The notes beneath the pieces were generated by a model. That model ran no database searches. It had not been told where the DNA came from and saw only the letters and a list, made by a program, of their open reading frames with translations. Positions 1 to 57,880 of a stretch of 57,880 nucleotides of DNA are shown here, one piece after another. The DNA is taken from contig CAJWIT010000008.1 in the NCBI GenBank assembly GCA_913041945.1, positions 1 to 57,880 on the forward strand. Direction: 5' to 3'. The first letter of the stretch is position 1. Every line of letters starts with the position of its first letter. Source of the stretch: an uncultured Fidelibacterota bacterium (lineage in GTDB: Bacteria; Fidelibacterota; Marinisomatia; Marinisomatales; UBA8229). The position numbers were made by a program, and so were the translations under genes.

Positions 1-3000
1 TCATTATTTCAATAGCGCCTGAATTTTCAGCAACTTTCATATCATCAGCAAACCGCACATCAAACGCACCTGCAGGTGGTTTAGGCGGAAGCTGATAGCT
101 GAGCATCTCTTCCTCTGGTATGGATACACCAAAGTAGAGGTCATTGCCATTAAAACTGAGTTTATTTGCTTTTACTGTACGGTCTGTAAATGCTGATCTT
201 GTTTTCGCAGCACCGCCGCTTGAAATGGTGATGTCGCCATCTGCACTTGCGTTAACCCAGTAACCATGGCCGGGTGTTAACACATCGGCACCAGCATACG
301 AACCTGAAAATCCGTAAACTGTACCTGGAACAACAATATCACCCGGATCAGAAATACCACTCACATTTGTCGCTTCACTGATGCCGCTGAAAAGATTCCA
401 GCCCGCAGTAAGTGACAGGGTCAAACTACTGATGGGTGTACCGGTGATGGTTGTAGTGCCGGCTTCTGGAAAGTGCAGCCAGTACCCGTTTCCAGGCATT
501 AAGGCATCTACCCCCACATATGTTACATCAAAGGAGTACAATGTTCCTTCCGTGCTTTCGGGAAATACAGCTGACGATGAGCCATCTTCAACATCTGCTG
601 GTAATCCAACTAAATTCCATTCGGAGAGATGATCAACAACTGTGGATGAAGTTGTAATTGATTGAGCATATATATTCCAGAGGAATTCTTTCCCAGAACT
701 TCGTAGATCTTCCCAATACATCAGGTATGAATTGTTAGTTTCAGAATACAATACAACGCCAGGATTTCTCTGATCAAAATCAGCGTTGCAGACGGTTATG
801 CCTCCATCTGCAAAAACAGCTCCAGTTGCATTAATCTCCTGTAAATATATATCTGAAGTACCGCCAGCCCTTGTATCTTCCCATGTGATCAAGTATGACC
901 CGCTTTGGGAAACAGAGACAAATGGCATGGTTTGGTCACCTGCCTCTCCTGCTATTATAATTTCCTCTTCTTCAGAGAAATTCAGTGGATCAAAGGACTT
1001 GCACACAAGATCAAAATCTGTTCCGTTTACGAAATCTTCCCAACATATCAGAACTTCATTTTGAATATTATTCATATTTAGTGTGGGTTTTTTTTGATCA
1101 TTTTCTTCATTAGTGATTACAAAGCCGTTTTCCATACCTGCGATAGTGCCGTCAAAGTTTATAACCTGTCCATAAATATCTGCATTGGTCATTGAGTCAT
1201 TACGAGTATCTTTCCAGATGCTGAAAACACCATTCTGCAATACAGCTGTTTTTATATCCAATTGATAACCAGGAGCGGTGGAAATATTTATGGGTTCATT
1301 TGACCATCCTTCAGGAGACACTCCTGCTCCGTTGATAGCCTGACAGTAAACATTTAAATCATTCCATACTCCCCCATACCAAAAAACCATGCATCCTCCA
1401 TTAGGCATGGGTTCCACTGCCTCTACATTGTCGTCATTATCTGCATTGGTAATGAGCACACCGCCATCCTCCCATTGCTGACTTCCGAACTCGTCATATT
1501 TTTGAAGATATATATCATAGTCCCAAGATCGAATATCAGAAAATGCCACATATACGTAACCATCGTTACCGGTTACAGGCTTAGAAAAAGGTTGATTCAT
1601 ACCGAATGGATTTGGATAAATGATCGTACCATTAGGATCTCCAACTGGGTTTAAGTCAAAATCTAAAACCTGAAATGCCTGGATTTCGGTACCCCACTCA
1701 TCCTCGCTTTTAAAACTGAGAAATATATGATCTCCGACTATTACTGCTTTTGGAATTGTTTGAACAGGATTTTCACATAATTTTATCCCGTTAACTTCGA
1801 AATTGTCTCCAGCTTCTCCAGAAATAATTTGACCATAGGTTTGTGGATTGCTTCCTCCACCTCTGTAATCTTCCCAATAAAGTAACGTTTTATCATTGCC
1901 AAGGTATAGGGACTTCGGTGTAAACGTATTTCCGTCAATTCCAAAATAGGTTTCCACACCATTCTCAGTGAGAGTTATACCTGACATTAGATCAACATGC
2001 TGAACATACAATCCTGGACTTCCTGTTCGTGAATCACCCCAGATGATCAACGCACCATCATCGCTACCGCTAGTTCTAACTAATGGACTAAATTGGTAAC
2101 TGGGTGCATCGCAGATTGCAAGACCATTGTCTTCAAAGGAAATATCCCCTGACGCTGAAACGTGCTGAAGATAGATTTCCACTTCTGGAAATGCGGCATT
2201 TCGTTCATCCATCCATACAATGTAGGCTCCATTATTGTTATCTACGGTTAGACGAGGTTGGGATTGTAAACGGATAGCCGTAGAAATAGGTTTTCCGTCT
2301 TCTTCCCACTGCAAACCATCTGAGAGGGAGAAAGCCTGGGCATAAATGTCAGCCCATGCAGGGTGGTCGCGGAAGTCTTCCCAAACAACAAAAGCATACT
2401 CTGAATTTGCTTTTACACGTGGGGATGATTGTTTTGAATCTTCATTACAAAGCGGAAAACCATTTTCCACCAACAAGATGTTGCCATCTCCATCAAGATA
2501 TTGAATATAAATATCGCCATTTGCTATGTTATTCCTGTAATCCTCCCAAACGACAACGATTGTGTCGCCTGAAACGTGGGTGACTTTTGGAGCTTTTTGT
2601 TCAACATTTTGGATATTACAAATAGGTATGCCGCCCTCTTCAGGTACTGACCAAAGGGTATTACAATTCACATCAATCTTTTGGGTATAAATATCTGTTT
2701 CGCCTTCAGTCCTTGAATCTTCCCATACCATGGTTGCATAGCCTGCTCCCCCCAGCTCAATACTGACTTTTAAATGACCGCCAGGGCTCGTAATTATGGG
2801 CACACCTGTGCCGGGTGAGACAATATCACCATTGGCCGAAAGATGGGTTGCATAAATTTGACCTTCACCAGATGATAAATCATTCCAAATTGCAAAGGCA
2901 CCACCTAAACCATCCACACACATATTAAGAGATGTTTGCATCCCGGTAACTGTTGATAATGCAATGCCTTCTTCGTCCCATGCCAAAGAACCATCTGTGA

Positions 3001-3367
3001 GGACATGCTGCGCAAATACATCTCCATCCTCTGGTTCGAACTGATAATCTGTCCAAATAACATATACTCCCCCAGCCTCATCAGATACAGCGATGGGATC
3101 TTCCTGTCTCCCAGGGATGGACACAACAACTGTTCCATCAACACCCCATAAAGAATTTCCATTGGAATCTACTTTCTGGGCATAGACATCCCGCCCACCA
3201 TTCCGTGTATCTGACCAGACAAATATCATTTCACCATTATTTCCAACATCTCCGGTGCGCTGCCATTCGATATGAACCCCCTGACGTACGGATACACCAT
3301 TCTCCTGCCAGTCAAACTGAGCCATTACAGTTGAAACACATAGTGTGATGTATATTAAGTTTTTCAA
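1..3367 (-). CDS. T9SS-sorted surface protein with N-terminal VWEDxR-type repeats, then WNL doublet and PPKPP region; runs off the window start
   Basis: Absent from ORF track because no stop lies in the window. Minus frame read from a TTG at 3367 (LKNLIYITLCVSTVMAQFDWQENGVSVRQG) to position 2 (...LSYQLPPKPPAGAFDVRFADDMKVAENSGAIEIM); GAAAGG upstream of the TTG; repeated VWEDxR motifs. Confidence 0.85.
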   Translation of the reverse strand, partial: MKNLIYITLCVSTVMAQFDWQENGVSVRQGVHIEWQRTGDVGNNGEMIFVWSDTRNGGRDVYAQKVDSNGNSLWGVDGTVVVSIPGRQEDPIAVSDEAGGVYVIWTDYQFEPEDGDVFAQHVLTDGSLAWDEEGIALSTVTGMQTSLNMCVDGLGGAFAIWNDLSSGEGQIYATHLSANGDIVSPGTGVPIITSPGGHLKVSIELGGAGYATMVWEDSRTEGETDIYTQKIDVNCNTLWSVPEEGGIPICNIQNVEQKAPKVTHVSGDTIVVVWEDYRNNIANGDIYIQYLDGDGNILLVENGFPLCNEDSKQSSPRVKANSEYAFVVWEDFRDHPAWADIYAQAFSLSDGLQWEEDGKPISTAIRLQSQPRLTVDNNNGAYIVWMDERNAAFPEVEIYLQHVSASGDISFEDNGLAICDAPSYQFSPLVRTSGSDDGALIIWGDSRTGSPGLYVQHVDLMSGITLTENGVETYFGIDGNTFTPKSLYLGNDKTLLYWEDYRGGGSNPQTYGQIISGEAGDNFEVNGIKLCENPVQTIPKAVIVGDHIFLSFKSEDEWGTEIQAFQVLDFDLNPVGDPNGTIIYPNPFGMNQPFSKPVTGNDGYVYVAFSDIRSWDYDIYLQKYDEFGSQQWEDGGVLITNADNDDNVEAVEPMPNGGCMVFWYGGVWNDLNVYCQAINGAGVSPEGWSNEPINISTAPGYQLDIKTAVLQNGVFSIWKDTRNDSMTNADIYGQVINFDGTIAGMENGFVITNEENDQKKPTLNMNNIQNEVLICWEDFVNGTDFDLVCKSFDPLNFSEEEEIIIAGEAGDQTMPFVSVSQSGSYLITWEDTRAGGTSDIYLQEINATGAVFADGGITVCNADFDQRNPGVVLYSETNNSYLMYWEDLRSSGKEFLWNIYAQSITTSSTVVDHLSEWNLVGLPADVEDGSSSAVFPESTEGTLYSFDVTYVGVDALMPGNGYWLHFPEAGTTTITGTPISSLTLSLTAGWNLFSGISEATNVSGISDPGDIVVPGTVYGFSGSYAGADVLTPGHGYWVNASADGDITISSGGAAKTRSAFTDRTVKANKLSFNGNDLYFGVSIPEEEMLSYQLPPKPPAGAFDVRFADDMKVAENSGAIEIM

Positions 3368-3371
3368 TATT

Positions 3372-4475
3372 TTACCTTTCAATTGTAAAGATTTGTATTC
3401 CAGCTTTTGTGGCTACAAAAATTGTATTGGAATTATAAATTATCACATTATAAGCATATTCTGAATTGATTCTGCCAATTTCGGAAGCTTGAGGTATATT
3501 CCCATTGTTGTAAAAATTATAAAGTAAAATACCATCACCTCCACAAGCTAATGCCATTAAGTCACCCTGTATATGAATCCCTTGAATGGAATAACCATTA
3601 GCTACATACGTTTGGTTTGACAACATATCCTCTGAATTAATTGTCGAGATGCAACATCCTTTGTCATCATTTAATCCAGCAAATATATTGTTTTCTTTTA
3701 CATACACAGTATTGACTTCACCCTCAGTATCAAATGACAGCAATTCTTCCAGTTCCCCGGAATAATCACTATCAACACTTTGTTTGAAGACATTAACCCC
3801 CAAGGTACCATTAGAAACTGCAAGAAGGCTATCAGTAAAAAAAATACCCTCACAGCCATAGTTTAAATTATGATATTCGTGACATTCGTCATTATTCCAT
3901 GTAGTTATTTCATAATCGGGCCAATAAGTATATTCTAATTTTAATGTAATTATAGAAGTAGAATAGGGATTATAGCCCGGTCCACCACTAGTGTGTTTTA
4001 CCAGAGAATATAAAATGATATGGTCTGAAGGAGTATCATCTATAGCTATACTTCTTATTAGTGAATATGAACAATTATGTAAATTTTCAAGGTCATCGAT
4101 TATATCTCCATTAAGCTTTCGAACATGAATGCGATCTAATTTGTCCAAAGAAAAAAACATATTATTATTGGATGAAATTTCAATTTGTTCACTCATATTA
4201 TCTCCAACCGTTGGAAACATATTATTTTCATGTGCTAAGGTATCAAGTCGAATAATATTATTTTTATCATCAGTTATAATTTTGAAAGAAAAGAAACCGT
4301 TTTCTTCAGCTGCTGCAATGATTATTGAATCAGCCAAACCCAAATCAACACAATAACCGCCTACGTCCTGTGTAAGGAGTAAATTTGTTTTAACACCAAG
4401 ATCCTCATTTGGTGACATGCAGGTATAAATCATCAGTCCAAATATCAAAGTCAATATTAATTTTATCTTAAACAT
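3372..4475 (-). CDS. Hypothetical lipoprotein, probable LVIVD-like beta-propeller
   Basis: Signal peptide with lipobox-like IYTC; repeat-like LALACGGDGILLYNF / IFVATKAGIQIF strands; closely follows the preceding genes. Confidence 0.7.
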   Translation of the reverse strand: MFKIKLILTLIFGLMIYTCMSPNEDLGVKTNLLLTQDVGGYCVDLGLADSIIIAAAEENGFFSFKIITDDKNNIIRLDTLAHENNMFPTVGDNMSEQIEISSNNNMFFSLDKLDRIHVRKLNGDIIDDLENLHNCSYSLIRSIAIDDTPSDHIILYSLVKHTSGGPGYNPYSTSIITLKLEYTYWPDYEITTWNNDECHEYHNLNYGCEGIFFTDSLLAVSNGTLGVNVFKQSVDSDYSGELEELLSFDTEGEVNTVYVKENNIFAGLNDDKGCCISTINSEDMLSNQTYVANGYSIQGIHIQGDLMALACGGDGILLYNFYNNGNIPQASEIGRINSEYAYNVIIYNSNTIFVATKAGIQIFTIER

Positions 4476-4486
4476 AATTTATTTCT

Positions 4487-5536
4487 TTAGTATAACAGGT
4501 TCAAATGTATTGAATAACTTATTTTCATTGAAAACTCATATCTATTAAAACTCTTTAACTCCTCAACCCACTCAAATTCAGAAAAAACTTTTCTTGTTCG
4601 AAATTTACTTCGCAACTCAATGTCGAAATTAGGAGTCAGTTCCTTTTTCAGCCTGATTTGCACCTGGATATCTTCATGTTCCCGCCCGCCGTGAAGCGGA
4701 TCATGAATGTCTTCACCAAGATAGGTTCTTTGATTATCTGTGAAATAAAGGATAGCCGACTTCAGAAACTTTGAGGGGTAATATATCCAGAACCCTCCAA
4801 ACTGAATAAATTTATGAGATCGATCTAACTCGGTAGTTAAGAGTCCGGCATTATAACTAATATTTGTTCCAATTCCATTCTCAAAGAAAATTATGAATTT
4901 ATTTTTACGGAAATAACTTGTGGTTAACCGTAGTTCACCACTGAAAATATCCGTGTCAAATTCTGTAAAATGTTCATTGTAGTATTGATTGTTTTTTGTT
5001 CCTTTTAAGCGAAGCCAGGTTTTTTTAACTATTGGATAGGAATAAGATATATATATTGTTTCATTGGAAAACGTACAGGGGATTAGTTGAGTTGAAATAA
5101 TATCACGATCATCATAATACCTTAATAATAGTTCAGGTAGCAGTGAATATCCGATCTTAAACCATTGGTAAGGACCAAGATGCTGCTCAAACCGCACGCC
5201 ATAAGATGAATAAGATTTATTTTTAGATTGTTTAAAAACTACTGATGCTGCATTAATGATTAGATTTGTCTTGTGTTTGGTAGAAAATACCGGGCTGTAT
5301 TGAAATCTCAATTCAGGTCGAATGACTTCACTGTCGAATGTTTTCGAATCCCCTAACATAGATGGTTCCGAGGAAGCGTCTGCTTTATCAATTTCTGAAA
5401 ATCTAAGAAAATTGCTGTCATAACCCAGCGTGATTGATGGTGTCAAGTAAACCGGGACGCGAAATCGGTTAGGCAGGGATTGACCATTGAGGGAGACAGT
5501 AAATAAGAAAAATATTGAAAGTGTTATTATCTTCAT
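4487..5536 (-). CDS. Hypothetical secreted protein, probable outer-membrane beta-barrel
   Basis: Signal peptide MKIITLSIFFLFTVSLNGQ; alternating aromatic strands; ATGA overlap with the upstream gene. Confidence 0.65.
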   Translation of the reverse strand: MKIITLSIFFLFTVSLNGQSLPNRFRVPVYLTPSITLGYDSNFLRFSEIDKADASSEPSMLGDSKTFDSEVIRPELRFQYSPVFSTKHKTNLIINAASVVFKQSKNKSYSSYGVRFEQHLGPYQWFKIGYSLLPELLLRYYDDRDIISTQLIPCTFSNETIYISYSYPIVKKTWLRLKGTKNNQYYNEHFTEFDTDIFSGELRLTTSYFRKNKFIIFFENGIGTNISYNAGLLTTELDRSHKFIQFGGFWIYYPSKFLKSAILYFTDNQRTYLGEDIHDPLHGGREHEDIQVQIRLKKELTPNFDIELRSKFRTRKVFSEFEWVEELKSFNRYEFSMKISYSIHLNLLY

Positions 5537-6420
5537 TGATTACCCAGGCATCGAACGAACACTTTTTTACCTTTATCCAGCAATTCAACTGAATATGTAT
5601 GTTTCCCCTTTGAAAGATCTACTGCACATGATCTCCATTTTCCCGGGATTACTTTTTTATCCTCTTTAATGATACTGTCCTCGGATTTTTCAGTGGAGAA
5701 AAAGTAGGTGCCATAAATTGTATCATCTTTCCATACTCGAATTTGATAATTCTCATAATTTGACATTCCGTTTATGAAGCCGAGCCTCGACAGAAAGGTG
5801 AGTTTGCTGAGTTTTTTGGGTTCAAATTGAAGTCGTTCACCATGTTTTAATTCATAGTACCGTACAGATTTTTTTCCAATGATAAGACTTTTCGGTTTTA
5901 TTCCAGCCAAGGCTTGTACAAACTGCCGGTCCTCGTCACCCTTTTCGAATCCTTTTACTCGTACTCGAATGACTACTGGTACATCTGCTTTTGGAACCGG
6001 TTCAATTTTGAACCAATGATTTCCCTTCGGGATATTTATAAAATATTTCCCAGGGAGAGTGAACCCATGACCGGGATGCTGAGAGGAAGTAATATTTTTT
6101 TTCTTTGCTGCACTGTGACTGATAATGATTGAATCTCCATCATCCATAATCAAATTATAAGAAAAACGCACTTCCTTATAATCTTTCTTTGGAACAACAC
6201 CTCGAGCAATGATTTCAACACGTTTCGGACCTGCTATTTTATATGTTAAGGTATTATTATGTAGCTGATAATAGGTCCTTTTTTTCTCATTAATAGTGAG
6301 TATTTCTTTCTTATCTCTTTCAGAAGGGAGAATTGTTTCCCCCCGTAAAAGGGTAAGAAAAATAACTCCAAGCAAAAGTAAGCCGGGCCTGTTCATTCTA
6401 CAAGACCGATTCTGGTTCAT
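5533..6420 (-). CDS. Hypothetical secreted beta-rich protein in polyglutamate operon
   Basis: Hydrophobic N-terminus, beta-rich sequence, overlaps both neighbours. An internal Met (MNRPGLLLLG) may be the true start. Confidence 0.65.
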   Translation of the reverse strand: MNQNRSCRMNRPGLLLLGVIFLTLLRGETILPSERDKKEILTINEKKRTYYQLHNNTLTYKIAGPKRVEIIARGVVPKKDYKEVRFSYNLIMDDGDSIIISHSAAKKKNITSSQHPGHGFTLPGKYFINIPKGNHWFKIEPVPKADVPVVIRVRVKGFEKGDEDRQFVQALAGIKPKSLIIGKKSVRYYELKHGERLQFEPKKLSKLTFLSRLGFINGMSNYENYQIRVWKDDTIYGTYFFSTEKSEDSIIKEDKKVIPGKWRSCAVDLSKGKHTYSVELLDKGKKVFVRCLGNQ

Positions 6421-7513
6421 GTGTTTCCATTCGATTATGTATTTGTTTGTGACTATAAATCCCTATGCCTGTTGTTGCCAGGACAGTAAGAAGCAGTGCG
6501 ATAAAATTGACTATTCTATTATATGTTGGTTTCATAAACAGGACACCTTCTCCAATAGGAGGAAGTGGAGTAGGGAAATAGGGTAATCCATACAATTTTA
6601 TTAATTGTTTAATACCCCTGATATTGATAACGGGAACTTTTTCTTTGGAAAAAGTTTTTAGCACACTTTCATTTTGGAATGTCATTAAATCTTCCGGAAA
6701 AAGGACACCATTTCTTGGATTGTATTCACCAACACCTACATTTGCTATTCCGCCACCAATATTAATAAACGTTCTGTAATGTGAAATAGGGGTGATATTG
6801 CCATAGGATGTTACTCTTTTCTTGATGCTGTTACGCCAGTCTTTTTCATATATCAGATTTAGATCATTTCTTGAAATAGCGATTTGTAATGCCTCCTGAC
6901 ATTCCCTGGTTAATCCTCTTCCAACGTCGCTTTTTCCTCCAATTGAAGCCATGAGGGATTTATGAGAAAATATTTTTTCGTCATACAGTTCATTTTCAAT
7001 ATCTAACCAAGTGAAATTTGTATCGGTTGCACCATACCATGAAGCGCCTACTGATGAAATAATTACAGGCTCCACATCCATAATTTCACATGCAGCCAGG
7101 GTGGCTATATTTGCTCCTGGCATAGAGCCCGTATATGCAAGGGCGATCGTATCGCCCTGTTCAACACCGGCCTGGAAAAGTAAATCTATAATTACAGCCG
7201 CAAAGTTTGGATTTAAAGTCGAAACCTTCGCATCTAAATACCCCTCATCAGTGGAACATCCATAAGCGGTTCCAATCAGCATGGTTTCATTCGGGTCTAA
7301 AACAGAGTCTCCTACAAAGACACCCTGTTCCCCAAGCCGGTAGGTGCGCAGGTAATCCATTGCTTTTTTCATTAATTGAGAAGCCTGGATCTTATAGTCG
7401 TACCCAATAGCTTTCTCAATAGTAATGGTATGTGATGCCCAGAGAAACATAAGGTAATTAAATATGGCTAAGGCAACCAAATACCGTGTTTTTTGAATGA
7501 CAGGCCTAAACAT
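6398..7513 (-). CDS. pgsW: Poly-gamma-glutamate system protein (PgsW-like)
   Basis: N-terminal TM, YDYKIQASQLMKKAM... and SMPGANIATLAACEIMDVEPVIISSVGASWYGAT pattern; directly follows pgsB and pgsC. Confidence 0.8.
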   Translation of the reverse strand: MFRPVIQKTRYLVALAIFNYLMFLWASHTITIEKAIGYDYKIQASQLMKKAMDYLRTYRLGEQGVFVGDSVLDPNETMLIGTAYGCSTDEGYLDAKVSTLNPNFAAVIIDLLFQAGVEQGDTIALAYTGSMPGANIATLAACEIMDVEPVIISSVGASWYGATDTNFTWLDIENELYDEKIFSHKSLMASIGGKSDVGRGLTRECQEALQIAISRNDLNLIYEKDWRNSIKKRVTSYGNITPISHYRTFINIGGGIANVGVGEYNPRNGVLFPEDLMTFQNESVLKTFSKEKVPVINIRGIKQLIKLYGLPYFPTPLPPIGEGVLFMKPTYNRIVNFIALLLTVLATTGIGIYSHKQIHNRMETHEPESVL

Positions 7514-7949
7514 GAGGGATCTCCAATCCCAATAACATCATCAATAATTGAATGATACTGGCCGTTATTATAACAACGCTTATTGTTCTCATTACACCCT
7601 GTCTTTCCATCCAGTTTGCAATGAGTCCGGGGATAATATTTCCAATAGCAGCGAGGTTTACATTGTCTTCCGGAAAATACAGGTACAGTTTTGATAAATA
7701 CCCAAGTAAAAACCCCAACAAAAGACAAAAAGCTAATCTTCGTTTCCCATAGATCAGGATTTTTATTGATAGCCCTTTAACGATTAGAAACACAAGAAGA
7801 CTGACACCCATAGTTCCCATAACTCTCAAGGGATCATGTAAATTAAATGCAATGTACCCAGGAACGATGAGTCCCCCAGCGGTAACTCCCACCGTTTCAG
7901 AGAGGATAAGACTTAATACAATCCCTAGTCCTACTGCAATTTCAACCAT
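7506..7949 (-). CDS. pgsC: Poly-gamma-glutamate biosynthesis protein PgsC/CapC
   Basis: Polytopic protein with GVTAGGLIVPGYIA; 8-bp overlaps with pgsB and pgsW. Confidence 0.9.
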   Translation of the reverse strand: MVEIAVGLGIVLSLILSETVGVTAGGLIVPGYIAFNLHDPLRVMGTMGVSLLVFLIVKGLSIKILIYGKRRLAFCLLLGFLLGYLSKLYLYFPEDNVNLAAIGNIIPGLIANWMERQGVMRTISVVIITASIIQLLMMLLGLEIPHV

Positions 7950-9087
7950 CGGACTGGAAATCTTTCAATTTTTGTACAAATTGTTCGCCCCAGCCAACTA
8001 TATTACCAATTCCAAAGATTACATGATTGGCAAGAGTGGAGAGATGCTCAATGATATCCTCTGGTTTCGAGCGATCTGGAAAGGTTGTTAACTTGAATAA
8101 TTCTGCTGGAATCTCTGGCAATTTATCGCCGCGGATTAAAAATATATCTGGCTGGATAGTTTCAGAAACCAGCGTAATCATTTGGTTAGTTCGAGACCGT
8201 CTGTCTGCCCGAGTATTTAAAAACACACAGGTTGGATGCAGGGGGATTTGTTTTTTAATCATTTCAAAGATATTGAGTGTAGAGAGAGGGTCGTTAGCAG
8301 CAAAAGCATTCACAAAAAAATTAGTATTTTCTCCAAATTGTATTTTTTTAATAAATAATGCTCCAGGATCTGGCTGTGCTTTGAGCATCCCTTCCAGCGC
8401 TGAACCTTTATCAACACCTACCTGTTTGCATACTTCCAAGGCTGCTGCCACATTTTCTTCGTGTTCAAGATGAGAGAATTTCCCCATAAACCCGTCTTCT
8501 ATATCATCGGTGCTGGCAATCGTCAGGTTGGTTTCCCGGGAGGCGGCTATTTTTTTCAGCGTATCATTATGTTTTCCCTGGGTTACTACAATATTTCCAT
8601 TAAATGGAATGGTATTACTGAGAGAACGTGTGATATCATCCATAGTAGGGCCCATTTCGTCCAAGTGATCTGGCCGAATGTTTGTTATAACACCAATGGT
8701 GGATTTTTGCATTTTCTGTTCAGATATCCACTGATATTCAGGTTGGACAGCCATACACTCCATAACTACCGCATCAAGATTCTGTTTTGAAAAATATCGC
8801 ATCAGTTTCACTTGTTCGCCTATAGAAGGAGAACGAAGACGCTGGATCATACGATCTTTTCCATCCGTATCAATAATTCGAGGGGATGATCCAGTCGTCT
8901 TAGCCATGGTTCTAAATCCTCCAGCCCTTAATCCTGCTGCGATTAGGCGGGTTACACTTGATTTTCCTCTTGATCCATTTACATGAATTCTGATTGAAAA
9001 TTTTTCAAGAACAGCTTGATGTTGATAGAATTCTTTGTATCCAAGAATGATTAGAATCGAAAGTAATATAAGTAAAGTGGGAACCAA
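7942..9087 (-). CDS. pgsB: Poly-gamma-glutamate synthase PgsB/CapB
   Basis: Mur-ligase-like P-loop HVNGSRGKSSVTRL; ECMAVQPEYQ; ITNIRPDHLDEMG. Confidence 0.92.
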   Translation of the reverse strand: MVPTLLILLSILIILGYKEFYQHQAVLEKFSIRIHVNGSRGKSSVTRLIAAGLRAGGFRTMAKTTGSSPRIIDTDGKDRMIQRLRSPSIGEQVKLMRYFSKQNLDAVVMECMAVQPEYQWISEQKMQKSTIGVITNIRPDHLDEMGPTMDDITRSLSNTIPFNGNIVVTQGKHNDTLKKIAASRETNLTIASTDDIEDGFMGKFSHLEHEENVAAALEVCKQVGVDKGSALEGMLKAQPDPGALFIKKIQFGENTNFFVNAFAANDPLSTLNIFEMIKKQIPLHPTCVFLNTRADRRSRTNQMITLVSETIQPDIFLIRGDKLPEIPAELFKLTTFPDRSKPEDIIEHLSTLANHVIFGIGNIVGWGEQFVQKLKDFQSDG

Positions 9088-9136
9088 CCAGGTGTCCTCT
9101 TGGAAATTTATGGATCTTTGTTAGAGATTCAGAAAG

Positions 9137-12100
9137 TCATTTTAACAGCATTATTTTTCTTGTTTGTGTTTTCCCATTACTCTCCAATTTAAGAAAATAC
9201 AAACCGCTTGCTGCATCATGAGCATTCCATTGAATAGTGTAATGACCAGGTTCTTGGGTAGCTTCTACCAATGTGATTATCTGCCTTCCGGTAATATCAT
9301 AGACAATGACTTGAACATCAGATAATTTTGGAATGGAATAGTTAATAGTTGTAACAGGATTAAATGGATTCGGATAGTTTGGATTTAGTGCAAATTCAGT
9401 AGGTGACAAAAGAGATTTTTCCAAATAAATATGTTGAACATCACCGTTCATTACAATCTCTCCTGATTGGTCTAACATCCATTCTTCCCCCCGATCAGTA
9501 GTTAACATCCATTCTTCATCATTACCGTGAGTAACGGAATAGGCAATAATCAAATTATCACCGTTATTCAAAATTTCAATATCCCCAGAATCTTCACAAT
9601 ATTTAAAATCTCCTGCAAAACGTATGTCAAAACCTCCTGCTGGCGGTTTTGGTGGCATACTGTAGCTTAATTTCTCTTCTTCAGGGATAGAAACACCAAA
9701 ATACAGTTCTCCGGCTTTGCCATTTGAATTGAAAAATGATATGCTGTTGGCACTTTCAAGAGCACTGGCAAATTGGTTTCTGGACGCTCTATTAGAATTA
9801 GTTATGGTGATATTACCAGTGGCAAGGGCACGAACCCAATACCCCTGTCCAGGCTCTAATATGCTGGCGTTGGAATATCCATTGTCATAAAAATAAAAAG
9901 TATTTGAAACAATTATTCCCTCTGGATCATCAATATCAGTAACAGATACCGGTGTTGAAATCCCTGAAATCATATTCCAACCTTCGTGTAATAATATGGA
10001 TATTTCATCGTTCGGTAGTCCCATGATATCGCTTGAACCAGCAGTTGTAAATCGTAACCAATAACCAAATCCTTCAAGAAGTTCTTCTTCCTGATTATAG
10101 CTTCCATCAAATGAATACAACGTATTCTCAATCGCATCAGGAAAGAGTGACAAGTAACTGGCATCTTCCACTTCTGCTGGCAATCCCATCATATTCCATC
10201 CTTCTGAAAAAGGAACAGAAATTACCACCTGATTTGCGGTTGCGTCTACTGTGAGTGAAACAGGTATAGTAACTGTTGGTTCAGCATTTGTGTCTATAAA
10301 TATGGATGCGTCATATGATCCTTCCGATAAACCCGCAGAATTAACTTCCAGCATAAATTCAGCAGATTCCCCATCATATAATTCTCCTTCCAGTTCATTG
10401 GTTTCAGATGCAATAGTCAACCAGTCGACAATTCTACGGAACTGGAGGGATAATTCACTTGTAACATAATCATCATTATAACCAACCTGTAAGCCATCTG
10501 TACCATCACCATTTTGCATACCAATAGTTGCGCTTGTAAGGTATCCTTCCATTTCCCTGTAATTGATATCAACATGGCCAGTGTTATGAAGGACAACCTC
10601 AAAATCGTACGTGCCAGGATAATTACTGGAGCAGCGGGCAACATGGTCAAACCAAATCACAAGTTTATCATTAAAAGCATAGGTATATACGTTGCCTCCC
10701 TGTACCGAGCAACCGGAACCACCTTCAATCTCCGGGCTCAAATCATCCCAGAATCCAAAAATGGCTGGTTGGGGAGCAGAAGATGATGGAATACTTGTAT
10801 TCGAAAATGCTGTATTATCTTCACCAAAGCCTATCCATCCATTAGGGTTAACAATACATTGAGTATATGTTTCTCCATAAAATGGGAATTCAAAACTTAT
10901 ATTTATCGGATCTGCTGCCTGGTCATTGTGAGGAAATACCAATTGTGTCCCTAAACCAGATATGTCCACCCATTCGTAATTGAGATCTGAATCTAAGTCT
11001 GAATCGCTCCAATATTGGCTAAAGCTATCCGGGCCTCCACCTGGGTTAACAAATGGCAGGGGATACGTTTCACTGATAGCATATGACAGAACAGAGCCGG
11101 CTTCACCAATATTGGAAAAGATGAGATTACTTGATGCTGTTTCATTTAATGCTACGATAAAATCAAAGGTTCCAGGATTATAAGTTAAGTCTGGAGAAGG
11201 AAGGGCTGTGGGAGGTTGGGTTGTGATGAAAATTGCCGTTTCATCATCGAGTTCCATAGCTGCAGTAGGATATTTGTCATCAAAAGTATATTGTAATCCG
11301 TCATTACCTAAATGATTTTCAGTTCCGATGGTAGAATACGCACCGTGTGTAGGAGTATAATTACTATAATTTCCTGAAGAGGTATTATTAAATTCATTGT
11401 ATTGAATTTTTATTTCTCCATCTCCATACGGTTGAGCGGGATTATTGTAAAGTATTATTTGGAATGTTTCCACGGAATTTGCATAATAAGTCCTCATGTC
11501 CGACCATTCAATGATAACGAATTCATCATCTGGATCAACGTAGCCAAACACATCACCGCCACTGGAGGTTTTCAAGTCATCCCAAAATGCTGCCACCATA
11601 GGCGAGGGACCTCCTGCGCCAGGTATTGAGTAATTCCGGAAGGATTCCATTTCTGAATGCCCAAAGGCAATCCATCCATTGCTGTTTACAGTGATCTCAT
11701 CATAATCCACACCGTAAAACTTGAATGTAAAAGGTAAATCAATGTATGCTGAGGAGGTACTGTAGTTCCCATTTCCACTATCTGATAAATTTAAATCAGT
11801 CCCAGGGCCTCCGTAGCCAGGATCAATCTCTATCCAATCGTAGATGGGTGCAAGATCATACCCTGTATCCCCTGAGTCATAAATGTAATATCCATACTGG
11901 TCAGGCCCAAACGGATCAATCTCAGATACAGTTCCTATTTGGAGTTGATAATATTCGGTACGGTCATATCCCTCTTCACTTTGGATATGTAGGCCGATAG
12001 ATAAAATTGTCCCATTCAGGATATCGTTCCCTGCAGTGATAGTAAACATATCTGACGTGACTGATCCCATGGGGAGAATATCTCCCCAACTCCCGTAATT

Positions 12101-14569
12101 ATCGCTGATTTCTATAAGATTTCCAAAAGAGATTAATTCCCCGAACACTCCCATGGCTGTTTCCACTCCGGTATTTTGAAGTATAATGGAGAAAGTGCTG
12201 GTTGCACCAGGTTCCATATAACCATTACCATGAATGATTAATAAACTTCCGTCCACATCCAAATGAATAACGGCGTCCCATTCGTTGGAGGGGAAAGAGG
12301 AATCATCGGTAATATGTAAACGGAGGCCTAAGTCTTCTCGATGAATGGCAGAGGGAGCCACCGAAAGGATAAAATCATCCCCATATTGTGATTGGCCTAC
12401 ATTTATTGTACCATAGACAACTGTTTCATTGGAAAGGGTAACCAGTGGGGATGTTGTGCTTAATGTTGCTGAAATACCAGTCACATTTTCAGTTCCAAAA
12501 TTTTCCAGTGGAATTGATAGGCCAACTGTTTCTCCCGAACTCAACACTCCATCATCGTCATTATGTATCTCTATTCCTTGCTCGTGATTGACATTGACTA
12601 ATTTGCTGGCCATGGTTATTGAAAAAGATCCTTCATACGGTTTGCAGTTCTGCTTTGTAACGGTTACAGCTACAATCCCCTCTGAAGATGAATTGAGATC
12701 AAACGTAATGTTTCCAACACTATTGGCAAAACCATTCATAAAGATTTCATCATTGCTCTTTAGCAATGTTACCATAGCGTTTTCAGCTGGAGTTCCATTT
12801 TGATTTTGAACGCTGACATCAATAAAATTAGTACCAAATGGAATCTCTGAGGGATAAGTAACCCATAATATATCGGGTGTATCCGTCCAAAGATGAGTTG
12901 CTGGATCTCCCATCAGGTTATTCCATTGGGTAAAAGCACTAACCCAATTGTATGGGTTTGATGGATAGGCACTAAATAAAGCTAGTTTTCCGTTGGCCAA
13001 AGCAGCTCCTGCAGTTCCTAATTGTTTTGCAAAAAGACCGTCATACAGTCCCATATCAACTATGTTATTGAACAGAGTATGGGTGTTCCAGGTTGCCGTA
13101 CCTATAGATGCCACGCCTCCTTTTGGATTTGAGCTGGTGCCTGCTCTTAAAAACTTTTCAGTGAGAGCTGTATTATCTTCAGCAAATGATCCAGTTCCGC
13201 AAGTAAGGATTGTGGCAAAAGGGAGTTTAAAACCATTATTCGCACCGTCAACATTACCGGAGCCAAAGCCGCTTACACCCAAATATCCCCGATAGTTCAG
13301 ATAGAGGACACCTTCGTTCAGCTGACTTTGCATCCAGGATGAATATCCCCCTCCGCTAAATTTCGTTCGCACGTCTTCCATGCCATGGGCAACCATGATT
13401 TCCTCAACATATTCATTGGAAATCACGGTTGAAATGCCCGATGAGCTTGGGTCACCCACGAGGGCTGCTTTTTCATAATAGGTAATCATATCTGCCATAT
13501 AGGTAGCTTTTTCGTAATTCACAATTTTGCTTGTAACAACGGACAAGTCTGAAGTACTTCTGACCGATAAACGACCAATCAGTACCTCAGGAAGAAGATC
13601 GTCACCATTCAGTTGGGAATAGGGATGATCCCCTTCGCAATCATTGCCGTACGAATTGTGGCCCCACCCTTCGTAAAACGTGGGAACGCTATATGATCCA
13701 CCAACGTCTCCTACAAGGGCTACAAATTCCGGGCGTGGGCTAAAGGTATTAAAGGCATTTGTTATGTAGTTCTTTATCTGGCTTGACGAAGATCCCGTTT
13801 CGCTGAGTGATGCAGTATAAACCACATACCCGCGTTTATGACGCCAGTCCAGAAGCTGCTGGAAATATGAATTGTCCTCAGAATTACCGCCGCAAATATA
13901 GAGAATAGCCGGATCCTGATAATCCTCATTCCGGCTGGATGGGGTATAGTTCACGATCATGGTCTCATAAAGCTTTTCAAATGTCCTGGAACGGAGCTGG
14001 GGTGTAAATTCATCCGATTCCCTGTCTCCGGTCTCTTCTACAGTAATTTCAATCTCATCATACACAACCATTTCATTTCCTGCTGGATTGTACTCAAAAG
14101 GAACAACACTGATGTTGAATAACTGTAATTCCCTCATCACCAGCCGGTCAGAAACGATAAGGTTTTCTTCAGGATAGGAATGACCGGATTCATAATACTC
14201 CAGGTTGACATGGTTTATTATGGACGGGCTTTTGCCCTCCCGGTCATTTTGAAATGGATAAATCTTTACATTTTCAAGAGTATGGGATTGAATGACAGAA
14301 TAACTGACTAGGTATTCTTTAATGGGGTCAATTTGTACAAAGGTTGAAAAGAGAGGAAGCTCAGGCATCCCCTGCTTAGTTGTTTTTCCTGAGTTGGGAG
14401 ATACAAAACGGGTATATTCTCCAATAGATTCAGTCTGGATATCACCCGGGGCAAACTGGATTTTTGTATTTCCATTCTGTGCGCTGTTCAGGATAAACTG
14501 GTTCGTACCAACCAGTAAATGATTGCTGCAAATTAAGGTTAATGTAATTAAAAATATTTTTTTTACCAT
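9137..14569 (-). CDS. Gingipain-like (peptidase C25 family) giant secreted protein with two VNSNGWIAFG-type beta domains, WNL doublet and T9SS tail
   Basis: ILYICGGNSEDNSYFQQLLDWRHKRGY...VALVGDVGG...LPEVLIGRLSV...FATILTCGTGSF; C-terminus NPNYPNPFNPVTTINYSIP...TRKIMLLK. Confidence 0.9.
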   Translation of the reverse strand: MVKKIFLITLTLICSNHLLVGTNQFILNSAQNGNTKIQFAPGDIQTESIGEYTRFVSPNSGKTTKQGMPELPLFSTFVQIDPIKEYLVSYSVIQSHTLENVKIYPFQNDREGKSPSIINHVNLEYYESGHSYPEENLIVSDRLVMRELQLFNISVVPFEYNPAGNEMVVYDEIEITVEETGDRESDEFTPQLRSRTFEKLYETMIVNYTPSSRNEDYQDPAILYICGGNSEDNSYFQQLLDWRHKRGYVVYTASLSETGSSSSQIKNYITNAFNTFSPRPEFVALVGDVGGSYSVPTFYEGWGHNSYGNDCEGDHPYSQLNGDDLLPEVLIGRLSVRSTSDLSVVTSKIVNYEKATYMADMITYYEKAALVGDPSSSGISTVISNEYVEEIMVAHGMEDVRTKFSGGGYSSWMQSQLNEGVLYLNYRGYLGVSGFGSGNVDGANNGFKLPFATILTCGTGSFAEDNTALTEKFLRAGTSSNPKGGVASIGTATWNTHTLFNNIVDMGLYDGLFAKQLGTAGAALANGKLALFSAYPSNPYNWVSAFTQWNNLMGDPATHLWTDTPDILWVTYPSEIPFGTNFIDVSVQNQNGTPAENAMVTLLKSNDEIFMNGFANSVGNITFDLNSSSEGIVAVTVTKQNCKPYEGSFSITMASKLVNVNHEQGIEIHNDDDGVLSSGETVGLSIPLENFGTENVTGISATLSTTSPLVTLSNETVVYGTINVGQSQYGDDFILSVAPSAIHREDLGLRLHITDDSSFPSNEWDAVIHLDVDGSLLIIHGNGYMEPGATSTFSIILQNTGVETAMGVFGELISFGNLIEISDNYGSWGDILPMGSVTSDMFTITAGNDILNGTILSIGLHIQSEEGYDRTEYYQLQIGTVSEIDPFGPDQYGYYIYDSGDTGYDLAPIYDWIEIDPGYGGPGTDLNLSDSGNGNYSTSSAYIDLPFTFKFYGVDYDEITVNSNGWIAFGHSEMESFRNYSIPGAGGPSPMVAAFWDDLKTSSGGDVFGYVDPDDEFVIIEWSDMRTYYANSVETFQIILYNNPAQPYGDGEIKIQYNEFNNTSSGNYSNYTPTHGAYSTIGTENHLGNDGLQYTFDDKYPTAAMELDDETAIFITTQPPTALPSPDLTYNPGTFDFIVALNETASSNLIFSNIGEAGSVLSYAISETYPLPFVNPGGGPDSFSQYWSDSDLDSDLNYEWVDISGLGTQLVFPHNDQAADPINISFEFPFYGETYTQCIVNPNGWIGFGEDNTAFSNTSIPSSSAPQPAIFGFWDDLSPEIEGGSGCSVQGGNVYTYAFNDKLVIWFDHVARCSSNYPGTYDFEVVLHNTGHVDINYREMEGYLTSATIGMQNGDGTDGLQVGYNDDYVTSELSLQFRRIVDWLTIASETNELEGELYDGESAEFMLEVNSAGLSEGSYDASIFIDTNAEPTVTIPVSLTVDATANQVVISVPFSEGWNMMGLPAEVEDASYLSLFPDAIENTLYSFDGSYNQEEELLEGFGYWLRFTTAGSSDIMGLPNDEISILLHEGWNMISGISTPVSVTDIDDPEGIIVSNTFYFYDNGYSNASILEPGQGYWVRALATGNITITNSNRASRNQFASALESANSISFFNSNGKAGELYFGVSIPEEEKLSYSMPPKPPAGGFDIRFAGDFKYCEDSGDIEILNNGDNLIIAYSVTHGNDEEWMLTTDRGEEWMLDQSGEIVMNGDVQHIYLEKSLLSPTEFALNPNYPNPFNPVTTINYSIPKLSDVQVIVYDITGRQIITLVEATQEPGHYTIQWNAHDAASGLYFLKLESNGKTQTRKIMLLK

Positions 14570-14928
14570 TATGGTTTTCCCTTAGTAAAATGTTTTTTTT
14601 AATCGATCGCTTAAAATAACGGTTAAGAAGAGTAATTTACTTAATTATGAGTAATGGCGATAGCTCCTCTGAAGCCATGGTGTAATTCCAGTTTAATGTT
14701 GTACTCGAATAATTAGGAGATTTAATTAAAAAATAGTCTTCTTTAGAAAAAGAACGTAATAGTTCATTTTCTTCTTTTCCAAGGGAAAAATACAAAGGGG
14801 AGACAGATTAAAATGATCATCCCGAACTTAAGACCAATCAAAAATATAATAGCGGTGAGTGCAATTTTCGATGATATTGGCATAGTGAATAATCTATTAA
14901 ACCAATTCATCAGGTATACTGCAGGCAG

Positions 14929-15924
14929 CTAAAACAGCCTAGTCTGGTAAATATCGTGGAGTCGTAATAAACCGATGCAGGTTTTTCCATCCTTTTTCGT
15001 GACGGGCAGGACGGTAATCTGGGAGGTCCGGTCTTCCATGAGAGTGAGGGCGTCCTGAATGGGTGCCTGGACAGGAATTGAAATAGGATCTTCGGACATT
15101 AACTCTTTTGCTTTCATTTTATCAATATCTCCATTTGTTGCCAGACAACGGCGTATATCTCCTTCAGTAATGATACCTTCAATTTCCTTGGTTTTTGATA
15201 AAATAAGAGCTGCCCCCTGAGGTTTATCAGTCATAAGAATGACTACCTCACGTACATTATGAGTGGGAGTCACTACTGCTACATTTTGGAGAGGTTGAAT
15301 AATATCTTCGATTTCCAAACGGAGTTTTTTCCCTAATTCCCCGCCGGGATGATAGCGGACAAAGTCTTCATGTTTGAACTCCCTGGCGGTCATTAATACA
15401 GAAGCAAGAGCATCACCGATTGCCATTGTTACTGTTGTGCTGGAAGTGGGAACTATGCCCAGGGGATCAGCTTCTTTTGAAACAGTTGCATCGAGAACAA
15501 TGTCACATTTCTTGGATAACGGTGCTGTCAGGTTACCGATAATACCAATCAAGGGAGAATTGGACTCTTTCAAGATGGGAACTAATCTAAGGAGTTCTTC
15601 CGTACCACCGCTTTTAGAGATTAAGATTGTAGGATCACCAGGATGATAAATCCCAAGATCTCCATGGAGTGCTTCCGCTGCATGTAGAAATACTGCTTGG
15701 GTACCCGTACTGCATAGCGTGGCAACAATCTTTTGACCAATTAAACCAGATTTCCCTAATCCGCAGATAACAACTTTTCCAGGATGGTTAATGATGATCT
15801 CAGCTGCTTCCACCACTTTTTTCCTCACGCGAGATTGTGCTGTCAATAATGCGTTGGCTTCGTCTGTTAAAACTGCAGAAACAATTTCAGACATTTTCTT
15901 AAGATCTAATTTTATCTGACTCAT
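14929..15924 (-). CDS. kdsD: KpsF/GutQ-family arabinose-5-phosphate isomerase (SIS plus CBS pair)
   Basis: GKSGLIGQKIVATLCSTGTQAVFLHAAEALHGDLG; C-terminal CBS domains. Confidence 0.93.
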   Translation of the reverse strand: MSQIKLDLKKMSEIVSAVLTDEANALLTAQSRVRKKVVEAAEIIINHPGKVVICGLGKSGLIGQKIVATLCSTGTQAVFLHAAEALHGDLGIYHPGDPTILISKSGGTEELLRLVPILKESNSPLIGIIGNLTAPLSKKCDIVLDATVSKEADPLGIVPTSSTTVTMAIGDALASVLMTAREFKHEDFVRYHPGGELGKKLRLEIEDIIQPLQNVAVVTPTHNVREVVILMTDKPQGAALILSKTKEIEGIITEGDIRRCLATNGDIDKMKAKELMSEDPISIPVQAPIQDALTLMEDRTSQITVLPVTKKDGKTCIGLLRLHDIYQTRLF

Positions 15925-16037
15925 GAATAAAGATGACCTATATAATAATCACAAATTAACTCTCTACTATGAAAATGTATATAAAAAGTTTACCAGGTGT
16001 CAATTGATTTTGTTCATTAAAAAAGATTGATGAAAAA

Positions 16038-16778
16038 TTAAAAAATTAAATGAAGTGATATGCCATTATTTGTTGGAAAAAGATACACATGGGTTTCTTT
16101 GTTTTTATGATATTGAATGGAAAACCCTCTTCCGATAACTGTACCTAATCCTGCTCCGAAAACAACATCACTAACATAATGTTTATTATCATGAATTCTA
16201 CTAACTGCTGACAAAGTTGCCATGAGGTAAGCAACTGTTCCAGCTTTCCATCCATAAAGTTCATTTGTGACCGCAGCAATGGTAAAACTGTGAGATGTAT
16301 GGCCTGAGGGAAATGACAGGGTTCCATTATTTGGCCGTTCCCGACCCACTCCAAATTTCAATAAATAAGTAGCAAATGCATTGCTCATGAGGGCTAAAGC
16401 TGAAAATTCCAGCTTTGCCCAAACTTCTTTTTTGGACTCACCTTTTAATTTTGAATGAGTTACTATGGTTGTCCATAAAATCCAATGACCCAATGCTCCT
16501 CCATATAAATCTCCTGCCCTGGCTAAATCACCTGACAGAAGTCCCTCTCTTTCAGAATACTCTTTTACTTTTTGATCATATTGGTATCCTCCAATCGCAG
16601 CTAATACAGAAGTAGTAAAAATGAATTGATTCATTCGATCTGTCGCAGAATATTTGAATCCATTGATAACCTTATCAGATATTTCATTTGTTGAATTTTG
16701 CTCTAGTTTGCTCAGGTTTTGCCCAAGAACAGCACTGAAACAAGTGATAAAGATCAGGATGTACCATTTTAGAGTCAT
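16038..16778 (-). CDS. PAP2-family phosphatase
   Basis: KFGVGRERPNNGTLSFPSGHTSHSF...SRIHDNKHYVSDVVFGAGLG phosphatase motifs. Confidence 0.9.
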   Translation of the reverse strand: MTLKWYILIFITCFSAVLGQNLSKLEQNSTNEISDKVINGFKYSATDRMNQFIFTTSVLAAIGGYQYDQKVKEYSEREGLLSGDLARAGDLYGGALGHWILWTTIVTHSKLKGESKKEVWAKLEFSALALMSNAFATYLLKFGVGRERPNNGTLSFPSGHTSHSFTIAAVTNELYGWKAGTVAYLMATLSAVSRIHDNKHYVSDVVFGAGLGTVIGRGFSIQYHKNKETHVYLFPTNNGISLHLIF

Positions 16779-16858
16779 GGCGAATGCCTATGTGTTTTTA
16801 TCTTTTTTTCTATCATAAGAAACCAATGGGATTCTTTACGTTGGAAATACTTAATGAA

Positions 16859-17719
16859 TTAGTGAGTCAATGGAACAAACCTGTAAATCATTACACCATC
16901 AAACAACGGCCCTTCCTCCCTGAAAAAGTATTCCATAAAATCTATATTGACCGTTTCACCGTATTCTGAAGATGCATGAATGAGATTTTTCTGATCAATC
17001 ACCATACCTTCATGGGCTACCACTATTCCCATTTTAAAATATGCTTTTTTTACAAGTGCCACACCGCAAACATCAGGGAATTTAGATAACAATTCTCTAT
17101 TAATTTCCTCATGTGGAATAAAATGGACAGTGGTTTTTTTTGTCCAGTCCAGGTCTAAAAATTCACTGCCGTCTTCCTTTCGGTTCAATGTTATATCAAT
17201 TTTTTCCAGATGATCTTTCTCTAACAATTCTTTGGTTATAGTAACCGTATACGGATTTTCCTGGATGCGATCAGACGTATAATGCCAGCGAGTTTTATAG
17301 GAGGGTTTATGATCTTTGTAATGAATCGTTATCATATTTGCACGGGCTTCATTCCAGGATGTGCTTTGTGTAAACGCAAGGCTTGTGAGCACATGGACTG
17401 TACAGTCAGACACATCCAAACGGATAATGGGATCAGGATCTGGCTCTGCTTCTTCACCCAGTTTAAAAACTTCATAGGGTTTGCCCACTTGCCACAGGGC
17501 AAATGCTTTCAAGCGGTCATAAAAATTTGGGTAATGCTGATAAAATTGCGGAAGGATCTCTGAGATCTGTTTTTCATTTAAGGTCCAGGGTTTTGGTAAT
17601 GAATCAATCCAATTATTTGGATAAGAGCAACTTATTAAAAGGCAAAAGTAGAAAGGAAGGAAGAAAATTTTTCTCCTTCCTTTTACCTTAATTTTTTCTA
17701 TTTCCATTTTTTTCGCCAA
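16859..17719 (-). CDS. DUF1460 (NlpC/P60-like amidase) lipoprotein
   Basis: LRLDVSDCTVHVLTSLAFTQS-type motif; lipobox LLISC; overlaps the GH3-beta-lactamase gene. Confidence 0.75.
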   Translation of the reverse strand: MAKKMEIEKIKVKGRRKIFFLPFYFCLLISCSYPNNWIDSLPKPWTLNEKQISEILPQFYQHYPNFYDRLKAFALWQVGKPYEVFKLGEEAEPDPDPIIRLDVSDCTVHVLTSLAFTQSTSWNEARANMITIHYKDHKPSYKTRWHYTSDRIQENPYTVTITKELLEKDHLEKIDITLNRKEDGSEFLDLDWTKKTTVHFIPHEEINRELLSKFPDVCGVALVKKAYFKMGIVVAHEGMVIDQKNLIHASSEYGETVNIDFMEYFFREEGPLFDGVMIYRFVPLTH

Positions 17720-20616
17720 TCAAGGTTCGGATTCTTTTCAGCAATACCCACTGCTTCATAAACTGCCGAATGAATCCTCTGCTGCCAGTTGTAATATTTC
17801 GGATCTTTCCACGAACGGTCAGGATGGACTGCATTCGTCAACAGAATGACAAACAGATTGTTTTCGGGGTCGATCCACAATGATGTTCCTGTATAGCCAG
17901 TATGTCCAAAACTGCTGTCGCTCAAATACACTCCACCGGAAGCTTTACCATCCGGGCTGTCCCAGCCAAGACATGGTGAACTGCCCTCCACTACGCTTGC
18001 TTTGGAAGTAAACAATTGGACAGTTTTTTCCTTAAAGATTCGCTTCCAGCCATAGATACCGCCATTCAGCATCATCTGGGAAAAAACTGCTAAATCCTCT
18101 GCTGTGGAAAATAAGCCTGCATGACCGGCGACACCGCCTAAACTATGAGCATTTTCATCATGAACTTCACCATGGATCAGCCCGGTTCTGTACCCTTCAG
18201 CAATTTCTGTGGGAACGATTCTGTGCAACTTTGCAGAGGGCGGATTGTAAAATGTGGTATTCATACCCAAAGGTTTGAATACAAGGGAATCAACCAACTC
18301 ATCCAGAGGAAATCCGCTCACTTGTTCAGCTACTTTTCCTAATGTTATTAATCCAACATCTGAATAAATTGTTTCTTCTTCAAGGTCAATCACTGGCTCC
18401 GTATTATAGACACTGTCCAAACGCGTTTTTTCTTTGCCATCCATTAAAAAATATTGTTTAAAGGGCGGAAGCCCTGCTGTATGAGTCAGCAGGTGCTTAA
18501 TAGTCATTTCACTTTTCTGTTGAAAATATTTTGGCTGTTTCCCCTTAAAGCCCGGGAGATATGTCATCACTTTTTCATCCAGATCAAGCTGTCCAGATTC
18601 TGCCAGTTTCATCACAGCGGATGTAGTTGCTACCACTTTTGTTATGGATGCCAAATCAAAAATATCCGATTTGCGCATAGCTCTTTTTTTCTTGTAGGTA
18701 TGGTAACCAACAGCGTCATGAAAAAATATCTTTCCGTCCTTCGCAGCTAACAATACTGCCCCGGGCCAGGCAGAATCAGCAGTAGCTTTTTGTAATAATG
18801 GTTGGACTTTTGATATTTCAGAATCAATTTCATAAGGCATTACATATTTTACATATTTCCCAGGAGAAAATGATGATGCTTTGAATGAAATGGGTTTCTG
18901 TTCCAATTGAATGCCAAAACCCCGGTGGGCAATTTCCGGGATGGTGATGGGAAGCGTCCCTGTAAAATCGTTTTTCCCCAGCAAGGATGTCACCAATGCA
19001 TTTTGCATCAGAGCACTTCCCTTCCAGGCACAGACATAAGCAGGTGTTTCCGGAAGCCCCTGTATTAAATATGGATTCCCAAAACTGATAAGGAGAATCC
19101 TGTCTGATCTTTGATTTAATGCATGTATAAAATTCATCTGATGATCCGGAAGAAAAATTCTGTTTTTCCATGCAGAAGGACTAGCAAAAGAATTCAGTAT
19201 AATTGGCGCATTATCCGGTATAGTTTTCAGAATCGATTCATAATACATTGTACTGTCTGATTCATCTACCTGCACTGACCGGATCCGCAGACCGCTTTGT
19301 TTCAATTCTCTGGTCGTAGTTGATTCATGGTGATCATTGGGTTGGTCGTAAATATCTATTACAACAACTTCTTCATTTTTATCAATGCTAAGGGGAAGAA
19401 AGGAATTATCATTTTTTACAAGCGTGATTGATTTTGCAGCGATTTCGTTTGCGGTTTTTTTGAATTCCGTTTTCCCAAGTATTCGCCTCGTCTCATCCAT
19501 GGAAATAGAACGCTGTTTATCCAGGCCTGCTTTTTCTTTTATTTTAAGTATTTTTAAAGCAGCATTATTAATCTGTTCTTCTGAGAGAATACCTCTGCTC
19601 ACTGCATCTTCCACTGCATCAATAGTTTCCTTAAAATGATTGTTCTGAAGGATATAATCACAGCCTGCCCGGATAGCCTGAATGACTGCAAACGTATCGG
19701 AATAATTGCTGACTATTCCCCCCATATTCATTGCATCGGTAACTACGACACCGTTAAATCCCATTTTCTCCCTCAGGATTTCCGTAACCCAGAATGGTGA
19801 CAAAGTAGCAGGGAGATTTGCTTCAGGCTGGTAATCAGGAGCATGGATGTGAGCCACCATCACCGCATCAACTCCAGCATCAATAATGGTTTGAAATGGT
19901 TTCAATTCCAACGACCACAGCCGGGATGAATCACTGGGTATGGCAGCCAGGCTGGTGTGGGAATCTGTTTCCGTATCGCCATGACCAGGGAAATGTTTCG
20001 CCGTAGCCAGCATACCGTGCTCCTGTAGTCCTTTCATAAACTGCACCGCATATTCGCCTACTACGTCCGGGTCTTCACCAAATGACCGGGTGTTAATGAT
20101 TGGATTCTTTGGGTTATTATTTACATCCGTTACCGGTGAAAAATTCCAGTGAATTCCCACAGCGCGGCCTTCCGAGGCTGCAATTTTCCCGGATTCATAA
20201 GCATAATCTGGATTATTCGTTGCTGCGATAGCCATAAGCGGGGGTAGTTCGGTCCCGTTTGGAAATCGTGCATGCAATCCTGATTCAATATCCGCATCAA
20301 AAAGAATCGGAATTTTTGACATTTTCTGCAGTTCGTTCATCATAGTCAGGGAAATGCCAACTTCTCCGGACCATAGATGAATACCCCCGATACCATCGGT
20401 CTGAATCAATGCTGTCAGTTCCTGCCATTGTTCGCTGTCTTCATTCAGGAATTCCATTCGCATATAATAGACCATCATCTGGGCAATTTTCTCTCTTAAG
20501 GTCAGATGTGTAAATGTTCTTTCCGACCATGACCTTTGAGAAAATGGGATTTTGAATCCCGCACAGGACAGAAACATAAAAAAGAATATAAAAATGACTG
20601 GTTTATAACGTATCAT
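17698..20616 (-). CDS. GH3 beta-N-acetylhexosaminidase fused to C-terminal serine beta-lactamase-like domain
   Basis: GH3 motif AKHFPGHGDTETDSH; C-terminal half with SITK (SxxK), YSDVG and HTGYTG motifs; signal/lipobox FLSCAG. Confidence 0.92.
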   Translation of the reverse strand: MIRYKPVIFIFFFMFLSCAGFKIPFSQRSWSERTFTHLTLREKIAQMMVYYMRMEFLNEDSEQWQELTALIQTDGIGGIHLWSGEVGISLTMMNELQKMSKIPILFDADIESGLHARFPNGTELPPLMAIAATNNPDYAYESGKIAASEGRAVGIHWNFSPVTDVNNNPKNPIINTRSFGEDPDVVGEYAVQFMKGLQEHGMLATAKHFPGHGDTETDSHTSLAAIPSDSSRLWSLELKPFQTIIDAGVDAVMVAHIHAPDYQPEANLPATLSPFWVTEILREKMGFNGVVVTDAMNMGGIVSNYSDTFAVIQAIRAGCDYILQNNHFKETIDAVEDAVSRGILSEEQINNAALKILKIKEKAGLDKQRSISMDETRRILGKTEFKKTANEIAAKSITLVKNDNSFLPLSIDKNEEVVVIDIYDQPNDHHESTTTRELKQSGLRIRSVQVDESDSTMYYESILKTIPDNAPIILNSFASPSAWKNRIFLPDHQMNFIHALNQRSDRILLISFGNPYLIQGLPETPAYVCAWKGSALMQNALVTSLLGKNDFTGTLPITIPEIAHRGFGIQLEQKPISFKASSFSPGKYVKYVMPYEIDSEISKVQPLLQKATADSAWPGAVLLAAKDGKIFFHDAVGYHTYKKKRAMRKSDIFDLASITKVVATTSAVMKLAESGQLDLDEKVMTYLPGFKGKQPKYFQQKSEMTIKHLLTHTAGLPPFKQYFLMDGKEKTRLDSVYNTEPVIDLEEETIYSDVGLITLGKVAEQVSGFPLDELVDSLVFKPLGMNTTFYNPPSAKLHRIVPTEIAEGYRTGLIHGEVHDENAHSLGGVAGHAGLFSTAEDLAVFSQMMLNGGIYGWKRIFKEKTVQLFTSKASVVEGSSPCLGWDSPDGKASGGVYLSDSSFGHTGYTGTSLWIDPENNLFVILLTNAVHPDRSWKDPKYYNWQQRIHSAVYEAVGIAEKNPNLDWRKKWK

Positions 20617-20681
20617 TATCTAAAAATTAACTGATATTTACTGAATCTATACCTAACTTTTTAGGGTATGAAAAAATAATA

Positions 20682-21734
20682 ATGAACTTTTACTCTCAAT
20701 TGGAAAAGATAGTGGGTCAAATGATTGTCGCCGGGTTTCGCGGTGTTCACTTGAATCAAAGTAATCAAATTATAGAAGATATTCAGAAAAACAATTTAGG
20801 TGGTGTTATTCTTTATGACAAAGACATTACAGTGAATCCACATGAAAAAAGAAATATAGAATCACCGAAACAACTAAAGTTTTTGATAAAAACTCTTCAA
20901 TCCTATGCCGAAACTCCTTTGTTTATTTCCATAGATCAGGAAGGTGGCTCAGTGGCCCGGTTACAACCAAGTTACGGATTTCCTGAGTTTCCATCGTGGA
21001 ATCATATTGGTGTATTGGATAATCTTCTCATAACGGAACAGTTCGCAAATACCATTTCAGACTCCCTGGGTCAATGCGGTATCAATCTCAATTTTGCTCC
21101 TGTCCTGGATTTGGATTTTGGTACTGAGACTATTATGGGGAAATCCAACCGAGCTCTATCCTCCGATCCTAAAAAAGTAGCTGAACATTCTAAACTTTTC
21201 ATTAGAGCACTAAAGAAAAATAATATTATTTCCTGTGGAAAACATTTTCCCGGACAAGGATCTGCTATCGGTGATACCCATGAAGGGTTCACGGACATTT
21301 CAGCATCATGGACAGTGGCAGACCTCTTCCCCTTCGACGATTTGATTCAATCAGGTGACCTGGACATGATCATGACGGCACATGTATTCAATGAAAAACT
21401 GGATTCAGATTTTCCAGCATCATTATCCAGGGAAATTGTGACGGGCATGCTGAGGAAAGACCTTGGATTCACAGGTGTGGTGATCTGCGATGATCCCAGC
21501 ATGAGGGCGATTTCTGATCATTATGAACTGGAACAAACTTTTGAACTGATGTTAAATGCCGGCATCGATCTGTTCTGCCTTGGGAATAACTTGATCTATG
21601 ATCCGGACTATATCCCAAAAGCTGTATCTGCCCTATGCAACTTAGTTGAATCGGGAAAAATTCCTGAAAGCAGGATCCAGGAATCCATCGAACGGATAAA
21701 AACCCTTAAATCGAAATATAAAGTACATGGGTGA
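20682..21734 (+). CDS. GH3 beta-N-acetylhexosaminidase (NagZ-like), apparently cytoplasmic
   Basis: CGKHFPGQGSAIGDTHEGF; no signal peptide. Confidence 0.9.
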   Translation: MNFYSQLEKIVGQMIVAGFRGVHLNQSNQIIEDIQKNNLGGVILYDKDITVNPHEKRNIESPKQLKFLIKTLQSYAETPLFISIDQEGGSVARLQPSYGFPEFPSWNHIGVLDNLLITEQFANTISDSLGQCGINLNFAPVLDLDFGTETIMGKSNRALSSDPKKVAEHSKLFIRALKKNNIISCGKHFPGQGSAIGDTHEGFTDISASWTVADLFPFDDLIQSGDLDMIMTAHVFNEKLDSDFPASLSREIVTGMLRKDLGFTGVVICDDPSMRAISDHYELEQTFELMLNAGIDLFCLGNNLIYDPDYIPKAVSALCNLVESGKIPESRIQESIERIKTLKSKYKVHG

Positions 21735-22668
21735 TTTAACCATTCTCGGGGTTGACTGCGGAGCAACAAAGGTCATTGCACAGTCCGTCAACTTTGATCA
21801 AAATACAAAAATGCTCATTCCGGGTGATTTTCATATGGAATTATCTTACCCGGATCGTCCGAATTGGAATCCTGGTTTCATTCCAGTTCACTTGGATCTT
21901 CAACAGCAGGAATTTTCTAAAGGAAATATATGCCTGACAGAGTCAGAGATCGATCAGGGAGATGTGATCGTCGAAACGATCCAACAGGTTATTCATCAAT
22001 CTGGAGCAGACTCCATCGGACTTTGTTTTCCCGGAATAAAAAATGAGCAAGGAATTGTGATCATGGCAAACGGACCCAGGATCCCCGACTTATTGGAAAG
22101 AATCTCTGAAATTGATTCACTCTATCATGATTCGGATTGTTGTGTTTTGGGTGAATGGAAATCATCGATTGGGAAATTGGAAAAGTGTGATAATGCAGTT
22201 TATATCGGTGGTGGAACAGGTATCGCCGACGGCATCCTTCTTAAGGGTGCATTGATTGATTTTAATCAGAGAAACGACGTAAAACGATCCTGGGAATTGT
22301 TCATGCCAGATGGACGCTCTGTTGAATATTCTCTTTCGCCAAAAGGAATGACCGATCAATGGAATTCTTCCCAAAATGAAGATGTGGATTCCCTGAGTCA
22401 GTTTATTCAGCATGAAAATGCCCTTTCCATTTTTCAAAAGGCAACTGAAGCGTTTTCATTTCTAATTCAGGACAGGATTGAATTTTTCAAGAGAAATCAT
22501 TCGGAAATTGAAAAGGTTGTTATCGGGCAACGATTGGGGCAATTTCTGTCTCAAAATGATAGTTCTTTTAAATCAATGATTGAATCGTCGAAAGAAATTC
22601 CCATTGAATATTCATCTGACCGTAGAACGGCTGCCATGGGTGCAGCATGGAAAAAAGCATGCTTGTAA
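21727..22668 (+). CDS. BadF/BadG/BcrA/BcrD-type (MurK/GlcNAc kinase-like) sugar kinase
   Basis: ILGVDCGATKVIAQSV phosphate-1 motif; AVYIGGGTGIADGILLKG; context. Confidence 0.7.
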   Translation: MGDLTILGVDCGATKVIAQSVNFDQNTKMLIPGDFHMELSYPDRPNWNPGFIPVHLDLQQQEFSKGNICLTESEIDQGDVIVETIQQVIHQSGADSIGLCFPGIKNEQGIVIMANGPRIPDLLERISEIDSLYHDSDCCVLGEWKSSIGKLEKCDNAVYIGGGTGIADGILLKGALIDFNQRNDVKRSWELFMPDGRSVEYSLSPKGMTDQWNSSQNEDVDSLSQFIQHENALSIFQKATEAFSFLIQDRIEFFKRNHSEIEKVVIGQRLGQFLSQNDSSFKSMIESSKEIPIEYSSDRRTAAMGAAWKKACL

Positions 22669-23858
22669 AAGGAAAAATCCCGAAGAATGAACCAATCGTT
22701 TCCATTGGCCTGGTCCTTCCTGAAGACTGTCAAAAATCAGTTGAGATCACACATTCTGAAACCAATCAGAATTTTTTTATTGAATTGAAAAATGGTGAAC
22801 TTGTATCAAATGGAGAAACAGTTCCTGCTGTCAAAGTTCAAAATTCATCTACAGATTCACAAATCATCGTTCATCCGGTAAAAGCGGGGCGTGGATTCCA
22901 CTGGGAAAAACAAATTTCCGTTCATGTGTTAGGCGTCCTTGAGATCACAAATTCGAATGGCAGTCTCTTTGTCGCAAACCATCTTCCTCTGGAACAATAT
23001 CTTATGTGCGTGGCAACATCCGAAATGAGCGGTGAATGCCCATCAGCTTTATTAGAAGTTCAAACCATTGCTGCCCGTTCCTGGCTCTTGGCTGCAGCCG
23101 AACAAAAACATGCTGACCTTGGATTGGATGCCTGCAATGATGACTGCTGCCAGCGCTACCAGGGGATGAATAACTTCTCTGAGGATGCCAGGCAAAGCAC
23201 CGAAGCCAGCCGCGGCCAAGTTCTCACAATCAAGGGGGACATCTGTGATGCACGCTATTCCAAATCCTGCGGTGGCATTACGGAAGCGGGACCCAATGTC
23301 TGGCCCCAAGAAGATCTGGATTACCTCGTTTCTGTTCAGGATGGCGAACCAGCCTTTTGCGGCCCCGGTTTTATCTCTGAAGCTGACCTGCCTGAATATC
23401 TGGGGAGTGTGGATGAGCATCGATCTTATTTCAGATGGGACTTTGAAATTTTGCAGGAAGAATTGACCGATCACATGAACAAAATCCATTCCCTGAATGG
23501 AAAAGCAGTCCTGGGAATTGAAAATGAAAAACGCGGTCCTTCAGGAAGAATTATCTCCTGCGACCTTGTATATCTAGATTCAAACAATCAGCAAAAATCC
23601 AAACATCTTGAATCCGAATACGCGATTCGCCAAACTCTCTCTCCGTCTTTCCTGTTCAGCTCTGCCTTTGATATGAACCTGCAAAATGTCCAAAAAGGAA
23701 TCCCCGGATCATTTTCATTTGAGGGAAAGGGCTGGGGCCACGGTGCCGGCATGTGCCAGATTGGTGCACTTGGAATGGCACTGAGCGGTTCCACCGCTGA
23801 ATCCATCCTCACCCATTACTTTCCGAAAGCTAAGCTGACCCGGATTTATTCGTCATGA
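22647..23858 (+). CDS. SpoIID/LytB domain protein without obvious signal peptide
   Basis: LPLEQYLMCVATSEMSGECPSALLEVQTIAARSWLL...GKGWGHGAGMCQIGALGMA. Confidence 0.92.
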   Translation: MEKSMLVKGKIPKNEPIVSIGLVLPEDCQKSVEITHSETNQNFFIELKNGELVSNGETVPAVKVQNSSTDSQIIVHPVKAGRGFHWEKQISVHVLGVLEITNSNGSLFVANHLPLEQYLMCVATSEMSGECPSALLEVQTIAARSWLLAAAEQKHADLGLDACNDDCCQRYQGMNNFSEDARQSTEASRGQVLTIKGDICDARYSKSCGGITEAGPNVWPQEDLDYLVSVQDGEPAFCGPGFISEADLPEYLGSVDEHRSYFRWDFEILQEELTDHMNKIHSLNGKAVLGIENEKRGPSGRIISCDLVYLDSNNQQKSKHLESEYAIRQTLSPSFLFSSAFDMNLQNVQKGIPGSFSFEGKGWGHGAGMCQIGALGMALSGSTAESILTHYFPKAKLTRIYSS

Positions 23859-25129
23859 AAAATCAGAGATCACCCTGGACATGGGTTCCCTCACTTTATT
23901 ACGCCGAAGGGCTGCCCTATGCAATGGTCATGCTCGTCTCAGTTGTTATGTATAAGCGGCTGGATATTTCCAATACTGAGATTGCACTCTATACCAGCTG
24001 GCTCTATCTGCCCTGGGTGATCAAGCCGCTCTGGAGCCCTCTGGTCGAAATCCTGAGGACCAAACGCTTCTGGATTGTGGCCATGCAGCTGCTGATCGGG
24101 GCTGGATTAGCCGGAGTTGCTCTGACTATTCCGGCTTCCAACTTTTTTCAACTTACACTGGCATTTTTCTGGCTCATCGCTTTCAGCTCCGCAACTCATG
24201 ATATTGCCGCTGATGGATTTTATATGCTTGGGCTCCCATCCCATGTCCAGGCCTGGTTCGTGGGCATCCGCAATACTTTTTACCGTTTTGCTATTATTAC
24301 CGGCCAGGGCCTTTTGGTGATTCTAGTTGGATGGCTGGAAACCACTACCGGAGATACAAAACTGGCATGGTCAATCATTATGGGCATCCTGAGCGGCCTG
24401 TTCATTCTTTTTTGTATTTACCATCGCCTGGTTTTGCCGCATCCAAAAACGGATGAGCCGCGCCCAGGCCTCAAACTGGGAGATGCTGTCAGGAGTTTCT
24501 TCCATGTGTTCACGGCTTATTTTAAAAAACCGAATATAGCCCTGGTGATTACATTCATTCTGCTTTACCGGTTTGGGGAAGCACAGCTGGTAAAGATTGC
24601 TCCATTGTTTATGCTGGATAAGCTTGATGCGGGCGGGCTGGGCCTTACCACCGCCGAATACGGCTTTGTGTACGGTACCCTGGGGATAATCATGCTGACC
24701 CTGGGCGGTATTGCCGGGGGCTTCCTGGCTGCAAAACATGGATTGAAGTCCTGGATTTTGTGGATGGCCCTGGCTATGAAGCTTCCGGATCTGGTTTATG
24801 TGTACATGGCTTATGCCCAGCCGGAAAGCTATCTCCTGGTAAACCTGTTTGTTGCTTTGGAACAGTTCGGATATGGATTTGGATTTACAGCTTATTTACT
24901 TTTTATGATGATGATTTCAGAAGGGGAACACAAAACAGCCCATTATGCAATCTGCACAGGGTTCATGGCTCTCGGCATGATGATTCCGGGCATGTTCAGC
25001 GGCGCTCTGCAGGAAACGATCGGATACCAGTCCTTTTTCATCTGGGTCATGGCAGCTACCATTCCAGGGTTGCTCCTCATCAGATTCCTGCCCATTGATC
25101 CTGAATTCGGGAAAAAGCAGGGAGTGTAA
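23855..25129 (+). CDS. AmpG-like muropeptide MFS permease
   Basis: WVPSLYYAEGLPYAMVMLVSVVMYKRL...SWLYLPWVIKPLWSP; polytopic; ATGA overlap with spoIID-like gene. Confidence 0.88.
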   Translation: MKNQRSPWTWVPSLYYAEGLPYAMVMLVSVVMYKRLDISNTEIALYTSWLYLPWVIKPLWSPLVEILRTKRFWIVAMQLLIGAGLAGVALTIPASNFFQLTLAFFWLIAFSSATHDIAADGFYMLGLPSHVQAWFVGIRNTFYRFAIITGQGLLVILVGWLETTTGDTKLAWSIIMGILSGLFILFCIYHRLVLPHPKTDEPRPGLKLGDAVRSFFHVFTAYFKKPNIALVITFILLYRFGEAQLVKIAPLFMLDKLDAGGLGLTTAEYGFVYGTLGIIMLTLGGIAGGFLAAKHGLKSWILWMALAMKLPDLVYVYMAYAQPESYLLVNLFVALEQFGYGFGFTAYLLFMMMISEGEHKTAHYAICTGFMALGMMIPGMFSGALQETIGYQSFFIWVMAATIPGLLLIRFLPIDPEFGKKQGV

Positions 25130-25130
25130 C

Positions 25131-26255
25131 ATGACAGATCAGCAACAAAGATTTGTCTCACTGGACGTGTTCCGCGGCATGACGATTGCCTTGATGATCC
25201 TGGTAAATACACCGGGTACATGGGCGCATGTTTATGCTCCATTGCGCCACGCAAAATGGCATGGATGTACCTTAACAGATCTGGTTTTCCCATTTTTCCT
25301 TTTCATCGTTGGTGTGGCCATGCGGTTTTCATTTCACAAGTTCGATTTTGTTCTTTCATCTGCACTAACAAGAAAAATATTCAGGCGGGTGTTCATCATT
25401 TTTCTTTGTGGTTTGTTTCTTTCAGCTTTTCCATTTATCGGCCTGGATGGGGGCTGGTCCAGTTTTCGAATTATGGGTGTTCTTCAGCGAATCGGCCTGG
25501 CATACGGCTGTGCAGCTTTCCTGATACTTGTCCTTAAGCGCAGCCAGATTATTACAGTTTCAGGAATCCTTCTGGTAGCCTATTGGTTTATTCTCTGGAT
25601 TTTTGGGTGGATAAAAGGAGTGGATCCGTACGCATTGGAAACCAATCTACCAAGGATGGTGGATCTGGCTATCCTGGGAGAGCCCCATTTATACATGGGT
25701 ACCGGCATCCCCTTTGATCCGGAAGGTTTGTTGAGCACAATCCCTGCTGTGGTGACAGTTTTAATCGGATACTTCACTGGAATAATTCTTCAGGAGAAAA
25801 GGGATGGAATGGAACGGGTAAAATACATTGTGAAAGCAGGAGCTGGTATTGCCGTGGCTGGCTGGCTTTGGGGATTTCTTTTCCCTGTCAACAAACAACT
25901 TTGGACAAGTTCCTATGTTCTGTACACAGGAGGTCTTGCCATGCTCATTTTGGCTGTTTGCGTTTGGGCTGTTGATCTCAAAGGATACAAAAAACCTGCC
26001 CGCCCATTCATCATTTTTGGCACGAACTCTATTTTCCTGTTTGTCGCTTCCGGTTTGTGGGTGAAGACAATCCTGAAAGTGAAATTTACATTAGGTGAGA
26101 GAACCGTATCAGGATACACGTATTTATACCAAACGGTCTTTCAGCCTCTTGCTGGCGACCTGAATGGTTCTTTACTCTTTGCCCTGTCTCATGTAGGGAT
26201 ATGGTGGCTGGTGCTCTATTGGATGTACCGAAAAAAGATTTTCATTAAAATATAG
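25131..26255 (+). CDS. NagX/heparan-alpha-glucosaminide N-acetyltransferase-like membrane protein (DUF5009)
   Basis: RFVSLDVFRGMTIALMILVNTPG...HGCTLTDLVFPFFLFIVGVAM. ATG at 25131 preferred over ORF-track start 25095. Confidence 0.88.
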   Translation: MTDQQQRFVSLDVFRGMTIALMILVNTPGTWAHVYAPLRHAKWHGCTLTDLVFPFFLFIVGVAMRFSFHKFDFVLSSALTRKIFRRVFIIFLCGLFLSAFPFIGLDGGWSSFRIMGVLQRIGLAYGCAAFLILVLKRSQIITVSGILLVAYWFILWIFGWIKGVDPYALETNLPRMVDLAILGEPHLYMGTGIPFDPEGLLSTIPAVVTVLIGYFTGIILQEKRDGMERVKYIVKAGAGIAVAGWLWGFLFPVNKQLWTSSYVLYTGGLAMLILAVCVWAVDLKGYKKPARPFIIFGTNSIFLFVASGLWVKTILKVKFTLGERTVSGYTYLYQTVFQPLAGDLNGSLLFALSHVGIWWLVLYWMYRKKIFIKI

Positions 26256-26278
26256 TAAATTTACCGGAAAGGATAATC

Positions 26279-27022
26279 ATGGCACAGAAAGTATTCATTA
26301 CGGGAGCGAGCAGCGGGATTGGTGAAGCTTTGGCATATGTCTACGCCCATAAAGGAGCTGTGCTTGGTCTCGCAGCCCGGCGGACCGACCGTTTAGAACA
26401 GGTGGCGGAGCGCTGCAGGGAGCTTGGAGGCCATCCCCATATTTATACTCTGGATGTAGCGGACCAATCCGCCTGCCAGTTGACAGCGAAGCAATTTATT
26501 GAGGATGCTGGGGGAATTGACACTGTTATTGCCAATGCAGGAGTTGGAGGTAAGGATAAGATTACCTCTGGAGACCCTGAACACATAAACCGGATTCTAC
26601 GGATTAATATCATGGGCGTTACCAACACGGTTATTCCATTTCTGCCCAGTATGAAGGAACAGAAATCCGGACAGGTGGCAATCATCAGCTCCATTGCAGG
26701 GACACGGGGACTTATAGGCCATGGGGGATATTCTGCTTCTAAGGCGGCCCTGCGGATTATGACTGATAGCTGGGAGTATACCCTGCGCCGGCATAACATC
26801 ACAACCACAACCATTTATCCAGGCTGGATCGAAACGGAAATGACTGCAAATATTAAAAACAAAATGTGGTTCCTCATGGATGCTGACACCGCTGCCAAGA
26901 AAATTATAGGAACAATAAACAAGGGAAAGCGCAGCTATATTCTTCCCTGGCAATGGAACATTATCGTACCTATCATGCGGATAATTCCCCGCGGGTTAAT
27001 CCGGATGCTCACCACAAAATGA
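26279..27022 (+). CDS. SDR-family oxidoreductase
   Basis: TGASSGIG; YSASKAAL catalytic YxxxK. Confidence 0.93.
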   Translation: MAQKVFITGASSGIGEALAYVYAHKGAVLGLAARRTDRLEQVAERCRELGGHPHIYTLDVADQSACQLTAKQFIEDAGGIDTVIANAGVGGKDKITSGDPEHINRILRINIMGVTNTVIPFLPSMKEQKSGQVAIISSIAGTRGLIGHGGYSASKAALRIMTDSWEYTLRRHNITTTTIYPGWIETEMTANIKNKMWFLMDADTAAKKIIGTINKGKRSYILPWQWNIIVPIMRIIPRGLIRMLTTK

Positions 27023-27113
27023 GTTCATAGGCTCGCTAATTGGAAAAAAGGCGATTTATATATAAATTGACAAGCTAAGAATTACATTCCGAAAGAGTTA
27101 TGAGGAGTTTATT

Positions 27114-27197
27114 ATGAAGAAACTGATGGCAACCTGTTTGTTATTTTCGGTAGCCACTCTTGCTTCTGTCTTTGAAGAAGGTGATAAAATCAGTTGA
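27114..27197 (+). CDS. 27-aa leader-type or truncated secreted peptide MKKLMATCLLFSVATLASVFEEGDKIS
   Basis: ATGAGGAG upstream of ATG; stop TGA overlaps the TTG start of the next gene (TTGA). Not in ORF track. Confidence 0.5.
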   Translation: MKKLMATCLLFSVATLASVFEEGDKIS

Positions 27198-29092
27198 CAA
27201 TTGATCAAATCGCTATATTTAGCATTATCATATTGACTTTTACCCTATTTATCTGGGGGCGATGGCGCTATGACATTGTCTCCATTATTGCATTGTGTAC
27301 TTTGTTTATTGTCGATCAGATATTGGGAGGTGAAAAATCAAGTCTGATTATGGATACGTCCAATATATTCATGGGTTTTGGTCATCCAGCGGTCATTACT
27401 GTGGCGGCAGTACTGATTATCAGCCGCGCTCTGCGTAATTCAGGAGTGGTGGATATCATTGCCCGGCAAATTACACCTTTATCAAAATACCAGGTTGCCC
27501 ATATTTCCAGCTTGAGTGGTGTGGTCTCCATATTTTCGGCCATTATGAATAATGTGGGGGCGCTTGCTCTCATGCTACCGGTAGCGCTCAAAACATCTGT
27601 CAAACAGAAACGATCCCCAAGTGTTATACTCATGCCCCTGGCTTTTGCCAGTATTCTGGGTGGTATGATTACGATGATTGGGACACCGCCGAATATCATC
27701 ATATCCACTCTCAGGGAAAGTCAGTATATGGAACTCAAAACTCAGGCACTTGCTGATAAGACCTCTCCAGCTGCTGAATATTTTGCATCTCAAAATATTA
27801 ATATTGAACAGTTTCATCCAGAACCATTTGGTATGTTGGACTTCAGCCCAGTTGGAGGAATCATTGCCATCCTGGGTGTGCTGTTTGTAGCGCTGATAGG
27901 GTGGAGATTCATCCCCAAAGATTCATATAAAAAACCAGGCACAGAATCGCTATTTTCCATTGATGATTATATAACTGAGATTCGTATTCCCAAGAGCTGC
28001 AAACTCATTGGGAAGAAGGTCAGCGAGATCGAAAAATATACTGAAGACAGACTTGCAATAATTGGGTGCATTTCCAAAAATGGGAATATCTATACTCCAC
28101 GACACGATCAAATCATACTTGAAGAAGACAGGTTTCAAATTCAAGCGGATCCAGTAGATTTAAAGTTAATGATGGATGAGTATGGCCTCAGACTTACAAA
28201 AAAGATGCGGGCACGGATAGATCAACTAAAAGATGAAGATACCACTTATAAAGAAGTATTAATTACACCTGATTCTCCACTTGTAAAACGGGATCGGACG
28301 TATTTTCGAAGGCGTACCTCAAATTCACTTATACTTATGGCGGTTGCGCGCCAGGGACAACCAATCCGTAAACGGTTGGGAGATGTCATATTTCGGGTAG
28401 GAGATGTGCTGCTTATTCAGGGGAATATAGATAATCTTGATGATAATATCAGTTCACTGAATCTGGTGCCCCTGGCTCAGAGAGAAGTACAGGTAGGCGA
28501 GTTTTCACGGATCAGTTTGGCGCTTTTAATTTTTGGAGGCGCAATTGGATTCAGTATGACCGGGATTCTGCCCACCACATTGGCTTTTGTGGGCGCCATT
28601 TTATTATATGTCTTTACGGGCATTCTCCCTATTCGGGAATTGTACCAGCAGATAGATTGGCCGATTATTGTTCTGTTAGGAGCGATGATCCCGGTGAGCG
28701 CTGCGTTACAGACAACCGGAAGTACCCAGTTAATTGCTGAATTTATGGTAAATATGACCGGAAGTTTGCCAAGCTGGTCTATTCTGGCAATTATCATGAT
28801 TATTACCATGTGTCTTTCAGATATCATCAATAATGCCGCTACTGCCCTGATTATGGCGCCAATTGCCGTTGGCATTGCGGTATCTATGGGTGTCAGCGCT
28901 GATCCCTTTTTGATGACCGTTGCCGTAGGAGCCTCTTGTGCTTTTCTAACTCCCATCGGCCATCAGTGCAATGCGCTGATCCTTGGACCAGGCGGCTACC
29001 GGTTTTCTGATTACTGGAGAATGGGATTGCCCCTGGAACTTCTGATTGTTATTGTGGGTACCCCTTTGATACTCCATTTCTGGCCCTTTTAA
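27194..29092 (+). CDS. SLC13/DASS-type permease with RCK (TrkA-C) domains
   Basis: Polytopic halves flanking two TrkA-C-like stretches (CKLIGKKVSEIEKYTEDRLAIIGC...GDVLLIQG); MIGTPPNIIIS, SDIINNAATALIMAPIA. Confidence 0.9.
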   Translation: MTIDQIAIFSIIILTFTLFIWGRWRYDIVSIIALCTLFIVDQILGGEKSSLIMDTSNIFMGFGHPAVITVAAVLIISRALRNSGVVDIIARQITPLSKYQVAHISSLSGVVSIFSAIMNNVGALALMLPVALKTSVKQKRSPSVILMPLAFASILGGMITMIGTPPNIIISTLRESQYMELKTQALADKTSPAAEYFASQNINIEQFHPEPFGMLDFSPVGGIIAILGVLFVALIGWRFIPKDSYKKPGTESLFSIDDYITEIRIPKSCKLIGKKVSEIEKYTEDRLAIIGCISKNGNIYTPRHDQIILEEDRFQIQADPVDLKLMMDEYGLRLTKKMRARIDQLKDEDTTYKEVLITPDSPLVKRDRTYFRRRTSNSLILMAVARQGQPIRKRLGDVIFRVGDVLLIQGNIDNLDDNISSLNLVPLAQREVQVGEFSRISLALLIFGGAIGFSMTGILPTTLAFVGAILLYVFTGILPIRELYQQIDWPIIVLLGAMIPVSAALQTTGSTQLIAEFMVNMTGSLPSWSILAIIMIITMCLSDIINNAATALIMAPIAVGIAVSMGVSADPFLMTVAVGASCAFLTPIGHQCNALILGPGGYRFSDYWRMGLPLELLIVIVGTPLILHFWPF

Positions 29093-29130
29093 ATAATTCT
29101 CATCAAAATGAAAATTTAAATAAGAGGTAA

Positions 29131-29160
29131 CAAACTAGGAAGATGGTGCTGTTGAAGTAA
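29131..29160 (+). pseudogene. Relic of T9SS C-terminal tail (QTRKMVLLK stop)
   Basis: caaactaggaagatggtgctgttgaagtaa matches the end of the 35650 gene with 2 mismatches in 30 nt; preceded in frame by TAA. Confidence 0.75.
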
Positions 29161-29257
29161 GACTACAGATTGATTCCATACTCACTTTGGGGGTAAATTG
29201 ATATTATGAAAAAAGAAAGACGCTTCATTATTCTACAACTACATGGGAGGAATAATT

Positions 29258-29377
29258 ATGGGCAAAAAAGATAAACAGAAAAAACAGAAGAAGAAACCCT
29301 CGAAGTTTACCCCGGCAGAAAAGAAAAAAATGAAGAGAGAAAAGAAAAACAAGTACGCATTTTTTAAAGAATATTAA
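29258..29377 (+). CDS. 39-aa lysine-rich small protein
   Basis: MGKKDKQKKQKKKPSKFTPAEKKKMKREKKNKYAFFKEY; GGGAGG 8 nt upstream of ATG. Too short for ORF track. Confidence 0.65.
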   Translation: MGKKDKQKKQKKKPSKFTPAEKKKMKREKKNKYAFFKEY

Positions 29378-29490
29378 AAAATTATTCTACAATTAATTCA
29401 TCCGAATAATTTCCCGTTTGGGTAAGCAATTCGATTTTATGCCCGGTTTCGTTACCTGTAAGCGGACCAAAAAATGAGAAAGAAAATAAT

Positions 29491-30846
29491 ATGACCAAAG
29501 CTCTCAAATTCATCTCTTTTGTTTTATTAATAGGGATGACAAACGCAAATGCAATACCTGAAAAATACCAGGATATTGTAGAAAAACTCATTACCGCTTC
29601 ACTGGCTGACAGTGCAGCGTACAATCGTTTGGCTTATGTATGCGATACCTTCGGGCCCCGCCTGAGCGGATCTGATAATCTGGAAAATGCGATTGACTGG
29701 ATCCTGGAAGAAATGGAACAAGACGGTTTCTCCAATGTCCGCGGCGAAAAAGTAAAAGTACCAGTCTGGATCAGGGGGAAGGAATCTGCCCGGCTCATAA
29801 AACCTTTTGCAAAAGATCTGGCCATGCTGGGCCTGGGCGGCAGTATTGGAACTCCCGGCTCTGGTATCCGTGGAGAATTGATTGTGGTCGATAGTTTTGA
29901 AGAATTGGATGATCGAAAGGATGAGGTGAAGGGCAGGATTGTACTGTTCAATGCCGAATTTACGACCTACGGCGAAACGGTTCAGTACCGTTATAAAGGA
30001 GCACAGGCGGCAGCACAATATGGAGCTGTTGCCAGCCTGATCAGATCTGTAGGATCCTGGTCTATGAACACTCCTCACACCGGGGGAATGGCTTATGCCG
30101 ATACCATTCCTAAAATTCCCCATGCCGCCCTGACCCCTGAAGACGCCATGATGCTCCGTCGCATCCATGACCGCGGGGATAAAATTATCCTGGAATTGAA
30201 AATGGAAGCAAAAACGGTTGCAGACAGGTATTCCCGTAATGTGGTGGCGGAATTTCCCGGAAGTGAGTTTCCTGAGGAAGTGGTGGTGTTGGGTGGGCAT
30301 ATCGATTCCTGGGATGTAGGGCAGGGAGCTCAGGATGATGCCGGCGGATGTCTGGCAGCGTGGCACGCGGTGAAGCTCATCAAGGAATCAGGACTTCAGC
30401 CCCGCAGGACGCTGAGGGTGGTGATGTGGACCAATGAGGAGAATGGAGGTCGCGGTAATAAAGCCTATCGTGATGCGCACAGGGCTGAGTTGGATAACCA
30501 CGTGGCGGCCATCGAATCTGATGGTGGTGTGTTTAAACCGAAGGGTTTCGGTTTTTCCGGATCGGCGGAAGCAATGGATATCATTAGCGAAATTGGCACA
30601 TTGTTGAATAGTATAGAAGCTGGTAAAATCACAGAGGGTGGCCGGGCTGCAGATGTGGCTCCTTTAAATGATGAAGGCGTGCCAGTCATGTCTCTGAAGG
30701 TGGATGGTTCCAGATATTTCTGGTATCACCATACCAATGCAGACACATTTGACAAAGTAGACAGGGATGAGCTCAATCGCTGTATGGCAGCCATGGCAAT
30801 TATGGCTTTTGTGCTTGCAGATTTGGAGAACCCTTTACCCAGGTAA
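29491..30846 (+). CDS. M28-family metallopeptidase (plasma glutamate carboxypeptidase-like)
   Basis: VVLGGHIDSWDVGQGAQDDAGGCLAAW; TNEENGG; signal peptide. Confidence 0.93.
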   Translation: MTKALKFISFVLLIGMTNANAIPEKYQDIVEKLITASLADSAAYNRLAYVCDTFGPRLSGSDNLENAIDWILEEMEQDGFSNVRGEKVKVPVWIRGKESARLIKPFAKDLAMLGLGGSIGTPGSGIRGELIVVDSFEELDDRKDEVKGRIVLFNAEFTTYGETVQYRYKGAQAAAQYGAVASLIRSVGSWSMNTPHTGGMAYADTIPKIPHAALTPEDAMMLRRIHDRGDKIILELKMEAKTVADRYSRNVVAEFPGSEFPEEVVVLGGHIDSWDVGQGAQDDAGGCLAAWHAVKLIKESGLQPRRTLRVVMWTNEENGGRGNKAYRDAHRAELDNHVAAIESDGGVFKPKGFGFSGSAEAMDIISEIGTLLNSIEAGKITEGGRAADVAPLNDEGVPVMSLKVDGSRYFWYHHTNADTFDKVDRDELNRCMAAMAIMAFVLADLENPLPR

Positions 30847-30953
30847 GATAATCCGCTTTGTGATGAGGATCACATTAACTCCGGGATTAATTCGAATCCT
30901 TTTTTTATTTCTATAAAGAGTTTAAGTTGCGCCAGTTGTAAGCCAAAAGAATT

Positions 30954-32102
30954 ATGCAGAAACTCGTAACATCCTTCCTTTTTTTTACTCTTTCTTTCAG
31001 CCAGAACTATTCCCTGGATTTTGATGGGGAATCTGACTACGTCGAAGTCGCTAATGGGTCTGCCGTGATAGCGAACGCTGATCAGATGACACTGAGCGGA
31101 TGGGTATATCCACGAGGCCCAAATGCTGACTCATATACTCAGTTCGATGGTTTTTTTGGTTTTAGGAATAATGAAGATGCTGATTTTTATCTGCTACAGC
31201 TCGGTAATTACAAAGTAGAAGCCCGGTTAAAAGTATCTGGCGGTGGGGAGTTCACTATAGTAACAGCGGAAAATTCCATTATATCAGAAACCTGGCATCA
31301 CCTTGCCTTGATCTATGATGGCAGTAATATAATCTTGTATATAGATGGCATTGAAGCAGGATCAACGGAAGCATATGGGCAGATCACCAATGAATTTTTA
31401 CCTTTTAGCATTGGCAGGCTTATATGGCAGACCACGAATTTTGACCTGGATGGCCAGGTGGATGAAGTGAGCCTCTGGAACCTTGCCTTGACAGAACAAC
31501 AGGTACAGGATTATATGTACGCAGATTTGACCGGAGAAGAAGGGCTGGTTGGCTACTGGAAATTCAATGAGGGTTCCGGTTCAACCGCTTATGATTCAAG
31601 CGAAGAAGGTAACAATGGAGTGATCTATGGAGCTACCTGGAGTTCAGATGCACCCGGTCCGTCTACGGTAACATTAACTGTGAGTTATAATGAACGCTGG
31701 AACCTGGTGGGATTACCGGTTGAGGTTGATGATGCAGGATATACTTCACTTTTTCCGGAGGCAATATCCGGTACCCTGTATTCTTTCGTAGGAGAGTATC
31801 AGTCTGAGTATGAACTTGTTATGGGGCATGGTTATTGGCTGCGGTTTCCAGAATCCGGTTCCAGTGATATTACTGGTATTCCGATAAACGAGCTGACAAT
31901 CTCGCTTAACCAGGGCTGGAATATTATCTCAGGAATTACCACTGTTACGGATATTAACAGCATTCAGGACCCAGGCGGAATAATAATCCCCGGTACATTC
32001 TGGGATTTTGATAACGGTTATGGAGAGATTGAAGAATTGATTCCAGGAACGGGTTATTGGGTGCGAGCCGGCGAGGGTGGAGAAATAACAATAAATCAAT
32101 AA
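30954..32102 (+). CDS. LamG-like secreted protein ending in WNL doublet, no T9SS tail
   Basis: SLDFDGESDYVEV...LSGWVYPRG...WHHLALIYDGSNIILYIDG; ERWNLVGLP...GWNIISGI...GYWVRAGEGGEITINQ stop. Confidence 0.88.
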   Translation: MQKLVTSFLFFTLSFSQNYSLDFDGESDYVEVANGSAVIANADQMTLSGWVYPRGPNADSYTQFDGFFGFRNNEDADFYLLQLGNYKVEARLKVSGGGEFTIVTAENSIISETWHHLALIYDGSNIILYIDGIEAGSTEAYGQITNEFLPFSIGRLIWQTTNFDLDGQVDEVSLWNLALTEQQVQDYMYADLTGEEGLVGYWKFNEGSGSTAYDSSEEGNNGVIYGATWSSDAPGPSTVTLTVSYNERWNLVGLPVEVDDAGYTSLFPEAISGTLYSFVGEYQSEYELVMGHGYWLRFPESGSSDITGIPINELTISLNQGWNIISGITTVTDINSIQDPGGIIIPGTFWDFDNGYGEIEELIPGTGYWVRAGEGGEITINQ

Positions 32103-32167
32103 TTTATAAGAGGACTGTAAAATCAGTTCTGTTTAGATAAACTGTTTTAGCCAGTATGGAGTCAATC

Positions 32168-35100
32168 ATGAAATATTTACTTTCAATATCCATTATTCTG
32201 TCGTTTTCCTTTGGTCAATGGCCTACCTCTCCGGATAACCCGTTGTGGTTAGGTGATGGGGTGCAGGCACAGGTTCGTGCAACCTCAGATGGCGGGGCTT
32301 ATGTAGCCTGGTTGAGTGATGGAAACTATCACGTCTACCTGCAGCGCCTGAATTCTGATGGTGAACCCCAGTGGAGTAACGGCGGAATGGTTGTGAGTGA
32401 TCAGCCTAATTCATCCTGGATTGCAGTGCATCATATGAACCTTGCCGTTGATGGGAACGACAATGCAATCATTTCAACGTTGGATACCCGTACCGGTATT
32501 TGGCAGGTGTATGCCTACAAGATTGCTCCAGATGGATCCATACCCTGGGGAGCTGATGGCCTGGCTCTTTCAGTTTCAGGGAGCGATAATATATCTCCCC
32601 GATTGACTGTGCTCTCTGATAACAGCGTAGCCGTAGCCTGGTGTCAAAATTATATGACTGTGCGAATACAGATGATTTCTGAAAGCGGCGCATTGCAATG
32701 GGGAGATGGCGGCATCCATATTGAAGACAGTACCGGTGACCTGGTAAACCCCCTTCCCTTAACAGTAGACGGGACCAATGTTCTTCTGCAATGGAACCAT
32801 CAGTCAGGTCCTTTTTGGGCACCTGACAGTAAGCTGTACCTGCAGAAATATAACAGCTCTGGAGTTGAACTCTGGGATTCACCGGTTGTGGCAGTGGGGC
32901 CTGTGGTGTTTCCCACAGGAAACTACTCCCAGGAGTCTGTTGGAGATCATGCGGGAGGAAGTTTCAGTGCGTGGACACAAATGGCAGGATCAAACCAGTC
33001 CGCTGTTGCACAACGCATCAGCGGAACAGGCGAAACAGTCTGGGGAAACGCTGTGAATTTTTCCACAAATTCCAGTCATTTTCGTACGAATCCACGGACA
33101 GCCGTAGCTGAGGGAAATTCTGAGCTCATGGCAGCCTGGACTGAATCTAACGGCAGTCAATCCCAGCGCGGTGTTTATGCCCAGAGACTTGATGAAAACG
33201 GTAATCGTCTTTGGGGTTCTTCCGGTGTTGCTGTGGTTTCATTAAACGGCAACTACGATTATTTGGATCTCTCTATTGCAGGACTTGGGAATGATATGAT
33301 CGCAGTGTATATTGAACAAAGTGTAAACATGACCGGCGATATCTATGCCTCTCGCCTTAATTCGAACGGCGAGTATGTCTGGTCTGAACAGACTGTCACC
33401 CTCACAACCTCTGGAAATTCAAAGTCAGATATGTATACGAGCGAGGGACCGGGATGCACATTTGTAGTATGGACTGAAAATGGTTCGGTTTATGCCCATA
33501 GTCTCTTGGAAGATGGCACTCTCGGCCCTCCCGACAGCGGAGATCCGCCTGATCCGCCTGATCCGCCGGTTACGTTTGAGATTATTTCTGTTCCCCAAAT
33601 GTCGATACCCCTTGGAATGAACAGCGATGGGACAAAAATTGTTGGCACAGGTTCAGGAGGTCAGGCTCTACTCTGGACTGAAGAAGACGGGATACAGAAT
33701 CTTGGAGATGGTGAAGCCTGGGGAATATCTGAAAACGGAAAGATTATCGGTGAAATGGTTAACGGCGATGGAAAGACGGAAGCTGCACTTTGGGAAAATG
33801 ACAGCTGGACTTTCCTTGGTAATGTAGAGGGAGGCAGTTCCTGTGATAATTTTTTAAGCTCGGGACTGGAAATATCCTCAGACGGGTCCAAGGCCGTGGG
33901 AATGGGCTGGATCAATTGCTCCACCGAAGCATTTTATTGGACCGCCTCCACAGGGATTGTGGGTCTGGGTCAGTATGGCGGCAACAGCGAAAAGGCCCAG
34001 GCAGTTTCAGGTAATGGGAATCTTATTGGAGGATGGAACCAAAACAGTTCCGGAACACGACGTTCGTGCATATGGGATACGCAGGGTAATATTACGTTCA
34101 TTGGTTCACCTGCAGGTTCAGAAACTGGAGAAGTGACAGCCATCACCAATGACGGTTCAATTGTGGTCGGTTTTGGAAGCGGTACCGGTGGGAATCATAC
34201 TGAAGGATATATCTGGACGGAAGAAGATGGAATGACCGGGCTTGGAGTACCGCCTAACTCTGCCATGTTTAATAGAAGCCAGGCTCTTGATATGTCTGAA
34301 AACAATATTGTTATCGGGCAGTACCTCTATCAGGGCATGACACAGTATAAAGCCTGTATTTATACCGAAGAAACTGGTGAATTCGTGAACCTCCAGGACT
34401 ATCTCGTTGAACTGGGAATGACAGGATTGGATGATTGGGATTTAATGAGAGGGCTTACAATTTCTGACGATGGAACCGTCATGGCCGGCATGGGCAACGG
34501 TCCCGATGGTTTTGGCGGTTGGATTATCAGGGTAATTGAAGAGGCTCCTGAGGAAATTGAAGTGAGCGTGGATCACCTGGCAGGTTGGAATATTGTTGGA
34601 ATTCCAGTGGATACAGAGCCTATTAATTATTTATCAGTCTATCCTGACGCCGTTGATGGTACATTTTATGGATTTGATGGTGCTTACTTCCCAGCGGAAA
34701 ACCTTGTGAATGGTGATGGTTTTTGGTTACGGTTTGATGAAGAAGGCACCAACATGGTGTCTGGTCTACCACTGGAAAGTATTGTCATTCTCATTACTGA
34801 AGGATGGAACCTTATTTCCGGGATCTCTTTCCCCGTTGATGTGAACGCAATTACTGATGATGACGGACTTATTGTTTCAGGAACGATTTACGGGTTTGAT
34901 TCTGGTTACATTAGTGCTGAGTTTATCGAACCAGGATATGGTTACTGGCTCAGAAGTTCTGGGGAAGGAAGAATTACTTTGTCTGCTTCTGCTCCCATGG
35001 CAAAGGTTCGCACGTTTCAGACTCCTGAACAATCAAACACGCTGAAGATCAATGGGCAAACGCTTTTCTTTGGGAATGAAATTCCAACCGAAAACTCCTT

Positions 35101-35650
35101 AAGTTACACTTTACCTCCAAAACCTCCAGCAGGTGCTTTTGATGCCCGTTTTAATGGAGATATGAAATATGCTGTGGAATCCGGTGAGATAGAAGTGATG
35201 AATACATCTGATAATCTTACCATTAGCTATGATATTGTTATAGATGCAGGAGAGCATATGAACTGGGTGCTTACCTCTGAAAGTGGAAGTAAATTCATTC
35301 TTGAAGGCACAGATGAGATTACAATCCCATCAGCAGAAAAATTTGTTTTAAACAGAGAATCTGTGATCCCCATCACATTTGCACTCCATCAAAACTACCC
35401 AAATCCCTTCAATCCAATAACTTTTCTTTCCTACGACCTTCCAAGTCAGGCGCAGGTTACATTGACTGTATACGATTTAATAGGCAGAGAAGTAACCCAG
35501 CTGGTAAACACCACCCAGGAAGTAGGTTACAAGTCTGTTCAATGGAATGCTACAGACAGCTTCGGCAAGCCTGTAAGTGCAGGTGTGTATCTTTATCAGA
35601 TACAGGCAGGGGACTTTGTACAGACCAGGAAGATGGTGCTGTTGAAGTAA
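32168..35650 (+). CDS. T9SS surface protein: VWEDxR-like repeats, Pro-rich linker, HAF-like repeats, WNL doublet, T9SS tail
   Basis: AYVAWLSDGNYHVYLQRLNSDG repeats; PPDPPDPP; HAF-like GMNSDGTKIVGTG / AWGISENGKIIGE; C-terminal NYPNPFNPITFLSYDLP...TRKMVLLK. MKYLLSIS start preferred over 32156. Confidence 0.9.
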   Translation: MKYLLSISIILSFSFGQWPTSPDNPLWLGDGVQAQVRATSDGGAYVAWLSDGNYHVYLQRLNSDGEPQWSNGGMVVSDQPNSSWIAVHHMNLAVDGNDNAIISTLDTRTGIWQVYAYKIAPDGSIPWGADGLALSVSGSDNISPRLTVLSDNSVAVAWCQNYMTVRIQMISESGALQWGDGGIHIEDSTGDLVNPLPLTVDGTNVLLQWNHQSGPFWAPDSKLYLQKYNSSGVELWDSPVVAVGPVVFPTGNYSQESVGDHAGGSFSAWTQMAGSNQSAVAQRISGTGETVWGNAVNFSTNSSHFRTNPRTAVAEGNSELMAAWTESNGSQSQRGVYAQRLDENGNRLWGSSGVAVVSLNGNYDYLDLSIAGLGNDMIAVYIEQSVNMTGDIYASRLNSNGEYVWSEQTVTLTTSGNSKSDMYTSEGPGCTFVVWTENGSVYAHSLLEDGTLGPPDSGDPPDPPDPPVTFEIISVPQMSIPLGMNSDGTKIVGTGSGGQALLWTEEDGIQNLGDGEAWGISENGKIIGEMVNGDGKTEAALWENDSWTFLGNVEGGSSCDNFLSSGLEISSDGSKAVGMGWINCSTEAFYWTASTGIVGLGQYGGNSEKAQAVSGNGNLIGGWNQNSSGTRRSCIWDTQGNITFIGSPAGSETGEVTAITNDGSIVVGFGSGTGGNHTEGYIWTEEDGMTGLGVPPNSAMFNRSQALDMSENNIVIGQYLYQGMTQYKACIYTEETGEFVNLQDYLVELGMTGLDDWDLMRGLTISDDGTVMAGMGNGPDGFGGWIIRVIEEAPEEIEVSVDHLAGWNIVGIPVDTEPINYLSVYPDAVDGTFYGFDGAYFPAENLVNGDGFWLRFDEEGTNMVSGLPLESIVILITEGWNLISGISFPVDVNAITDDDGLIVSGTIYGFDSGYISAEFIEPGYGYWLRSSGEGRITLSASAPMAKVRTFQTPEQSNTLKINGQTLFFGNEIPTENSLSYTLPPKPPAGAFDARFNGDMKYAVESGEIEVMNTSDNLTISYDIVIDAGEHMNWVLTSESGSKFILEGTDEITIPSAEKFVLNRESVIPITFALHQNYPNPFNPITFLSYDLPSQAQVTLTVYDLIGREVTQLVNTTQEVGYKSVQWNATDSFGKPVSAGVYLYQIQAGDFVQTRKMVLLK

Positions 35651-35741
35651 ATTGATTCCTCCCTGGGGGAATAGGGTAATTTTTGGTTATGAATTGTAAT
35701 AATAAATATTTACCCTTAATATCACCTATAGTGTAAAAATT

Positions 35742-37070
35742 ATGAAAATATTTGATAATCTGGTTTTCAGCACAGTTCTTATCCTAACAGCGATTCTATC
35801 CGCACAGGATTTTGAGGATTTATATTTTGGGACAGATTCCACGTTTGAAGTCTTGACATGGAATATTGAATGGTTTCCAAAAAATGGTCAAACCACAGTG
35901 GATTATGTGACTACGATCATTCAAGCCCTTGACGTTGATGTATTAGCAATACAGGAAGTTGATGACACAGGTATGTTCGATCAAATGCTTGACAATCTTA
36001 CTGACTATGAAGGATATTATGAATCCGCCTGGTTCGCCGGCCTGGCTTATATCTACAAAACAGATGTAGTTGAAATCAATGAAATATATGAGATTTACAC
36101 CACTTCACCCTATTGGAGTCCATTCCCAAGGTCACCAATGGTTGTGGATATGAACTTTATGGGACAGAACGTTATCATTATTAATAATCATTTTAAATGT
36201 TGCGGTGATGGCTATTTAGATCCCGATGATTCTGGTGATGAAGAAACACGGAGATATATAGCCAGTAACTTATTAAAAGAGTATATAGATACACATTTCT
36301 CAAATGATAACGTGATTGTTTTGGGAGATTTAAATGATATCCTAACTGATAATCCCGAAAACAATGTATTTCAGATGATTTTAGATGACCCAGGAAATTA
36401 CCTGTTTGCTGATATGGAAATTGCAGAGGGACCCAGCTCTGGATGGTCGTATCCGACGTGGCCTTCTCATCTTGACCATATTCTTATAACGAATGAATTA
36501 TTTGATGAACTCGGGAACGTCAACTCTGATGTCCAGACTATTAAAATAGACGAATATTGCGATGGTGGCTGGTATGAATATGACCAGAATGTATCCGACC
36601 ACCGTCCAGTTGGTTTAAAAGTGGAATTTAATGCGATGACAGGAGTTGAGTATACAGAAGGATGGAATCTGGTTGGCCTGCCTTTGATAGTTGATGACAG
36701 TGATTATCAAATCCAGTTTCCAGATGCTGTGGAAGGGACGCTCTACTCCTTCAATGGCAGTTACGATCCGGAGGAAACATTAATCCAGGGTAATGGATAC
36801 TGGCTTCGATTTAATAATGCCGGGACAACCACCATAACAGGCATACCTGTTACTGAATTATCTTTAAGCTTAAGTGCAGGGTGGAACCTGATCAGCGGTA
36901 TCAGTACCCCTGTAGAAATAGGTGCGATTATTGATCCGGATAATATCATAATAAATGGTACAATTTATGGTTTTGATTCTGGCTACGTTGCAGCTGATGA
37001 ATTAATCCCTGGTGAGGGCTATTGGGTTCGTGCAAATAATTCAGGGAATATCATTTTAATAAGTGAATGA
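35742..37070 (+). CDS. Endonuclease/exonuclease/phosphatase-family secreted protein with terminal WNL doublet
   Basis: LTWNIEWFPKNG, AIQEVDD, VIVLGDLND, DHRPVGLKVEF; then EGWNLVGLP...GYWVRANNSGNIILISE stop. Confidence 0.92.
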   Translation: MKIFDNLVFSTVLILTAILSAQDFEDLYFGTDSTFEVLTWNIEWFPKNGQTTVDYVTTIIQALDVDVLAIQEVDDTGMFDQMLDNLTDYEGYYESAWFAGLAYIYKTDVVEINEIYEIYTTSPYWSPFPRSPMVVDMNFMGQNVIIINNHFKCCGDGYLDPDDSGDEETRRYIASNLLKEYIDTHFSNDNVIVLGDLNDILTDNPENNVFQMILDDPGNYLFADMEIAEGPSSGWSYPTWPSHLDHILITNELFDELGNVNSDVQTIKIDEYCDGGWYEYDQNVSDHRPVGLKVEFNAMTGVEYTEGWNLVGLPLIVDDSDYQIQFPDAVEGTLYSFNGSYDPEETLIQGNGYWLRFNNAGTTTITGIPVTELSLSLSAGWNLISGISTPVEIGAIIDPDNIIINGTIYGFDSGYVAADELIPGEGYWVRANNSGNIILISE

Positions 37071-37145
37071 AATTGACTGGCTCAGTGTATCATCCTACAC
37101 TTCCGGGTTAATTCCCGGGCTTTACGTGGATTAACTATTACGTTT

Positions 37146-38045
37146 GTGATTATTCCCATGGGATTACATGTAAACCTTGGTGAAATATATGCAATATTGA
37201 CAGCACTATGCTGGTCATCCGGGGTCATCTTTTTTCAGATATCTGGTCGAGTCCTGAGCAGCCTTCAGATAAACCTGTTAAAGAACACTATTGGAGTTAT
37301 CGGCTTTATTGGGTTTCTGATAATTCAGGGACATGATTTTCCAGCATTCAATCATCATGAATATTTGATACTGATCATCAGCGGGATCTTGGGCGTTGCA
37401 GTTGGTGACCTGTTTTTTTTAGCCTCCCTGCGGAGGCTGGGAGCTGGTTTAAATGCGATTGTCAGTACCACTTATTCGCCATCCATCTTTCTGCTTGCAT
37501 TCCTTATGTTTGGAGAGGTCATTTCTCTGCAGGCCTATTTCGGAGGTGCTTTAGTCATTACCGGAATCATTATTAGTTCTCTGGAAATACCGAAAAATAA
37601 AAGACGAGAAGATATTGCCTGGGGTGTGTTGTATGGGTTTGCAGCCCAGGCCCTCACTGCTTTTTCAGTTTTATTACTGAAACCCATTATGGAAATACAC
37701 CCAGTTGTGCCCATTGCCCTGGTACGATTTAGTACCGGAACCGTACTGTGCATTGGTTTTCTGGTTTTTGCTAAAGGGTCGTCGACCTTATTCGAAACTT
37801 TCAAACAGGGATTGAAACATCCGCCGCTGATCATGGGATCATTTTTGGGTACGTTTCTGTCTGTGATATTTTGGCTGGCCGGCTATAAATATACCCTTGC
37901 AGGACGTGCTGCCATCTATAATCAGCTTTCCACCATTTTTATCATTATTATGGCGGCCATTTTTCTTAAAGAGGCCATGACCCGGAAGAAGTGGCTAGCG
38001 GTATGTTGTGCCCTGTGCGGCGCTCTGCTTGTGAGTGCGTATTAG
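37146..38045 (+). CDS. DMT-family (EamA) transporter
   Basis: 10-TM-like hydrophobicity with two EamA halves (LGVAVGDLFFLASLRRLGAGLNAIV...GRAAIYNQLSTIF). Confidence 0.88.
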   Translation: MIIPMGLHVNLGEIYAILTALCWSSGVIFFQISGRVLSSLQINLLKNTIGVIGFIGFLIIQGHDFPAFNHHEYLILIISGILGVAVGDLFFLASLRRLGAGLNAIVSTTYSPSIFLLAFLMFGEVISLQAYFGGALVITGIIISSLEIPKNKRREDIAWGVLYGFAAQALTAFSVLLLKPIMEIHPVVPIALVRFSTGTVLCIGFLVFAKGSSTLFETFKQGLKHPPLIMGSFLGTFLSVIFWLAGYKYTLAGRAAIYNQLSTIFIIIMAAIFLKEAMTRKKWLAVCCALCGALLVSAY

Positions 38046-38149
38046 AAAAGATAATCATCAAGCCTCCCTTTAAGCGGAATTTTTTGTATTCACTCATTCT
38101 TTCACTCCACCTTCTTGTAAAAAAGTGGAGGACAGGGTAATTTAATTGA

Positions 38150-38470
38150 ATGAAACAATACTATATATATGTAATAGAATTAGACCCAGCCGTTGCAGAT
38201 TTAAGAAGATTTCGTACGAAGAATCCAAAATACATAAAGGGCAATGGTTGCGTTTATGTTGGACAATCTACAAGAAAACCATCTTTGAGATTTGAGCAGC
38301 ATAAAGAGGGATATAAGTCAAATAAATATGCGAAACATTATGGGTTAAAGCTGAGACCAGACCTTTATGAAAAGTACAATCCAGTTCCCACAAGAAAGGA
38401 TGCTGAAGAAATTGAAGAAATGCTGGGCAGGGAACTGCGAAGCCGGGGCTTTGGTGTATGGTTTAATTAA
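38150..38470 (+). CDS. Stand-alone GIY-YIG-like protein
   Basis: YYIYVIELD...GCVYVGQSTRKPSLRFEQHKEG...AEEIEEMLGRELRSRGFGVW. Confidence 0.7.
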   Translation: MKQYYIYVIELDPAVADLRRFRTKNPKYIKGNGCVYVGQSTRKPSLRFEQHKEGYKSNKYAKHYGLKLRPDLYEKYNPVPTRKDAEEIEEMLGRELRSRGFGVWFN

Positions 38471-38542
38471 GCTTTGCCCAGCATTGTTTTTATGTGTGGT
38501 AAACAAATTTTTTAGTAGTTTAAATCAAAAATTGAGGGATAT

Positions 38543-38953
38543 ATGCTCGTAAGTAAATTAGATCATTTGAATCTGAGTGTACGTGATTTTGAAGAAACCG
38601 TACAGTGGTACAACAAGCTATTTGATTTTACCCTGGTTGAACAGGGAATCCAGGATGGTGTAAAATGGGGTGTAATACGGTCTAATGATGCCATGCTGTG
38701 CATTTATGAAGCACCTGCATTGGTTTTGCTGGACACATTAGAAATGAAAAAAAAAGGTGTACATTACCTGGCACATTTTGGCTTACGGATCACTGATAAA
38801 AAACTATGGGAAGAGATCGTTGAAACAGAAAATCTGCCTCTGTTATATGACGGAGTAATACAGTGGCCGCATTCCCTCGCGTGGTATATAAAAGACCCGA
38901 CAGGTTGGGAAATTGAAGTAGTTTATTGGGAGGGTAACACCATACGGTTCTGA
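38543..38953 (+). CDS. VOC-family (glyoxalase/bleomycin-resistance-like) protein
   Basis: LDHLNLSVRDFEETVQWYNKLFDFTLV...YIKDPTGWEIEVVYW. Confidence 0.92.
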   Translation: MLVSKLDHLNLSVRDFEETVQWYNKLFDFTLVEQGIQDGVKWGVIRSNDAMLCIYEAPALVLLDTLEMKKKGVHYLAHFGLRITDKKLWEEIVETENLPLLYDGVIQWPHSLAWYIKDPTGWEIEVVYWEGNTIRF

Positions 38954-38998
38954 TGCTATTGTTATTGAGGGAAAAAACATGCACCAAGCGTATCCTGG

Positions 38999-39691
38999 TT
39001 ACGTAGATCGAAATTTTCGGTAGAGTGGAAAAGGAAGATAAACCAGCCAAAAGACAATAAACCCGACCACGGTCAGGGGTACTAAATAAAAGGGCCAGGG
39101 ACCCATGAAATCCAGGAGAGTTGGGGTCTCTGGTTTCCCTGAAATAAAGAAATAATTTGATCCAATCATCCAGTTTACAATGCCAATGGGCACTAAAAGA
39201 CCAAGTGTGATAAAAGAAGTTTTGATCATCGCTGAAAATGTCGGTCTCATTCCCAACACCACTGTTGCATATACCACCGACAAAATGATCATGCCATGTC
39301 CATAGAAGAACTGAAAAAATAAGAAGGTGGGGAAGCCATGTTCGATGGTTGGAGTAAGAAGCGCCTGAATAGCGCCGCCTAATCCCCAAAAATAGACGAG
39401 ATCATAAATTTTCTGGTTTTTTTTCATGAGCATTATTGGGCTCAGAATGATGCTGAATCCACATAAGTGCAGAGGAAGATGCTCCTGAAAAGTATACGTT
39501 CCATCCATTACACGATAAGTCCACATGGAAATTTCATTTATCCAGGTTGACAAGGCAAGAATGAGACGAATTGGATATTCCCAGGTAAGCTTTAACCTGT
39601 TTTTTACAAACCAGGGGAGAAGTATGGCAACCAACAATGAAATGAGTATTACCAAAAAGTGTTGTAAACCAAAAAGTTCAAATGTATTCAT
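38999..39691 (-). CDS. TIGR02206/YwaF-family membrane protein
   Basis: Polytopic; LPLHLCGFSIILSPIML; HGMIILSVVYATV. Confidence 0.85.
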   Translation of the reverse strand: MNTFELFGLQHFLVILISLLVAILLPWFVKNRLKLTWEYPIRLILALSTWINEISMWTYRVMDGTYTFQEHLPLHLCGFSIILSPIMLMKKNQKIYDLVYFWGLGGAIQALLTPTIEHGFPTFLFFQFFYGHGMIILSVVYATVVLGMRPTFSAMIKTSFITLGLLVPIGIVNWMIGSNYFFISGKPETPTLLDFMGPWPFYLVPLTVVGFIVFWLVYLPFPLYRKFRST

Positions 39692-39784
39692 AGCGACTTG
39701 AGATTTAAATAGAGTAGGAAAAATGCTTTAAAAGTTAAATATGAAAATAGAGTAAAACAAATTTCTGCACAATAATGGAAATCC

Positions 39785-39868
39785 AGTCTTTACGCAATTC
39801 AGGCAGGAGATCCTTCGCAAAATTCAGGACATGGTTTTGTGTGGACAAAGAAGCTGCTGCTGAAGTAA
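39785..39868 (+). pseudogene. Relic of T9SS C-terminal tail (SLYAIQAGD...TKKLLLK stop)
   Basis: In-frame agt ctt tac gca att cag gca gga gat ... aca aag aag ctg ctg ctg aag taa, parallel to VYLYQIQAGDFVQTRKMVLLK of the 35650 gene. Confidence 0.7.
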
Positions 39869-39938
39869 GTATTTTTGTTTCTGTTTCGCGGGAGAATAGG
39901 TAATTTGGGTATGAATAGGAATAGCAATAGCCAGCATA

Positions 39939-40523
39939 TTGAATAACATCCAAAAGAAGGTTTTTTCCCCATTACAGAGAGTTCAGTACAGTCTTTGTGT
40001 ATTGCTCTTTTTCTCTTCGGTCTTTGCATCCAGCTTTCGGGCTGTCAACCAGTTCGAAGTGGGTGGCGGCACTACTCTTTTGATGCCGAGAGATACCTTC
40101 AACAATGGGTGGGGATATGGAATGGATGTCGGTTGGAATTTCTCCAGAAAATATGGAGTTCATCTTACTTTCGGAAATGCTCAAGTGAGTGGCAAAGAGA
40201 TAGATAGTCTCAGGTTGATACAATCGTTTGTGCTGGGTGCTGAGCTGTCTTTCCGGAGGAAAGACCAGGCATACGGTTTTACTTCTATTGGAATTGGGTC
40301 TGTCTCAGGTGAGGATAACACCCTCTTTGTTTTTGGTGCAGGAATTAAAATTCCCATCCGGAAGCACTGGCTTATCCGGATTGAACTTCGGGATTATCAC
40401 CCGGAGATCGGTATTCCTTTTGTGAGTTTTCCGAAAAGTCAGGCCGCCATACAAGGAACCGGAGGTTCCAGATATCTGGAACTTAGATTAGGAATTTCAC
40501 GTACTCTGAGCGGGGACAGGTAA
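39939..40523 (+). CDS. Small outer-membrane beta-barrel-like protein (possible TTG start)
   Basis: Signal-like LCVLLFFSSVFA then FEVGGGTTLLMPRDTFNNGWGYGMDVGWNFSRKYGVHLTFG. Confidence 0.65.
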   Translation: MNNIQKKVFSPLQRVQYSLCVLLFFSSVFASSFRAVNQFEVGGGTTLLMPRDTFNNGWGYGMDVGWNFSRKYGVHLTFGNAQVSGKEIDSLRLIQSFVLGAELSFRRKDQAYGFTSIGIGSVSGEDNTLFVFGAGIKIPIRKHWLIRIELRDYHPEIGIPFVSFPKSQAAIQGTGGSRYLELRLGISRTLSGDR

Positions 40524-40643
40524 TTATTTTTCTTGTAGGTATGGCGCTGTAAAAGTAAATCTTCATTCCCAGATGGCTAAAATCTCCCACCTTTCTCAAT
40601 CCAACATTGTTAGACTGCAATGCAATATGCTTTTTCTAAATGA

Positions 40644-41189
40644 TTAGAATGGATCTAAGGCAGGATCCTTGCCATGGTCCCAGGTCAGGTTTTCAAATAA
40701 CCCTACCTGTAAATCCTTGGCAAAATAAATAGCTTCATTTTTTACTTTTAAAACGGCGTCTGCCCAGGCTATAAAAGTCGGTCTGGTGATGAATTTTCTG
40801 ATATCAATCTGATAGGTGATTTTGTTATGATAGGGCCGCACCTGTCCTTTGAATTTTAAGTCCTTTACGCCCAAGGCGCGTCCTCGCCCGTCACCTCCCA
40901 TCCAGGTTAAAAAGAAGCCAGTCAGCTGCCATAAGCCATCCAAGCCTAAACATCCGGGCATGACGGGGTCGTTTTTAAAGTGGCAGTCGAAAAACCAGTT
41001 CTTTTCATCAATGTCCATCTCCGCTTTTATTTCACCTTTGTCGTATTTCCCCCCCTTATCGGATATATGCAGAATTCGATCAACCATCAGCATGGGCGGC
41101 GTGGGCATTTTGCCTTTATCCATACCGAATAATTTTCCCAGACCACTGTCAATCAGGTCTTTGTGGCTGTATTTGTTTTTTACCGGCAT
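40644..41189 (-). CDS. fabA: FabA-type beta-hydroxyacyl-ACP dehydratase/isomerase
   Basis: MLMVDRI; DCHFKNDPVMPGCLGLDGLWQL. Confidence 0.93.
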   Translation of the reverse strand: MPVKNKYSHKDLIDSGLGKLFGMDKGKMPTPPMLMVDRILHISDKGGKYDKGEIKAEMDIDEKNWFFDCHFKNDPVMPGCLGLDGLWQLTGFFLTWMGGDGRGRALGVKDLKFKGQVRPYHNKITYQIDIRKFITRPTFIAWADAVLKVKNEAIYFAKDLQVGLFENLTWDHGKDPALDPF

Positions 41190-41263
41190 AAATATCTTTT
41201 TAAAAAACCAGAAACTGAATGTACAGCCATCCTTATGTTTGTTTTCACGAACTCTCCAATATT

Positions 41264-41839
41264 CTATTGCTTTGCCATTTCAACAATTTTGCAAAAGGAT
41301 TTTCCGGCATAATCAGAGTCGTATGAATAGGTTATTGTGGCCGTATTCTCTGTCAGTTCAATTGTTCCGCACCATGTCTTTGACTTATCAGGAGCATAAA
41401 TGTATGTCTCACAATATCCATCTTCTGTAAGGTAGTATTCAAAGGGCATATCATATGTGCCCTCGCAATTCCCATTAGAGTTAATCGTTCCATTTTTTTT
41501 GATGCACATATCATGAAATTTTTCTTCTGAGTAGCCCTTTTGCTGGAAATCAGAAAATAAAAGTAAGAAACTTTCCGTTCTAACTGCATCTGATTCACCA
41601 TAAGTGACAATGCCAGAATAATCATATGTTTCTCCCTCACCTATGCAGTCAGCATTTTCATAGGAAACTACTGATGAATATGACCAGGATCCTTCCAGTG
41701 AGTTATCATTGATTGCCTGGGATAATATTTTCCCAACCCATTCAGGTTGAGACTGTTTTGATGTTTTTGAGATGTTATCCTCACATCCGGTTATAAAAAA
41801 TAAAGTTAATAATATTATAATCAATACTTTTGTTTTCAT
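41264..41839 (-). CDS. Hypothetical lipoprotein
   Basis: Signal with lipobox FFITGCEDN. Confidence 0.7.
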   Translation of the reverse strand: MKTKVLIIILLTLFFITGCEDNISKTSKQSQPEWVGKILSQAINDNSLEGSWSYSSVVSYENADCIGEGETYDYSGIVTYGESDAVRTESFLLLFSDFQQKGYSEEKFHDMCIKKNGTINSNGNCEGTYDMPFEYYLTEDGYCETYIYAPDKSKTWCGTIELTENTATITYSYDSDYAGKSFCKIVEMAKQ

Positions 41840-41925
41840 AGGTGTCTCTTCAATTAAATTATTTGGTAGTAAATCAATAAAATCTATAGAAAAACAATTA
41901 TAATTTAGATTAAAAGGTATTTATC

Positions 41926-42198
41926 ATGAAACTGTATTTAATACATGTAGGCTTTTATGATTCGGAATTAATGGATGGACTTTATGAACAGCATGGTAAT
42001 TTTTTTGTTGTTGCCAGAAATGTGAAAGAAGCAAAAACTCGAGCTAAAATGAATCGGGTGTTTCAAAATAAAAACATGCACATTGATGGTATCCAGGAGC
42101 TAACTCTTGTGGATGGATACAGAGTGAATCTTGTGAAAGAAACAGGCACAAAAGAAACTGTTAACTATAGTTATGATGAAGTGAAAAAACTGAAGTAG
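41926..42198 (+). CDS. DUF1543-like protein
   Basis: KLYLIHVGFYDSELMDGLYEQHGNFFVVARNVKEAKTRAKMN. Confidence 0.75.
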   Translation: MKLYLIHVGFYDSELMDGLYEQHGNFFVVARNVKEAKTRAKMNRVFQNKNMHIDGIQELTLVDGYRVNLVKETGTKETVNYSYDEVKKLK

Positions 42199-42248
42199 TA
42201 ATTCTTTACATTTTTTTCTTGTTATTTTTTCTTCACCAAATTAAAAAT

Positions 42249-42279
42249 AAAAAAAGGGGGGCTCTTTCGAGCCCCCCTT
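42249..42279. terminator. Bidirectional rho-independent terminator between DUF1543-like gene and ssb
   Basis: A-tract then perfect stem ggggggctc-tttc-gagcccccc; convergent gene ends. Confidence 0.85.
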
Positions 42280-42302
42280 CACTTTATCTGACAGCAGATA
42301 GA

Positions 42303-42707
42303 TTAGAACGGCAAATCGTCCTCATCATCTTCCACAGGGGGTGACTTGGGTCGGTCACCATTATTATCCATCTTACGGCCCAGCATGGTGAAGGTATCAC
42401 AAAGAACCTCCGTGGTATACCGCTTAACGCCCTCTTTGTCTTCCCAGTTGCGGGTCTGGAGTTTTCCCTCCAGATAGACAAGCTGACCTTTTTTCAGCAG
42501 TTCACCAGCCATCTCAGCCGATTTTCTAAACATAACGCAACGGTGCCATTCAGTTTTATCCTGAATATCACCATTGGCGTCACGCCAAGACTCATTTGTT
42601 GCCAGATTGAAGTTTGCCACGGCTACCCCGGACGGGATATGCCTGACTTCCGGGTCGCCACCCAGATGACCGACTAACACGACTTTATTCACACTTCCTT
42701 TTTGCAT
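42303..42707 (-). CDS. ssb: Single-stranded DNA-binding protein
   Basis: [34 protein letters not shown]; acidic tip DDEDDLPF. Confidence 0.97.
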
Positions 42708-42818
42708 TATGTACTCCTTACTACTTTATTTACCGATTATTAACGCGTACGTATTAGTCTACATTAGTTTTTCATTGTGTGTCAATAATATTTCTTCCTT
42801 TTATAGTTTCAAATGAGA

Positions 42819-42840
42819 TTAGGGGGATAAATCCCCCTAA
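42819..42840. repeat. Perfect inverted repeat in divergent ssb / hydrolase intergenic region
   Basis: ttagggggat-aa-atccccctaa. Confidence 0.85.
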
Positions 42841-42952
42841 AAAATTATAGATATTTTTTTATTTTTCTATTACCGGATGTAAAGTCTAGATTTAAATTGT
42901 ATACCAAATAAAGAGTATTGTAAAGAAATTCAAAATTGAAAGAATTATCAAA

Positions 42953-43933
42953 ATGAAAATCAAATTAATAGCCATAATTTATTTGACTGCAGGCATAAAT
43001 GCTCAAAATATTCATCAGGATAAAATTGTATTTACCAGTGCGAATCCATTTTCATTTAAAGATATTATTACGGATTTGGATAATCAGGAATCACAGGAGG
43101 TATTTGGCAATCTTACTTTTCCTGAATATGCTAGTGAAGAAGATACAAGCAAATATCCACTTGTTATGGGTGTTGCGGGCAGCCTTGGCTGGGCGGAGCA
43201 TCATCTTGAATATTTGAAGATGTACAGGGAAATGGGAATTGCAACTTTTGAGGTGAATAGCTTTAAGAGCAGACAGATAGAATCAACTGTGGGTACCCAG
43301 GTTGAAGTGACTACCGCTACGATGGTCCTGGACAGTTATAAAGCTTTTGAAAAATTGAGTGTACACCCACGGATTAATAAGGAAAAGGTCGCCATCACTG
43401 GATGGAGTCTAGGGGGAGGTGTTGCTCTGCTTTCTGGTTGGCTGCCTGCGAAACAAGCCATTGATATAGATTTGACGTTTGCTGCACATTTATCTATTTA
43501 TCCACCGTGTATTGTTGAACCGGAAATATTGGATTTCACTGATTCACCCATTCATATCCTAATTGGAGAGTTAGATAACTGGGTGCCAGCTGATGCATGC
43601 GTTGACCTTGTTTCAAAGATAAGGGCTCATGGATCTGAAAATATTGCAGTAACAGTTTATGAGAATTCCCATCATTCTTTTGATCGTGACGGCCCAGTTA
43701 TAGTTGATAAAAAAGGGTACGTTTTAACAGACTGCAGATTGAAAATGAGAGCAGATGGGGCTGTGTTAATGAATTTTTTGGATATACCAATGACGACTCC
43801 ATTATTACAGAAAATAGGGTTGGCTTTTTGTGCAGAGAGAGGACCATCATATGGAGGAAATCCGGAGGCAAAAGAAAAAGCTTTTCAATTTGCCAGAGAA
43901 TTCATGGGACAATATTTATTATCTGACAACTAA
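42953..43933 (+). CDS. Alpha/beta hydrolase (dienelactone hydrolase-like), secreted
   Basis: ITGWSLGGGVALLSG nucleophile elbow; IGELDNWVPADAC; NSHHSFD. Confidence 0.88.
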   Translation: MKIKLIAIIYLTAGINAQNIHQDKIVFTSANPFSFKDIITDLDNQESQEVFGNLTFPEYASEEDTSKYPLVMGVAGSLGWAEHHLEYLKMYREMGIATFEVNSFKSRQIESTVGTQVEVTTATMVLDSYKAFEKLSVHPRINKEKVAITGWSLGGGVALLSGWLPAKQAIDIDLTFAAHLSIYPPCIVEPEILDFTDSPIHILIGELDNWVPADACVDLVSKIRAHGSENIAVTVYENSHHSFDRDGPVIVDKKGYVLTDCRLKMRADGAVLMNFLDIPMTTPLLQKIGLAFCAERGPSYGGNPEAKEKAFQFAREFMGQYLLSDN

Positions 43934-44001
43934 TCCTGGGATCAAAGCAATTTTAGTTTTTCCAAGCAGGGGAAACAGGTTTAATAAAAATCATACTGAG
44001 G

Positions 44002-45600
44002 TTAAGATTTGATTATTTCTTTAAAAAGATTTTTCCTCAGAATTACCGAAGATGTTAATACACCAGAAAACAATGCACCGGTGAGCCCAACGGTAGTGAC
44101 ATCCTGTCCTGTTAAAAATAACCCCTTGATAGGACTTTTTGGCCTCAGCCAGTCCTGTCTGAATCGTTTTGGTGTATGTTCCAAGCCGTAGAGTTCACCA
44201 GATTGATAATTGACCATACTTTTGGTAGAGAGGGGTGTTGAAAGTTCATAATAGTCTATTTTCCCTTTGAGTTGTGGAAGAGTTTTGTAAATCATTTCTA
44301 ACATTCTTTGTGCATATTTCTCCTTTATTTCCTCATATTCATTTCCCCTCGATTTCCATGGATGATCTTTCCAAGCCTCGAACCAGTCATAATGAGCCAG
44401 CGTAATTGCTTCCATGGTGGATTGATGAGGATGATCTTTTTGCCAATTTGGATCTTTTACAGAGGGGAAAGACAAATATAAAACTGGGAATTGCTTTGTT
44501 TGATCTGTGACAAAGTTTTCTACATTTTTGTCGTGATCATAGGATGGATAAATCCAATAGTTTGTTGTTCTAAGTCCAAGTTCTTTTGCTGATCCATTTA
44601 AGCCGATATAAAGACATAAATGCCCCTCAGTCTTTCGAACGTTTGTAAGCGATTGTCTGATTTTTGGCAATGCATTTGATTTAAGTAATCGTTCATAGGT
44701 GTTCATGACACCAGCACTGCTGATTATTTTGGGAGCATAGATTTCTTCGCCATTCTCAAGCCTCACCCCAATTGCTGTGTTTTTATGCATAATGATTTTT
44801 TCAACGCCCATACTGTTGAAAATCTCACCTCCATTATTCCGGATCACAGGTACGATATTAGCAGCAATCTGACCTGAGCCTCCCGCAGGATAATTCCCAC
44901 CATCTAAATAATGTTGCACCACCCCAGCATGCATTACAAAGCTGCTTCGTTTTGGAGGTAGGCCATAGTCACCCCATTGGCCTGTTAGAACCCCCAATAA
45001 TTTTGTATCGGAAGAAAGACTTGTGATTACATCATAGGTTGTTTTATCCGATAATTTGAAATATGGCCGGGATAATAATGGTGTTAAAAGAGTTGAAAAT
45101 AATTTTGGGAGTACTTTTGCCATATAGTAATTTTTACTTTTTTGAGCAACTTCTTTAAGCAGTGCCATGTACCGCATGATAGGTTCTTCTTCTTTTGGAA
45201 ACCATTTTATCATATTCTCTACGAACAATTCTTTAGGACAATACAGGTCGTATTTTTTATCAGGGAAAATAATACTATCATAATTATCGTGCATTTTTGA
45301 CCAGTGCAGATTTTCGCCTGTAATTAAATCAAAGATTTTTCGGGCGGGATTATATTCTTTGTGCATGTCCCCCACGTAATGAATTCCCACATCCCACTCA
45401 TACCCTTTCCGTTTAAAGGTGTGAGTATATCCGCCTATTTTGAAATGTTTTTCAAGGACCAGGACTTTTTTCCCTTTTAAGGCTAATAATGCGGCACAAC
45501 AAAGACCGCTTATGCCGGATCCAATAATGATTATATCATATGGTTCATTTAACAAGGTCTTGTTAAACTTTTTATTGATGGTGGTTAATGGACCCCGCAT
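44002..45600 (-). CDS. FAD-dependent oxidoreductase, CrtI/retinol saturase-like
   Basis: DIIIIGSGISGLCCAALLALKGKKVLVLEKHFKIGGYTHTFKRKGYEWDVGIHYVG. Confidence 0.92.
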   Translation of the reverse strand: MRGPLTTINKKFNKTLLNEPYDIIIIGSGISGLCCAALLALKGKKVLVLEKHFKIGGYTHTFKRKGYEWDVGIHYVGDMHKEYNPARKIFDLITGENLHWSKMHDNYDSIIFPDKKYDLYCPKELFVENMIKWFPKEEEPIMRYMALLKEVAQKSKNYYMAKVLPKLFSTLLTPLLSRPYFKLSDKTTYDVITSLSSDTKLLGVLTGQWGDYGLPPKRSSFVMHAGVVQHYLDGGNYPAGGSGQIAANIVPVIRNNGGEIFNSMGVEKIIMHKNTAIGVRLENGEEIYAPKIISSAGVMNTYERLLKSNALPKIRQSLTNVRKTEGHLCLYIGLNGSAKELGLRTTNYWIYPSYDHDKNVENFVTDQTKQFPVLYLSFPSVKDPNWQKDHPHQSTMEAITLAHYDWFEAWKDHPWKSRGNEYEEIKEKYAQRMLEMIYKTLPQLKGKIDYYELSTPLSTKSMVNYQSGELYGLEHTPKRFRQDWLRPKSPIKGLFLTGQDVTTVGLTGALFSGVLTSSVILRKNLFKEIIKS

Positions 45601-45799
45601 TGTAAATAAAAATCTTTGTAAGGTTACATATTATGGCGGGAATGTTTTTTCTTCAATATAATTAATTAAAAAGTTAAAGTGTATAATAGTCTAAAGAACT
45701 CATCAAAATCTTCCTATAACAGGTTACAATAAATCAATTTTACAATCTCTTTTCTCCTATAAATATTTATTATTGAAACAGAAAATTTGTCTACTCTGA

Positions 45800-48376
45800 T
45801 CAATTAGCATACTCTTTTATTTTTTTCACGCTTCCATCTGGATTGTAGAAAGTCCACGCTCCCAGCAATTTATTATTAAGACAAACTCCTTCTAACTTTT
45901 TCTGTCCATTTTGAAACCAAAAAGTAAACTGACCGTCCTTTTGCCCCTTCTTGTAATTTCCTTCAATTTTTATGTTGCCATTTGCCCACCACGCTGTCCA
46001 GCTTTGGTCTCTCTTTCCTTCCTTGTGGAAATATTGACGTTTCTTCTGGCCATTTTCATGCCAGGCGATCCACGATCCATTTTTTATCCCGTCTGCGAAA
46101 GAACAATCAAGTTTCTTTTGTCCATTTTCATACCAGATACTAAACTGGCCATCCTTTTTATTGGCCTTGTAATTGCCTTCAAGTTTTGTGTTCCCATTTG
46201 CCCACCACACTGTCTGTGTGTGGATTTTTTTCCCTTTAACATAGAAATAATGATGTTTCTTGTTACCATTTTCATACCAGACGGTCCAGTTTCCGTCCTT
46301 TTTTCCATTTACATAAGAATACTCAAGTTCCTTTTGCCCATTTTCGTACCATTCCAGCCGAGGTCCATCAGGAATGCCATTTGCATAATGCATCTCTATT
46401 TTTTTATTTCCGTTATCATACCACTCCAGCCTGTCCTGGCTAAATTTACCCTTCACATCATACTGATATTTCGCATTTACGTTTCCGCTGGGGTAGTAAA
46501 TAGTCCAATCCCCGTATCTCCCGTTTTGGGGAATGCCTGATAGTTCATGCACATTGCCTCCATCGCCCCTGAGAAACTGTCCTTCTGCTTTTGTAACACC
46601 GTCGGGGTAATAATAAGTCCACATCCCATCCATTAATTCATCTTTATATGAACCTTCCACCTCTTTATTTCCATTGTCATAGTATGAATAAATAAAACTC
46701 CTTTCATCGACAAGTTTCCCATTCTTGTAAGTTCCTTTCCACTTTTTGTCTCCATTTTTATGCCAGGTGATAAACTGGCCATCCTTTTTATCCTTCTTGT
46801 AAGTTCCTTCAATTTTTGTGTTCCCATTTGCCCACCACGCTGTCCAGTTTTGGTTTCTCTTTCCTTCCTTGTGGAAATATTGACGTTTCTTCTGGCCATT
46901 TTCATGCCAGGCGATCCACGATCCATTTTTTATCCCGTCTGCGAAAGAACAATCAAGTTTCTTTTGTCCATTTTCATACCAGATACTAAACTGGCCATCC
47001 TTTTTATTGGCCTTGTAATTGCCTTCAAGTTTTGTGTTCCCATTTGCCCACCACACTGTCTGTGTGTGGATTTTTTTCCCTTTAACATAGAAATAATGAT
47101 GTTTCTTGTTACCATTTTCATACCAGACGGTCCAGTTTCCGTCCTTTTTTCCATTTACATAAGAATACTCAAGTTCCTTTTGCCCATTTTCGTACCATTC
47201 CAGCCGAGGTCCATCAGGAATGCCATTTGCATAATGCATCTCTATTTTTTTATTTCCGTTATCATACCACTCCAGCCTGTCCTGGCTAAATTTACCCTTC
47301 ACATCATACTGATATTTCGCATTTACGTTTCCGCTGGGGTAGTAAATAGTCCAATCCCCGTATCTCCCGTTTTGGGGAATGCCTGATAGTTCATGCACAT
47401 TGCCTCCATCACCCCTGAGGAACCTTCCTTTTGCTTTTGTAACACCGTCAGGGTAATAATAAGTCCACATTCCATTCATCAATTTGTTTTTATAGCTGCC
47501 TTCCTTCTTTTTATTTCCATTATCATAATAGTCTACATACACATTACCTGTGTAAGGATTTAATTTTTTTCCTACACTTCCATCCTCATTGTAATAAGTC
47601 CACAATCCCACAATTTTATCATTTCGATAAACTCCTTCCATTCTCTTTTTTCCATTTTCATACCAAAAAGTAAACTGGCCGTCCTTTCGTCCCCCCTTGA
47701 AATTTCCTTTAACTTTTGTATTGCCATTTGGCCACCACACTGTATGGATATGGAATTCTTTACCTCTATCATAGAAATAATGATGTTTCTTATCCCCATT
47801 TTCATACCAGGCGATCCATTCTCCATCCTTTTTTCCATTTACATAAAGATGATCAAGTTTCTGTTGTCCATTTCCATACCATTCCATCCAGGGCCCATCA
47901 AGAGTGCCCTTTACATAATGCATCTCTGTTTTTTTATTTCCGTTATAATGCCATTCTAGTTTGACCTGATCAAAATCTCCATCTATGTATTGATATTTCG
48001 CATTTACGTTTCCGCTGGGGTAGTAAATAATCCATTCCCCGTTTCTCCCATTTTGGGGAATGTCTGATATTTCATGAACATTTTCTCCATCACCCCTGAC
48101 AAACTGTCCTTTTGCTTTTGTCACACCGTCAGGATAATAATAAGTCCATATTCCATCCATCAATCCATCTTTATATGCACCTTCCATCTTTTTATTTCCA
48201 TTAGCATAAAGGTCTAGCACCTTACCAGTGTAGGGTTTATCTGTCCTTGGTGTATATACTAAACCATCAAGAGTATCTAAGTAGTCAACGTAATATAGTG
48301 CTTTCCAATTAACCTGTGAAAACAAAGAGGCGGTAAATAGGCTTAGTGATAATAATGTTAGGATTCTTTTATTCAT
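45800..48376 (-). CDS. MORN_2 (YwqK-like) repeat protein, secreted
   Basis: Signal peptide; many W.aWYENGxKKxExxYxxGKxDGxW repeats. Confidence 0.92.
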   Translation of the reverse strand: MNKRILTLLSLSLFTASLFSQVNWKALYYVDYLDTLDGLVYTPRTDKPYTGKVLDLYANGNKKMEGAYKDGLMDGIWTYYYPDGVTKAKGQFVRGDGENVHEISDIPQNGRNGEWIIYYPSGNVNAKYQYIDGDFDQVKLEWHYNGNKKTEMHYVKGTLDGPWMEWYGNGQQKLDHLYVNGKKDGEWIAWYENGDKKHHYFYDRGKEFHIHTVWWPNGNTKVKGNFKGGRKDGQFTFWYENGKKRMEGVYRNDKIVGLWTYYNEDGSVGKKLNPYTGNVYVDYYDNGNKKKEGSYKNKLMNGMWTYYYPDGVTKAKGRFLRGDGGNVHELSGIPQNGRYGDWTIYYPSGNVNAKYQYDVKGKFSQDRLEWYDNGNKKIEMHYANGIPDGPRLEWYENGQKELEYSYVNGKKDGNWTVWYENGNKKHHYFYVKGKKIHTQTVWWANGNTKLEGNYKANKKDGQFSIWYENGQKKLDCSFADGIKNGSWIAWHENGQKKRQYFHKEGKRNQNWTAWWANGNTKIEGTYKKDKKDGQFITWHKNGDKKWKGTYKNGKLVDERSFIYSYYDNGNKEVEGSYKDELMDGMWTYYYPDGVTKAEGQFLRGDGGNVHELSGIPQNGRYGDWTIYYPSGNVNAKYQYDVKGKFSQDRLEWYDNGNKKIEMHYANGIPDGPRLEWYENGQKELEYSYVNGKKDGNWTVWYENGNKKHHYFYVKGKKIHTQTVWWANGNTKLEGNYKANKKDGQFSIWYENGQKKLDCSFADGIKNGSWIAWHENGQKKRQYFHKEGKRDQSWTAWWANGNIKIEGNYKKGQKDGQFTFWFQNGQKKLEGVCLNNKLLGAWTFYNPDGSVKKIKEYAN
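46011..46564. repeat. Copy A of 554-bp internal direct repeat, 846-bp offset
   Basis: By eye identical to 46857-47410; divergence begins immediately outside. Confidence 0.9.
46857..47410. repeat. Copy B of 554-bp internal direct repeat
   Basis: See copy A. Confidence 0.9.
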
Positions 48377-48641
48377 TGTAAACCTCTTTTATATTATATT
48401 AGTAAAAATAAACCTTTCAATTTTTTTGCCCACAATTTAATCAGTTGTATTTCTTTCGCAGTTGGGGCCCAAATATACTTTGTGCTTTTCATTCTAACAC
48501 AGAATTTAATTATGATCAATTTACCTATGTTTTAAGATCATATCTCCGTCTCAAACAATTGGAAATTATCATTATTGGATAAAAAAATCAAGAAACTTAA
48601 AGATTCAAATTCAATCCACTGAAAATAGTAATATAGTCATC

Positions 48642-48707
48642 TCCATCCGGATTGTGTAAATATTGACGTTTCTTTTGTCCATTTTCATACCATTCCAACC
48701 AGGGTGT
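48642..48707 (-). pseudogene. Detached MORN_2 repeat relic (WLEWYENGQKKRQYLHNPDG)
   Basis: Minus-frame translation of tccatccggattgtgtaaatattgacgtttcttttgtccattttcataccattccaacca; lies outside the MORN gene. Confidence 0.7.
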
Positions 48708-48823
48708 TATTTAAGATAGTGTTACATTTCCTTAACTAATTATAGCGTTGCCCAGATATTTTTAAACAGAGTAAATTGGATTTAGAAATAATTATTATTA
48801 ATCAACAGAAAGGAGGTGATCAG

Positions 48824-48871
48824 TTGTCTAATCCTAGTAGAAAGCTGACCTCCAGAGGATCAGCATCTTAA
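48824..48871 (+). CDS. Candidate 15-aa peptide MSNPSRKLTSRGSAS (TTG start)
   Basis: AGAAAGGAGGTGATC Shine-Dalgarno with 7 nt between GGAGG and TTG; stop TAA at 48869-48871. Confidence 0.45.
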   Translation: MSNPSRKLTSRGSAS

Positions 48872-48917
48872 CACAATGCTCTGTTGACTTCATTGGAGGT
48901 CGGCAAACATACTGAAT

Positions 48918-48948
48918 AAACAAAGTCCCCAAAATGGGGACTTTGTTT
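48918..48948. terminator. Rho-independent terminator-like hairpin
   Basis: aaacaaagtcccc-aaaat-ggggactttgttt, 13-bp perfect stem. Confidence 0.85.
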
Positions 48949-48984
48949 GTTTATGACAAGTTTTTTTGTAAGAGGAATTGAATA

Positions 48985-49077
48985 TTATTTTAACAACACC
49001 ATTTTTCAGGTCTGCCTGAACTCACCAGCCCGTATTTTGTAGAGGTATACGTCTGCACTTAAAGGCTTCCAAAATTC
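48985..49077 (-). pseudogene. Relic of T9SS tail: FWKPLSADVYLYKIRAGEFRQT*KMVLLK stop
   Basis: Colinear with FGKPVSAGIYLYKITTGEFVQTKKMVLVK of the 50977-53718 gene; one internal TGA. Confidence 0.8.
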
Positions 49078-49083
49078 AATTTA

Positions 49084-50952
49084 TTATTTATCTGAATTTT
49101 TTATTTTATTAACATCAATTGGTTTTGACAATCCCATATAAAAAGCTAGAAACCACATGACAAATATCCCATAAAGTAAAAACAGTAATTGCCATACCCA
49201 GAGAGAAGGTAGCCCAAAAGGAGCCCAGGTAATTGGATTATTAGGATCCGAAAACAATGTATTCCCGATTGTTGCAAAAGGTCCAAAGCCAATTAGAAAC
49301 CATACAAGAGTTAATATCCACGCAAAAGAAACTAGCTTTTTTCTATCCGGGGATAATCCTGAAACAGATTGCAAGAATTTATGACGTTTGACTTTACGAT
49401 TATTTTTTTCACTCGGATCTGGGAAAAGAAATGACCCTAAAACTACGGTTATTAGGTTTACCAATATTCCCCATCCTGCACTGTGAATTGTTAATGGATA
49501 TGCACCCCAGGGGACACCAAACCATGCTGAAGTCTTGTCAGTTAAAGTCACAGCAATTAATCCTGCGATTAATCCTGAAACGACACCTTTTGTGGACAAC
49601 TTCGGGAAATAACATAATCCCAAAAGTGCGGGATACATTTGGAAACCATAGGCCACCGCTAATCCTCCAAGCATTACAATTGCCTGCGTGGACTTTGCTG
49701 CTACAATCAGGGCTGCTGCTGCCACTATGATCACAAACAATCTGCCGAAAAACTTCTGTGTTTTGTCCGAAGCATCTTTAGAAAAAAAGTGTCTATAGAT
49801 ATCCCTGGTTACCATCCCGCTGAAAGTAGACATGTAAGCCGCTCCGGTGCTCTGCATGGCTGCAAGAGCACAGACTGCCAACAGTCCGACTAGCCACGGA
49901 GCTGAAGATGACATCAAATTGATTAACTGTGGAACCAGATTTTTATCAGTGGTGTTTTTCAATATTCCATTTGATTCCAGGATATGGCCACCCAATCCCT
50001 GAAATATGGTGAAGGTAAACAAAATAATGCCGATTATCACTGATGAAGCTACTACCTGCTGCCAGCGAAATGCCCCGCTGGTTTTATTGGAGAATGACCA
50101 CATGGAAAATGCAGGGGAAGACTGGATTCCCATTAGAGCAAACATGTAGGTCATGCACATGATTCCTGTCCAGGGGCCGCCAATTGATTTTGATCCGCTT
50201 GATACAAACTGAATGGAACCGGGGATAGCAACTCTGGATGAAAATCCATCCGGAGTAATCCTGCTTTTTGAGGCAATATCCTGGGACACAATTTTTGATA
50301 ATCCGATTTTAAATCCTTCCCAACCTCCAGAAAAATGAATTGTGATACACCCCAAAATCACAATTCCCAGTGCCAGCAGGATACATTGAACACAATCCAC
50401 GTAAGCAACTGAGCGCAGCCCTCCGCTGGCCACATAGATCACAACAATTGTTGACAAGGCAAACATCCCAACCTCAACCGAGATCAAGCCATCCGTCAGA
50501 ACATGAAACAGATCACCGGACGCCCGGAGTTGAACTCCCAAGTAAGGGACACTGAATAAAAATGCAACCAAAACTGTTAACATACGAATTGTGTCACCGC
50601 CATAATAATCGCTGTACATTTCGCCAGGAGTAATGTATTTATATGCTTTTCCCAGCACCCACTGTCTTCTTAAAAATAATACACCTGTAAAAGGAATGGT
50701 TAATGCATAAAAGGATGCAAATGCATAAGGGAGACCATCTGTGAATATTTTACCGGGATGTCCAATAAATGTCCAACCGCTGAAACTGGTAGCGGTTGCA
50801 GCCAACACAAATACCCAGATTCCAATAGACCTGCCGGCTAGAAAATAGTCAGCAGAGGTTTTGGATGATTTTGCCCCTTTAAAGCCCCAATAAAGGCAGT
50901 AGGTCCAGTACAGACCTACAAAACTAAAAAGCCAAAATAATTTTGGATTCAT
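49084..50952 (-). CDS. Sodium:solute symporter (SSS family)
   Basis: SADYFLAGRSIGIWVFVLAATATSFSGWTFIGHPG; polytopic. Confidence 0.92.
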   Translation of the reverse strand: MNPKLFWLFSFVGLYWTYCLYWGFKGAKSSKTSADYFLAGRSIGIWVFVLAATATSFSGWTFIGHPGKIFTDGLPYAFASFYALTIPFTGVLFLRRQWVLGKAYKYITPGEMYSDYYGGDTIRMLTVLVAFLFSVPYLGVQLRASGDLFHVLTDGLISVEVGMFALSTIVVIYVASGGLRSVAYVDCVQCILLALGIVILGCITIHFSGGWEGFKIGLSKIVSQDIASKSRITPDGFSSRVAIPGSIQFVSSGSKSIGGPWTGIMCMTYMFALMGIQSSPAFSMWSFSNKTSGAFRWQQVVASSVIIGIILFTFTIFQGLGGHILESNGILKNTTDKNLVPQLINLMSSSAPWLVGLLAVCALAAMQSTGAAYMSTFSGMVTRDIYRHFFSKDASDKTQKFFGRLFVIIVAAAALIVAAKSTQAIVMLGGLAVAYGFQMYPALLGLCYFPKLSTKGVVSGLIAGLIAVTLTDKTSAWFGVPWGAYPLTIHSAGWGILVNLITVVLGSFLFPDPSEKNNRKVKRHKFLQSVSGLSPDRKKLVSFAWILTLVWFLIGFGPFATIGNTLFSDPNNPITWAPFGLPSLWVWQLLFLLYGIFVMWFLAFYMGLSKPIDVNKIKNSDK

Positions 50953-50976
50953 TTTGAAAAAATAATTAGTTAAGAA

Positions 50977-53718
50977 TTATTTTACCAGAACCATCTTTTT
51001 GGTCTGAACAAACTCACCTGTAGTTATTTTATATAGATATATTCCTGCACTAACGGGTTTGCCAAAGGAATCTGTAGCATCCCATTGTACTGATCTGAAG
51101 CCTGCCTCCTGAGTGGTGTTAACTAGTTGAGTAATTTCTCTTCCAATTAGGTCATAAATCGTGAGTGTAACAAATGATTGTTCCGGCAGGTCATAACGGA
51201 GGTTTGTGACCGGGTTGAAGGGATTGGGGAAATTCTGGTGAAGGGCATAGTTATGAGGCAAGACTGAGTTCTTCCGTAAGATAAATCCATTCAGCACTTT
51301 AGCAATAATCAGCTCTCCAGAACCGGACAAATCATATTCTTCATCTGATTCAATATTGATTAAAACCCAGGTGGTTTTATTTGCTATGTTAAAAGATATG
51401 GAAAGGGGTTCTGCCTGACCTGTTAGTTCTATTTTTCCAGAATCTTCACAATATATCCAGTCACCCTGAAACCGGGCATCAAACACACCTGAGGGTGGTT
51501 TAGGAGGTACACTATAACTTAGTTTTTCATTATCAGGTACTGTTACACCAAAATACAGGGTCTGGTCATCAAAGCTTATTGTATTGGCTCCATCCATTCT
51601 ACTTATAAACGGTAATCCCTTTGCTCTAATATCATCTGAAATAATTATTTCTCCTGGGCCAGCAGAGCGGATCCAGTACCCTTTGCCTGGCTCCAGAGTT
51701 TCTGCCTGAATGTAGCTTCCGTCAAACTCATAAAGCGTCCCTGGAAGGAGTATCCCCTCCGGGTCTTGAATGCTGGTTGCAGGTACTGAACTTGAGATTC
51801 CGGAAATCAAGTTCCAGTCATTCATCATGGAAATAATGAGGGAATGAATAGTTGAGCCTGAAATTATAGTGGTGCCTCCATCCGGAAAACGGAGCCAGTA
51901 GCCAGTTCCGGTGATAAAATCATTTTCCTGGACATAATTTCCATCAAAAGAATATAGAGTTCCTTCCAATGCATCTGGATAGACGCTTAAATGATAAGGA
52001 TCCTCCACACCCATCGGTAAACCTACCAGGTTCCAGTCCGGGATATGATCAACTGATATTGTTCCTGATCCTGATCCGAAATATCCTGTCCGGTGTACGT
52101 TTCCCCTGTACATATTCCAGTAGTTGTTAGAGCTTCCAAGATCTTTTATGTCCACTGTTATGAGGCTGCTGGTGGTTCCAAGCAATATTTCTAAGTCCCC
52201 ATCGCCATCCAGATCTTGAACTGCAGGGGAACCGACAAATGGCATCTCAAATTCAATGGGAATATCAGTATATGGTGATCCGTCCAGGTGAAAAATAAGA
52301 AGATCCATCCCGCTCACAGCAGAGATGATTTCCGGGGTTCCATCACTGTCCAAGTCAGCAAATGCGGGAGAACCGACGATCTCACTTCCCACATCAATTG
52401 GCCAACCTGAAAGGGGTAGCCCAGCAGAATCCACCCCATAGAGTTTTCCGTCCTCTGATCCAAAGAAGATTGCGGGTCCTTCTTCCGTTTCTACGACTCC
52501 AGGTGAGGTACTTATATCGTCACCAGTTATGACCATAAAACGCAAGGAACCGTCAGGATTCACCGCATATAGATTGTTATCACGGTTACCCGCAAAGATG
52601 ATTTTTTCACCGTTTGCTTCTACAACAGTAGGTGCTGTTCGGAAGTCATTTTCAGCAGTGAAAGGGAATCCGTCAGCAACTTGTCCATTATCGTAAATCA
52701 GGTAGATATGTTCGTTATCTGTTCCTAAAACAATATCCATTTTTCCATTGCCGTTAAAATCCGCTAACGCAACACCGCGCTGGATTTTCTCATCCAGTAC
52801 AACTGGGAAGTTCTCAACTGGAGATCCATCATGATTGAGCGCAAAGAGCTTTCCGGGATTTGAATACCCGCCAAAGACAATTTCCAGTTCTTCATCATTG
52901 TCGAGATTACCTAAAGCCGGTGTACCCATGAGGAACTGTTCCGCATTAAAATTTAATTCTACATTACAATTTCCATCCAAAATATACATGTGTTGATTTT
53001 TGGAAGTAATCATCACTTCCAGGATTCCATCATTATCTACGTCTGCAACAGCGGGAGATCCCCAAATCTGGTTTCCGGTGTCAAGCCAACAGATGTCGCT
53101 TCCATCTGATTCAAGAATATGAAATCGACCATTATACTCTCCAAATAATATTTCGGGAGTGCCGTCCATATCCATGTCTGCAATTGCTGGAGAAGAAATC
53201 ACCTGGGTGTTGGTATAATATGGCCATCCTTCCTGGTATTCAATAAGTCCATACTCAACCTCTAGTGCGATGGGTACCCCATTTTCATCAAGGCCAATGA
53301 AAAGGGGATCTACGATAGATACATCTTCTATATTTACATCAGAAGGTAACCAGGGGAGTTCCACAAGCACGACACTGTCTGTGGATGCAATAGGTGAGTT
53401 CGCGAGCGAAAAAGAAACCAGTAAACCAGATGTGTTTATGAAGCAAGTGAAGTCAGCATCAATCACAATTCCCGACAATGGCTGGATAACTGTAGAAGTT
53501 ACGCTCTCACCAGTATCATTATAAAAAATACTGTCCATAGGAGCAAATAAATCTCCTTCGAACTCTAAAACATCGATTCCAAATTGAAATCCAACAACCT
53601 CTGTATTTGCCACCATTGAAACGGAAACTGAATTCTGTTGGGCATTGGAAATCCAGATATTAATATCTTCTGCCAGTGTGATTTGTGTTAACAATAAGAC
53701 TAAAAATAGTTTATTCAT
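50977..53718 (-). CDS. T9SS surface protein: cohesin-like N-terminal domain, FG-GAP/VCBS-type propeller, WNL doublet, T9SS tail
   Basis: VGFQFGIDVLEFEGD...GLLVSFSLANSPI...; DMDGTPEILFGEYNG / DVDNDGILEVMITS repeats; NFPNPFNPVTNLRYDLP...TKKMVLVK. Confidence 0.85.
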   Translation of the reverse strand: MNKLFLVLLLTQITLAEDINIWISNAQQNSVSVSMVANTEVVGFQFGIDVLEFEGDLFAPMDSIFYNDTGESVTSTVIQPLSGIVIDADFTCFINTSGLLVSFSLANSPIASTDSVVLVELPWLPSDVNIEDVSIVDPLFIGLDENGVPIALEVEYGLIEYQEGWPYYTNTQVISSPAIADMDMDGTPEILFGEYNGRFHILESDGSDICWLDTGNQIWGSPAVADVDNDGILEVMITSKNQHMYILDGNCNVELNFNAEQFLMGTPALGNLDNDEELEIVFGGYSNPGKLFALNHDGSPVENFPVVLDEKIQRGVALADFNGNGKMDIVLGTDNEHIYLIYDNGQVADGFPFTAENDFRTAPTVVEANGEKIIFAGNRDNNLYAVNPDGSLRFMVITGDDISTSPGVVETEEGPAIFFGSEDGKLYGVDSAGLPLSGWPIDVGSEIVGSPAFADLDSDGTPEIISAVSGMDLLIFHLDGSPYTDIPIEFEMPFVGSPAVQDLDGDGDLEILLGTTSSLITVDIKDLGSSNNYWNMYRGNVHRTGYFGSGSGTISVDHIPDWNLVGLPMGVEDPYHLSVYPDALEGTLYSFDGNYVQENDFITGTGYWLRFPDGGTTIISGSTIHSLIISMMNDWNLISGISSSVPATSIQDPEGILLPGTLYEFDGSYIQAETLEPGKGYWIRSAGPGEIIISDDIRAKGLPFISRMDGANTISFDDQTLYFGVTVPDNEKLSYSVPPKPPSGVFDARFQGDWIYCEDSGKIELTGQAEPLSISFNIANKTTWVLINIESDEEYDLSGSGELIIAKVLNGFILRKNSVLPHNYALHQNFPNPFNPVTNLRYDLPEQSFVTLTIYDLIGREITQLVNTTQEAGFRSVQWDATDSFGKPVSAGIYLYKITTGEFVQTKKMVLVK

Positions 53719-53736
53719 GACAATCCCCTGGGAAAG

Positions 53737-55518
53737 TTAATAACGAATGATAATGTAAGATGACATGGCGATTTCCGGACAATAACCATCACCCTGGCAA
53801 ACTGGTGGGGTAACGCAGTCGTTTCCTGATACGCGGCAGGCTTCATAATCCATGATGTTGTCATCTCCTATCTCAACGTATTCAGTAATGTCGGTTATAA
53901 AAGGGGTCACATCCATTCCCGGGCACCACCCGGCCCGGCCAAATCCCCAGGTACCGTATTGATTTGGGATGACTCCCTGGACGATTGTTTCCAGTTCCAT
54001 ACAATAATCACCATCCCCGGCTTCAGGATAGGATGTATCAAATTCATAGGTTCCGCCGTTCACAGTAAAAATATGTTTTGAATTGCAGAATTCCGCACAA
54101 TTATAACACCCGGCACTCCCCCAGCCATGGCCTGTGATATAGGTAACAAATTCTACTCTGGTTGCATTTTCCGGAACATCAAATATTGTTGGGGGACGAT
54201 TCTCATTATAACTGGGATTAAACTGGACAGTACCAATCCACATCGGCCGAAATTCCTGGGGAGATTCTACCGGATCATCTTCATAAAATCGTATTTTAAG
54301 TGTCAAAAGACTGTTGGGCCATCCTGATTCCTGGAATTTGATCAACCTGGTGCCGCCGGGGCGGATCACAGAAATGAAAGGGGTTATATCTGTAAGGTGA
54401 TGGGGCTGGCGATCAAAAGGGGTGATCCACCGGGCGATTTCATAACAATTTGAACCATCTTCATCACAGAGATACATATGGGCTATCCGATCATAATCAT
54501 CACAACCAGCATCACTGTAATTACCATCTGCATCCGGGCAACCTCTTAAGAGTTCAACTTTCATTCCAGAGTATTCATTAAGCTCTTCATTGGAAGGAAA
54601 TTCAACAATCTGAGTAATGGAGGAAGCCCATCCTCCTGTATATATCTCTTTATCAAAAACGGTGATTTCATCATAGCTACTATCAGGATCAAACAATGCG
54701 TCCCAGACATAATTGTAAAAGAGGGTTTCGTGCGCAAGGTAACTCATATGAGTACCGGTAAATCCATCAGGATTTCCTAAGTAGCCTATTTGTTTTAATT
54801 GCTGAAATCTATCAATCCCCAAGGCGTATTTATCACTCAAAGCTTCAGCAAGCCAATTTTCCAGCTCTGAGGTTTTCGTTGGGATAAAATGAAGATGGGT
54901 TTTCCAATGATCCTGCAAGGCGAGGTCAAAAGACTCCAGGATTTCATCAAACTCCCCTTTTATTGCTTGCACATCACTGGCTGAACTAGAACGATCGGAA
55001 ATAAAGAGATAATGAACATTTAAAGGAGAATTTTCTAATAATGCCTGCTTGGTATTTGAAATCCAAAGTGCTGTGGAATTACTGACTGATGGATTGTAAT
55101 GAATAAAAATGTACGATTCCTGCCCATTCCACGCATCCTGAAAACTCCACTCCGAATTCTCCGGATTATAAATGAGATTTACAATAGATATAAGATCAAC
55201 AGTATCCAGAATGCCATCGCTGTTTATATCTGCTAAATAGAATTGTTCTTCGTTAATCTCTACGGTTCCTATCTCTGCACCCAGGGTAACCATAACGTCT
55301 TCAATATCAATAGTATCATCCTGGCTCACGTCCCCGGGCATTGGAGCATTCAGGTCCAACACTGTAAACGGACCGGCAATATCAAAATAACCTATACCGT
55401 ACGGACCTTCCGAAAACCCTTGGGCAATAACGGTTGCACCCGAACAAAGAAGTAATATAAAAAGGATTGGGGATAATTTGAAATTTCTCCTATGCATGGG
55501 GATATTTTTATTCATCAT
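53737..55518 (-). CDS. Dockerin-bearing peptide-N-glycosidase F-like protein, no T9SS tail
   Basis: Two dockerin-type Ca loops (GDVSQDDTIDIEDV, ADINSDGILDTVDL); PNGase F-like LLRGCPD...CDDYDRIAHMYL...YEIARWITPF and VTYITGHGWGSAGCYNCAEFCNSKHIFTVNG. Confidence 0.85.
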   Translation of the reverse strand: MMNKNIPMHRRNFKLSPILFILLLCSGATVIAQGFSEGPYGIGYFDIAGPFTVLDLNAPMPGDVSQDDTIDIEDVMVTLGAEIGTVEINEEQFYLADINSDGILDTVDLISIVNLIYNPENSEWSFQDAWNGQESYIFIHYNPSVSNSTALWISNTKQALLENSPLNVHYLFISDRSSSASDVQAIKGEFDEILESFDLALQDHWKTHLHFIPTKTSELENWLAEALSDKYALGIDRFQQLKQIGYLGNPDGFTGTHMSYLAHETLFYNYVWDALFDPDSSYDEITVFDKEIYTGGWASSITQIVEFPSNEELNEYSGMKVELLRGCPDADGNYSDAGCDDYDRIAHMYLCDEDGSNCYEIARWITPFDRQPHHLTDITPFISVIRPGGTRLIKFQESGWPNSLLTLKIRFYEDDPVESPQEFRPMWIGTVQFNPSYNENRPPTIFDVPENATRVEFVTYITGHGWGSAGCYNCAEFCNSKHIFTVNGGTYEFDTSYPEAGDGDYCMELETIVQGVIPNQYGTWGFGRAGWCPGMDVTPFITDITEYVEIGDDNIMDYEACRVSGNDCVTPPVCQGDGYCPEIAMSSYIIIRY

Positions 55519-55679
55519 GGTTATTCATACTCATACTGCATACTTCAAGCTAACAAAAATTGCAACAACCAATGGTAATCTGCAAATTATATTATTCAGT
55601 TATTTTGAGTTTCATAATAAATTTCCATTTTGGTATATATATATATTTTTTTCTTGAAATTTCCTGAAATTGATAGTAC

Positions 55680-55691
55680 ACTCACGTGAGT
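55680..55691. promoter_or_regulatory. 12-bp perfect palindrome actcacgtgagt in divergent intergenic region
   Basis: Read directly; 25 bp upstream of the DUF1800 start. Confidence 0.45.
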
Positions 55692-55715
55692 AATTGATTA
55701 GGTTCAGTGCAAGCG

Positions 55716-57880
55716 ATGTTAAAGAGATCAAAACCAACTTTGCTATTGTTATATATATCCTTGATTTTAACCCCGTTAACAGCAAAAGATCATCCTGCGC
55801 CCCAGATTCTAAAGGACAGTAAAGAGAAGGACATTATTTTAAAACGCAGTGAATCGCTGAACAAATACCTCAGGCAACATCCATCCCCCTCGCCAAAATA
55901 TCCAGTCATAAATAATCTCCCGCAGGAATTCATCCAGGTTTTTCCTGAGCAGATTCCGGCACCTGATTTAGAGGTTGAATCAACCATCACGTCCAGGGAT
56001 GTAGATTTTGATCTTCGTGCCGCTGCTCATCTGCTGAGGCGTACTACTTTTGGTCCAATTTGGGAAGGGATCAACTGGGCTCATAATGGAGGGTTGGATG
56101 CAACTGTGGACGCATTGCTGGAAGAACAGCCGGTACCTGATCCTCCCGGAGACTGGATCGATGATCCTATGCCGCCTTATGATTCCCTTACACCGGAACA
56201 GCTTGATTCCTTAAATAATGCATACAGAGAACAAAGAGCTGAAACGCGAAGCTGGATCATTGATAATATGTTAGAAGAAGAAGCAAGTATTCACGAAACA
56301 ATGACACTTTTCTGGCACGATCATTTCGCTACATCGGCTCAGAAGGTGAGCTTTCCTCCTGCAATGTATCATCACTATGCGCTTCTCAGGGAGTATGCCC
56401 TGGGGAATATTAAAGATTTTGTAAAAGCAATGGCTGTAGATCCTGCCATGCTTAAATGGTTGGATAATGATAAGAATAGATATCGTCATCTATATGTTAC
56501 GGGTGATAGTGACGAATGGTCTGGATATGGAAGAAAGTTGATAGATGAAGATGAGGACGGAGTGTATACCAAGACTATTGGTCTTAATCCTGGACTGTAC
56601 AGGTATTTGTATACATGCGGTGGATTTTCTATTTATGAGGATGTTCCGGATGAGTGTGCTTATATCGATCCTAATGATGATACTCCTCTCCGTGCCTTTG
56701 GGATGAACAATGAGGATGTTATTCTGGATCCCCATTCATGGGGTGGATGCCCTGAGGAAGGATATAACCATGGCCCCATGGTTGTCAATTTTAATGTGGA
56801 TATGACAGGAGTTGATCTCCAGGGAGGCGCGGTCCATGTGACCGGTACAATGGACGATTGGTCCGGTTTTGGGCTGACTCTCATGCCAAACGGTGATGGT
56901 ACATACTCGGGAAGTATGGAACTGGAGCCTGGGGTCTATGAGTATCTTTACACCGTCACGGGAGAATTTGATGACTGGTCCGGCTGGGGTATGGTAGGGA
57001 ACCCTCCATTAGGCTCTAACTGTGATTGGAACCCGGATGATCAATGGGCAAATTTTGGATTTGCTTTAATAAACACTGATACATTAACAATGAATAATGT
57101 TTGGGCAGAGTGTCTGGTAGACGATTCGTACTTTCATCATGTTACGTTTCAGGTCTCTGAAAATCCATGTCCTCTGGCAGGGATCAACGAGAATTTTTCC
57201 AGGGAATTGCTTGAGCTGTTTACCATTGGAGTGGGCAACTATTCCCAGGAGGATGTCGTTGAAGCAGCACGGGCATACACAGGCTATACCACAGATGGTT
57301 TGGAAACTTTTTTTATTGAGAACAGACATGACTTCGGATCAAAAACCTTCATGGGACAAACGGGATACTGGTTTGGGGATGATATTGTTGATATAATATT
57401 TGAACAGGAAGAGACAGCACGATTCTTTGCCCGGAAAATTTATCAGTGGTTTGTCTATTATAATCCTGATGAACAAGCTGTAGATGCTTTAGCCGATATT
57501 CTGAGGGAAAATGATTATGAAATAAAACCCATGCTTGAGGCTCTGTTCAAGAGTGAACTCTTTTTTGATGAAAATTTCAGGGGTGCTAAATATGGTGGAG
57601 GCATTGTTCATGTACTGTCCCCAATTCGCCAGATGTATATAACTGATATTGTTCCTCCCGAAGGTGAAACTAGGAATAGAGTTCTTTTAATGTTTCAGGA
57701 ATTGTTTGGTCAGGCTGTCCTGTATCCGCCTGATGTATCAGGTTGGTTGGGATACCGAAACTGGATCAACACCTTCACCCTTCCATACAGAAAGCTTTTT
57801 ACCAATGCTGTGATCGATGGGTATGTTTATGATTTTCCCATGGGATTTCAACCTGATGTTCTTGAGTTTGCCAGCCATTT
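55716..57880 (+). CDS. DUF1800 protein with large internal insertion; runs off window end
   Basis: Absent from ORF track (no stop in window). MLKRSKPTLLLLYISLILTPLTA...RAAAHLLRRTTFGP...FWHDHFATS...MLKWLDNDKNR / INENFSRELLELFTIGVGNYSQEDVVEAARAYTGY...YPPDVSGWLGYRNW. Confidence 0.93.
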   Translation, partial: MLKRSKPTLLLLYISLILTPLTAKDHPAPQILKDSKEKDIILKRSESLNKYLRQHPSPSPKYPVINNLPQEFIQVFPEQIPAPDLEVESTITSRDVDFDLRAAAHLLRRTTFGPIWEGINWAHNGGLDATVDALLEEQPVPDPPGDWIDDPMPPYDSLTPEQLDSLNNAYREQRAETRSWIIDNMLEEEASIHETMTLFWHDHFATSAQKVSFPPAMYHHYALLREYALGNIKDFVKAMAVDPAMLKWLDNDKNRYRHLYVTGDSDEWSGYGRKLIDEDEDGVYTKTIGLNPGLYRYLYTCGGFSIYEDVPDECAYIDPNDDTPLRAFGMNNEDVILDPHSWGGCPEEGYNHGPMVVNFNVDMTGVDLQGGAVHVTGTMDDWSGFGLTLMPNGDGTYSGSMELEPGVYEYLYTVTGEFDDWSGWGMVGNPPLGSNCDWNPDDQWANFGFALINTDTLTMNNVWAECLVDDSYFHHVTFQVSENPCPLAGINENFSRELLELFTIGVGNYSQEDVVEAARAYTGYTTDGLETFFIENRHDFGSKTFMGQTGYWFGDDIVDIIFEQEETARFFARKIYQWFVYYNPDEQAVDALADILRENDYEIKPMLEALFKSELFFDENFRGAKYGGGIVHVLSPIRQMYITDIVPPEGETRNRVLLMFQELFGQAVLYPPDVSGWLGYRNWINTFTLPYRKLFTNAVIDGYVYDFPMGFQPDVLEFASH

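Follow-up and report, generated by a model that had tools for sequence, protein, structure and literature searches.

A putative free-standing small mRNA with an extended Shine-Dalgarno sequence and competing folds in Neomarinimicrobiota

The locus and its relatives

The window, that is, the whole 57,880-nucleotide stretch of contig CAJWIT010000008.1 that was analysed, contains a gap of about 700 bp flanked by two minus-strand genes, one for a MORN-repeat protein (45800-48376) and the other for a sodium:solute symporter (49084-50952). The MORN-repeat protein is 858 residues long and has two near-identical internal blocks, which show as duplicated antisense and out-of-frame ORFs. Within the gap, a compact gene-like unit occupies positions 48748-48948 of the plus strand. 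The unit begins with promoter-like boxes, TTGCCC (48748-48753) and TAAATT (48772-48777), separated by an 18-nt spacer. These are followed by an extended Shine-Dalgarno sequence (SD), GAAAGGAGGTGATC (48808-48821), a complement of the 16S rRNA 3' end, and by a 15-codon ORF, MSNPSRKLTSRGSAS (48824-48871), which starts with the TTG at 48824 and stops with the TAA at 48869-48871. Codons 8-10 of the ORF, encoding Leu-Thr-Ser, form an in-frame anti-SD segment, GCTGACCTCC (48844-48853), for which the SD and a 3' arm, GGAGGTCGGC (48895-48904), are alternative pairing partners. The 3' arm is an SD mimic that, judging by pairing counts and predicted folds, would compete for the anti-SD. A hairpin, AGCAT/ATGCT (48862-48880), holds the stop codon in its loop, and most relatives have comparable but different hairpins. 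The unit ends with an intrinsic-terminator hairpin of 13 bp (48918-48948); hairpins of differing sequence lie at the equivalent place in relatives, which agrees with the terminator proposed in the initial annotation.

That annotation had located the sequence elements correctly throughout, including the strands of an outer helix, tcaacag (48802-48808) and ctgttga (48881-48887), proposed to close a three-way junction. Only 3 of 30 homologues, each belonging to the window's own genus, have this outer helix in full, and the junction was given up. Upstream of the 30 homologues, TTG and TAAnnT boxes are conserved at a spacing of about 18 nt and, because of this conservation, we infer a promoter here, though a simple sigma-70 scan of the window did not flag the boxes. 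Rfam gave no match at gathering score anywhere in the window, and a tRNA/tmRNA search of the window found none. Weak Rfam hits other than CC2171, discussed below, were set aside, as they mostly follow the terminator hairpin. The element appears to be a free-standing gene, whose RNA, as bounded by the promoter-like boxes and the terminator, would be about 165 nt long.

In a DNA search covering 100 relatives, the element turned up at 88-96% identity within the genus and at 75-89% in other families. The flanking genes differ between genera, and the downstream gene is often on the other strand. When a gapped SD/anti-SD pattern was used, with spacings of 12-26 nt allowed, 24 of 245 genomes of the phylum matched, all at a length of 39 nt, and the reversed control pattern had 0 matches in the same genomes. 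A covariance model built from the 30 distinct homologues detected the element in 33 of 244 Neomarinimicrobiota genomes at E<1e-17, once per genome; in addition to these 33, G059 has a partial copy at a contig end. Weak matches to the model came from six genomes of a different family and order in the same class. These second-order relatives share the plan of the element: CGAAAGGAGGTGGTCCATTGTCT or a near version of it, CCTCC at the matching position, a 3' arm that has changed, and a terminator. The CCTCC is thus retained despite the changed arms. The second-order ORF has 14 codons in five of the six and 20 codons in the sixth, L241 (genome G193), where the SD is a full 16-nt complement, there is no stop at codon 15 and the frame runs on to 20 codons.

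A looser pattern was run against 84,980 species genomes. Apart from Neomarinimicrobiota, some of which have just "bacterium" as their title, it matched in a few other taxa (Azospirillum, Thiobacillus, Polyangia, Chlorobiaceae, Akkermansia and Methanosarcinales). The matches in these other taxa were rejected, being apparently protein-coding sequence with the rest of the element absent. The SD-start pattern was found in 0 of 297 genomes of a Bacteroidota sample, and no viral copies of the Marinimicrobia form were found. The recurrence of the element is far beyond chance.

The extended Shine-Dalgarno sequence and the two predicted helices of the anti-SD

The 16S 3' end was not found in this incomplete assembly and was read from other members of the order, including element-bearing ones, as GGCTGGATCACCTCCTTTCT. 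Genomes of the order, the element-bearing G069, G076, G085 and G140 among them, carry the 16S end GGCTGGATCACCTCCTTT, which mostly goes on with CT where more of it was read. In the window and the main family the SD is a contiguous complement of this end over 14-15 nt and is conserved across genera, which upholds its description in the initial annotation as near-perfect; in L241, of the sister order, the complement, GAAAGGAGGTGATCCA, extends to 16 nt. The SD:16S hybrid has a calculated energy of -26.8 kcal/mol, an outlier among the window's genes, for which the best value is -14.4 and the median -7.8 (36 genes, long ORFs). The genome contains the exact sequence AAGGAGGTGATC at two places, the other of which is not followed by a start codon at the spacing seen in the element. 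Judged by its complementarity, the SD would rank among the strongest possible ribosome docking sites.

The two mutually exclusive helices that had been proposed from the sequence, sharing CTGACCTCC, are conserved across genera. Among the 30 homologues, standard pairs fill 99.6% of the pair cells of the anti-SD/SD helix and 96.7% of those of the anti-SD/3' arm helix, and sliding the partners by one to three columns lowers these values to 20-54% for both helices. The consensus of the 3' arm is GGAGGTCRGC, a downstream SD mimic. Changes in the helices of the main family are one-sided and mostly preserve G-U pairing; neither helix has any double compensatory change among the 30 homologues, and RNAalifold found no compensatory pairs in the main family. 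With changes of this kind, covariation in the main family is proof neither for nor against the helices. The compensatory changes that the initial annotation had set as its test were thus not seen in the main family. In the second order the exclusive helices seem to be re-created with different arms, which differ on both sides in places (GCTAAC/GTTAGC, GCCGGC/GCCGGT and AGT/ACT). Since these arms were placed by hand, and since single-sequence shuffle tests were clearly significant in only two of the six, the double changes are graded as suggestive.

Folding was predicted thermodynamically, for one strand and with the RNA free of ribosomes and proteins. Transcripts cut before the 3' arm are predicted to have a masked SD (unpaired probability <0.1) in 26 of the 30 homologues. 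For the full element the fold with the 3' arm is favoured in 23, and is within 1.2 kcal/mol in the other 7. The model thus predicts that the SD is masked until the 3' arm has been made. The fold z-score for 48798-48960 is -7.0, a value partly owed to the terminator; with the terminator removed, the mean z over the 30 homologues is -3.1. An alternative local hairpin, GCTGA/TCAGC, visible in the sequence, would put CCUCC in its loop.

The short ORF and the probable function of the element

The 15-codon TTG-initiated ORF of the initial annotation was upheld, in that all 30 homologues keep a start, a stop and the frame. The start is TTG in 25 and GTG in 5, with ATG in none; the stop is TAA in 28 and TAG in 2; and 26 of the ORFs are 15 codons long, the other 4, from one subclade, having 16, with the frame kept. 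The encoded peptides are polar and not conserved. Over close pairs, dN/dS is 1.35 for codons 2-7 and 1.19 for codons 11-15, and the peptide is therefore without sign of selection. Residues 3-7 and 11-15 vary freely and only Leu8 and Ser10 are invariant, an invariance explained by the anti-SD, which occupies those codons. Codons 8-10 (CTG-RCC-TCC) show zero synonymous changes across the homologues, which points to a constraint on the RNA. Because the peptide drifts, the selected feature is likely to be translation or ribosome binding rather than the peptide.

The reading that we favour, and consider reasonably probable, is that the element is a free-standing small mRNA of the rre kind, the extended SD of which captures 30S subunits, with two competing folds gating the ribosome site. 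The transcript of about 165 nt would capture 30S subunits through a hybrid of 14-15 bp between its SD and the 16S anti-SD, and translation from TTG or GTG, probably poor, would yield a non-conserved peptide of 15 residues. In an unfinished RNA, or one with no ribosome loading, the anti-SD of codons 8-10 would pair with the SD and mask it; the 3' arm, once made, would take the anti-SD and expose the SD. The resulting anti-SD/3' arm helix, predicted to be stable, begins 20 nt after the start codon and should hold an initiating or early-elongating ribosome. Given a strong docking site, a weak start and a stable helix downstream, the RNA should capture ribosomes well and release them slowly. Since the peptide drifts while the SD, frame, anti-SD and arm are kept, we infer that what is selected is the capture of ribosomes, with its consequences for the RNA, most likely as control of the RNA's own stability or as titration of 30S subunits.

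Alternatively, the element could be a trans-acting antisense RNA, with an incidental ORF and a CCUCC segment that pairs with SD regions in target mRNAs. The gene appears to be free-standing, GCTGACCTCC is the most constrained block outside the SD, and the GCTGA/TCAGC hairpin would present CCUCC in a loop, all as such an RNA would have it. We nevertheless consider this unlikely: an incidental ORF does not fit the preservation of start, stop and frame in 30 of 30, the GAAA...GATC extension of the SD beyond GGAGG would be left without a role, and the two intramolecular arms would compete with any target. Quite unlikely, too, is a dual-function RNA whose 15-residue peptide is an active product, as reported for Spot 42 or the trp attenuator RNA. 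The conserved ORF length, the frame kept by the one-codon variant and the Ser that 20 of the 22 distinct 15-codon ORFs have at codon 2 would suit an active peptide, but the dN/dS of about 1.2-1.35 and the free variation at residues 3-7 and 11-15 do not, and the invariant Leu8 and Ser10 are accounted for by the anti-SD.

An attenuator or leader role had been among the functions suggested initially, and exclusive helices followed by a terminator hairpin do resemble attenuators. A 5' leader, attenuator or riboswitch for a downstream gene is nonetheless very improbable: the alternative pairing does not involve the terminator, and the downstream genes vary among genera, often lying on the opposite strand as do the flanking genes of the window, which argues that the element is not a leader or attenuator. 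We give next to no credence to a type I toxin mRNA, in which the SD is likewise masked by long-range pairing, since the masked SD (as predicted) and the tiny ORF are here coupled to polar, drifting peptides rather than a hydrophobic conserved toxin, and to a single copy per genome.

Comparison with rreB, rreR and CC2171

Small mRNAs with an extended SD are the subject of Hahn et al. 2017 (RNA Biol 14:1353; listed among the references of PMC7298713). Our search of Pseudomonadota recovered 14-codon genes encoding VSYxKRCHLAGIAR (L168-L173) and 18-codon genes encoding MSHGSA...R (L177-L182), with the same SD. These are apparent members of rreB and rreR. Small mRNAs with extended SDs are not known to have been described before from outside the Alphaproteobacteria. 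rreB is reportedly a small mRNA of Bradyrhizobiaceae whose SD spans 17 nt and whose 14 codons begin with GTG; it is said to sediment with 30S subunits and to be weakly translated, and rreR is said to have 18 codons. RNAs of the rre type reportedly combine an SD complementary to 16S over at least 16 nt, a short ORF of constant length, a non-ATG start and a free-standing gene with 30S co-sedimentation, weak translation and a stability that depends on the start codon.

The element resembles rreB and rreR in being, to judge by its layout, an apparently free-standing RNA of about 165 nt with an SD complement of about 14-17 nt, a non-ATG start, a terminator and an ORF that is very short and fixed in length, at 15 codons as against their 14 and 18. 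Against the reported length of at least 16 nt, the contiguous complement is 14-15 nt in the window and main family, and 16 nt in L241. The ORF has 15 or 16 codons in 30 of 30 homologues and 14 codons in five of six sister-order relatives; the starts, TTG in 25, GTG in 5 and ATG in none, are weak throughout; and the promoter-like boxes and terminator are conserved while the flanking genes are not. By analogy with the reported behaviour of rreB, the element would likewise bind 30S subunits and be weakly translated. It differs from rreB and rreR in belonging to a different phylum, in using mostly TTG rather than GTG, in lacking purifying selection on the peptide and in having, further downstream, an SD mimic as a predicted rival for the anti-SD. 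No homology of the peptide to the apparent RreB and RreR was seen when they were compared by eye. Other genes of this appearance turned up in the searches. L142, L143, L148 and L151, on IMG/VR contigs classed as viral but possibly representing provirus host flanks, are rreB-like genes of 14-16 codons with an extended SD. In L183, which belongs with the 18-codon genes (MSHGSAMGSVQFVRETRR), the sequence GGATCACCTCC, 72-85 nt after the start and beyond the ORF, perfectly complements the gene's own SD.

The closest catalogued family is CC2171 (RF01867), a Caulobacter RNA typed as sRNA by Rfam. No other site in its genome matches CC2171 as well as the element does (25.4 bits, E 0.0015); the gathering score, 75 bits, is far higher. 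GAAAGGAGGTGATCNN(G/T)TGTCT is common to both, with identical spacing, and in both a 3' arm lies ahead of the terminator. In CC2171, however, the 3' arm pairs with codons 3-5, a consensus helix absent from the window's element, in which the arm pairs with codons 7-10. The CC2171 members examined, from Alphaproteobacteria, mostly have ORFs of 18-26 codons, and in many of them the frame includes a mimic of the 16S 3' end; the one in L115, CTGGATCGTCGCCTCCG, is predicted to lock the SD. More broadly, the alphaproteobacterial sequences matching or resembling CC2171 (L110-L141 and L157-L185) have ORFs for VSHCH...TWxxAS, MSHGSA...R and VSYxKRCHLAGIAR behind an extended SD, and many have an in-frame 16S 3'-end mimic able to pair with their own SD. 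This "non-coding" family now looks like small mRNAs.

Spot 42/SpfP and rnTrpL/peTrpL are dual-function small RNAs with functional peptides. They share with the element a small RNA with an ORF of 14-15 codons, but have no extended SD, and their peptides function where that of the element drifts.

A layout that was not known outside the Alphaproteobacteria is now seen in a distant uncultured marine phylum, which suggests a wider class of ribosome-regulated RNAs, and the in-frame anti-SD, the competing SD mimic and the unselected peptide suggest that ribosome capture may itself be the function. We raise as a tentative and rather doubtful idea that the Marinimicrobia element, CC2171 and rreB/rreR form one cross-phylum class of ribosome-docking RNAs with a built-in copy of the 16S anti-SD, usually in-frame, so that the SD is contested between that copy and free 30S subunits. 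If so, these RNAs would sense or buffer free 30S subunits, or 16S 3'-end maturation, and the peptide would be a by-product. The likeness may reflect either common descent or convergence on the same ribosomal target. Exact sites for mutation are provided by the analysis and can be used in culturable relatives. In sum, its score sets the element apart from CC2171 and its peptide sets it apart from rreB, and so it would be a variant that works like these RNAs rather than one of them.
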